DNA of 40,305 nt, taken from NCBI GenBank assembly GCA_028713655.1, contig JAQTNW010000031.1:1-40305 (forward strand). The letters are read 5' to 3'. The notes beneath the pieces were generated by a model, which saw nothing but the letters and a program-made list of their open reading frames with translations, searched no databases and had not been told where the DNA came from. Source of the stretch: Candidatus Methylacidiphilales bacterium. Lineage in GTDB: Bacteria > Verrucomicrobiota > Verrucomicrobiia > Methylacidiphilales > JAAUTS01. The position numbers were made by a program, and so were the translations under genes. How positions within the stretch are numbered: the first letter of the stretch is position 1; each line of letters begins with the position of its first letter. Below, piece after piece: positions 1-40,305 of this stretch.

Positions 1-1891
1 GGAACTCATCAATCGAACCCGCGAAGTCCTGATCTCCGCCAAAGGGCGATCTTCCCAGCCAGAACTCCACAAAGTTGATGTTGGACACGTTCTTGCCGCC
101 CAGCGATGTCGTAACCGGTGAGCCGAGAGAACCGCCCACCGGGGCGATGTACAGCGACTGGGTATTACCCGCCGCGTCATACACGCAGGCAAAATAATAC
201 TTCGTGCCGGTGGAAACCAGCGGCCCAACGGCGACCTGCTGCGAGCTTCCGGTGGCAAGGAAATCCACGCGGCCATGGCCGTCATTTCCCTCGGAGGAAG
301 TCAGTCCAAGGAAGGAACTCGTGTCCGTGTTCCCCGGGAAAAAGACCTTCTCCCAATTCGCAATCGCGCTCTCGGTAAACCAACCTTCGAAGCTGGCGCT
401 GGTCAGCCCGCTCAAGACCGACGTCGGCAGCGAACCATACGCAGTCCCATTGCTACCGCCGGACAACTGCAACGCGCCGCCGCTGATGCTGGCGCTTCCG
501 TTCAGCGTACCATTGGCCGTCCCAACGCTGTCATTGAAGTTGCCCGCGTTGAACGTGTATTTGTGGGTCAACGTCGCAGCACTGGAGGTGGGCAGCGAAT
601 AAACCCGCACCCAGTCAACCAGGAAAGTGGAGTTGTTGACCATCCCTTTCAGCGGCCAGCCGCCGCCGAGCGCGTAATCGATCATGACATAAAACGGGGC
701 CGTCACATAGGCAGTCGGGGTTGGTATCTGGTTGACTTGAACGCCGTCAATATACCAGGTGAAATAATCAGGAGCGACCTTGCAACCGTAAATGTGATAG
801 GCCTGCCATGGCTTGGAACCGTCCGGCATAGGGGTTTGGGCTGAATGAAGAGCGGTGGGCGGCTCGGATTGGGAGCCATCGGCATTCCAGTTGTGCGTGT
901 TTTCCGCAATAAGGCCCGGAGAATCGTCATGGCTGACGCCATACCACTCGAAGATGTCAACTTCCACCCCCTTCGAGCCCGTGCCCCAGTTGGTGGTTCC
1001 CAGCCAAAAGCCGGGCCATGCGCCCGATGCGGAGTCCGGCATTTTGCATCTGATTTCAAAGTAGCCGTATTGCTGGGAAAAACCCGCCCGGGTGGTATCC
1101 ACCGATGAGAGATTGCCCGAATGCCACTTGCCCAACGCAGTGACAGTTACAAGCTCCGTGCTGCCGGACTTCATACCCACGGGGCCAAAGGTCAAAAAAT
1201 CCAAGTCATGGAAGTTGCCGTCATACCACACCGCATCCCGGTTGATAATGGCGCTCGTGGTGATGATTTGTGGGTAGCCGCAGTCGTACTCCGCGTCACC
1301 ACCGGCGGTTTCATAGGTCATCAGGAAATAATCGTGATTGGCGGCCAAGGTCACGGGAGTCGTCAGATTCGCATAGGCAAAAGCGCCCGCAGGCTGGCCG
1401 GCAGTGTTGACACTCGCCGAGCCATTGGGCACATCTACTCCGTTGGATGCATCTATCAGTTTGACAACATGGCTCTGCGAGTTGCCCGAGATAACCCAGC
1501 GTCCCACGCTGTTGATGACCACGGGGCTCCCGCCAGTCGTGAATCTAAACCCCTCCCAGCCGGTCCAACTCGTTCTTGACGCCACATCGTTCGTGTTAAT
1601 CCACGCCTTGTCTGTGAGAATGCCGCCATTGGCGGTGAAGGCGGCCGTGTCCCATACCGAGTCGGAATAACCGCCGGACGAACCGTAGGGCGGCCAGTAG
1701 TACCAGGTTGTGGAACCCTTGGGAGAATTACTGGTGACGCTGACGCTGTTAAACTCATCGGCAAAACTCAATGTGTAACCAGTGAGGTCGATGTCGGACT
1801 GCGCCTGGACATTGGCGACGGGAGTGAAAAAGGCCGCCAGGGCCAGGATGGCAAGGATACAAGTTTGGATGAGGGTTGTTCTTATTTTCAT
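1..1891 (-). CDS. Secreted GH16 endoglycanase with nested binding-type domain and LamG domain (3' end outside window)
   Basis: An open frame of 630 codons runs from ATG at 1891 off the left edge without a stop. It begins with a signal peptide (MKIRTTLIQT, hydrophobic core, cut near residue 30 after VQA). The GH16 fold starts at FADEFNS (about 43-49). About 110-150 residues starting near residue 100 (GRWVISGNSQSH, then an ETAGGD motif) do not belong to GH16 and look like an inserted beta-sandwich domain. GH16 then resumes with YGYFEIRCKMP, WPAFW and the active-site motif EVDIFE (near 946-965), whose two Glu are the usual nucleophile and acid/base. A LamG/concanavalin-like domain follows (1 to about 560). 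The start at 1891 rather than ATG 1903 is chosen because it matches the paralogue at 37436-39949 and lies 13 nt after AAGGAG. Likely substrate is a beta-1,3/1,4-glucan or galactan; the sequence does not fix which. Confidence 0.9.
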   Translation of the reverse strand, partial: MKIRTTLIQTCILAILALAAFFTPVANVQAQSDIDLTGYTLSFADEFNSVSVTSNSPKGSTTWYYWPPYGSSGGYSDSVWDTAAFTANGGILTDKAWINTNDVASRTSWTGWEGFRFTTGGSPVVINSVGRWVISGNSQSHVVKLIDASNGVDVPNGSASVNTAGQPAGAFAYANLTTPVTLAANHDYFLMTYETAGGDAEYDCGYPQIITTSAIINRDAVWYDGNFHDLDFLTFGPVGMKSGSTELVTVTALGKWHSGNLSSVDTTRAGFSQQYGYFEIRCKMPDSASGAWPGFWLGTTNWGTGSKGVEVDIFEWYGVSHDDSPGLIAENTHNWNADGSQSEPPTALHSAQTPMPDGSKPWQAYHIYGCKVAPDYFTWYIDGVQVNQIPTPTAYVTAPFYVMIDYALGGGWPLKGMVNNSTFLVDWVRVYSLPTSSAATLTHKYTFNAGNFNDSVGTANGTLNGSASISGGALQLSGGSNGTAYGSLPTSVLSGLTSASFEGWFTESAIANWEKVFFPGNTDTSSFLGLTSSEGNDGHGRVDFLATGSSQQVAVGPLVSTGTKYYFACVYDAAGNTQSLYIAPVGGSLGSPVTTSLGGKNVSNINFVEFWLGRSPFGGDQDFAGSIDEF

Positions 1892-1919
1892 GTTAGTGTT
1901 CATGCTCCTTATTGTTATG

Positions 1920-1937
1920 ATCGCTTTACTGGCTACA
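1920..1937 (-). promoter_or_regulatory. Conserved 5' leader motif shared by two GH16 genes
   Basis: On the minus strand the 18-mer TGTAGCCAGTAAAGCGAT lies 28 nt before the GH16 start at 1891. The same 18-mer lies 27 nt before the GH16 start at 39949 (39977-39994), and in both cases an AAGGA ribosome-binding sequence follows. The flanking leader is more diverged, so this may be a regulatory or untranslated-leader element kept after duplication. Its role is not known. Confidence 0.5.
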
Positions 1938-2180
1938 GGTTCAGGCAAAAAAAATATTAGAATGGGATTACCGGACATAGCTCCGCTTATTCTTGGGTAA
2001 GCACATTCCTCTCGTTCCCATTGATCTTGTTTTTCCATCAATCTAATTGCACCCGAAAGAAATCAGGCGCGCTTTTGCTTTTAACGTCAACGAAGGCTCT
2101 GGCAATTTACAGTGGCATTGCGCCACATCCTCCCGGCGGGCAACATGCAACCCATCTCAAAAGTCCGCTGCTGCGAACAA
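1938..2180. other. Intergenic region upstream of the first GH16 gene
   Basis: No convincing gene is seen. The stretch must hold the promoter of the GH16 gene that starts at 1891 and the end of the PEP-CTERM transcript. A GATTACCGGACAT string at 1966-1978 resembles half of the 18-bp palindrome upstream of the paralogous GH16 gene (40094-40111). No clear sigma70 promoter or intrinsic terminator could be assigned. Confidence 0.4.
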
Positions 2181-2257
2181 TTCAAACTTCTAAATTCTGA
2201 CTACTATCTTCTGTCTTCCGGCCTCTTTCTTCTGATCTCAGGCCTCCGTCCTTTCCC
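2181..2257. repeat. Degenerate heptad repeat, about 11 units
   Basis: From 2181 the plus strand divides into 7-bp units with no remainder: TTCAAAC, TTCTAAA, TTCTGAC, TACTATC, TTCTGTC, TTCCGGC, CTCTTTC, TTCTGAT, CTCAGGC, CTCCGTC, CTTTCCC. The consensus is close to YTCTGNC. It ends just before the stop codon of the PEP-CTERM gene. Such short tandem heptads are typical non-coding DNA; no function is claimed. Confidence 0.6.
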
Positions 2258-2258
2258 C

Positions 2259-3137
2259 TCACGCTTTGCGGGCGCTGAATCTCCGCAAGACAATGAGCAG
2301 CCCCAACCCGCCCAGCAGCATCGCATAGGCGGAAGGTTCGGGAACAGTGGTCAGGCTGAAGTTGTCGAATACAGCCGTGCCTGGATTGAGGTTGCCGTCG
2401 TTATACCCCCCCTCGGCGAGGCCGACATCGAGAGTGGCAGGGAGGTCGGCGCGCGTCACTGAGTTGCCAAACTGAGTGTAAGTGGAACCGCCGTCCGAAG
2501 AGAGATAGGCCGTGAAAACACTACCCACGCGCGTTATCTCTAAATAGTTACTTGCGCCTGGAGCCACCGAACCGCTGGGATTCTGATCGCTCTGGCTGCC
2601 GCCGACGACACTCCGGACGTAGTTATGGTTGGCCTGCTGCTCGCCGAGCCAGAAGTAATTCGCATTCGCGGGCACGTTGACACCTGTTAGCAAGGTTGGA
2701 TCGGCTGCCATGAGGCCGGCACAAGAGTAATTGAGTGTGGTGTTGCTAACTAAATTCACCGTCGCGGTGAAGTCACCGGTCACGCTCATATAGAGCAGGT
2801 GCGCGGTGTTCTGGTTGCCTTCGAAATGTCCACCCACGTCAGTAATTGTAAGTTGGCCCGGGTTGGCGGTGGTGTTAAATGTGGAATTAATGTTGGTACT
2901 GGAGGTAACAGTAGTACCATTAGTATCACCAGTAACGGCATAGGCGCCGGTCCAGATCGTGCCCGCAACATTCCCACCGGTGTAGTCGTGGCTAACACTA
3001 AAGTTATCTACAATCTGCGCGGAGAGCGTGTAGGCAGAAAAAAATGCGCAACCCATCAGCAGCGCGCTCAAAGACCGAAAACAGCGAAGCCAAAGATTGC
3101 TCCTGCTCAACCCCAATGTACTGGGTATTGGTTTCAT
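2259..3137 (-). CDS. PEP-CTERM sorted surface protein with concanavalin-like domain
   Basis: The protein has an N-terminal signal peptide (cut near LSAQ), one beta-sandwich domain, and a C-terminal sorting tag: VPEPSAYAM, a hydrophobic helix, then the basic end RRFSARKA. PEP-CTERM proteins are exported and processed by an exosortase, usually in organisms that make extracellular polysaccharide. The body (NYFWLGEQQANHNY, VFTAYLSSDGGSTYTQFG, AVFDNFSL) resembles the DUF1349/LamG-type domain at the C-terminus of the GH16 proteins in this window, so it probably binds a glycan or other surface ligand. No catalytic motif is seen. ATG 3137 places the start at MKPIPS; an in-frame ATG at 3158 adds seven residues and cannot be excluded. 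It lies downstream of a LacI-type gene on the same strand. Confidence 0.85.
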   Translation of the reverse strand: MKPIPSTLGLSRSNLWLRCFRSLSALLMGCAFFSAYTLSAQIVDNFSVSHDYTGGNVAGTIWTGAYAVTGDTNGTTVTSSTNINSTFNTTANPGQLTITDVGGHFEGNQNTAHLLYMSVTGDFTATVNLVSNTTLNYSCAGLMAADPTLLTGVNVPANANYFWLGEQQANHNYVRSVVGGSQSDQNPSGSVAPGASNYLEITRVGSVFTAYLSSDGGSTYTQFGNSVTRADLPATLDVGLAEGGYNDGNLNPGTAVFDNFSLTTVPEPSAYAMLLGGLGLLIVLRRFSARKA

Positions 3138-3185
3138 ATGTTTTTGGGATATCACCATTGCTCAAAACAGTCCAGAAGCAGACGT

Positions 3186-3197
3186 CCGAACGTTCGG
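3186..3197. promoter_or_regulatory. Candidate LacI-family operator
   Basis: The 12-bp perfect palindrome CCGAACGTTCGG lies 28-60 bp before the possible starts of the PEP-CTERM gene. Its AACGTT centre is typical of operators bound by LacI/GalR proteins, and a LacI-type regulator is encoded immediately upstream (3524-4576). The link between the two is inference. Confidence 0.5.
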
Positions 3198-3215
3198 TTC
3201 CAAACGAAACTATAC

Positions 3216-3310
3216 TAACCAGCATATTCCATACTCATTTCAATGGCCAACCTGTTAGCGCCGGAACGCAACAGCGGAAGGACACGCACTGGGCCTATGC
3301 AGGTTATTGC
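3216..3310 (+). repeat. R1 interspersed repeat, copy A (95-bp core)
   Basis: This 95-bp stretch matches 5096-5190 (inverted) at about 82 of 95 positions and also matches 7124-7218. Shared strings include CATACTCATTTCAATGG and CAACCTGTTAGCGCCGG. Its left end is TAACCAGCATATTCC, a variant of the TIR of the better-preserved copies; the opposite terminal repeat is not recognisable here, so this copy is probably decayed. No protein is encoded. Confidence 0.75.
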
Positions 3311-3523
3311 TTCAGAGCTCGATACATTTTTCATGCTCCACACTCTGGACGTTTGCTCACTATGCCTGTCGGAGTCTGCGGTTCCACCTGAGTTTCAAGT
3401 CCCAGATTTTCCATCTGTGATTATCTGCGAAATCCGCGGTTAAACCCCTGCTCGTTTTAATCTTCATTCTCAGCGTTCTCAGCACCTTCCAGACCTCCAT
3501 ACCTTTGGCGTCGGAGGTTGCGG
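3311..3523. other. Intergenic DNA between LacI gene and R1 copy A
   Basis: No gene is recognised. The region follows the stop of the LacI-type gene and would carry its terminator, but no hairpin with a U-tract was found. The text around 3410-3450 (ATCTGTG, ATCTGCG, ATCCGCGG) is repetitive in character but has no second copy in the window. Confidence 0.4.
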
Positions 3524-4576
3524 TCAATGATCCGGCTTCGGAATCAACAGCGTGCGTCCGGGATGCCACGAGCCGCGAATGGCTGTATTTTTGGCAACCT
3601 TCGGTATGCCAAACTGGCGGCTGTGCATGAGAGAAACTATCAGTTCCACTGTGGTTGCGCCTATCTCCCTTCGATTGGAAAAGATTCCCGCCCAGTCGCT
3701 CACATCATCGTCGGTGGCAAGGTGAACGACTCCGACGTCCTCGGGAACACGATACCCGGCTTCCTCCACACAGGCCACGATCCGATTGCTATGGCAGGCG
3801 ATTACGTCGGGTTTGTAACGGGACAACCAGACCGCAATTTGCTTTTTCGACAAGGGCCAGTGCATCTCATTTTCCCCGGGATAAAACAGGGGCGGAATCT
3901 TGTCGAGTTTCGGAGTCATCGTCTGGAAATAGTGCGCTGCGGCACGGATGGAGCGGGACGAACTACGATCCATATATTCCGAAAGACAGACTCCGATACG
4001 CCGATAGCCGCAGCGTTTCACCATTTTGAGCGCGAGGAGAAGGTGGTAAAAAGTATCGCCCATAACCCGGTGAAGACTGGGTACGAGCATATCTCCTCCG
4101 AAACTGACGCCAGCCAGATGATCCCAATTGAGCCGGAAATGTCTGACAGGAGGGGTGAGGATGACTCCTTCGATGCCGCGCTGGTCAATAATCCGGCTCA
4201 TGCGCGCCATGTTCATGCCGGGTTCTTGCAGCCAGAGCTCCTCAAGATAATAGCCGAGTTGCGTGGCGCGTTCGCGCGCGCCTGCCAGATAAGGCGACAT
4301 GAATTTGTATTTGTGCCAGGAGTCCATTTCCACGGTGGTGTTCACCCATGCAATGGGCAGCAAATCCTTGGATTTGGCATCCCTTACGCTCGCCATCACG
4401 GAGGCAATGCGGGCATCGGGGACATAACCCAACCTTTGGGCGATGCGAAGAATCCGTTCCCGGGTCGCCTTACTGACGCCATGTCGGTTCTGCAAGGCAT
4501 CGCTCACGGTGGTTTTCGAAATTCCCGCCGCACAGGCAATATCATGTAAACTCACTCTTGAAGATTGCTTTTTCAC
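3524..4576 (-). CDS. LacI/GalR-family transcriptional regulator
   Basis: The N-terminus is a standard LacI helix-turn-helix: VSLHDIACAAGISKTTVSDA, followed by the hinge-helix segment RERILRIAQRLGYVPD. A periplasmic-binding-like effector domain of about 280 residues follows (SFGGDMLVPSLHRVMGD, YRRIGVCLSEYMDR, PDVIACHS, GVVHLATDDDVSDWAGIFSNRREIG). The protein should bind a palindromic operator and release it, or bind it, in response to a sugar or sugar phosphate. GTG 4576 is preferred because it gives MKKQSSRVSLHD, the usual short LacI leader; TTG 4585 is an alternative. Its likely targets are the downstream PEP-CTERM and GH16 genes, and a candidate operator is at 3186-3197. The C-terminal RGSWHPGRTLLIPK is closely matched by the partial regulator at the right edge. 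Confidence 0.92.
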   Translation of the reverse strand: MKKQSSRVSLHDIACAAGISKTTVSDALQNRHGVSKATRERILRIAQRLGYVPDARIASVMASVRDAKSKDLLPIAWVNTTVEMDSWHKYKFMSPYLAGARERATQLGYYLEELWLQEPGMNMARMSRIIDQRGIEGVILTPPVRHFRLNWDHLAGVSFGGDMLVPSLHRVMGDTFYHLLLALKMVKRCGYRRIGVCLSEYMDRSSSRSIRAAAHYFQTMTPKLDKIPPLFYPGENEMHWPLSKKQIAVWLSRYKPDVIACHSNRIVACVEEAGYRVPEDVGVVHLATDDDVSDWAGIFSNRREIGATTVELIVSLMHSRQFGIPKVAKNTAIRGSWHPGRTLLIPKPDH

Positions 4577-4768
4577 CAGGCGCAACTATTACAAAAATTG
4601 AAATAAAAAGAAATATTTTGATGGAGCCATTACCAGCCAAGCCGTATGAATGGACCCGCTGGAATCCCAAAACTACCTCTTCCGCCAAGACGCTGAGGAT
4701 CATTCTTCGAGACGATTGACACACCGGCTGATACCAGTCTTCAGCAAGTCTTCGCCGAAGTTCAGCAG
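4577..4768. other. Intergenic DNA upstream of LacI gene
   Basis: No gene is supported. The minus strand just before the regulator is AT-rich (4585-4620) and may hold its promoter, but no clear -35/-10 pair was found. Frames crossing this region also read through the repeats to the right and are not credible as protein. Confidence 0.4.
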
Positions 4769-4769
4769 C

Positions 4770-4933
4770 TAGTGGTCTGTTTTCCGTGAAATGACGGGTT
4801 GGCCGCTTGGGATTTGCGCTGCTGGCAAGACGCGAGCGCAGGCCCCTATCTGGACGATACGGGACAAGCGAGCAACACAGCCAGCGGTGCAAAGAACAGC
4901 GGCCCGGAGGGTTGCGCGGAAAACAGACCACTA
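4770..4933. mobile_element. 160-bp MITE-like element with 15-17 bp terminal inverted repeats, IS630/Tc1-like
   Basis: CTAGTGGTCTGTTTTCC at 4769-4785 is repeated as its exact reverse complement at 4918-4934. The ends are CTAG, so the element fits insertion at TA within CTAG with TA duplication, as known for IS630-family transposons. The interior is GC-rich, too short to code for a transposase, and shows no significant ORF. It is therefore read as a non-autonomous element mobilised in trans. Its right CTAG coincides with the left end of R1 copy B, so it seems to have inserted into the edge of that repeat. Confidence 0.75.
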
Positions 4934-5190
4934 GCCCGGATGTTTCACACGCTTCTGAAAACCTCAGCAAAGTGTCCTGCTCCAAAGTGTGGCAGGAACT
5001 GGGGTGCAGGAACATCCGGGTTACAAGCAAAACCGCCTGAATGGGTATTTTGTTTTGATTTTTGAATTGGAACTGCCTTATTTGGAGGCGGTTTTGCAAT
5101 AGCCTGCATATGCCCAACTCGTATCTTTCCGCTGTTACGTCCCGGCGCTAACAGGTTGACCATTGAAATGAGTATGAAATATGCAGGCTA
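4932..5190 (-). repeat. R1 interspersed repeat, copy B, expanded by an internal insertion
   Basis: The ends are imperfect inverted repeats: TAGCCCGGATGTTTCA at 4932-4947 and TGAAATATGCAGGCTA at 5175-5190, matching at 13 of 16 positions when paired. The 95-bp core is 5096-5190. Compared with copy C (7124-7253) there are about 120 extra bases at 4975-5095. The extra segment contains a 12-bp perfect inverted repeat, GCAAAACCGCCT at 5027-5038 and AGGCGGTTTTGC at 5086-5097, and another end-like string (AACATCCGGGTTA) near 5010. It is therefore a nest of short elements. No protein is encoded. Confidence 0.7.
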
Positions 5191-5212
5191 GCCCAGCTTG
5201 CATCCAATCAAG

Positions 5213-5288
5213 CACACATGAAGCTTCGCAACCTTACGGATGGAATCTCTTCACATTACTCGCCCGAAACCTGCCGAAACGTATCCGC
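5213..5288. repeat. R2 interspersed repeat, copy 1
   Basis: GAAGCTTCGCAACCTTACGG and the following 45 bp match 33949-34030 closely (shared: CAACCTTAC, GATGGA, CCGAAACGTA, CCGCC), and match 40104-40142 over the first 35 bp. It lies just past the stop codon of the GH127-type gene. No function is known; it is not obviously a terminator because no U-tract follows. Confidence 0.65.
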
Positions 5289-5306
5289 CTCTGGGGATGC
5301 TTTTCC

Positions 5307-7133
5307 TCATGACGATTTCGGCGATGATTTTTCCGTGGGGAAATAGACGGTATAAGGCTCGTCCTTGATGTCATACAGGGGTTTGAAATGCAGCCCGCGC
5401 TCCTGGCCTTTCAACCGGAATGTGTCTTTCCATTCGCCCCACTGGCGCTCGTTCTCGGGTACTAGAAAAGCCGACGGATGCGCCGGGTCGATTCGGATGC
5501 GGCGCTCTTCGTCCGTCAGGCCGGCAAGCACAACGGGGCCTTCCACAAACGCCACGGTTTCCGGTTCATCCGGAATGGGACTGAGAGTGATTTGCCTCGG
5601 AAACACAACCGTGAACTCCGCATGGTTCCAGACACGCCGGATTTCAAAAAATCCCTGCTTATTGGGCTTGATCGGAGATTCCTTGCCGTTCTCTTTCAAA
5701 AGGGCTTGCGACGCGATCCAGCCCGGCACGCGCAGGGACAAAGTCCATTCCGAAGGCTTCTCACACTGGATTTTAATTTTCACCGACCAGGCGCTGGGAC
5801 GGTGGCGCTCACCTGCAATCGTGGCATTATCAACGGCGCAGCCTCCCTTCGTGATGTCCCAATCCTGTGTCAATGTAATCCTGGATCCGTTCAGGTTATG
5901 TTCGAGGCGGCTGGGAATATATTGCGCAATCTGAATGCCAGCTTCGGACTCGTAATAAACCAGCGACGGGTAATAGGAATGCGCCTGGACGAGGGTGCCG
6001 TGGCAGCACCAGAAATCGCGCGTGGGATGCCCCCAATGTTTTTTGGAACCGGCGGCCAACGGCAGATAATAAAGCACCATCCCTGTGTTAGAATTCTGCG
6101 AAGCCAGTATCCCGTTGTAAAGGTTCCTCTCGATGTAATCGAGATGGGACGAATGGCCCGTCCAGCGGAAGAGATAATCCGCAAGCCGGATCATGTGATA
6201 GACAGTGCAATGCTCCTGGTTCTTGTCTCCGAGCCGTGCCGCAAATTCGTTGGGCGGGCACCAGATTTCACCGGAGTTCTGGCCTCCGGTGCAAAACGCG
6301 CCGCGGTCGGTCACGGCGCATTTCCAATACGCCTCCGTCATGTCGCGCCAGCGTTTCTCGCCTGTAACTTCATACATGCGCGCGGCGCCGAGGATTTCGG
6401 CAATCGTGGTGTTGGCGTGGCGGTTGGTCAAAGCGTCCCTGCCTGCCAGAATCTCGGCATAAAATTTCTCCCTGCTGTAAAGCCGGGCAAGCTCCAGATG
6501 CTTCGGATCTTTCGTGATTTCGTAGAGGTTGGCGAGTTCCTCAACCATCCCACCCGTTTCCACATCGAGGATTTGCTCCCTCGTTGCGGCATCCAGGGAA
6601 CTGAACCAGCGGTACAACCATTCGACAAATTTTTTTGAAAGCTCCAGCGCGGTTTTGTTCCCGGCGTGCACATGGGATTCCCGGAGTCCCAAAAGAGTCT
6701 TGTGAATGACATAATGCGGCGCCCAGGGAGGCAATCCCTGCGCGAGCCAGTGCAGGTATTTTTCGGGAAACGAACCGAGCCATCCGTCGCCGTTGCGTTC
6801 CTGGCAAAGGGCAAGGCGTTGAATGACGGAATCAAGCTTGAGTTTAACGATGGGATCTCCGGTAATCCGCACAAAACGCGCGGCCGCCATCATCCAGCAG
6901 CCCAGAAACTGTCCCCTCACCTGGCTGGTCGGCGATTCCCAGCCCCAGTGCCCCCTTTGGAAACTGGCGTCCGAATGAAAATGAAAAAACTTTCTCAGCC
7001 CTGCCTCCAGTTCGAAATTTTGAAGCAGGTCGTCGTCGGTCAATTTTGTCACATAAGCGCGCGCCAAATCCGAACGTTGTTGGAACAACCCGGGCAAGAG
7101 CGTGATTCCGGAGTCAATTTGTTTAGCCTGCAT
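5307..7133 (-). CDS. GH127-family (DUF1680) beta-L-arabinofuranosidase-type enzyme
   Basis: The 608-residue protein is an (alpha/alpha)6-barrel enzyme of the GH127/DUF1680 type. It has no signal peptide, so it probably acts on imported oligosaccharides in the cytoplasm. Characterised GH127 enzymes use a zinc-bound cysteine as nucleophile with ligands in an E-x-C motif and a Cys-Cys pair. Both are present: QEHC (Glu307, Cys309) and FWCCHG (Cys376, Cys377). Other family signatures are ELEAGLRKFF, GHWGWESPTSQVRGQFLG and ENGxxSP-like C-terminal beta-domain text. Characterised members release L-arabinofuranose; other specificities occur, so the substrate is not certain. ATG 7133 is the only start in the frame (TGA lies two codons upstream), and it sits inside the end of R1 copy C. 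It is the last gene of an operon with the two genes at 7316-10347. Confidence 0.9.
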   Translation of the reverse strand: MQAKQIDSGITLLPGLFQQRSDLARAYVTKLTDDDLLQNFELEAGLRKFFHFHSDASFQRGHWGWESPTSQVRGQFLGCWMMAAARFVRITGDPIVKLKLDSVIQRLALCQERNGDGWLGSFPEKYLHWLAQGLPPWAPHYVIHKTLLGLRESHVHAGNKTALELSKKFVEWLYRWFSSLDAATREQILDVETGGMVEELANLYEITKDPKHLELARLYSREKFYAEILAGRDALTNRHANTTIAEILGAARMYEVTGEKRWRDMTEAYWKCAVTDRGAFCTGGQNSGEIWCPPNEFAARLGDKNQEHCTVYHMIRLADYLFRWTGHSSHLDYIERNLYNGILASQNSNTGMVLYYLPLAAGSKKHWGHPTRDFWCCHGTLVQAHSYYPSLVYYESEAGIQIAQYIPSRLEHNLNGSRITLTQDWDITKGGCAVDNATIAGERHRPSAWSVKIKIQCEKPSEWTLSLRVPGWIASQALLKENGKESPIKPNKQGFFEIRRVWNHAEFTVVFPRQITLSPIPDEPETVAFVEGPVVLAGLTDEERRIRIDPAHPSAFLVPENERQWGEWKDTFRLKGQERGLHFKPLYDIKDEPYTVYFPTEKSSPKSS

Positions 7134-7253
7134 ATTTCATACTCATTTTAATGATCAACCTGTTGGCATTGTGACACAACAGTGGAAAGACACGCACTGG
7201 ACCTATGCGGGTTATTGCAGGGGTTTTCAGAAACGCATGAAACATCCAGGTTA
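7124..7253 (+). repeat. R1 interspersed repeat, copy C (complete, 130 bp, TA-ended)
   Basis: This is the best-preserved R1 copy. Its ends, TAGCCTGCATATTTCA (7124-7139) and TGAAACATCCAGGTTA (7238-7253), pair as inverted repeats at 13 of 16 positions, and both termini are TA. The 95-bp core (7124-7218) matches the other copies. It lies in the 182-bp gap between two operon genes, and its left end overlaps the first ten bases of the GH127-type gene. It has the form of a miniature transposable element, but mobility is inferred only from form. Confidence 0.75.
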
Positions 7254-7315
7254 GCAGTCATGAAAATGTTGGAAATATAAACCCTGTTACATAATACGCG
7301 GCATTTGCACGTATT

Positions 7316-9319
7316 TCAAGCGGGAACGGACGCACTCGATGGCACACTCAGTTTGATCGTATGTGTCGTTCCCTCAGCCTTCGTGGCTCGATAGACTTCC
7401 CCTCCATTGGCTAGTGTAACAACCACTTCAATACCGCCAGCCTGGCGAATGAGCCGCAGATTCCACTGGCGGGCAAAGGCATGGATATTCCGGAGCGATG
7501 CTTCGGGCCAGGCCTTCGGCAGTTTCGGAGTGCATTCAAATGCGTCAAATCCGACAGGGCGAATGCCGCAGACTCCTTCCGTGAAAATGCGGCAAAACAA
7601 ACCGCTCTCCGCCGAAATCTGGCTCTCGTTGAACTCCGGGTAGGCCTCAATACAGTAAGGCACGTGATCCCCCAAAAGCCGCCTGCTGGCATAAGCTGTC
7701 AGACGCAGCAACCCTTCATCGGAATATCCAGACGCGAACACCCCGCGCAGCGCATAGAGCGTTGCACGGTCCCAACGGGTACTCGTATCCGCTTCCGTCA
7801 GCAATCCCTCACCCGTCCAAAGTTCCCGGGAAAAAAGTGCCGCCACAGTTCCGTCCGCCCGGTCGTTAATGCCCACGGCCAATGGAATGCAAATCCAGGC
7901 CCGCAAACGATCCAGGTTTTCATGATAGCGATAGGTTTCATAGCCTTGGATCCTGGCACCAAAGAAGGTTTCGATCGCGCGGCTCAACTCTTCGGCGCGG
8001 TTGAGATATTTTTCTGAAACTCCTGGAGGTTCTCCCAAGGCTTTTGCCAAATGTGCGGCGGAAATCAAAGCATCGTACGTAAGGCAGGAAGTTGCCAGAT
8101 TCGTCTGCCCGGAGGAAAAACGTTCCTCCAACTCGTCACTGTCCGATTTGATGACACCATGTTCGTCCTTTTGACGCTCGCAGTATTCCAGGCACCATTG
8201 GATAAAGGGCCAAAACAAGCGCGCCTGTTGCGCGTCACCATTCGCCAAAGCCCAGCGCGTCGCGCCACAGGCCGTCATCGCCGCATCACCCCGGTCGCCC
8301 GCGCCGTTCCAGACGCCGCGCCCTTCCGCAACCACCGAACTCGGAAGAGGATTGAAAGCATCGTTCTGATACTTTGCAAACCAGCGATAGGCGTTGGCTG
8401 CGGACTCATTCCCCGCCGCGTCACCGAGAAATGGAAAAAAAGGGCCGAGGTACTCGTTCTGATCGTTGCACCACACGGCTGCCAGATAACGGTTGAACCC
8501 ACCCGGACCATGCAGCAATCCACCCCGCGTCGCCAGCACTGTCTCCGCCGCATGCAGTTTGGAAAAGGCAAAGAGCCGGTTCAGCACAGGATCGGGTGTG
8601 ATGAGTTCAAGCTTCGCAAACAACGAATCGCGGTACGCCAAACGCGCGGCCAACTCGGCGTCGAGATCCGGATACAGCGGAGGCTCGTTTTCTTCACGAC
8701 AGGAAAACACCATGCCGACGGTCATGCGCTCGCCGGGAGCAAGTACGCGCAATCCGCCCCCGATCCATTCGGTCCGCACAATATGGGCCGTCCACTTGAA
8801 AAGGTTGCGAGGTTGCGGGATATCCACCGGTGCGCAAGGAATGCGCACACTATGAGCTTGGGAACCGGTGTTGTAAATTTCCCAGCGCTCCAGTAAACAG
8901 GGCAGGCTGGTCGAGGGAAAAATCGTCCGTCTGACCGTCAGTTCACCGGCGGTTTCTTCCCAGGAAAAAAAGCCGTTGATCCAAAACCTCTGCGCCCTTG
9001 ACAAAGCATAAGGTTTGTCGTCAACAAGCAGAGCAGGGTCTGCGGAGGAATCGAAGGTATAACAAAAGGCCGCATGCGTGTCATCCTTGGCTTCCCTCAC
9101 CATGGGCCAACGGACCCATCGCTTGAGTGACGTTATTCCGTCTCCACCCACAGCCCATTGAATGATCGCATTGACCGCGCGGCCGCCCATTTCCAGATGA
9201 TCGCGGTGAACCTCGCCTTTGGTCAACAAGGCAAGGTCGCTTTCAATGCCGCCAGCGGGGGAATGATGCCAGCGTAGCGCGGGTTCAAAATCTCCAGCCC
9301 TGGCAAATGCTATCGACAT
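7316..9319 (-). CDS. Six-hairpin glycosidase-like protein (probable cytoplasmic glycoside hydrolase)
   Basis: The 667-residue protein lacks a signal peptide. An N-terminal beta-sandwich (about 1-230, GLRVLAPGERMTVGMVFSC) precedes an (alpha/alpha)6 barrel (about 260-590) with typical six-hairpin text: LAAVWCNDQNEYLGPFFPFLG, ANAYRWFAKYQ, GDRGDAAMTACGATRW, ARLFWPFIQWCLEYC, FSSGQTNLATSCLTYDAL. A C-terminal beta-domain follows (GFDAFECTPKLPKAWPEASL). This order is shared by several families, among them GH63, GH78, GH95 and GH106-type enzymes. I cannot assign the exact family or the catalytic acids from sequence alone. It lies 50 bp after the aldo/keto reductase gene and 182 bp before the GH127-type gene, which suggests work on the same oligosaccharide. 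Confidence 0.75.
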   Translation of the reverse strand: MSIAFARAGDFEPALRWHHSPAGGIESDLALLTKGEVHRDHLEMGGRAVNAIIQWAVGGDGITSLKRWVRWPMVREAKDDTHAAFCYTFDSSADPALLVDDKPYALSRAQRFWINGFFSWEETAGELTVRRTIFPSTSLPCLLERWEIYNTGSQAHSVRIPCAPVDIPQPRNLFKWTAHIVRTEWIGGGLRVLAPGERMTVGMVFSCREENEPPLYPDLDAELAARLAYRDSLFAKLELITPDPVLNRLFAFSKLHAAETVLATRGGLLHGPGGFNRYLAAVWCNDQNEYLGPFFPFLGDAAGNESAANAYRWFAKYQNDAFNPLPSSVVAEGRGVWNGAGDRGDAAMTACGATRWALANGDAQQARLFWPFIQWCLEYCERQKDEHGVIKSDSDELEERFSSGQTNLATSCLTYDALISAAHLAKALGEPPGVSEKYLNRAEELSRAIETFFGARIQGYETYRYHENLDRLRAWICIPLAVGINDRADGTVAALFSRELWTGEGLLTEADTSTRWDRATLYALRGVFASGYSDEGLLRLTAYASRRLLGDHVPYCIEAYPEFNESQISAESGLFCRIFTEGVCGIRPVGFDAFECTPKLPKAWPEASLRNIHAFARQWNLRLIRQAGGIEVVVTLANGGEVYRATKAEGTTHTIKLSVPSSASVPA

Positions 9320-9352
9320 AAAAATCGGAGCAATACCAGATTCAATTATGAT

Positions 9353-9369
9353 GTGAGAGGGATTCTCAC
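9353..9369 (-). terminator. Short stem-loop between operon genes
   Basis: GTGAGA (9353-9358) and TCTCAC (9364-9369) form a 6-bp stem directly after the stop of the aldo/keto reductase gene. There is no U-tract on the minus strand, so at most it would weaken or protect the transcript locally. Confidence 0.25.
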
Positions 9370-10347
9370 TTATTTTAAGCTGGAACGGATAAACTCGATG
9401 TCTGCCGCCGTCAACGAGCGGCCTACCCCGGCAAGATTACAACGCACCTGGCGTTCGTTCCGGAAACCCGGAATCACACAGGCGACGCGCGGCTGCGCCA
9501 GGAGATAATTCAACGCCATTGCCGCCAGGTCCTCGGTCGTCGCTCCAAAGCGGCTTTTCAAGGATTGCAGTTTTGGCTGGAGTGCGCGCAACTCTGCCGC
9601 TTGAAACCTTCCGGCGCCGCGCCGGTGGTCGCCCTCGTCAAACTTGGGCGGATTTTCGGGATCGAATTTATCGAGCAAAAGCCCCTGTGCCAGCGGGCTG
9701 AATGCCACAAACGACATTTGACGCTTTTCCAGCAATTGCGAGACCGGGGAGCCGGGCCTGACAAACTGGTCATCGAGGGCGTGCGCCCAGCTTTGCAGTA
9801 CCTGGGGGCGAACCACCGGCACGGCTTTTTCAAAGTCTTTGACGGAATAGGCCGACTGGCCTTTGACGCGAACCTTCCCTTCCTTGACGAGCGCATCCAG
9901 TGTGGCAGCCGCATCATGCAGATAACGGTCGTCCGGACCGAAGTCGCCATGATGAAAATAATAAAGATCGATATACTCGCGCTTTAAGTTGATGAGGGAT
10001 TGCTCGCACTGGTGCCGGATGTGGGCCGGTTCGTATCCGTGTGCGGCGGTACCTGGAAAATGGCCGATTTTGGTGGCGATAATGAATTTTGTGGAATCGA
10101 GGCCCAGGCGGTCGAAGGCCCGCGCCAGCATGCGCTCGGCGCGCCCGTTGCCATAGACATCGGCATTGTCAAAATGATTCACACCGGCGTCGATGGCGGT
10201 TTTGATGGCGGCAACAATTTCATCCTCGTTGACATTGGCCCAGCCATTGGCCTGTCCGTTGACCCAATTCAGGCCGCCCATGGTCCAGCAGCCCAGGCTG
10301 ATTTCGGATACGGAGAGATCGGTGGTTCCAAGTTTTCGGTAGTTCAT
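9370..10347 (-). CDS. Aldo/keto reductase
   Basis: A 325-residue (beta/alpha)8 NAD(P)H-dependent oxidoreductase of normal length. The catalytic tetrad is visible: Asp60 and Tyr65 in FDNADVYGNG, Lys93 in IATKIG, and His132 in LYYFHH. The nucleotide-binding end is RVACVIPGFRNERQVRCNL. It has no signal peptide and is cytoplasmic. In sugar operons such proteins reduce or oxidise sugars, sugar lactones or related carbonyls; the substrate here cannot be told. It is the first gene of a three-gene minus-strand operon that continues to the six-hairpin protein and the GH127-type enzyme, with a good promoter directly upstream. Confidence 0.93.
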   Translation of the reverse strand: MNYRKLGTTDLSVSEISLGCWTMGGLNWVNGQANGWANVNEDEIVAAIKTAIDAGVNHFDNADVYGNGRAERMLARAFDRLGLDSTKFIIATKIGHFPGTAAHGYEPAHIRHQCEQSLINLKREYIDLYYFHHGDFGPDDRYLHDAAATLDALVKEGKVRVKGQSAYSVKDFEKAVPVVRPQVLQSWAHALDDQFVRPGSPVSQLLEKRQMSFVAFSPLAQGLLLDKFDPENPPKFDEGDHRRGAGRFQAAELRALQPKLQSLKSRFGATTEDLAAMALNYLLAQPRVACVIPGFRNERQVRCNLAGVGRSLTAADIEFIRSSLK

Positions 10348-10365
10348 AAATTTCTCAATCGAATC

Positions 10366-10393
10366 ATTCTATGGTGGAGGCCGTTTGTGTCAA
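10366..10393 (-). promoter_or_regulatory. Sigma70-type promoter of the reductase/glycosidase operon
   Basis: On the minus strand a perfect -35 box TTGACA (10388-10393) is followed after 16 bp by the -10 box TAGAAT (10366-10371), one mismatch from consensus. Transcription would start near 10359, giving a leader of only about 12 nt before the ATG at 10347. The leader holds no strong Shine-Dalgarno sequence (TTGAGAAATTT). Confidence 0.6.
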
Positions 10394-10720
10394 TGTCCAA
10401 GAAAACAGTTTCAATTTTGGATTTCGTAACCAAGGATTTAGTCTTCATTGACTCAGGCAAATCCGGAGGATAATCCACAGGAGCACGCATATATCCAAGG
10501 CAATCGCATCTTAAAGTTGCGGGGGACAAAAATGGATCGCCACGGCCCAACTCCGACATGCATCGCGAGTAAAAAGTGTCGGCGCCACTACGCTCTGCCG
10601 GCGCAAAATTTCCCGTTCATCCCCACTCAAAACATCTTCCTGAAAGGTTTGGTTTCTCGCAATGACGAGTCGCACGGGTCTATGCCCGCTGGCACTGCAA
10701 AATCGAAACTATCACGCACA
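10394..10720. other. Intergenic region between reductase promoter and ROK remnant
   Basis: No gene is supported, although frames are open here. GAAAACAGTTTC (about 10402-10413) is an imperfect palindrome upstream of the promoter and could be an operator, but the evidence is weak. No tRNA, repeat copy or terminator was recognised. Confidence 0.35.
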
Positions 10721-11061
10721 ATGAGCAATCCAAAACGTCTGTATCTCGGCTGGGATATTGGTGGAACCAAATCGTCCGTTGGGGTTGGCGCATCCGAAGG
10801 TGCCATTCTGGGAAGGGCTTCCTGGCCGTCTCGAACCGACAGGGGCCCTGATGCGATGCTGCAGGATTTTTGCGATGCCGTGGCTTGCCTGCTGGCGGAA
10901 CAGGCCTTGCACTGCTGGCGCACGAATTATTTCCAAAGGAATTTCCCGACCCCGTGCCGGTCAAAGAACTGGCAAAAACGGCTCACACACAAAAATCATT
11001 CCGTCTGAACTGGGCGAAAGGCAATCCAGGACCTCTCCTCGATTGCACCCTGTATTTTTGA
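10721..11061 (+). pseudogene. Truncated, frameshifted ROK-family sugar kinase remnant
   Basis: ATG 10721 opens MSNPKRLYLGWDIGGTK, the N-terminal phosphate-binding motif of ROK kinases (glucokinase/NagC type), and continues sensibly for about 60 residues to CLLAEQ. After that the ROK sequence is lost. A different plus-strand frame then gives ALLAHELFPKEFPD and runs to TGA at 11061. I do not recognise that second piece; it could be the end of another protein. A complete ROK kinase is about 300 residues, so at least 200 are missing. The simplest reading is a deletion and frameshift in a former sugar kinase gene of this locus. Unlike its neighbours it is on the plus strand. Confidence 0.65.
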
Positions 11062-11152
11062 CAGTACCAGGGCGTAAAACTCCCGCATTACATCCTCCAG
11101 TGACTTTTCTGTCTAACAAACAAATGGCAATCCAGCGCCATCCACAGCATTC

Positions 11153-12238
11153 CTAGCGGTTTGAAAGCGCAAGGCCGCGGATGGTTTCCGTTTCACGGGC
11201 ATCATAAGGCGATCCATCGGGACGAAGGATGTCATGAAACCAGAGCGGCGGTTCCGAGGAATAGGTCTTTTCCCAGGAGTCCCAGGGATAAATGGTCTGT
11301 GTCTTTCCCGAAACCGCGCCCCAGTTGTACGCTGCAACTTTTTCCTGTTTAAGCAGGGGAAGAATGGCCTCAAAGGTGTTTCCGGTGGCACGCGACATGT
11401 ATTCGGTGCAAAGCAGCGGGCGTCCGTATTGTCTGAGGCTGGCAATGGCCTTCTTCATATCTTCCAGCGATCCATAATTGTGAAATGAAACGATGTCAGA
11501 TGCTTCAATTTGAAACCGGTGCAGCGGGTCCATTTTTGCCGGATCAGACCAGTCGCCCGACCAAACACCCGATGTCAGCGGCTGTACCGGCTGCGCGGCC
11601 CTGGTCCAATCAAATACCTGTGCCAAAAGCGGGAGAATGACTTCCCCTTTTTTATCACCAAAATCCCGGGCTGCATAATCGCCCTTGCCCGCATTTCCAT
11701 TGTCCGGCTCATTCCACAGATCCCATCCCACAATACGCGGGTCATCGCGAAAATGGCTGACAACACCTGTAACATAGGATTCGAGGTGCGCAAATGCAGC
11801 GGCATCACGCAGAATAGCCAACCCGGGTGATTGCAGCCAAAAACTGTTGTGAACACCCGGCCGCGGCGCTGACTGGGGTCCGGTCTTCGGAAAAGGATGC
11901 CAGCAGCTGTCGAAGAAAACAAAGAGCGTGCTCATTCCGCGTCCGTCCGCAATTTGCAAAAATCGTTCCACCCGTTTCAAAAAGTCAGCCGGCTGGGATG
12001 ACCACAAGAGATCGTGAAGGAATACCCGTACGCTGTTCATGCCCAAGCCTGCCAGCCAGCCGAGTTCGCGGTCGATTGTTGCCGGGTCAAAGGTTTCCGG
12101 CTGCCACATTTCGAGCTGGTTGATGGCGGTGCTCGGCGCGAAATTGCAGCCCACAAGCCAGGGGTGGGACTGCTGCCAGTCCCATGAGCGGGCTTCCTCC
12201 CAGCGTTTTTCAGAGATTTGATCGATTCCAGATTTCAT
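11153..12238 (-). CDS. Clan-A (GH5/GH39-like) TIM-barrel glycosidase
   Basis: A 361-residue protein without signal peptide. It has the clan GH-A pattern: acid/base Glu177 in WDLWNEP at the end of strand 4, and nucleophile Glu279 in LLCTEYM at the end of strand 7. Other barrel landmarks are GMNSVRVFLHDLLW, GMSTLFVFFDSCW and YNWGAVSGKTQT. The hydrolysis should be retaining, on a beta-linked glycan such as a xylan or glucan fragment, in the cytoplasm. It is diverged from a head-to-head paralogue at 12469-13509 with the same motif order. Numbers of related proteins are annotated loosely as cellulase or 1,4-beta-xylanase; the substrate is open. Confidence 0.88.
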   Translation of the reverse strand: MKSGIDQISEKRWEEARSWDWQQSHPWLVGCNFAPSTAINQLEMWQPETFDPATIDRELGWLAGLGMNSVRVFLHDLLWSSQPADFLKRVERFLQIADGRGMSTLFVFFDSCWHPFPKTGPQSAPRPGVHNSFWLQSPGLAILRDAAAFAHLESYVTGVVSHFRDDPRIVGWDLWNEPDNGNAGKGDYAARDFGDKKGEVILPLLAQVFDWTRAAQPVQPLTSGVWSGDWSDPAKMDPLHRFQIEASDIVSFHNYGSLEDMKKAIASLRQYGRPLLCTEYMSRATGNTFEAILPLLKQEKVAAYNWGAVSGKTQTIYPWDSWEKTYSSEPPLWFHDILRPDGSPYDARETETIRGLALSNR

Positions 12239-12468
12239 GGGCGTTTTGCACTGTTCATTTTGGAGGAAACTTATACAGGGACTTTTGGAATGTCCATCAG
12301 ATCTTTAAAAATTGAAAATCGGACTGTTTAAAGTGCCACTACCCCCGCCCGGACGGAAAAATAGGCCGGGATTTCAAACCACTTTACAAGGCACGGGCAA
12401 ACCCTAGGATTATTATTTGACGGACAGACTTTTATACGGTTGTTAGAGTATTCCCGCCAATTGCAACA
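12239..12468. promoter_or_regulatory. Divergent promoter region of two glycosidase paralogues
   Basis: These 230 bp separate two head-to-head genes and must carry both promoters. On the minus strand TGGACA and TATAAG with a 15-bp spacer (about 12272-12298) are a weak candidate for the left gene. TTGACG near 12418 could be a -35 box for the right gene, but its -10 partner is poor. Neither start has a clear Shine-Dalgarno sequence. Confidence 0.35.
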
Positions 12469-13509
12469 ATGAAAACCCCAAATCCATGGTCTGCAAAAAA
12501 GGCAGGAGACTGGTATGAGCGCCAGCCCTGGCCTTGCGGTTTCAATTACATCCCCGCCAACGCCATCAGCTACACCGAAATGTGGATGGACTACTGCTTT
12601 GATCCCACCTGGATCGACGGCGAATTGAAGCTGGCGCAGGACACCGGCTTCAACTGCGCCCGCGTGGTACTCCCCTTTGTTGTTTGGGAGCACGAACCCG
12701 AAGCCTTCAAACGGCGGCTGGAAAAATTCCTGGAGATTTGCCATGCGCGTGGAATTCGCGTCATGCCCGCCCTGTTCGACGATTGTGCCTTCGGTTCCAT
12801 CACCGACCCGGTATTTGGCCAACAGCCAGATGTTGTGTCCGGCCTCTATGCGAGCGGTTGGACCCCCTCGCCCGGCCACGGCATGGTGCGCAATCCCTCC
12901 ACCTGGCCGCGGCTCGAAAAATACGTCAAGGACATCATCGGAACTTTCGGGGAGGATCCGCGGCTCTGGGTCTGGGACCTTTACAATGAGCCGACCAACG
13001 GCGTCTGCGTTGGCGAAACCAAAACCCCTCTGGGCGACCTTTCAATCCCGTTGGTGGAAAAAACCGTCCAATGGGCGCGGGAGATCAATCCCATCCAGCC
13101 GCTTACAGTCGGCGAATGGAGTGACAATGCAAAGCTGAACAACCTGATCCGCAGCATCAGCGACATCCTCACGTTTCACGATTACAACAAGCCCGAAGGC
13201 TTGGAAAAACATATCGGTGACATCAAGTCCCTTGGACGTCCGGCAATCTGCACCGAATGGTTGAACCGCTGCGCAGGTTCCAGCGTGGCGGATTGCCTGC
13301 CAATTTTCAGGCGCGAAAACATCGGGGCAATGCATTGGGGTCTGGTCAATGGCAGGACGCAAACCCATCTTAACTGGGGCCACCTCCCCGGCCAGCCCGA
13401 GCCGGAAATCTGGCAGCACGATCTCTTCCGCAGGGACCACACAGCATATGACCCTGTCGAAATCCAAATGTTCAAAGCAGCAATCCGCCTGAATCCACAG
13501 CCTTATTGA
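12469..13509 (+). CDS. Clan-A (GH5/GH39-like) TIM-barrel glycosidase, paralogue of the gene at 11153
   Basis: A 346-residue cytoplasmic protein with no signal peptide. Catalytic residues are Glu174 in WDLYNEP (acid/base) and Glu263 in AICTEWLNR (nucleophile). The N-terminal WPCGFNYIPANAISYTEMW matches WLVGCNFAPSTAINQLEMW of the neighbour, and the end GAMHWGLVNGRTQTHL matches AAYNWGAVSGKTQTIY. The two proteins are therefore an old duplicated pair arranged head to head, presumably with different substrates or products. This is the only intact gene on the plus strand in the window. A TIM barrel with retaining chemistry is expected; the substrate cannot be named. Confidence 0.9.
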   Translation: MKTPNPWSAKKAGDWYERQPWPCGFNYIPANAISYTEMWMDYCFDPTWIDGELKLAQDTGFNCARVVLPFVVWEHEPEAFKRRLEKFLEICHARGIRVMPALFDDCAFGSITDPVFGQQPDVVSGLYASGWTPSPGHGMVRNPSTWPRLEKYVKDIIGTFGEDPRLWVWDLYNEPTNGVCVGETKTPLGDLSIPLVEKTVQWAREINPIQPLTVGEWSDNAKLNNLIRSISDILTFHDYNKPEGLEKHIGDIKSLGRPAICTEWLNRCAGSSVADCLPIFRRENIGAMHWGLVNGRTQTHLNWGHLPGQPEPEIWQHDLFRRDHTAYDPVEIQMFKAAIRLNPQPY

Positions 13510-13517
13510 TTGACGGG

Positions 13518-13590
13518 TATTTTCCGGCAGCCAAATGCCGTGCCGGGTATGGAAAATGCTTCTTTTCAGAGCCGCATTCCAGATGCGGTG
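13518..13590 (+). terminator. Possible stem-loops after the plus-strand glycosidase
   Basis: Two small inverted repeats follow the stop at 13509. ATTTTCCGGCA pairs in part with TGCCG...GGAAAAT (about 13519-13557), and CCGCAT at 13572-13577 pairs with ATGCGG at 13583-13588. No T-run follows, so intrinsic termination is uncertain. Confidence 0.3.
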
Positions 13591-13620
13591 CAATCCATCC
13601 CTGCAAAACCGGTGTCAATA

Positions 13621-13724
13621 TAGATGCTCTCACTAGATGCTCTCACTAGATGCTCTCACTAGATGCTCTCACTAGATGCTCTCACTAGATGCTCTCACTA
13701 GATGCTCTCACTAGATGCTCTCAC
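13621..13724. repeat. Perfect tandem repeat, 8 copies of a 13-bp unit
   Basis: The unit TAGATGCTCTCAC is repeated eight times without a single mismatch over 104 bp. It lies between convergent genes and outside any credible coding frame. Perfect identity means recent expansion or continuing slippage, so copy number probably varies between strains. There are no spacers, so it is not a CRISPR array. Confidence 0.97.
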
Positions 13725-13762
13725 GGCGGTTCCCGCGCGCCATCACATGACACATCGCCCCG

Positions 13763-13785
13763 GACATGTTCGATCCGAACATGTC
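13763..13785. promoter_or_regulatory. 23-bp perfect palindrome near the end of the long operon
   Basis: GACATGTTCG (13763-13772) and CGAACATGTC (13776-13785) are exact reverse complements around ATC. It lies 48 bp past the stop codon of the last gene of the long minus-strand operon. As RNA it would form a strong 10-bp stem, but no U-tract follows on either strand. It may be an unusual terminator, an mRNA-end stabiliser or a protein-binding site. Confidence 0.5.
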
Positions 13786-13833
13786 GCTCCATGATCCGGA
13801 TTTACTGACCCCAATTCCAGGATTCTCTGGACG

Positions 13834-14907
13834 TCATTTCACCTGTAGCCGCCACACCGATTGTCCCATGATGGCATATATCAGATTGTGGATCGGATCC
13901 CAGGCGACGCGATTGCCAGTGACTGTCTTTCCATTGGCGATAACCTTCGGCAGCTCGGAGACCTTCCTCCACGTGCCGGCCGCATCCAGCGTAATAAAAA
14001 CGCCCCTGCCGGTGATGACCATCATCTCGCCTTCTGACTTGCCGAAGTAGGGGCCGGAGATTGCATTGGGCAGCGCGGTTCCGAGCAGATTCCAATCACT
14101 GCCGTTCGTCGTGGTCATAACACCTTGGGTGGAAACCCAGTAAAGGCGGGTTCCGTAATGGATCGGATTGTTTCCTGTGGCCGTAAAATCCGCTGTTTTG
14201 GTCCAGGTCGTGCCGCAATCATGGCTGATCAATATCCCTTTGGAGTTCCCGTTGGCTGCAAGGATGTTGTTGGAATCGAAGATGCCTACTTTGGTGTCGC
14301 CACCGCCGTTTTTGGGTCCCCAAACCCCGGCCAAAGGAGAAGACATCGTCCAGGATTTGCCCAAATCGGTACTGACTGCCGGCTGCTTTCCGTCTCCTCT
14401 ATCCCAGGAATTGTCGATCATCAAACTCGGCTCAGGTGAACTCCAGTCCACATCACCCCATTGGCATGAATGTGGTGTTACATCGAATTGCCGCCAGGTC
14501 TTGCCGCCGTCAAGGGTGATGCCGGAATGGCCATCCCCGGCGAACAGAGCGATACGACCGGTGAATGGATATGCCATATTCACGGCGGAACCGAAACCTC
14601 CGCTTCCTCCGGTAACCGGACAGGGTATGCTGGTCCAGGTCGCGCCCTTGTCCTGGCTGATTTCCAATTCGCCCGCTTTGCCGTAAAGGTATAAATTGCC
14701 TGTCGTCGGATCCACGGCAATCATATCGCAATTCGTAATGTTAGCTGGTGTGCTTACACTGACCCAGTCATCTGTATCAACGTTCGTCAGTTCCGTCGCA
14801 CTGGCGGTGGTGCAGGCAAGGCTTATGCCCAAAATCACCGGAATGAGAAGGGAAAGCAGTGATTGTTTGCGGATCGCGTTCGTTTTCATATTTGTCGTGG
14901 AATTCAT
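13834..14907 (-). CDS. Secreted Asp-box (BNR/sortilin-like) beta-propeller protein
   Basis: The 357-residue protein starts with a signal peptide (hydrophobic 17-32, cut near TASA). The rest is a beta-propeller with Asp-box motifs at regular spacing: SQDKGATW (84), TLDGGKTW (131), STDLGKSW (179), SHDCGTTW (228) and TTTNGSDW (265). Asp-boxes occur in sialidases, GH74 xyloglucanases, sortilins and photosystem II assembly factor Ycf48. The repeat alone does not show enzyme activity, and no catalytic residues are recognisable. ATG 14907 follows AGGAGA at a 3-4 nt spacing, which fixes the start better than the internal ATG. It is the last gene of the eleven-gene operon, 13 bp after the TPR gene. 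Confidence 0.85.
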   Translation of the reverse strand: MNSTTNMKTNAIRKQSLLSLLIPVILGISLACTTASATELTNVDTDDWVSVSTPANITNCDMIAVDPTTGNLYLYGKAGELEISQDKGATWTSIPCPVTGGSGGFGSAVNMAYPFTGRIALFAGDGHSGITLDGGKTWRQFDVTPHSCQWGDVDWSSPEPSLMIDNSWDRGDGKQPAVSTDLGKSWTMSSPLAGVWGPKNGGGDTKVGIFDSNNILAANGNSKGILISHDCGTTWTKTADFTATGNNPIHYGTRLYWVSTQGVMTTTNGSDWNLLGTALPNAISGPYFGKSEGEMMVITGRGVFITLDAAGTWRKVSELPKVIANGKTVTGNRVAWDPIHNLIYAIMGQSVWRLQVK

Positions 14908-14920
14908 ATTTCTCCTATAT

Positions 14921-16537
14921 TTAGAATAGGGCCGGTTGGCTCAATGGTTTTATTGGCGACACTTTAACAGCAGATGCCCGCTTCAATTCGGCACACAAAG
15001 CGTCGAATTGCGCACGGGCCTTTTCTATCCCGTTCCTGGGCTTGACGTCCTGGGCGGCCAACCTTGCATCGATCTCGTCCAGCAACGGATAAATCCCGCC
15101 AAAATGCAAAGCCCTGCCTTTCGCAGCAGCCAACGTACATGGAAGAATTTCAGTCAGGTTGCTGAATTCAAACGCGTATCGGAGATACCAATCCTTCTGG
15201 CCGGCGGCACCCCAGTCATCCAGGGCGATATGAGTCCGATGCAGAACGGCAAATGCATGATAGCGCAATAGATAGTCCTCCAGCAAAGAGTCGCCGGCAT
15301 AAAGCGCACAGGCATCCCGTACTTTGCGCAACGTGGCGAGATCATCCGCGCTTAGATCTGCCAGCCCCCCCTCGCCCAGCGCAGGAGCCTCCGGAAGCCA
15401 CTCAGCAAATGGGTCCGTAAGATCATCCGGGGTATTTGCTTTGCCGTCCTTGCCGTTTGGACCAAAAATCACGAACTGGACATCTGTTTCAATTCCGATG
15501 CCGTGACCGCGCACATCCCGCAATCCGATGGTTGTGAGGTCCAGGCTCGCGCGCTGAAGATCGGGAACCGTGGAACTGCGCCGAAAGCCATCGGCAAACT
15601 GAGCCAGTGCTTCTTTCGGTTTGCCTGTCAACAAAAAGGTGTAGGCACGAATCCGTGAAGCGGCTGGAGTATCGCCCGCCTGCTGTCGCACCGTCTCCAA
15701 GGCGCGCTCGCGATTGGGGAGTGACGGGTATCCCACGGTGTCCATGGGATTGACAGCGCCGCCCGCGGGGCCCGATTGCTGGAACACCAGAAATTGATTC
15801 GCGCGATCCACGTTCTTATCCAAAGCACTGAGAATGTTGGCGGCAAAGGCAACAGTTTCGTTGAAAGCCTGCGGATTGGGAGCTATGTCCAGACAGAGGT
15901 GGGCGGCCTTTGCCGCTTCCGCCAAATCCCCCTTCCGGGCAAGTATCTCGGTAATACTTCTCTGAGCGGGAAACCAGGCGTCGAGCCTCTCCGGATGCTC
16001 CTCCAAAATACGCTCATAAAGAGACAAGGCATCGTCGGGCTTGTGTGCGTCATTTGCCGCTTGGGCCTTCCTGAAAAGCGTATCGGCAATACCCGAACGG
16101 GCATCATTGGCTCTTGCGGGATATTCCGTTGAAATACGCTCATAAAGATGCAACGCATCGTCTAATCTGCGCTCGTCATTTGCCACCTGAGCCTGCCTGA
16201 AAAAGGTATCGGCAATGCCTGAGCGGGCATCATTGGCCCTTTCGGGGTGTTCGGCTAAAATGCGTTCGTAAATATGCAGGGCGTCGTCAAACCTGCGCTC
16301 GTCTTTTGCCACTTGAGCTTTTCCAAAAATCGTATCGACAATGCCTGAGCGGGCATCATTGGCTCTTTCGGGATGTTCGGTTGAAATACGTTCATAAATG
16401 TGCTGGGCATCGTCAAACCTGCGCTCGTTTCTCGCCTTTTGCGCCTCCTGGAACAAATCCTTGACGGGATCGGGCGCACACCATGCGAACGGGTTTGAGA
16501 GGCAGACCAGAAGAAAGATCAGGGTGAATCGCTTCAT
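14921..16537 (-). CDS. Secreted TPR-repeat protein
   Basis: The 538-residue protein has a signal peptide (MKRFTLIFLLVCLSNPFAWC). Residues 31-190 hold four nearly identical 42-residue helical units, each with (F/L/P)DDA..(I/L)YERI..E(H/Y)P and mostly ANDARSGI. These are TPR-like and should bind other proteins. The C-terminal 330 residues include a GPNGKDGKANTPDDLTDP segment that looks like a short Asp-rich loop, perhaps calcium-binding; the rest is not recognised. The start codon overlaps the previous gene by 4 bp (ATGA), so the two are translationally coupled. It probably works as a scaffold with the propeller proteins encoded on either side. Confidence 0.85.
   Translation of the reverse strand: MKRFTLIFLLVCLSNPFAWCAPDPVKDLFQEAQKARNERRFDDAQHIYERISTEHPERANDARSGIVDTIFGKAQVAKDERRFDDALHIYERILAEHPERANDARSGIADTFFRQAQVANDERRLDDALHLYERISTEYPARANDARSGIADTLFRKAQAANDAHKPDDALSLYERILEEHPERLDAWFPAQRSITEILARKGDLAEAAKAAHLCLDIAPNPQAFNETVAFAANILSALDKNVDRANQFLVFQQSGPAGGAVNPMDTVGYPSLPNRERALETVRQQAGDTPAASRIRAYTFLLTGKPKEALAQFADGFRRSSTVPDLQRASLDLTTIGLRDVRGHGIGIETDVQFVIFGPNGKDGKANTPDDLTDPFAEWLPEAPALGEGGLADLSADDLATLRKVRDACALYAGDSLLEDYLLRYHAFAVLHRTHIALDDWGAAGQKDWYLRYAFEFSNLTEILPCTLAAAKGRALHFGGIYPLLDEIDARLAAQDVKPRNGIEKARAQFDALCAELKRASAVKVSPIKPLSQPALF
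15968..16447 (-). repeat. Four 126-bp internal coding repeats in the TPR gene
   Basis: The unit is 42 codons. Successive units start with FDDA at residues 41 and 83, LDDA at 125 and PDDA at 167, and the DNA of units 1-3 is highly similar (for example GCATCATTGGC recurs near 16110, 16228 and 16354). This points to recent tandem duplication inside the gene. Confidence 0.8.
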
Positions 16538-18708
16538 TTGGATTGGGCCTTGTCAGCGGAGTTCAACCCCATTCCGTGCGGCAGGTAGGATAGCCAATCG
16601 ATAAACAGGTTGACGGGGTCTCCGCCATCACCCGAAATAATAATCTTGCTTAGCCTGCTGGTCTGAAACTGTGCAATTTGTTTTCCCAACAGCTTGTCGA
16701 AAGGAACGACAACCGTCCGGTATTCGGAGCTGATGGCGCCTTCGCGCACACCCTCATGAATGACTCCAATCCGATCCGTGGTTGTCGCTTCGGAGAGCTC
16801 TGGTGCATCGCGAAGTTGCACATACAACTCCTTCGGCGGAGGACCGTCAGCAGACCTGACGCCAAATGAAAGCGCCTCGTATCCGGTGATGTCACCACCG
16901 CTCCAAGGCGGTATATCAATGCTTATGGACCAGGGTCCATGGCCTGCATGAATGCGCAAGGCACCCGTGGGTCCCTTGTGAAGTTCGTTTGGATTGGGAA
17001 CGGATTCCGTCGTGATGTCACCCTCGGCCTTGACTGCAATTTTATCGTGGTAGTACCCCCAAAAAACCCAGCTCTGAACTTCAGGATAGAGGCCGACAAC
17101 GCCCACCGCTCCCTGCCGGGTGCCGCCCGCATAGGATGCGGTGACTCCGATGGCGAGACGGCCCGGCCACGAAGGACGCCAGTCATCCTGCTTCTCCTGA
17201 TGACTCATCGGCTGATAATAGAATGAGAATCCATAAACCCCATCGCCTGCGGCGCCATCCTCGTGCTTGCCATCGTCAAATAACGGCGATGCGGACGAGC
17301 CGCCGAAACGGCTGAGATCGGCGGTGACCGAAAGCGGGGGAGCCGGCTTGAGAGGCAGGCGGGCCGTGATGGTCATCTGGTTACTGCGATAGGGCGCGGC
17401 AAGATCGCCAAATCGCAGGCATAGATCGCTTGCGGCCTTGGCAGTGTTGTTTTTTGAACGTTCAAATTCCTCGAACGCAAGACGGAGGTCGTCGGATATC
17501 TTTCGGGTATCTTTTAGTGGCTGAAACGCGGCGGGAGTGATGTTCACAACCGGGACTGTTTCGTCAGGACGTCCAATCAGAAGTGATTCGTTGATGGCCG
17601 CGTAGAAGATTGTGCCGTTGGCATTCGGCCGAACGGATGCGCCTTCCTTGACAAAGGCTCCGACCGGCAAGCCGTTGATGGCACGGTTGGTGGAGAGCTC
17701 ATCGGTCGAGAAAACAAGTCCAAGCTTGGACGTATTGTAAAGGCAGAGACTCAGCACATCGGCATTGGGGCCCCATGTTGCGGCAACGGAAGCCCAGCCC
17801 GTTTCCTTGGATCCCAGCAATTTGATTTCAGGAGTGAATTCAGCCATATCAATACGGTAGAGACCACTGTCGGAAGTTGCAATATACAGGTTGTCCTGGC
17901 GGCCGAGAGCAAAGGCCATGTCCGTGAATAACGCGTCATGCATGACCTCGATAACAGGCTCCCCCAACGAATTGCAACCGTAGAGATTCTGGACATCGGG
18001 CTCCTCTTTTGACGAACCCGTCAGATACACCTTCATGGAATACCGTTCGGGGGCCAAAAGGCGCCGAAAAAAATATCCGGCATCCAACACATCCCATGTC
18101 CTGCCGCCATCGCGGCTGCGCGATATTCCAGCGCCCGCCGCGCCATGGACCGCGAGCACGGTTTTGTGAGCGGTATCCGCAGGATAAATAATGAGGTCCA
18201 CGGTTGAATCGGCAGCCATGCCATTGGCCTTGGTTCCCACTTGGGTAAAGGTCTTGCCATTGTCGTTTGTGATCCATACCCCCCTGGACTGGCTGGCGAG
18301 ATAAAACGCGCCTATTTCCGTGGGATGAAACTCGACTTTTTGGATGACACCCACCTTTTCAGCACTTGCCTCCGGCAGGGCTTTCCATGTGAGTCCCGCA
18401 TCATCGCTGAAAAACAAACCCGTCCGGGTCGCCGCTATGACGCGTTGTGACAGGAATGGGTGAGGAAAAACACTAACCACTTGTTTTAAGTCAGCATTCT
18501 GGCTCCACGCGAGCTTAAGTGGAGGATAGACCGCCGTGTCGCAAAATAAAGGCGGAGGTCCTTGGGACTTCGGGGCTGGCGCTTGAACCGGGACAGGCTT
18601 CGATTTTGCAGCCGGCGAAGGTACTGGCGCTGTCGCAGGTGCGGCCAGAGCGGCTCCTGTAAAAAGAAGAGCGGCAGCAAAAATAGAGGGGCGGAAACAG
18701 CGCATCAT
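16534..18708 (-). CDS. Secreted Asp-box beta-propeller protein with C-terminal carbohydrate-binding-like domain
   Basis: The 724-residue protein has a signal peptide (cut near residue 22) and a Pro/Ala/Lys-rich linker to about residue 52. An N-terminal propeller carries Asp-boxes SDDAGLTW, TNDNGKTF and SRDGGRTW. A middle beta-sandwich has FDDGKHEDGAAGDGVYGFSF, typical of bacterial Ig-like/CARDB-type modules next to propellers. The last 170 residues (GPWSISIDIPPWSGGDITGYEALSFGVRS ... LFIDWLSYLP, quoted in part) resemble CBM11/CIA30 jelly-roll domains. Function is unknown; binding to a surface glycan or protein is more likely than catalysis. It overlaps both neighbours by 4 bp, so it is co-translated with the caspase-like and TPR genes. 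Confidence 0.8.
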   Translation of the reverse strand: MMRCFRPSIFAAALLFTGAALAAPATAPVPSPAAKSKPVPVQAPAPKSQGPPPLFCDTAVYPPLKLAWSQNADLKQVVSVFPHPFLSQRVIAATRTGLFFSDDAGLTWKALPEASAEKVGVIQKVEFHPTEIGAFYLASQSRGVWITNDNGKTFTQVGTKANGMAADSTVDLIIYPADTAHKTVLAVHGAAGAGISRSRDGGRTWDVLDAGYFFRRLLAPERYSMKVYLTGSSKEEPDVQNLYGCNSLGEPVIEVMHDALFTDMAFALGRQDNLYIATSDSGLYRIDMAEFTPEIKLLGSKETGWASVAATWGPNADVLSLCLYNTSKLGLVFSTDELSTNRAINGLPVGAFVKEGASVRPNANGTIFYAAINESLLIGRPDETVPVVNITPAAFQPLKDTRKISDDLRLAFEEFERSKNNTAKAASDLCLRFGDLAAPYRSNQMTITARLPLKPAPPLSVTADLSRFGGSSASPLFDDGKHEDGAAGDGVYGFSFYYQPMSHQEKQDDWRPSWPGRLAIGVTASYAGGTRQGAVGVVGLYPEVQSWVFWGYYHDKIAVKAEGDITTESVPNPNELHKGPTGALRIHAGHGPWSISIDIPPWSGGDITGYEALSFGVRSADGPPPKELYVQLRDAPELSEATTTDRIGVIHEGVREGAISSEYRTVVVPFDKLLGKQIAQFQTSRLSKIIISGDGGDPVNLFIDWLSYLPHGMGLNSADKAQSK

Positions 18709-19724
18709 GGGTTCGGGGGCGCAGGCTGGCCCAGGACCGTGTGTGCGGCAAGGTAACCGGGATCGCCCGGTTTCTGGCCAAGAATGGGCTGCAAGCCTTT
18801 GTCGCCGATTTCAGAGACGCCGATTGCCTGGCCGCAGTCTTCCAGCAGGGCGTGTTCGTCAACCACGCGCCGGCTGGACCAGTCTTCAGTGATCTGGCCG
18901 CCGGGCGGCAGCACATCGACTATGGCGTCGGCGGCGGCGCGGTCGCTGGCGGGATCAAGTTTGCGTATCGTCAGGCCCGAATACAATTTTTCAAATATCT
19001 CAATCGTTTCCTTGCCGCTCGCCTTCCAGACGGTGGGGCCGTCCGAATGAATATCGCTGGTCAGTTGCCAGCGGGATATCCAGAGCGCGGTCTGCTGCGC
19101 GGTCCAGTTATAGGCTTCCAACATCGTGATTGTTCCGTTCTTGTCGGCGTCGGCCTGTTTCGATTCGAGTCCGCGCAAAAAGAATTCGGCAAAAACCGGT
19201 TCCTCGAGTTCCGTCGGGCTGGTGGCGGTGATGTTCACGCGATTCGGCGAAGCGAGTGTTTTCAGGAAATCACCCGAACTGGCGCTGAAATTGAGAATGA
19301 CCTGGCTTTTTGCCTGCAATCCGGAAAGCGCGTCAGCGAGTTGTTGAACCGTCAGGTCCGGCCCTCGCAGGGTGAGGGTGGGCGCGGTCTGGGTGATTTC
19401 ACCATGTCCGACGATGAAGAGGATGAATTGATCCTGCGGTTTCGAGCGTTTTGCAAATTTTCCAATGGCATCAATGATGGCGCCCGCAGTTGCAGCATCT
19501 CCGGAAAGCACCGTGACATTGCCGGCAGGCACGCCGTTGCTTTTCGTCAGGACCGTTTGAAAGCGGGCCAGCCAATCGCTGTACCAACGGGAATAAGGTT
19601 CCTGGCCGGCCAACCCGCCAACAAGCAGGGCGTGGCACTGTCCGGGTTCGGCTGGTTGGGCGGGAGCGGCTTGTGCGGCGGCAAAAAAGCCGAGGCACAA
19701 GCAGGGAAGCAGGCGCGTGATCAT
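18705..19724 (-). CDS. Exported caspase/C13-peptidase-like protein lacking the catalytic cysteine
   Basis: A signal peptide (1-19) precedes a caspase-like Rossmann fold. The catalytic histidine is kept: His107 in FIVGHGE at the end of a strand. At the place where a legumain/caspase-type enzyme has its cysteine the protein reads VILNFSASSGDFL (residues 142-154), with no Cys. It is therefore likely a pseudo-peptidase that binds rather than cuts, unless a serine at 147-150 substitutes. DADKNGTITMLE at 192-203 has the spacing of an EF-hand-type loop. It overlaps the next gene by 4 bp and follows the DUF4159 gene by 14 bp. Confidence 0.7.
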   Translation of the reverse strand: MITRLLPCLCLGFFAAAQAAPAQPAEPGQCHALLVGGLAGQEPYSRWYSDWLARFQTVLTKSNGVPAGNVTVLSGDAATAGAIIDAIGKFAKRSKPQDQFILFIVGHGEITQTAPTLTLRGPDLTVQQLADALSGLQAKSQVILNFSASSGDFLKTLASPNRVNITATSPTELEEPVFAEFFLRGLESKQADADKNGTITMLEAYNWTAQQTALWISRWQLTSDIHSDGPTVWKASGKETIEIFEKLYSGLTIRKLDPASDRAAADAIVDVLPPGGQITEDWSSRRVVDEHALLEDCGQAIGVSEIGDKGLQPILGQKPGDPGYLAAHTVLGQPAPPNP

Positions 19725-19738
19725 GGTTAATATCAGTT

Positions 19739-20722
19739 CTAGTGGCTCAGGAAATAGATGATGATGTTGATGCCCATCTTGATCGCCTGCGTGTTCTTTT
19801 CAGGAGTAAACCAGGCGAAACACCAGCCGCAATGAATATCCCCCGCGCTCAACCAGGTCATGATCCGACCGGTGCCGGGTTCAAACAACCCATACGCGCC
19901 ATGGGGAATGCCTTGCATGTGCGGACAGCCTTCCGGGAAATCAAAGTAGTTATGGAAAATCTCATGGTCATACGGGATCTTGCGCATCGGGTTGTCAGGA
20001 TAAAGCTTGTTGATCAAATCCGAATAACACCGGAAGAATGCATCCGTATCGTTGCCGCCTCCCACGCCCATGCAGTCGTCGGCCAGAATAAATCCGCCGC
20101 GTTCGAGAAATTCATGGAGATTCTTCTCCTCATTGGGCGGCAGCCGGAACGAACCGCCCGCGGTCATGAACACAAACGGATTCAGGCACATCTCGTCGAA
20201 GTCGCTGAGCCGTACGATTTTCGGCTCCATGCTGACATTGATATTCGTCAGCCGTTTCAATTCACGCCGCAAAACGGCATCGCCTTGCGGGCTGATGTCC
20301 CAATGTTTCCCCGTGCCATCCACGGTGACAAACTGCAGGCGCGGGAATACGAATTTGCCGGTTTCAACCGTTTTTTCACCCCGCGCTGTCGAAGCAGTCG
20401 CCATCAACCCCGCAAGCGATGAGAGTGCGACGCCGCCCGCCACCTGTGTGCTCAATTTGAGAAAATTACGGCGGGTGAGCATTTCGATATGTTCCAGGCC
20501 GCCTGCAATTTCTTCCATCGTGCGTTTATAAGCATCCGTGTTCTTGATTTCATCGAAGCCGGTCATCGGCGGATGGCCGGGTTCGTCCAAAGAATGTCCC
20601 AGCAAAACCTCCTCGTGAGAGGGGACGCCTGCGTACATGGAAAATTCCGGTTCTCCGGTTGTTTTTTGAAGACTTTCCGGATTGGACGTTTTCTGTCTGG
20701 CACGATATTTGGCTTTGTTCAT
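19739..20722 (-). CDS. DUF4159 protein with Tat-like signal
   Basis: The C-terminal 210 residues match the DUF4159 type: FVFPRLQFVTVDG, a strand-helix Rossmann-like fold, NPFVFMTAGGSFRLPPNE, RGGFILADDC, HEIFHNYFDFPEG, and a hydrophobic end. DUF4159 genes are usual partners of MoxR/VWA operons; their biochemical role is unknown. A twin-arginine motif LTRRNFLKLS sits at residues 82-91, far from the N-terminus. ATG 20722 (327 residues) has AAAGGG upstream and is preferred over TTG 20743; ATG 20482 would give a textbook Tat signal peptide but would leave 280 bp unused in a compact operon. If the long form is right, about 80 residues stay in the cytoplasm. Confidence 0.8.
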   Translation of the reverse strand: MNKAKYRARQKTSNPESLQKTTGEPEFSMYAGVPSHEEVLLGHSLDEPGHPPMTGFDEIKNTDAYKRTMEEIAGGLEHIEMLTRRNFLKLSTQVAGGVALSSLAGLMATASTARGEKTVETGKFVFPRLQFVTVDGTGKHWDISPQGDAVLRRELKRLTNINVSMEPKIVRLSDFDEMCLNPFVFMTAGGSFRLPPNEEKNLHEFLERGGFILADDCMGVGGGNDTDAFFRCYSDLINKLYPDNPMRKIPYDHEIFHNYFDFPEGCPHMQGIPHGAYGLFEPGTGRIMTWLSAGDIHCGWCFAWFTPEKNTQAIKMGINIIIYFLSH

Positions 20723-20761
20723 GTGTTTTGCCCTTTGTTCCAATCTACGCCGATTCCCGCC

Positions 20762-23050
20762 CTATGCCAGCCCGGATCTGCGCCGGATAATCCATTCCGC
20801 CGCCATGAGTCCGAACGCCAGCACAAACAAAAAAGGCATGTCCCAAATTTCCCTGTCATCGGATTTCATTCCCGCAAATCGCGCCCCCTGCACGGACTTT
20901 GCGATCTCAGCCGGCAATTCCCCCGCCTCGCCAAAGCCAAAATAACGGCCGCCGGCAATCTTCGCCATTGCCCGCAAGGCATCCTCTTTCAGCCCGGCGT
21001 CCGCGGATTCCACCGTTGGTTCCGAGACGCGAAAGTCCGTTTCCACCGGCTTCAAATCCCAGTCATCGACGTGCACCGCAACACGATAATCCCCTTCTTC
21101 CTGCGGGACATACCGGGCCTGGTAAACGCCTTCTTCCGACAGTATCCAATCCATGGACACGTCTTCATGATTGCCTAGCGGATCGGTGACCGTGGCAGTA
21201 ATGACAGCATCATTGACGGGCTGCAAATCCTTCGCGAGGGCTGTTGCGCGGATGATCACAGGTTTGCTGGGAGCATAGACATCGGCATCGGTTTCGGCGG
21301 TAAGCCGTTCCTTCGCCCCGATGGCAAGCCAGCGGACCAGTTGTTTCCAAAATTTTTCATGGAACTCCACGCTTGAGGGGACAGACACGCGCCAGTACCA
21401 CGAACCTCCCGACGTAAATGCAGCCACGCGCCCCACCCCGTAGTTTTGGACTGCAAACACGGGCTTGTTGTCCGACTCCCGTGTCAACAGCGTCAATGCG
21501 CCCGCCTTCACTCCCGCAACCGGCGTGATGCCTATCAACGGCGGCGCCTGGCTCCAAAGTGTGCGATTCGCCTCGGGATCCAGCGAAAGGCGCATCACCG
21601 GATGGACGCCAATGCCCTGCATGATGTGCGCCTTGTATTGTTCATCGGAGTACGGCCCATCGTTGGGAGTGATCTGCATGGGCAGCATCTGGGCAACAGG
21701 CGTGCCGACATATTTGCCGAGCCCGAACGAATTGACGCCGCCGAGCATCAGCAAACCGCCGCCGCGGACACGGACGAACTCTTCCAACATGGCCAGTTGC
21801 GCGGGGGTGAAATAAGAAGCCTCGATGTCGCCGAGGATAACAGCCTGGAAAGCGTAGAGTTGCTCTACGGTGGTTGGAAATCCCTTTGCCAAATACGCCT
21901 CGTTTGCGTTCGCGCCCTGCACATAAAAACGCTGGTCTCCGAGCCGCAACAACCCGACAAGCCTGAAATCGCGGTCACCATACAACGCGCGGCGCAGGAA
22001 CCGGTATTCCATGCGCGGGCTTCCCTCAACGTAAAGCACGGGGAGACGGTCGTCCTGAATCTCCAGGACAAACTCACGGGTATTGTTATCCACGTTCTTC
22101 TCATTTTTCCCGGGTGGAATGGCAATGCGGTAGGTTGCGGTGCCTTCATGGTCGGGCGTGAAAACCAGCTTCACTTGTTCGAGATCCGTGTCCGGGCTTG
22201 GTTCGACTTTGCGCGTCGCAATCGCTATCTGCCCGCGGTTCACGATCAGATCAAACGGTTCCTTGTAACCCGTATGCCGCACCGTCACCTGCACCTCAAC
22301 CTCCGTGTTGCGCCGGACGCGCTTCGGCGCAACAATGCGCACCACTTCATAGTCGTTCGGCGGATTTGGATTTCCCAACCCGATCACATACAAGGGAACA
22401 CCGCGCGCTTTGAGCAATGCGGCGGCATCCTCGGTGGAACCGCCCGTGTTGCGTCCGCCATCCGTGAGCAACACCACCGCCCCCAGCGGCATTCCGCGCA
22501 ACTCCGATTCCATGTCACGGACTCCGCGAAAAATATTCGTGAACAGCCCGTCGGGTTTCAACTGGTCCGTGGCCGTAATCCGGCGCACATCCTGGTCGAA
22601 TCCATAAACCAGCACTTTCCCGCTGCGGTTCAACGCTTTGAGGAGACCTTCGTTTTTCGTTCCTTCGCCCTGCAACAACTGCCGCGCCGCATCCATGCGT
22701 GAGATGGGGTCGGCTTTATCCGGCGTTATCACATCCGTGACAGCCATCGAGCGTGACGTATCCACCAATACCGCCGTAAACACATCGCCGCGTCCGTGCA
22801 TCAAACGCATCGCCGGAATGCCCAACAGAAACAACAAAACGGTCACAAGCGCAATCCGCAAGGCCAGGACCGTCCGCCATGCGGTTATTGTCGTCCGCTT
22901 TGTCACCAAGCGATAGGCAAGCCATACGACGACAATCAACGCCAGCAACACCAACAACAGCGCCTGCGGCGGAATGCGTCCGATAAAGGTCAGTTGGCCT
23001 TCGCGGAACAGATCCGGAGGCAAATTAAAAAGTGTTTCGAACCAGCGCAT
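20762..23050 (-). CDS. Membrane-anchored VWA protein with glutamine-amidotransferase-like domain
   Basis: Two N-terminal membrane helices (residues about 30-48 and 61-78) precede a von Willebrand A domain with a MIDAS motif, VDTSRSM, and the strand VVLLTDGGRNTGG. A beta-sandwich region follows, then a class-I-glutamine-amidotransferase-like segment (VLYVEGSPRMEYRFLRRAL to GGGLLMLGG, GVGRVAAFTSGG), and a last membrane helix near the C-terminus (FLFVLAFGLMAAEW). This order is known from MoxR-linked VWA proteins of Planctomycetes and Verrucomicrobia. ATG 23050 (MRWFETLF) is preferred because it starts 5 bp after the upstream stop; an upstream ATG at 23107 would overlap the previous gene by 53 bp. 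It should be a metal-dependent adaptor acted on by the MoxR ATPases. Confidence 0.88.
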   Translation of the reverse strand: MRWFETLFNLPPDLFREGQLTFIGRIPPQALLLVLLALIVVVWLAYRLVTKRTTITAWRTVLALRIALVTVLLFLLGIPAMRLMHGRGDVFTAVLVDTSRSMAVTDVITPDKADPISRMDAARQLLQGEGTKNEGLLKALNRSGKVLVYGFDQDVRRITATDQLKPDGLFTNIFRGVRDMESELRGMPLGAVVLLTDGGRNTGGSTEDAAALLKARGVPLYVIGLGNPNPPNDYEVVRIVAPKRVRRNTEVEVQVTVRHTGYKEPFDLIVNRGQIAIATRKVEPSPDTDLEQVKLVFTPDHEGTATYRIAIPPGKNEKNVDNNTREFVLEIQDDRLPVLYVEGSPRMEYRFLRRALYGDRDFRLVGLLRLGDQRFYVQGANANEAYLAKGFPTTVEQLYAFQAVILGDIEASYFTPAQLAMLEEFVRVRGGGLLMLGGVNSFGLGKYVGTPVAQMLPMQITPNDGPYSDEQYKAHIMQGIGVHPVMRLSLDPEANRTLWSQAPPLIGITPVAGVKAGALTLLTRESDNKPVFAVQNYGVGRVAAFTSGGSWYWRVSVPSSVEFHEKFWKQLVRWLAIGAKERLTAETDADVYAPSKPVIIRATALAKDLQPVNDAVITATVTDPLGNHEDVSMDWILSEEGVYQARYVPQEEGDYRVAVHVDDWDLKPVETDFRVSEPTVESADAGLKEDALRAMAKIAGGRYFGFGEAGELPAEIAKSVQGARFAGMKSDDREIWDMPFLFVLAFGLMAAEWIIRRRSGLA

Positions 23051-23054
23051 AAGT

Positions 23055-26000
23055 TTAGTGCTTGCCTCCCGGCTCAGGCGGACGCCCAACCTGGGACAAC
23101 GCTTCAAAATATTTGTTCACGAATTGGCGGTAGCTCGGCGGACATTCCTCGCGCTGGGAGGAGAACAGTTTCCTGGCCTCCGTTTTCGCTTCCATCTCGG
23201 CTTCAAGCTTGTCGCTGATGCGTTCAACAACCCCTGACACATTCTGGAGAAGCTTCGGATCCACAAGCAGCCGTTTCCCGAGATCTCCCTTGTCAAGGGC
23301 CATCTCCGCCTTCAATTTGTCGATGTCGGCCTGGGATACGATTTCGCGCTGGTCAAGGCCCGTTGCAAGACGACCGACTTGATAGGCAAGTTTTTGCGCC
23401 GCGGCCTTGCGGTCCTCTTCGCTGAGCCTGCCCCCGCCCTGGCTGGCTGGTTGATCCCCTTTTGCTGCAGCCGCTTGGGTTCCTTTCTCAGCAGCAGGCT
23501 GATCCCCCTTCGCCGGGGCAGGTTGATCTCCTTTGGCTTTTCCTTCAAGACTGGCGGCGGCGGCCTTGGCTTCAGCAGCCGCACGGGCTGCGCTGCGGAC
23601 TTTCTCGTCACGGCTGGCAGCCAGAGAGTCGGAACCGGCACGAAGACTATCGATGATCTTTTGCAGTGAGCCTTCGGCATTCTTCTGTTCGTCACCGGCC
23701 AAACTTGGACTCGCGTTGTTGAGATCGATCACGGCGTTGGCCATCTTGGCTTGAGGCGCGCCGCGTTTGATGACTTTTTGCGCCTCGGTCAGCGCACGAA
23801 TGGCCCCGGGCTGGCCCAACTGTTCGGCCCTCTGGCTCAAATCATTGATCGTCTTGTTGAGTGTTTCGGCATTGGCGCCCAGCACCGTTTGTTGATAGGC
23901 CTGCTTTTGCAAGTCCCGTCCCTGGCGTTGGTCAGGAGTTTTATTGCCGAGTTCCTTGGCAAGCGTGTCTGTATCGGCGCCGAGATCCTTTTGCTTGTCG
24001 AGCAACAGGGAGGCCTGTCTCTCCGCGTCGCTGATGGCGGCTTCCAGTTTGTCGCGATCCGTACTCTGCAAAGTGTTGCTAACCTCTTTCAAGGCCGTCT
24101 GGGCTTCAGTGGCCTTGGCCTGGCCCTCGCTGTTTTTACCCGCTGCAAAAGCCCGCGAGGCCTCTTCCATTGTCTTCGCGGCGGCGACTGTTTTTTCTGC
24201 GGCCTGCCGGCCCTTCTCGCTATTTGCGGCGGCGGCATGCTCCTGAGCTTTGGCGGCAGCAGCGCGGGTTTTTTCGGCAACAGCATGCTGCTGGGTGGCA
24301 AGATCGGCGGCGCCTGGCTGCGGCTTTTGCTGTTCACTCCCGGCTCCAGTCGCGGTTTGAGGGGCGCCGAGCATCTTGGTCTTGTTCCCTTGGTCGGAGG
24401 GGGTGTTCCCCTGTTTCTGAGCGCCAGGGTTCTGTGCACTAACCAGGGCCGCGGCATGGGCGATGAGGGCGTCCTGCTGCTTGAGCAGATCGGCCACCTC
24501 CTGGGCGGTGTCGGCGTCCATCGGCTGGTCCTCTTCGCCGTGCGACTTATCCTTGGACGCATTGATGAGGGCGGTGAGGCGCGCCTGCTCGAGCATGGTC
24601 ATGCCCGGCGTGTTGAAGTGGCTGCCGAGCACAATTTCCTGCTCCTCGTTGCTGTGCACACGCATGTCGAGATTGATGCTGTTGCCGGCAAGGATGGCGG
24701 CGGCAAGGCTCAGGTGGGTCAATGCGGTACCCGTATTCGTGGCCATCAATACGTCATGGCCCTTTTTGATATGCATATTGATCATGGGAGCGACCTTGGA
24801 CAGTTGAGGATGCTTTGCCATGTTCTCGGGGTCGTTGAAGCTGCTTTGGTAGTCATTAACCTTGGCAGCGATTTCCTCGCTTCGCTTTTTCAATTCTTCA
24901 GGCTTGATTTGCGTTTTCTGGTTGTTGAGTTCCCAGACGAGTGCGACGAGTTCCATCAGATCAGGACCAAGCTCGTTGTGAATGCTGCCGCTCCCCGTTT
25001 CAGGGGGCATCCATGTCGCCCAATGCTCAAAATAACCAACGATGATCAGGCCGATCGGAGAGGAGGCGACCTGGCCCTTGGCGTCGCGCGCTTCGACATG
25101 GTAGGGAATGGCGTCGTTGTACTGGAATGGCGGATCCGCGTCCTCAAGCGCCAGCCGGTAGGAAACGGCAGTGACATGCGTCGTGTCCTTCTCGTCAGCG
25201 GCATGGTAGTTCAGAGGCACGCGAATGTCCTTCTCGTTGCCTTTGTCATCAATGCGCGTATAGACCAGGTCGAGGCTTTCCACGCCAAAATCGTCGCCGG
25301 CCTCGACGTCAAAATTAACTTCTCCGAGCGGGTGGGTGAGCACCGGCGACTGGGGCGACTTGAGCGTAACCGTTGGCGGCGTATCGGGTATGGCATGGAC
25401 TGAAAGCGGCGCAGAGCTGGCGGCCTGCTGGCCATTTACGTCTGTGAGAGTGTAATCGTATGTGTCATCCTGCTTGACCTCAAACGAGACGGTTGCCGTG
25501 GCGGCGGCCTGGGCGTCAACGGTCACGTTCTGCGTCTGGCCGTTGCTCCATTTGATCAGGCCCTGCTTGAGCGGCGTGCTGGTGAGAATACGCAACGTGG
25601 CCGTGGAACCAACCAAAGCGGTAACATCGCCGGTGGACGGTTTCTCGACGCGATCCGGCTGTTTGACATAAGGCGGATAATGCGTGGTCATTTCAAAAGA
25701 CTGCACAATGAGCGGATCATAGACGGTGATGCGATAGGTATCGCTCTTCGCCTTGCCACAGGCGACGTAGAACTCCAGGTCTTCGCTGACGTCGGCGAGT
25801 GTGCCCTTGAAACCGTTGAGCTTCTCGATCTCGGACATCGGCAATTGCTGCCATGGGGTTTTCGCGCCCTGGGCGCGCGGGCGGAAATACAACAGGACCG
25901 TCTGGTCCGCCGGTTTGGATTTCGACAACGTCACCTCAAAGTCGAACGATGTGCCGCGCTGAATGCTGGTATTTTTTTTCGAAAGCGTGAACCGGATTGG

Positions 26001-26603
26001 CTCCAGCATCAGTTCCGCCGAGGAACGCTTCGCCCTGTCTTCCGCCGTCGCCTGCCACGGTTGCAGGACGCGCATAAAATGATGGCCGATGGCATTTGGA
26101 AACAAGAAGCTTGCCAGCACATACAGGCCGACCCCGGCAATTGAGGCAATCCCGTATTTTTTCAGCCGCGAGATATCCACCACATGGCTTACCGCGGTCC
26201 GCGCGCTGCGCAGCGATGCTTCCCTCATGACGGCGTCGATCAAAGCCGCCTGGCCGGGCTGGCGTTCGCCTTTTCCGGCATATTCCGCCGCGGTGATCAG
26301 TACGCCATCGAGTTCGGAGCGGTGTTCCTCAATATAGAGCGCAATTTGTTCGTCGGGGATTTTCCGCATCAACGGCGCGAGAACATGCCGGACAAGAAAC
26401 CACACAATGCCCGCCAACGCAATCGCCCACAGCGCGACGCGCACAAGCGGCAGCGGCTTGAAGAGCCAGTCCAAAAGTAGCAGCACCGTCAGGATGCCGA
26501 TGCCTTCGCCGATCACTATGGCCATGCCGGACAATGCCGTCGTCCGCTTCCAGGAGTTGCGGACAACCCCGAATTGCGCGGCAAGTTGTTTGTAATCGCT
26601 CAT
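23055..26603 (-). CDS. Very large membrane protein with coiled-coil tail (DUF4175-like)
   Basis: The 1182-residue protein begins with two membrane helices (about 22-48 and 54-74) and a third near 150-170. A long extracytoplasmic region follows with beta-sandwich features (IRFTLSKKNTSIQRGTSFDFEV, LSVHAIPDTPPTVTLKSP). From about residue 700 the sequence becomes Ala/Gln/Lys-rich with long heptad-type helices (AEKTRAAAAKAQEHAAAANS). A KGDQPA repeat tract comes at about 1075-1110. The C-terminus is charged and helical. The architecture resembles DUF4175 family proteins found in MoxR/VWA operons. Function is unknown; a large scaffold or envelope sensor is a reasonable guess. It starts 22 bp after the BatA/VWA gene. 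Confidence 0.75.
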   Translation of the reverse strand: MSDYKQLAAQFGVVRNSWKRTTALSGMAIVIGEGIGILTVLLLLDWLFKPLPLVRVALWAIALAGIVWFLVRHVLAPLMRKIPDEQIALYIEEHRSELDGVLITAAEYAGKGERQPGQAALIDAVMREASLRSARTAVSHVVDISRLKKYGIASIAGVGLYVLASFLFPNAIGHHFMRVLQPWQATAEDRAKRSSAELMLEPIRFTLSKKNTSIQRGTSFDFEVTLSKSKPADQTVLLYFRPRAQGAKTPWQQLPMSEIEKLNGFKGTLADVSEDLEFYVACGKAKSDTYRITVYDPLIVQSFEMTTHYPPYVKQPDRVEKPSTGDVTALVGSTATLRILTSTPLKQGLIKWSNGQTQNVTVDAQAAATATVSFEVKQDDTYDYTLTDVNGQQAASSAPLSVHAIPDTPPTVTLKSPQSPVLTHPLGEVNFDVEAGDDFGVESLDLVYTRIDDKGNEKDIRVPLNYHAADEKDTTHVTAVSYRLALEDADPPFQYNDAIPYHVEARDAKGQVASSPIGLIIVGYFEHWATWMPPETGSGSIHNELGPDLMELVALVWELNNQKTQIKPEELKKRSEEIAAKVNDYQSSFNDPENMAKHPQLSKVAPMINMHIKKGHDVLMATNTGTALTHLSLAAAILAGNSINLDMRVHSNEEQEIVLGSHFNTPGMTMLEQARLTALINASKDKSHGEEDQPMDADTAQEVADLLKQQDALIAHAAALVSAQNPGAQKQGNTPSDQGNKTKMLGAPQTATGAGSEQQKPQPGAADLATQQHAVAEKTRAAAAKAQEHAAAANSEKGRQAAEKTVAAAKTMEEASRAFAAGKNSEGQAKATEAQTALKEVSNTLQSTDRDKLEAAISDAERQASLLLDKQKDLGADTDTLAKELGNKTPDQRQGRDLQKQAYQQTVLGANAETLNKTINDLSQRAEQLGQPGAIRALTEAQKVIKRGAPQAKMANAVIDLNNASPSLAGDEQKNAEGSLQKIIDSLRAGSDSLAASRDEKVRSAARAAAEAKAAAASLEGKAKGDQPAPAKGDQPAAEKGTQAAAAKGDQPASQGGGRLSEEDRKAAAQKLAYQVGRLATGLDQREIVSQADIDKLKAEMALDKGDLGKRLLVDPKLLQNVSGVVERISDKLEAEMEAKTEARKLFSSQREECPPSYRQFVNKYFEALSQVGRPPEPGGKH

Positions 26604-26625
26604 TGCGTATGTTTCATTTTCATCT

Positions 26626-28662
26626 TCAATGGCGCAACGTCTTGTTCCCCACCACCAGTTCCGCCAGGGTTAAAACCACAAGCCCGCATAATAGATACCA
26701 CCACAGCCTGTCGTCCTTCTTCCTCTCCCCGGAGGCAGGCGCCGAATCCAGGTCAAACGAACCGGTGATTTCACCCGGCGCGCGTTCAATGGCGGCTGAG
26801 ATTTCATCGGCCGCGACCGCCGCCGGATCGGTTTCCGCAAAATTACCGTTGACCGCATAAACAAGGTCCTGCTTCCCCTCCTTATTCAACAGGGAATAAA
26901 ATCCGGGGTCCGTTGCCGTGGTTTCATTGGCTGCAAGCGTACGGCCCTGGGGATTTTTCAGCGTGCTTCCCGCGGGGACCGGCAACAGCTCGCCGCTGGC
27001 ATAACCTGTCCGCTGCTCCGTGCGCACCGCGAGATAACGCACCGTCTGGTGCAGATAGGGCAAAAATACGGATTGATAGGCAAAATCGTTCCATTCGGGA
27101 TCCACCGCGCTGGCCAAAACCATCGACACACCCTTGCCAATCTCACGCTCCACGATTGCGGGGCGCCCGTCGCCGAACCGGGCCAGCACCCGCGCAACCT
27201 GCGTGTCGGTGGTTTCCCAGTACCGGGCAAACTTCGGCAGCGTAAGGTCCCCATGATGCGGACGCGCAAAGGTCTCAAAAACCGGATGCTCAAAATCAAT
27301 ACGCGTCAGCGACTCGGCAGTCTCGCCATTTGCGGGTTTGGCCAGGAGTATCTGGCGCAGTTTGCATGGCGCCACCCGGCTGAACTGGGCGTTGAAGGCA
27401 TCCGGTTTCACCTGGTCTCCCGGCAGAAAAAATACACCGCCGCCCCGTGATAACAGGGCCGACAGGGCATCGGTCGCCGGGGCAGGCAGGCTGCCGACGT
27501 TCGCGAGAATCACCACGAGCGAACCGGCCACGTCCTGCGGCGTCACCTTGTCGGCTGTGAGGATCTTGACGTCGAACGGGGTTTCCGCGCCGGGTGTGAG
27601 CGCCATGTTAAGGAAAAAAGCCGCATCCACCAGCGGCTTCGACGAAGGTCGGCCGTTCACCAACAGTACCGGAATCCGCGGAATGGTGCGGGCGTTGAAA
27701 TAAAAAATGTTGCCGCCGGGCACGGACGGATCTCCCGCGAGGGTCACCGATCCCGGATTGTCTCCGGGCGTGTCGAACACATGGCGGAAGCGCACCGCAA
27801 CCTTGCCTCGCGCGGGAATGTTGATCTTCTGGCTCTCAGCCTTCGCGCCGTTGATCCCGAGCGTCACATCCAGATTCTCGCAGGCTTGGTCGGAAAAATT
27901 CATCACACGCACCGCAATCGAACTCGGTTGCTTGTCCAGAACGAGACTGTGCGGCACATTCGCCTCGACGATCGCCAGTTTGCCGCCGGCATCGGACGGT
28001 TTGACGCCCTTGACGGTCAGTTTTACATCGCCGGCCAGCTTCCAGTCTCCCTTGAAATAACGCCAGCCCTCGCGTTGGAGATCGGAAATAAGCACGATCT
28101 CCTTTTGTTTGGCCTTCACGCCGCGCAACAAATCATTCGCCTTCCTCAAGGCTTCCCCGATGTTCGTGCCGCCGTAACCCGGAGCCAGCGCCGCGGCGGC
28201 GGTCCTGGCCTCTGAAATTTTGTTTCCAAACGGCTGTTCCACGCTCGGCGCGTCCGCGAATGAAACCAGCGCGGCCGTATCCGTTCCCTCGTTTAACGAA
28301 TCGATCGCGTCAAGCGCCTCCTTTTTCAACGCCTCCGGCAAACCCGCGCGGCGCATGGAAGCCGAGACATCCGCAACCACGACACAAGCGGCGCCGAACG
28401 ACTGGCGGTTATCGACCACCTTGGGCTTGAAAAACGGGCGTGCGAAAATAAGCGCCAGCAACGCAGCGATGATGATTCGCATCAGGAGCAGGATCATCTC
28501 CTGGAATTTCTTGCGCTGAACGACGAGCTTTGCCCCTTTTACAAAAAAACGCATCGTCGAAAACGTGACGTGCTGGACGCGGTCGCGGGTCAGGAGATGA
28601 ACCAAAACCGGCAACGCCGCGCCGGCAAGCGCGAACAGGAAATAAGGATTGAGGAACGACAT
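26626..28662 (-). CDS. BatA-type membrane protein with VWA domain
   Basis: The first 80 residues are the aerotolerance-type BatA domain: two membrane helices around FLNPYFLFALAGAALPVLVHL and ILLLMRIIIAALLALIFARP. A VWA domain follows with MIDAS motif DVSASM (98-103). The middle section (LVNGRPSSKPLVDAAFFLN, GGGVFFLPGDQVK) is amidotransferase-like, and a last helix near 652-670 anchors the C-terminus. The name comes from the Bacteroides aerotolerance operon; the actual task is probably metal-dependent protein binding at the membrane under control of MoxR. The start codon overlaps the stop of the DUF58 gene by one base (TGATG). Confidence 0.88.
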   Translation of the reverse strand: MSFLNPYFLFALAGAALPVLVHLLTRDRVQHVTFSTMRFFVKGAKLVVQRKKFQEMILLLMRIIIAALLALIFARPFFKPKVVDNRQSFGAACVVVADVSASMRRAGLPEALKKEALDAIDSLNEGTDTAALVSFADAPSVEQPFGNKISEARTAAAALAPGYGGTNIGEALRKANDLLRGVKAKQKEIVLISDLQREGWRYFKGDWKLAGDVKLTVKGVKPSDAGGKLAIVEANVPHSLVLDKQPSSIAVRVMNFSDQACENLDVTLGINGAKAESQKINIPARGKVAVRFRHVFDTPGDNPGSVTLAGDPSVPGGNIFYFNARTIPRIPVLLVNGRPSSKPLVDAAFFLNMALTPGAETPFDVKILTADKVTPQDVAGSLVVILANVGSLPAPATDALSALLSRGGGVFFLPGDQVKPDAFNAQFSRVAPCKLRQILLAKPANGETAESLTRIDFEHPVFETFARPHHGDLTLPKFARYWETTDTQVARVLARFGDGRPAIVEREIGKGVSMVLASAVDPEWNDFAYQSVFLPYLHQTVRYLAVRTEQRTGYASGELLPVPAGSTLKNPQGRTLAANETTATDPGFYSLLNKEGKQDLVYAVNGNFAETDPAAVAADEISAAIERAPGEITGSFDLDSAPASGERKKDDRLWWYLLCGLVVLTLAELVVGNKTLRH

Positions 28663-29558
28663 CAGCCCATCCTGCTCCTGCGGTGAAGATACTCGCTCAA
28701 CGCAAGAGCGAGCGGCGTGGCGGTATCGAATAATTTGTAGTCGGCATGGATTCCCGCGCAGCCTTTTTCATAGGAAACGAGGAACTGACGCAATTCCTCC
28801 AGGTAAATCGGCCTCATGCCCTCGGGAGAAACCATTGTCTTTTGTCCCGTCTCAAGATCGGTGAACTCGGTCATGGTCGTGAACGGAAACTTGAGTTCCC
28901 CGTCGTCCATCACTTGGAAAACAATCACCTCATGGCCTTGAAAGCGGAAATGCTGGAGCGCGGAAATCACGTTCTCGGGATCATCAAGCAGGTCTGAAAT
29001 GAGAATGATCAGTCCCTTGCGCTTCAAGCCTTCGGCAAGTTCATGCAACGGGCCGGAAATGTTGGTTTCACCTCCCGGTTTGGTTGTTTCGAGCGCGGCG
29101 AGGATATGCTTGAGATGCGTCTGGCGCAGCCGCGGCGGCAGGGCCGTGCGGATTTTTGTGTCGAAAATCATCAGACCGGCCGCATCGCGCTGGCGCATCA
29201 TGAAATAGGAAAGGCAGGCCGCCATCTGCGATGCGTACTCAAGTTTCGTGGGGCCTTCGGCCGCGGACCGGTAGCCCATCGACGCGCTGGCATCGACGAT
29301 CAGATAACAGGTGAGATTGGTTTCTTCCTCGAATTGCTTGATATAATAGCGGTCCGTCTTGCCATAGACCTTCCAGTCCACATGCTTGACCTCGTCGCCC
29401 GGCGAGTACTGCCGGTATTCGGCAAACTCAACCGAAAACCCGCGGTACGGGCTGCGGTGGAGGCCGAGAACAAACCCCTCAACCACGACCTTGGCGAGCA
29501 ACTGCATCGAGTCGATGCGCGCCAGGACGTTGAAATCAAGAACGCCGGATGTGGACAT
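28662..29558 (-). CDS. DUF58 protein with VWA-like fold
   Basis: The 298-residue soluble protein has the DUF58 signature FAEYRQYSPGDEVKHVDWK and a VWA-type metal site, DASASMG (89-95), with the later strands IILISDLLDD and VIVFQVMD. DUF58 proteins are nearly always encoded beside MoxR and are thought to be adaptors for that ATPase. The gene begins 3 bp downstream of the MoxR stop at 29562 and ends overlapping the BatA start, so translation is coupled. Confidence 0.92.
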   Translation of the reverse strand: MSTSGVLDFNVLARIDSMQLLAKVVVEGFVLGLHRSPYRGFSVEFAEYRQYSPGDEVKHVDWKVYGKTDRYYIKQFEEETNLTCYLIVDASASMGYRSAAEGPTKLEYASQMAACLSYFMMRQRDAAGLMIFDTKIRTALPPRLRQTHLKHILAALETTKPGGETNISGPLHELAEGLKRKGLIILISDLLDDPENVISALQHFRFQGHEVIVFQVMDDGELKFPFTTMTEFTDLETGQKTMVSPEGMRPIYLEELRQFLVSYEKGCAGIHADYKLFDTATPLALALSEYLHRRSRMG

Positions 29559-29561
29559 GGT

Positions 29562-30593
29562 TTACAGCCCGGACTTCGGAGTCGAAACAGTTTCCAACAA
29601 ACGCCGCACAATTTCCTCGGAGTTGATCCCCTCGGATTCGGCGCGGAAATTTGTCACGATGCGATGCCGCAACACGGCCGCAGCGACCGACTGCACATCC
29701 TTCACCGAGACATAGGGTCGGCCATTGAGCACAGCCCTTGCTTTTGCGCCAAGAATCAAATAGTGCGAGCCCCGGATGGAAGCGCCCCATGAAACGTAGT
29801 CCTTGATAAACTGCGGCGCGCCCGGTTCGCCGGGACGGCTGCGCGCGGCCAGTTCGACCGCGTAGCGAATAATTGGCTCCGCCACAGGGGTTTGGCGGAC
29901 AATCTGCTGGTAATAAATCAAAGCGGCGCCATCAAGACACTTCTGCACGTCCTGTACGCTGACGCTGGTGGTGGAGTTGACGACTTCGAGTTCCTCGTTT
30001 TTCGGCAGGTAATCGATGATGAGGCTGAACATGAAGCGGTCCTGCTGGATTTCAGGCAGCGGATAGGTGCCTTCCTGCTCAATGGGATTTTGCGTCGCCA
30101 GTACGAAAAAGGGTTCTTCCAATGTATAGCTGTTACCACTGACGGTCACTTGATGCTCCTGCATGGCCTCCAGCAGCGCCGCCTGCGTCTTGGGCGGAGT
30201 GCGGTTGATTTCATCGGCAAGCAGGATATTGGTGAAAACCGGACCGGCGCGGAATTTCATGTTGCGCGAACCTGTCGTGCGGTCTTCTTCAAGCACTTCG
30301 GTGCCCGTGATGTCGGCCGGCATCAGGTCCGGAGTGAACTGGACACGGCGGAATTTTAGGTCCAACGCCTTGCCAAGACTGGAAATCAGCAGCGTTTTCG
30401 CCAGACCCGGCACGCCGGTGATCAGGCAATGGCCGCCCGCGAAAAACGACGTGACCACGTCCTCGACGACCTGGGTCTGCCCGACGATGACCTTGCGCAC
30501 CTCGTGCATGATTCTTTGCTTGCCCTCGCCGATCGCGGCGATGGCCTCAACCGCGCCCGCTTCCACGGGTTCTGTGATTTGCTCTGTGTCCAT
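29562..30593 (-). CDS. MoxR-family AAA+ ATPase (second copy)
   Basis: The 343-residue protein has all the main AAA+ motifs: Walker A GVPGLAKT (60-67), Walker B LLADEIN (Asp127, Glu128), sensor-1 region ATQNP (166-170), and the arginine-finger segment QQDRF. MoxR ATPases form rings and act as chaperones that mature or activate protein complexes, working with VWA-domain partners, which are encoded directly downstream. The gene starts 2 bp after the stop of another MoxR gene. It keeps the usual sensor-1 Asn, which the first copy lacks, so this is the more conventional of the two. Confidence 0.95.
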   Translation of the reverse strand: MDTEQITEPVEAGAVEAIAAIGEGKQRIMHEVRKVIVGQTQVVEDVVTSFFAGGHCLITGVPGLAKTLLISSLGKALDLKFRRVQFTPDLMPADITGTEVLEEDRTTGSRNMKFRAGPVFTNILLADEINRTPPKTQAALLEAMQEHQVTVSGNSYTLEEPFFVLATQNPIEQEGTYPLPEIQQDRFMFSLIIDYLPKNEELEVVNSTTSVSVQDVQKCLDGAALIYYQQIVRQTPVAEPIIRYAVELAARSRPGEPGAPQFIKDYVSWGASIRGSHYLILGAKARAVLNGRPYVSVKDVQSVAAAVLRHRIVTNFRAESEGINSEEIVRRLLETVSTPKSGL

Positions 30594-30595
30594 GA

Positions 30596-31672
30596 TTAAA
30601 TTTCCTTCGGTTCCGGCACCGTTTCCACGACTCTCCGGATCAAGTCCTCAATTGTCACGCGGTCCACTTCCGCCCGAAACGAAAGGCCTATGCGATGCCG
30701 CATCACGGGCACGATGACCTTGCGGATATCCGCGATGGTGACCGTATTGCGCCCATCCAATGCGGCCGCCGATTTGGCCGCCAGCGCAATGTTCTGGCTC
30801 GCGCGCAAGCCCGCGCCCCATGAAACGTATTCCTTCACGAAATCGGGACAGCCTGCGACGGTCGGGCGCGTTGCCCCCGTAAGGTTCACAATGAACTCAC
30901 CCAAATGCGGCGGAAGCGCCACGCTGCGCACGGCCGCGACAAATTCCTGCAACTCAGCCCCGTCGATGACTTTTTCCAAAACCACCTTGCGTGAACTGGT
31001 GGATTCGCGGACGACTTCCGCTTCCTGATCGTCAGGCAGATAATTCATCATGACCGACAGCATAAAGCGGTCTTGTTGGGCTTCGGGCAGCGGATAGGTG
31101 CCTTCCTGCTCCATCGAAATCTGCGTGGCCATGACGTAGAACGGCCTCGGCAGCGGATGTGTTGTGCCGCCGATCGTGACCTGTTTTTCCTGCATGACTT
31201 CCAGTAGCGCGGCTTGGGTTTTCGGCGGGGTGCGGTTGATTTCGTCCGCCATCACCAGGTTGCAAAAAACCGGGCCTTTCACAAATTTCGTGACGCGATG
31301 GCCGGTCGTCTGGTCAGCTTCCAGAATTTCCGTGCCTGAAATATCCGAGGGCATCAGGTCGGGGGTAAATTGAATGCGCTTGAAGTCGAGGTTCATCACC
31401 TTGGCAATCGAAACAATCACGAGCGTCTTCGCCGTGCCGGGCGGGCCCTGGATCATCAAATGGCCGCCCGCAAACATGCCGATAAGCACTTCGTCGATCG
31501 GCGCCTCCTGGCCGATGACCAGCTTTCGCAATTCGCTCAGAATGGCCAGCCTCGCCTCTTTAATCCTGGCAAATAAGGATGTTTGGGGTTCCTGCGCCGC
31601 GGTACCGGCCGTAAGGGAGTCAGATGTTGTCGGCATGTATAGATGGGTGTTTTGTAATGACAATATCAGCAC
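30596..31672 (-). CDS. MoxR-family AAA+ ATPase (first copy, changed sensor 1)
   Basis: The 358-residue protein has Walker A GPPGTAKT (76-83), Walker B VMADEIN (Asp143, Glu144) and the segment EGTYPLPEAQQDRF with the arginine finger. Where MoxR proteins normally read ATQNP, it reads ATQIS (182-186), so the polar sensor-1 residue is missing. The protein may hydrolyse ATP slowly or work only in a mixed ring with the second copy. GTG 31672 starts the longest frame; ATG 31636 (MPTTSD) is an equally good alternative and loses 12 residues. It is the first gene of the eleven-gene operon. Confidence 0.93.
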   Translation of the reverse strand: MLILSLQNTHLYMPTTSDSLTAGTAAQEPQTSLFARIKEARLAILSELRKLVIGQEAPIDEVLIGMFAGGHLMIQGPPGTAKTLVIVSIAKVMNLDFKRIQFTPDLMPSDISGTEILEADQTTGHRVTKFVKGPVFCNLVMADEINRTPPKTQAALLEVMQEKQVTIGGTTHPLPRPFYVMATQISMEQEGTYPLPEAQQDRFMLSVMMNYLPDDQEAEVVRESTSSRKVVLEKVIDGAELQEFVAAVRSVALPPHLGEFIVNLTGATRPTVAGCPDFVKEYVSWGAGLRASQNIALAAKSAAALDGRNTVTIADIRKVIVPVMRHRIGLSFRAEVDRVTIEDLIRRVVETVPEPKEI

Positions 31673-31720
31673 CCCAGCTTGCCCGACAACTTAAGCATCG
31701 AAGCGAGTGAGAAGCTTCTA

Positions 31721-31747
31721 TCTATAAATAAAAGTAATAGGTTACAA
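31721..31747 (-). promoter_or_regulatory. Possible promoter of the moxR operon
   Basis: The 130-bp gap upstream of the first MoxR gene is the only long AT-rich gap above the operon. On the minus strand TTGTAA (31742-31747) and TATAGA (31721-31726) are separated by 15 bp, which is shorter than ideal. CATCGAAGCGAGTGA (about 31695-31709) also occurs, nearly unchanged, upstream of the GH16 gene at 39949. Confidence 0.3.
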
Positions 31748-31802
31748 TTAACAGCGCTCAGGCGTAAATCAATTTAAAACAGAAAATATTGCAAATATCA
31801 CC

Positions 31803-33821
31803 TCAGACAAAACGCAGTCCGGTGGCGAAGGCCAACTGGTACGCCCACTTGGCCACTTCCTGCGGATTGATGGCCCGATGAAAACCCAGCGCCCACGCCT
31901 GGGGATAGGCCTCGGCGGCCTGCTGGGACCTTCCGAAATGCGGCGAAGCCGGGCCATCAATGCCATCCGGCGCCATAAAGGGCGACCACCATTCGCCAGG
32001 AAAATGGCGGTGGTGATTCGCGCGCGAGCAACGGTGATGCAACGCCATGGCTTCGTCCGCCAAACCGGCATCATCAAGCGCCATAGCCATCCACTGTCCG
32101 ACAATCCACCAGATGCCGCCGTTCTCCCCGGCGCCCGGCGGATAGAAACAGTGGGTGCGGCCCGGAAAGTCATCGTAGTCAAGCGGGCGGTCAATGATCG
32201 CCGGGCCAATGGGAGTATCGCAACGCCGAAGGACAGTGAGCAACATCTCCTGCCGCCGCGCCGGATCTCCCATGCGCGCCAGCGCCATCCAAGGCTGGCC
32301 GTCCAAATATATCCGGCCATCAGCTTCATCCCCGACCAACGTGCCGTCATCCGCAATCGCACGCGGCCACCAGGGGCCGCCGCCAAACGACGCGCACGCC
32401 TTGCGCAACGCCTGCGCGCGTTGCCGCAGGCCCCCCACCCTTGCATCGCCACCGGCGCGCTCCAGCGCTGCCGCCAGACGTTCCTGAGCCACCACTGCCA
32501 GGGCGGCGTTCATAAACGACTCGCCACGGCCTTGCGAACCGACATTGCCCAGCCAGTCATTCCAGTCCCCGGACAGCATGCGCGGGATGCCGTGACTGCC
32601 CATGCCCACCTTTTCCAGCGCAAAAGCCAGCAGGCGATCCAGATGGCCTGACAACGGAGCGCGATGGCCGTCCGAGGCAACAACTTCCACATTCAGAAAG
32701 GACCGTCCTTCGATATCGAGAACTTCGGCCAACAGGAACACCCACCACCAGACCTGCTCGCTGGCAATGCCCAGGTCATCGGACTCATGTTCTCCGCTGG
32801 GTGCTCTCCATAAGAAGTCGCGGCCGGGAACCGCGTTGGCCATCTGGGGAATACCGCGGCGCGGGCAACTGGCGGCCGCGGAACGCAGCACCTGGTCACG
32901 GGCCAACTCAGGGATGATCCTGGCCAAAGACCAAGCCATCTGATTTCCGTCCCTGAAACTGGCCGACCCACCGGGTTGATAGAGTGAACTCGAACGATGG
33001 TCGAAAAGATAAAGATGCCCGTTGCCGCAGCAGTCAAACCCCCGTGTTCCATCATGAAATGCGCTGCCCACCAGCAATTGGGCCGACCAACGAATCTCGA
33101 CCGGATCACAGCCCGGACGAACATGGATATTCCCTAACAATTTACGCCAACACTGGCGGTTGGCCGCGCGCGCGGCGGCAAGCTGCCCGGCATTCGGCGG
33201 CTCGGGATCGGCGCCTGCGGGATTATATCCGACCCGGACCAGCAAGGGCTCCGTCAGTTCCGCGCGCCAGGCATCCTCACGAACGTCCAGATTGGCTCCA
33301 CTCGCCGCCCAGCCCACCCGTCCGTAATCCGGCAGATCGGCGCCCAGACAATTTTTCCGGCGCGCCGCACCGTCAAGATTTATGGGCAACAGGAGTTTCG
33401 GAGCCGGCACACCAGAGGCGCCGCCGTGCCAACTCCAACTCAGCAATAAATCGCGCGCATCGAGACCGCCTATCACAACCTCGAAGTGCAGAAAGCCGCC
33501 GTTCAAGGGCGCCGTGGCCTGGGCCGATCCCGGTCCAAGCACCCAGCGGACCCCGGGCAGGCGTTGCAAATCCAATTCCGTTACGGCATCGCCAACAATG
33601 AGGCTAGCCCGCCGGTGGCCGGAATGAAACGGCGCCGGTGCAAAATAACGGCTTCCGAATTCGGCCGACATGGGCCGCGCGCTGCCGTCGAGATAGACCT
33701 CGGCTTTCATGCGCCAGCCGGCCAGAGGATGATGCGCGTAGGGATCTCCGCTGCCGGTCTCGACCCAGGCTGCAGGCAGGCCATCGGACTCAGCCCAAGT
33801 ACTGTGGAAGGGTTTGCTCAT
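31803..33821 (-). CDS. GH94-like (cellobiose phosphorylase superfamily) enzyme
   Basis: The 672-residue protein has the GH94 layout: an N-terminal beta-sandwich (to about 230) and an (alpha/alpha)6 barrel. Family landmarks are HESDDLG (345-351), GDWND (418-422), which holds the general-acid Asp of GH94, and GENGG (565-569). No signal peptide is seen. Known GH94 enzymes split beta-linked disaccharides with phosphate, giving sugar 1-phosphate, and would save ATP after uptake. This protein is shorter than cellobiose phosphorylase (about 800 residues) and has large aromatic residues after both motifs (GDWNDWLG, GGIWWIVG). Its specificity, and even phosphorolysis itself, are therefore uncertain. 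The gene is noticeably GC-richer than its neighbours and stands alone between the operon and the GH16 genes. Confidence 0.75.
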   Translation of the reverse strand: MSKPFHSTWAESDGLPAAWVETGSGDPYAHHPLAGWRMKAEVYLDGSARPMSAEFGSRYFAPAPFHSGHRRASLIVGDAVTELDLQRLPGVRWVLGPGSAQATAPLNGGFLHFEVVIGGLDARDLLLSWSWHGGASGVPAPKLLLPINLDGAARRKNCLGADLPDYGRVGWAASGANLDVREDAWRAELTEPLLVRVGYNPAGADPEPPNAGQLAAARAANRQCWRKLLGNIHVRPGCDPVEIRWSAQLLVGSAFHDGTRGFDCCGNGHLYLFDHRSSSLYQPGGSASFRDGNQMAWSLARIIPELARDQVLRSAAASCPRRGIPQMANAVPGRDFLWRAPSGEHESDDLGIASEQVWWWVFLLAEVLDIEGRSFLNVEVVASDGHRAPLSGHLDRLLAFALEKVGMGSHGIPRMLSGDWNDWLGNVGSQGRGESFMNAALAVVAQERLAAALERAGGDARVGGLRQRAQALRKACASFGGGPWWPRAIADDGTLVGDEADGRIYLDGQPWMALARMGDPARRQEMLLTVLRRCDTPIGPAIIDRPLDYDDFPGRTHCFYPPGAGENGGIWWIVGQWMAMALDDAGLADEAMALHHRCSRANHHRHFPGEWWSPFMAPDGIDGPASPHFGRSQQAAEAYPQAWALGFHRAINPQEVAKWAYQLAFATGLRFV

Positions 33822-33948
33822 AAAAATGATTTTCCGCTTTTTTGCTTGACCAGGCGCTGCGTTTGGATTGAGGGCGCAGCTTGGAGGGAAAGTAAGCCTG
33901 TTGCTCGAAAATCACCAGCCGATTTTCAGTTTTCAGCCACGCTTTTGG

Positions 33949-34030
33949 CACATGGTGAAGCTTCCCAACCTTACAGATGGAGCCCCTTCCCATTCTTCAG
34001 TGCGAAGTTCCGCCGAAACGTACCGCCGCC
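33949..34030. repeat. R2 interspersed repeat, copy 2
   Basis: The stretch matches 5213-5288 over its full length (GAAGCTTCCCAACCTTACAG, GATGGAGCCCCTTCCCATT, CCGCCGAAACGTACCGCC) and 40104-40142 in part. Short frames read through it, but none looks like a protein. Confidence 0.65.
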
Positions 34031-34059
34031 GGGTTGCTCCCATGCAAGAGAGCAACCCG
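34030..34059 (-). terminator. Stem-loop after the multidomain GH16 gene
   Basis: CGGGTTGCTC (34030-34039) and GAGCAACCCG (34050-34059) form a perfect 10-bp GC-rich stem with a 10-nt loop, 10 bp past the stop codon at 34069. The U-tract of a classic intrinsic terminator is absent, so it may stop or protect the transcript end. Confidence 0.5.
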
Positions 34060-34068
34060 TGGCCATAT

Positions 34069-37000
34069 TTACTGCACGTTCAAATTATCCAACTTGCTGG
34101 TGGCCGTTTTGCTGTTGTCGTGCGAGCAGCTCACCATCCCGGTCAGATAGTTGCCGCTGGTAAACGACACCGTCTGCGCCGCTCCGATCTGAGTCCAGTT
34201 CACTCCATCAGTGCCATAATAGGCCGTGAAACTGTTGTTGCTCTTGACCAGCTTCACCCAGACCGGGAAACTCGCCGACACATTCGACCCATTCTGAGAT
34301 GCTCCGCCGCCCGTGCTGCTGCGGTAAAGGAACTGCAAGCCTATGCCGTTGGTGTAAACCAGATACGCATCTTCCGAACCTGCCCCGGTCGTATCCCGGA
34401 ACATGATACCCGCCTTGCCGTACCCAGGTTGAGTTCCACCTGATGTCCCCGGCTGAGTCACTCTCGCGCTAATCGTATGGGTGGTGCCGCTCACGGTCTG
34501 GCTCACATACTGGAACCCGTCGGCTGAACCCCAGATGTCCGCTCCAGAGCCGTTGACCGTAAACACGCCGCCCGAATAGCTCGAACTTCCAGTCACTCCC
34601 ACCGATCCAATGTCCTGGTTGATCCACGGTGAGGGCAGGCCGCCGCTGGAAGTGTTGACGATCTGGATGCCGTTAAGGCCGCCGTTGCCAGGCGCCCCCC
34701 AAGCCATTGTGAAGCTGCCCGCCGTCAGGCCCGTGTAGTTGACGTAGTTGGCGCTTGGCAGCGTCGGCGGGGTGCCCGTCCCATTCCAAGTGCTGGTGGC
34801 TACAGTCCAGGCGGAACCGCCACCCTGCGTCAAGAAGCTGAAATACTGCGCCGAGCCGCCCGATGGCGTCAGTGAAACGGTTTCATTTCGGCCCGTGGCG
34901 TCAATGCCCGCATACACGTAAATGTCATACTTGGCATAGGGTATTCCGGAAACTGTCAAGGTCGGAGCACCGGGCCAGCCATTAAAAAGCTCACCCGAGG
35001 CCAGCTTTGCGTTGCCCGCAGGCGACGCGGAAGATCCTCCGCCACGATAAGTCCCGTTGGCAGTGCCGGTCAGCTTCGTGCTGGTGGCCGATCCGGAGTT
35101 GTCCGTCAATGCCACGTTGCTAAACGAGGCGCCTGCCAGTGCATTCCAATGGGTCTGGGCCACGGTTGACAGCCCTGCCGAGTCCGTTGCATTCAAGGCG
35201 GTTTGGCCGCCCACAAACTGGATCCCAATTGAGGCCCCTCCGCCTCCGCCGCCGGAAGGATTCACCGTCAGAACGAGTGTGGCCGTGCCAGTGCCGTTTG
35301 CATTGGTGGCGCTGATCGTCACATTGCTCGTGCCTGCCACGCTCGGCGTGCCGGAGATCAGCCCGCTAGACGTGTTCACGCTCAACCCTCCGGGCAATCC
35401 CGTCGCATTGTAGCTCGTCGGACTGTTGCTGGCTGTGATTTGATAGCTAAACGCAGTGCCCACCGTTCCACTGGTTGTCAGAGCGCTGGTGATGGATGGC
35501 GCAGACCCGCCACCACTGGTGGGACCCGCTGCATAATTGGCCGCAATCTGGCTCGCAGTCAAAGCCCCGTTATAAATCCGGAACTCATCAATCGAACCCG
35601 CGAAGTCCTGATCTCCGCCAAAGGGCGATCTTCCCAGCCAGAACTCCACAAAGTTGATGTTGGACACGTTCTTGCCCCCCAGCGATGTCGTAACCGGTGA
35701 GCCGAGCGAACCGCCTGCAGGTGCAATATACAGGGACTGGATATTCCCCACCCCATCATACACGCAGGCAAAATAATACTTCGTGCCGGTGGAAACCAGC
35801 GGCCCGGCAACGGCCTGCTGCGAGCTTCCGGTGGCAAGGAAATCCACGCGGCTGTGGCCGTCCGTGCCCTGGGAAGATGTCAGTCCAAGGAAGGAACTCG
35901 TGTCCGTGTTCCCCGGGAAAAACACCTTCTCCCAGTTCGCAACTGCGCTTTCCGTAAACCAGCCTTCGAAGCTGGCACTGGTCAATCCGCTCATGACCGA
36001 AGTCGGCAACGAACCATACGCAGTCCCATTGCTACCGCCCGACAACTGCAACGCGCCACCGCTGATGCTGGCGCTTCCGTTCAACGTGCCGTTGGCCGTC
36101 CCGACGCTGTCATTGAAGTTACCCGCGTTGAATGTGTATTGGTGGGTCAGCGTCGCCCCACCTCCGGAAGGATTCACTGTCAAGATCGCATTATTGGAGG
36201 TCACGCTGCCGGCACTGTTGGTCACCACGCAGCGGAAGGTTGAGCCGTTATCGCCAATGACCGTTGCCGGTGTGGTGTAGCTTGTGCTTGTCGCGCCCGC
36301 GATATTTACGCTGTTCTTCTGCCATTGAAAGGCCGGCACAGGGTTTCCTGTCGCCACCACGCTGAAGGTGGCCGTCTGGCCGACTGTCACCGTTTTGTTG
36401 GCTGGCTGAGTGGTGATGGTTGGCGCTGACGTTCCTGCTGTTCCTTGCCAGACACGGATGTAGTCAACCTGCATCGTGCTCGGAAACACGGTCGGGAGCG
36501 GCGTGTCAGTCCTGTTACCTATGTCATAGACGAGGATTACGGCATCCGGTACGCCTGACACTTCCTTCGTGATCGTCCCCTTCTTCACCCCATCGTAATA
36601 AAAATCAAGTTGCGTTGGCGTCCAAAGGACGGAATAGGTGTGCCAACTGTTGGACCACACACCGGGCACGTCAAAATTTTTGAGGGGATCCATCCAGTCG
36701 TCCGGCCTGCCCGCGGAATGGAGATGCGACCCAGGGATGGAGTGAAATTCTGCAACGTCGATTTCATTGGTCGGCCATGGGTAATCATCTGTGTTCATCC
36801 AAAATGCCGGCCAGCCAGCAACACGACTGTCGGTTGCCGAGACCGCAGGCAGATAAATGCGTGCCTCAAAAACGCCATAGGATTGCTTGAACTGGGCGGG
36901 TGTGGGTTGACCAGGGATCCCCCAACTATGCAGCATCGCTGTCGTGTAGGGGAAGAACCGTCCGGAACTGGTCACGGACTCGGCCCGGGCGGTCAATTTT

Positions 37001-37284
37001 AACGTGCCGCCTGAGACTGTCGCATTTGATGAACGAATGAGACCAATTTGCTGGTCGTTCGTTGGCCACCCGTCGCCGGTGGCTGTCGCATTGTGCCAAC
37101 CAGCCGCGCACCACTTTGTCATATCGACCGTGGCACCGTCAAACTCATCGTGGAAGGTCATGGTCCAGGCACCGGGAATGCCCACAGGCACCGGGTCACT
37201 GGCCAATAGAGGAGTTGCAAGATAGAAAACTGCTAAACTTATGGGGGCAAGTAAACGAAGGATATGGGTCTTGATGGTTTTCAT
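34069..37284 (-). CDS. Secreted multidomain GH16 endoglycanase with Ig, LamG, putative-Ig and DUF1349-like modules
   Basis: The 1071-residue protein has a signal peptide (cut near LLAS, residue 29). An uninterrupted GH16 domain (about 35-275) carries the active site EIDVAE, with Glu174 as nucleophile and Glu179 as acid/base. Then come an Ig-like domain (PANKTVTVGQTATFSVVATG), a LamG domain (about 370-590, EGWFTESAVANWEKVFFPGN), a putative-Ig domain (GLPGGLSVNTSSGLISGTP), a domain of unknown type (about 680-850) and a C-terminal DUF1349-like module (SPWINQDIGSVGV to the end). Gly-rich linkers join them. The non-catalytic parts probably hold the enzyme on its polysaccharide or on the cell surface. 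The LamG DNA is nearly identical in parts to that of the gene at the left edge. It follows the other GH16 gene in tandem, behind a terminator. Confidence 0.92.
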   Translation of the reverse strand: MKTIKTHILRLLAPISLAVFYLATPLLASDPVPVGIPGAWTMTFHDEFDGATVDMTKWCAAGWHNATATGDGWPTNDQQIGLIRSSNATVSGGTLKLTARAESVTSSGRFFPYTTAMLHSWGIPGQPTPAQFKQSYGVFEARIYLPAVSATDSRVAGWPAFWMNTDDYPWPTNEIDVAEFHSIPGSHLHSAGRPDDWMDPLKNFDVPGVWSNSWHTYSVLWTPTQLDFYYDGVKKGTITKEVSGVPDAVILVYDIGNRTDTPLPTVFPSTMQVDYIRVWQGTAGTSAPTITTQPANKTVTVGQTATFSVVATGNPVPAFQWQKNSVNIAGATSTSYTTPATVIGDNGSTFRCVVTNSAGSVTSNNAILTVNPSGGGATLTHQYTFNAGNFNDSVGTANGTLNGSASISGGALQLSGGSNGTAYGSLPTSVMSGLTSASFEGWFTESAVANWEKVFFPGNTDTSSFLGLTSSQGTDGHSRVDFLATGSSQQAVAGPLVSTGTKYYFACVYDGVGNIQSLYIAPAGGSLGSPVTTSLGGKNVSNINFVEFWLGRSPFGGDQDFAGSIDEFRIYNGALTASQIAANYAAGPTSGGGSAPSITSALTTSGTVGTAFSYQITASNSPTSYNATGLPGGLSVNTSSGLISGTPSVAGTSNVTISATNANGTGTATLVLTVNPSGGGGGGASIGIQFVGGQTALNATDSAGLSTVAQTHWNALAGASFSNVALTDNSGSATSTKLTGTANGTYRGGGSSASPAGNAKLASGELFNGWPGAPTLTVSGIPYAKYDIYVYAGIDATGRNETVSLTPSGGSAQYFSFLTQGGGSAWTVATSTWNGTGTPPTLPSANYVNYTGLTAGSFTMAWGAPGNGGLNGIQIVNTSSGGLPSPWINQDIGSVGVTGSSSYSGGVFTVNGSGADIWGSADGFQYVSQTVSGTTHTISARVTQPGTSGGTQPGYGKAGIMFRDTTGAGSEDAYLVYTNGIGLQFLYRSSTGGGASQNGSNVSASFPVWVKLVKSNNSFTAYYGTDGVNWTQIGAAQTVSFTSGNYLTGMVSCSHDNSKTATSKLDNLNVQ

Positions 37285-37345
37285 GATTTTTATAGTTTTT
37301 ATTCCATTTTGTTGCTTATCGTTGGTTTCTAATTTCGCCTTTCAC

Positions 37346-37378
37346 AAAAAAAAGCGGGTGAACTGTTACCTTCACCCG
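37346..37378 (-). terminator. Rho-independent terminator, possibly bidirectional
   Basis: CGGGTGAA (37355-37362) pairs with TTCACCCG (37371-37378) around an 8-nt loop. On the minus strand an eight-T tract follows (37346-37353), ideal for ending the GH16 transcript that stops at 37436. On the plus strand a T-run also follows (37379-37384), so it could act both ways. Confidence 0.9.
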
Positions 37379-37435
37379 TTTTTTCCCACTGATATGTTTT
37401 TAAGGCTTGCTTTACATTGAAGTTGTCAGGCTGTC

Positions 37436-39949
37436 CTACGGCGTAACCGTCACATTGTCGAAGGTGGCAGTGCTCAACGTGGCAGTATTATGGCTGCATA
37501 CCGGCAGTCCAATATAGACATTGGTCCCCATCGTAATGGTTTGCGGTGTTCCCACCTGGGTCCAGGTTGTTCCATCGCTGGATTTGTATCCCGTAAACAC
37601 GTTGCCCACACGCGTCACCCGCAGCCAATACGGCACCGTCCCGGTGCTCGTGGCTGCCTGAGCCGATGCGCCCGCCGTCAACCGGTACAGGAACTGGACG
37701 TTGATAGGCTGGATCGTCATCATCGCGTGCGCCGAACCCGCCGTCAGATCCGAGCGGATCATCACGCATGCTTTCGCATTGTTGCTGGTGTTGGTCTGGC
37801 TCGCCACCCGCGCGGTGATGCTGCAATCGCCGCTGGCCGCCTGATACGCATACTGGAAGGAGTCGGCTGTTCCCCAAATATCCGACCCGGCACCCTTGAT
37901 CGTGAACACCCCGCCCGAGTAGCTCGAACTGCCCGCAACTCCCACCGAGCCGATGTCGGTATTCACCCAGGGCGAAGGCAGGCCGCTGCCGCCGGTCGGA
38001 CCTGCGGCAAAATTCGCCGAAATCTGGCTCGAAGACAAAGCTCCGTTGTAGATCCGAATCTCATCCAGCGATCCCGCAAAGTCCTTGTCGCCACTGAAAG
38101 GTGAACGTCCGATGTAGAACTCGTTGAAGACGATGTTGGACACATTCTTGCCGCCCATCGAGGCGGTGAGCGGAGCGCCGATTGATCCGCCCACTGGTGC
38201 GACATACAGGGATTGGGTATTTGCCGCACCGTCATACACGCAGGCAAAATAATATTTCGTGCCCGGCGTGATCGCCACGCCTCCGGTGGCATACTGGGTC
38301 CCGCCTGCGCCCAGGAAATCACTGCGGCCCATGCCGTTGGTTCCCTGGGAAGTTGTCATGCCCAGAAAGGAGGTCGTGTTCGTGTTGCCCGGGAAAAAGA
38401 CCTTCTCCCAGGTCGCAATCGCGCTCTCGGTGAACCAACCTTCGAAGCTGGCGCTGGTCAGGCCGCTCATGATTGAGGTAGGCAACGAACCATAGGCGGT
38501 CCCATTGTTGCCTCCCGGCAACTGCAACGCGTTGCCGCTGATGGCGGCACTTCCGTTCAACGTTCCGTTGGCCGTCCCGACGCTGTCATTGAAGTTGCCG
38601 TTGAACGTGTATTGGTGCGTCAACGTCGCGGGGCCTGAAGTAGGCAACGAATAAACCCGGACCCAATCCACCAGGAAAGTGGAGTTGTTGACCATTCCGT
38701 ACAATGGCCAACCTCCCCCAAGAGCATAATCGATCATGATATAAAAGGGCGCCGACATATGACTCGTCGGGGTCGCGCACTGGTTGGTCTGTACCCCATC
38801 AATGTACATCGTGATGTTCGTGGGTGTCACCAGAACGCCGTAAATGTGATACCCCTGCCACGGATAACTTCCATCCGGCATCGGAGTTTGCGCCGCACTG
38901 ATGTGGGGAAGTGTGTTATCCGTGGGATTCCAGTTGTGCGTATTCTGTGCAACAAAATTCTGAAGATTACCGGGCGTGTTGCAGACACCGTACCATTCAA
39001 ACATATCGATTTCTTCGGTGGGCAACCCATCACTGACCGCCGGTATGCCGTTCCGGCTGTTCATCCAAAAGGCAGGCCAGGCACCCGAGCCGGAATTCGG
39101 CATCTGGCAGCGGATTTCAAAGTAACCGTAGAGTTGGGCAAAACCGGCCCCGCTTGGATCCATAGAAGACAGATTGCCCGAATGCCACTTGCCCAGCGTC
39201 ACGCTGCTTACAAGCGGCGTACTGCCGGACTTTAAATTCACAGGACCAAAGGTGTTCCAGTCCAGGTTATGAAAGCTGGTGTCATAATACGCCGCATTCG
39301 GATTCTTGATGGCGCTCGTGGTGGTGATTTGTGGATAGCCGCAGTCATAGTTCTGGTCACCGCCATTGGTCTCCTGGCTCATCAGGTAATAACTGTGATT
39401 GGCCGACAAGGTTACGGCGGTTGTCAGATTCGCATAGACAAAGCCAACAGGTTGGCCCGAAGTGTTGACAGTCGCGGAACCATTCGGCACATCCACTCCA
39501 TTGGACGCATCCACCAGTTTAACCACATGGCTCTGGGAGTTGCCTGAGATGACCCAACGTCCCACACTATTGATGACCACGGCGTTCGCGCCGGTCGTGA
39601 ATTTAAATCCCACCCAGCCCGACCAGTTGTTTCTTGTCCCCACATCACTCGTGTTAATCCAGGCCTTGTCAGTGAGAATGCCGCCTGCGGCGCTGAAGGC
39701 GGCCGCATCCCACTTCGAGTCGGAATAGGCGCCCGATGCGCCATAGGGTGGCACGTAATACCAGGTGGAAGCTCCTTTTGGATTGCTTGTGGTGACGCTG
39801 ACACTGTTGAACTCATCAGCAAAAGTCAGCGTGTAGCCGCTCAGGTTGATGTCCGACTGTGCCTGGACCGGAGTGAAGGCCATGCAAACAGCCAGCAAAG
39901 CCATGAGGGCAAGAATGCTGGTTTTAATCCGTGCTATTTTTGTTTTCAT
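37436..39949 (-). CDS. Secreted GH16 endoglycanase with nested domain, LamG and DUF1349-like modules
   Basis: The 837-residue protein has a signal peptide (cut near VQAQ, residue 31). GH16 begins at FADEFNS (43-49), is interrupted by a foreign beta-sandwich segment at about 105-225 (GRWVISGNSQSHVVKL, SQETNGGDQNYDCGY), and resumes with YGYFEIRCQMP and WPAFW. The active site is EIDMFE, Glu313 and Glu318. A LamG domain (about 445-650) and a DUF1349-like C-terminal module (SPWVNTDIGSVGV) follow. It is the closest relative of the gene at 1-1891. AAGGA lies 15 nt before the ATG. It is downstream of a LacI-type gene and an 18-bp palindrome, suggesting sugar-responsive control, and ends at a clear terminator. 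Confidence 0.93.
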   Translation of the reverse strand: MKTKIARIKTSILALMALLAVCMAFTPVQAQSDINLSGYTLTFADEFNSVSVTTSNPKGASTWYYVPPYGASGAYSDSKWDAAAFSAAGGILTDKAWINTSDVGTRNNWSGWVGFKFTTGANAVVINSVGRWVISGNSQSHVVKLVDASNGVDVPNGSATVNTSGQPVGFVYANLTTAVTLSANHSYYLMSQETNGGDQNYDCGYPQITTTSAIKNPNAAYYDTSFHNLDWNTFGPVNLKSGSTPLVSSVTLGKWHSGNLSSMDPSGAGFAQLYGYFEIRCQMPNSGSGAWPAFWMNSRNGIPAVSDGLPTEEIDMFEWYGVCNTPGNLQNFVAQNTHNWNPTDNTLPHISAAQTPMPDGSYPWQGYHIYGVLVTPTNITMYIDGVQTNQCATPTSHMSAPFYIMIDYALGGGWPLYGMVNNSTFLVDWVRVYSLPTSGPATLTHQYTFNGNFNDSVGTANGTLNGSAAISGNALQLPGGNNGTAYGSLPTSIMSGLTSASFEGWFTESAIATWEKVFFPGNTNTTSFLGMTTSQGTNGMGRSDFLGAGGTQYATGGVAITPGTKYYFACVYDGAANTQSLYVAPVGGSIGAPLTASMGGKNVSNIVFNEFYIGRSPFSGDKDFAGSLDEIRIYNGALSSSQISANFAAGPTGGSGLPSPWVNTDIGSVGVAGSSSYSGGVFTIKGAGSDIWGTADSFQYAYQAASGDCSITARVASQTNTSNNAKACVMIRSDLTAGSAHAMMTIQPINVQFLYRLTAGASAQAATSTGTVPYWLRVTRVGNVFTGYKSSDGTTWTQVGTPQTITMGTNVYIGLPVCSHNTATLSTATFDNVTVTP

Positions 39950-39976
39950 AATAGTGCTCTTGTTCCTTATGTTAGT

Positions 39977-39994
39977 ATCGCTTTACTGGCTACA
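39977..39994 (-). promoter_or_regulatory. Conserved 5' leader motif of the second GH16 gene
   Basis: This is an exact copy of the 18-mer at 1920-1937, in the same orientation and at almost the same distance from its start codon (27 versus 28 nt). Confidence 0.5.
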
Positions 39995-40093
39995 TTTTTG
40001 TGCAAAAATAAAGGGGCTCGGCACATTGTGGGATCAGGATTGTTGCCCATGTCGGAACTATTTACTTCACTCGCTTCAATGTCCAGTACGAGA

Positions 40094-40111
40094 TTACCTG
40101 ACATCAGGTAA
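40094..40111. promoter_or_regulatory. Candidate regulator-binding palindrome upstream of GH16
   Basis: TTACCTGACATCAGGTAA has perfect 8-bp arms around CA. It lies 145 bp upstream of the GH16 start at 39949 and 75 bp after the stop of the LacI-type gene at the right edge. It may be an operator for that regulator, though its centre is not the CG usual for the LacI family. Confidence 0.4.
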
Positions 40112-40142
40112 AACTGCCCAACCTTACGAATGGGGTCTCTTC
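40104..40142. repeat. R2 interspersed repeat, partial copy 3
   Basis: GCCCAACCTTACGAATGG and GTCTCTTC match the left half of the R2 copies at 5213 and 33949. The right half is not recognisable. Confidence 0.5.
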
Positions 40143-40186
40143 AGATGCTTTATGTTAAAGCAGGGGCGAACAAGAGCTATCGCTGC

Positions 40187-40305
40187 TTATTTTCCCTTCG
40201 GAATCAGCAGGGTCCATCCGGGCTGCCAGGAGCCGCGGACGAGCATATTCAAACCGATCTTAGGCACACCGAAGCGATGGTTCTGCACAAGGGAAATCAC
40301 CCACT
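40187..40305 (-). CDS. C-terminal end of a LacI/GalR-family regulator (5' end outside window)
   Basis: The last 39 codons before TAA at 40187-40189 read RFGVPKIGLNMLVRGSWQPG, then WTLLIPKGK. They align without gaps to the end of the LacI-type protein at 3524-4576 (QFGIPKVAKNTAIRGSWHPG, then RTLLIPK). The rest of the gene, including the DNA-binding domain, lies outside the window. Its position upstream of a GH16 gene on the same strand mirrors the left end of the window, so it probably regulates that gene. Confidence 0.85.
   Translation of the reverse strand, partial: WVISLVQNHRFGVPKIGLNMLVRGSWQPGWTLLIPKGK

Follow-up and report, generated by a model that had tools for sequence, protein, structure and literature searches.

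Here we describe a miniature transposon that lies across the beginning of a GH127-type gene in Candidatus Methylacidiphilales bacterium, where it seems to have entered codon 3 and to have rebuilt the start codon from its own end. The native ATG still stands beyond the far side of the element, in frame once the element is removed. The window analysed (the whole stretch of 40,305 nucleotides) corresponds to contig C31 in a draft genome of 3.29 Mb. Several unrelated genes in this bacterium appear to have had their starts replaced by the same repeat family. The features on which the analysis rests are collected in Table 1.

Table 1 Features at the GH127 locus and candidate repeat-started genes elsewhere in the genome (positions are those of the window unless another contig is named)
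Feature	Position	Strand	Remarks
GH127-type beta-L-arabinofuranosidase gene, 608 aa, intact; candidate repeat-started gene	C31 5307-7133	-	PF07944 + PF20736; no better start
ATG supplied by the terminal inverted repeat (TIR) of the element	7131-7133	-	Codons ATG CAG GC(T) repeat-derived
Copy C, miniature transposon	7127-7250 (124 bp)	-	TIRs CCTGCATATTTCA / CCTGGATGTTTCA
Target-site duplication TTAG, gene side	7123-7126	.	Same letters as the other flank
Target-site duplication TTAG, far side	7251-7254	.	Flank comparison
Displaced native start ATG ACT G/CTAA	7259-7261	-	Beyond the far target-site duplication; in frame after excision
37-codon leader ORF created by the insertion	7148-7261	-	From native ATG into the repeat; stop TAA 7150-7148
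Promoter-like site TTGAAA-17-TATTAT	7291-7319	-	Outside the repeat, upstream of the native ATG
Copy B, full length, 259 bp	4932-5190	-	Downstream of the GH127 gene; 98% to consensus; identical CTAG flanks
Copy A, lone decayed L module	3216-3310	+	Core shared with copy C
birA, candidate repeat-started gene	C10:12564		No better start
AddB-like PD-(D/E)XK nuclease gene, candidate repeat-started gene	C10:27114		No better start
Secreted protein, candidate repeat-started gene	C43:25984		MKALNPSIPLLFLL (displaced start) to MQVNPSIPLLFLL
Membrane-anchored protein, candidate repeat-started gene	C1:139356		MKRSKSRRRR (displaced start) to MQAKSRRRR

The insertion at the GH127 gene

The initial annotation had described a 130-bp repeat at 7124-7253 with TA termini and with inverted ends identical at 13 of 16 positions. 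The inverted ends were recovered as described (TAGCCTGCATATTTCA versus TAACCTGGATGTTTCA) and TA is present at both termini, but the duplicated target is TTAG, a 4-bp site of the form YTAR, and not TA. Copy C comprises an L module on the gene side and the last ~35 bp of an R module (see below), and is evidently an old, internally deleted member of its family and not a full-length one. It has a core of 95-96 bp in common with 3216-3310 (copy A) and 5095-5190 (within copy B), at 81-82% identity. Its predicted RNA fold is unexceptional (z = -1.26) and places the repeat's ATG within a stem. Mis-assembly at this point is improbable: copy C has diverged well away from every other copy, and both the duplications and the reading frame across it are consistent.

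The ATG and first codons of the GH127 gene were said to lie within the repeat, with the frame closed just upstream. Both statements hold: the start reads CAT at 7131-7133 of the forward strand, and an in-frame TGA precedes it by one codon. This is the sole in-frame ATG near the N-terminus of the gene, whose product matches the GH127 catalytic domain over residues 10-389 (PF07944, E = 9e-83). Deletion in silico of the element together with one target-site duplication yields ATG ACT GCT AAA CAA ATT GAC, MTAKQIDSGITLLPG, with the GH127 frame kept, and changes the N-terminus from MQAKQIDSG... to MTAKQIDSG.... The repeat-free ancestral site would read ATGACTGCTAAACAAATTGAC or similar. Orthologous loci lacking the insertion had been suggested for comparison at the outset; the comparison was made with a GH127 paralogue on contig C19 (73% identical, intact and free of the repeat), which begins at a start of its own and with another N-terminus (MTTPLTTIDSG). 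From the displaced in-frame ATG and the start of this paralogue, we infer that the insertion struck codon 3 of the GH127 gene and that the repeat rebuilt the start with the change of one residue (T2Q). No close GH127 orthologue was found among relatives, the named genomes holding only distant ones (42-48% identity) that are unusable as an empty site.

Upstream of the gene, the leader ORF ends 14 nt ahead of the repeat's ATG. The promoter-like site is the only match in 7080-7340 and is a weak one (1 found against 0.5 expected in shuffles). The repeat had been credited with both the start codon and the 5′ leader. The first attribution stands, whereas the leader would consist of a native promoter followed by transcribed repeat, the promoter-like site lying outside the element. 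Translation, here and at the other genes considered below, would start at the repeat's ATG.

Other repeats were observed in the window. A 44-nt sequence (..CCCAACCTTACRGATGG..) is present in three copies at 75-77% identity (5217-5260, 33954-33997 and 40107-40150), one of which adjoins copy B. The 13-bp tandem repeat TAGATGCTCTCAC occurs in about eight copies at 13621-13724, and 126-bp repeats lie at 15986-16456. Both ends of the window carry long paralogous genes (1-1954, 35580-36156 and 38056-40011), segments of which are 71-91% identical.

The repeat family and its probable parent transposon

By its sequence, the element at 7124-7253 belongs to a family of miniature transposons (MITEs) dispersed through the genome. 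The proposed genome search, run with copy C, returned 54 matches, and the core recurs at dozens of other loci. The family is short, non-coding and multicopy, with a consensus of 259 bp bounded by imperfect TIRs of ~16 bp; 11 end-to-end copies match the full-length consensus at 92-100%, alongside many decayed ones. The end motif TARCCYGSATRTYTCA has 294 matches in the 3.29 Mb, compared with 8 for a reversed control (≤2 mismatches), and the family consensus was unmatched in 60 relatives of the same family or order. The consensus is composed of three modules, L, M and R. The L module (92 bp) starts with TARCCTGCATATTTCA and ends with TATGCAGGYTA, M is a short hairpin, and the R module (92-94 bp) has the form TARCCCGGATG...CATCCGGGYTA. 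L and R are also found singly, or joined as an L+R unit of ~185 bp. Every L end carries an outward-facing ATGCAGGYTA, with its ATG at exactly 8 bp from the target TA. Copies have unrelated neighbour genes, are found in both orientations, nest in one another and in one case lie within a coding gene.

Flanks of 4 bp of the form YTAR are identical in 28 of 41 paired elements (shuffle mean 10.8; 0 of 20,000 shuffles reach 28), so that the apparent terminal 'TA' forms the middle of a 4-bp YTAR duplication. The likeliest source of the family, although not a proven one, is IS1380, because its ends and YTAR duplications in the same order, a comparable MITE in a sister-genus genome and a broken remnant in this genome all point to it. 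In genomes of the same order, full-length IS1380 elements (PF13701) bear the ends CCSCCATTTCTCAC, and the two YTAR flanks are identical in each of six copies. The TIR of the repeat shares 9-10 of 14 terminal positions with the IS1380 ends of sister genera, and an outward ATG is also present in IS1380 ends (AATGGCGGCTA). Contig C1 of the sister-genus genome (G032, same order) carries dozens of ~178-bp IS1380-type MITEs near full-length IS1380 copies with the same ends; the YTAR flanks of this MITE are identical in 26 of 29 cases. No intact IS1380 was found in the genome under study; such a parent would be expected to carry the ends CCYGSATRTYTCA. The genome does hold one broken IS1380 remnant, with the end CTAA followed by CCCGGAAAACTCAC, and a segment beside this remnant resembles the M-R part of the MITE (73 of 107 positions identical).

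A different parent, whether TA-type (IS630/Tc1, like Correia, ERIC and RUP), IS701, IS5 or RAYT/REPIN, is rather unlikely and would concern the parentage only, leaving the start-codon reading unaffected. Such a parent would suit the TA termini and the palindromic ~92-bp modules, which are reminiscent of REP clusters; four Y1 transposase genes and DDE_Tnp_1 genes are present in the genome, and IS701 and IS5 have YTAR-like targets. The TA-type MITEs were rejected on the duplication, which is 4-bp YTAR and not 2-bp TA, and an IS701-derived MITE on the absence from the draft genome of the transposase domain PF13546 (DDE_5). Similarly, none of the four Y1 genes has matching ends nearby at ≤2 mismatches, and the intact DDE_Tnp_1 gene (C48) has other ends at the thresholds used. 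By contrast, same-order IS1380 resembles the repeat in its ends and agrees with it in target-site duplication.

Other genes putatively started by the repeat

Reading frames were surveyed in stretches of the genome surrounding the listed ends (1.52 Mb in total), with 61 outward L ends and 58 R ends. A frame test that applied a strict cut-off to codon scores proved too noisy, and one on abutting coding ORFs took its place. A coding ORF abuts 14 of the 61 L ends, compared with only 3 of the 58 R ends (Fisher P = 0.008). Of the 14 ORFs, 12 share their frame with the repeat's ATG (P = 0.006 against one half, because the remaining frame is closed by the stop TAR); these P values and the one below are indicative, the test categories having been set while viewing the data. 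About 5 of the 12 in-frame ORFs have no better start than the repeat's ATG (Table 1). In the remainder (tsaE, hisH, DUF192, rhamnose-isomerase-like and others), an ATG or GTG follows a few codons inward.

Among the four start-supplying elements whose far end is known, three have an open, in-frame displaced ATG within 18 nt, versus 3 of the 41 others (P = 0.005). The three are those at the GH127 gene, at the secreted protein and at the membrane-anchored protein; for birA, the nearest ATG upstream is out of frame. The same frame test applied to the ~178-bp MITE of G032 gave no in-frame excess (13 versus 14), and the start-codon pattern is therefore not general.

Two further copies were observed within or between genes. 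A minimal element of ~38 bp (C59:10122-10159), with both ends, almost nothing between them and CTAA flanks, lies where a thiL-like gene meets tsaE. The frame upstream of it continues to what appears to be its original TGA, and the element gives tsaE an in-frame ATG four codons ahead of the GTG. At C20:14693-14783, the reading frame of a penicillin-binding protein 1C-type gene (pbpC) continues unbroken through an L module.

Mechanism, rival readings and known systems

We propose that a non-autonomous IS1380-type MITE entered the GH127 gene at codon 3, duplicating a 4-bp YTAR target and cutting off the native ATG. The outward ATG of the L end, in the right phase, would have put ATG CAG GCT AAA in the place of the native ATG ACT GCT AAA, and the insertion would have been tolerated because this ATG stands 8 bp from the target TA. 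Transcription would run from the native promoter through the element, and translation would begin at the repeat's ATG either as a fresh start or as a restart after the 37-codon leader ORF. One portable start codon may thus serve about five unrelated genes of this genome. The insertion, the duplication, the displaced in-frame ATG, the open and intact gene and the family-wide in-frame excess are read from the DNA, to which the proposal adds mobilization by IS1380 and actual use of the ATG; taken with these two steps, it is probably correct. More tentatively, the TIR itself might be a portable translation start, with an outward ATG in one frame and a YTAR-formed stop in another. Insertions that part a gene from its start would then persist where they create a new one. 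Selection on phase and orientation could in this way have seeded the repeat-started genes, birA included, and the stem might couple the start to the upstream leader ORF.

A first rival holds that the insertion broke the gene, that the in-frame ATG is a coincidence of one in three and that GH127 is an untranslated, decaying remnant. The intact paralogue on C19, at 73% identity, could make this copy dispensable, and the start, which lies within a predicted stem, is not preceded by a clear Shine-Dalgarno sequence. Nonetheless, the 1.8-kb ORF of 608 codons is intact while copy C differs from its subfamily consensus by ~7% (92.7% identity). In a neutral simulation, the ORF stayed free of premature stops in 0.6% of runs at 7%, which is an upper estimate of the divergence since insertion given that the founding copy may not have matched the consensus to begin with, in 4.7% at 4% and in 20.6% at 2%. 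The same in-frame arrangement in other genes, including birA, also speaks against a broken gene, and we consider this reading unlikely. The divergence of the GH127 gene from its paralogue (dN 0.20; dS 2.4, saturated) mostly reflects older history.

It is more improbable still that the repeat's ATG is idle and that translation starts elsewhere, at a TTG at codon 13 or 16 or by coupled translation entering further down. Bacteria do use TTG starts, these codons are present in frame in GH127, and several of the 12 in-frame ORFs have a plausible start just downstream, which is a caveat to the main reading. However, such a start would cut the conserved IDSG..LLPG that GH127 has in common with its paralogue, and the Pfam match of GH127 begins at residue 10; the secreted and membrane proteins would lose part of their hydrophobic signal or anchor. 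Finally, copies are palindromic and lie near gene starts, as a regulatory RNA leader of a regulon would, but this reading is very hard to credit given the target-site duplications, the nesting, the two orientations, the insertion within pbpC, the unrelated neighbours, the dozens of copies and the absence of an Rfam family (the one match, to a miRNA in copy B, fell below threshold at E 0.08); the original preference for a mobile repeat over a regulon leader is thereby upheld.

On the proposed reading, a gene can survive the arrival of a mobile repeat within its first codons, since the end of the repeat restores a start codon. The three genes with a displaced native start still in place would be natural before-and-after pairs, with which it becomes directly testable whether transposon ends evolve tolerance by means of start codons. 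Start-site annotation near such repeats may be misleading.

The family resembles IS1380 insertion sequences and their derived MITEs in its 4-bp YTAR duplications and ends of the form CCNSSATNTYTCA; unlike them, its L, M and R modules are lineage-specific, with partial homology beside the one broken IS1380 remnant. Within the literature collection searched, no paper was found on IS1380 with YTAR, nor on a MITE with IS1380 and Verrucomicrobia. For MITEAba12 of Moraxellaceae, which has 9-bp target-site duplications and the parent ISAba12, it was raised as a possibility, with data not shown, that start codons at the terminal ends could fuse with neighbour genes (PMC6382973). Both are miniature transposons with terminal start codons, whereas here the fusions are at known genes and the displaced native ATG is kept. 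ERIC/RU-1, YPAL/RU-2 and Correia are small inverted-repeat mobile elements that form in-frame gene fusions, some of them at N-termini (PMC2759123, PMC2229807); they have TA-type ends and give tens of codons, compared with two to three codons and a replaced start here. Rickettsia palindromic elements lie in frame within ORFs and encode a conserved peptide (reviewed in PMC10969869). The pbpC copy is likewise read through, but the main pattern here is at the gene start. In-frame fusions of MITEs with genes and proposed start codons at MITE ends are thus known; what is added is the recurrent replacement of starts, with displaced native starts that can still be read.
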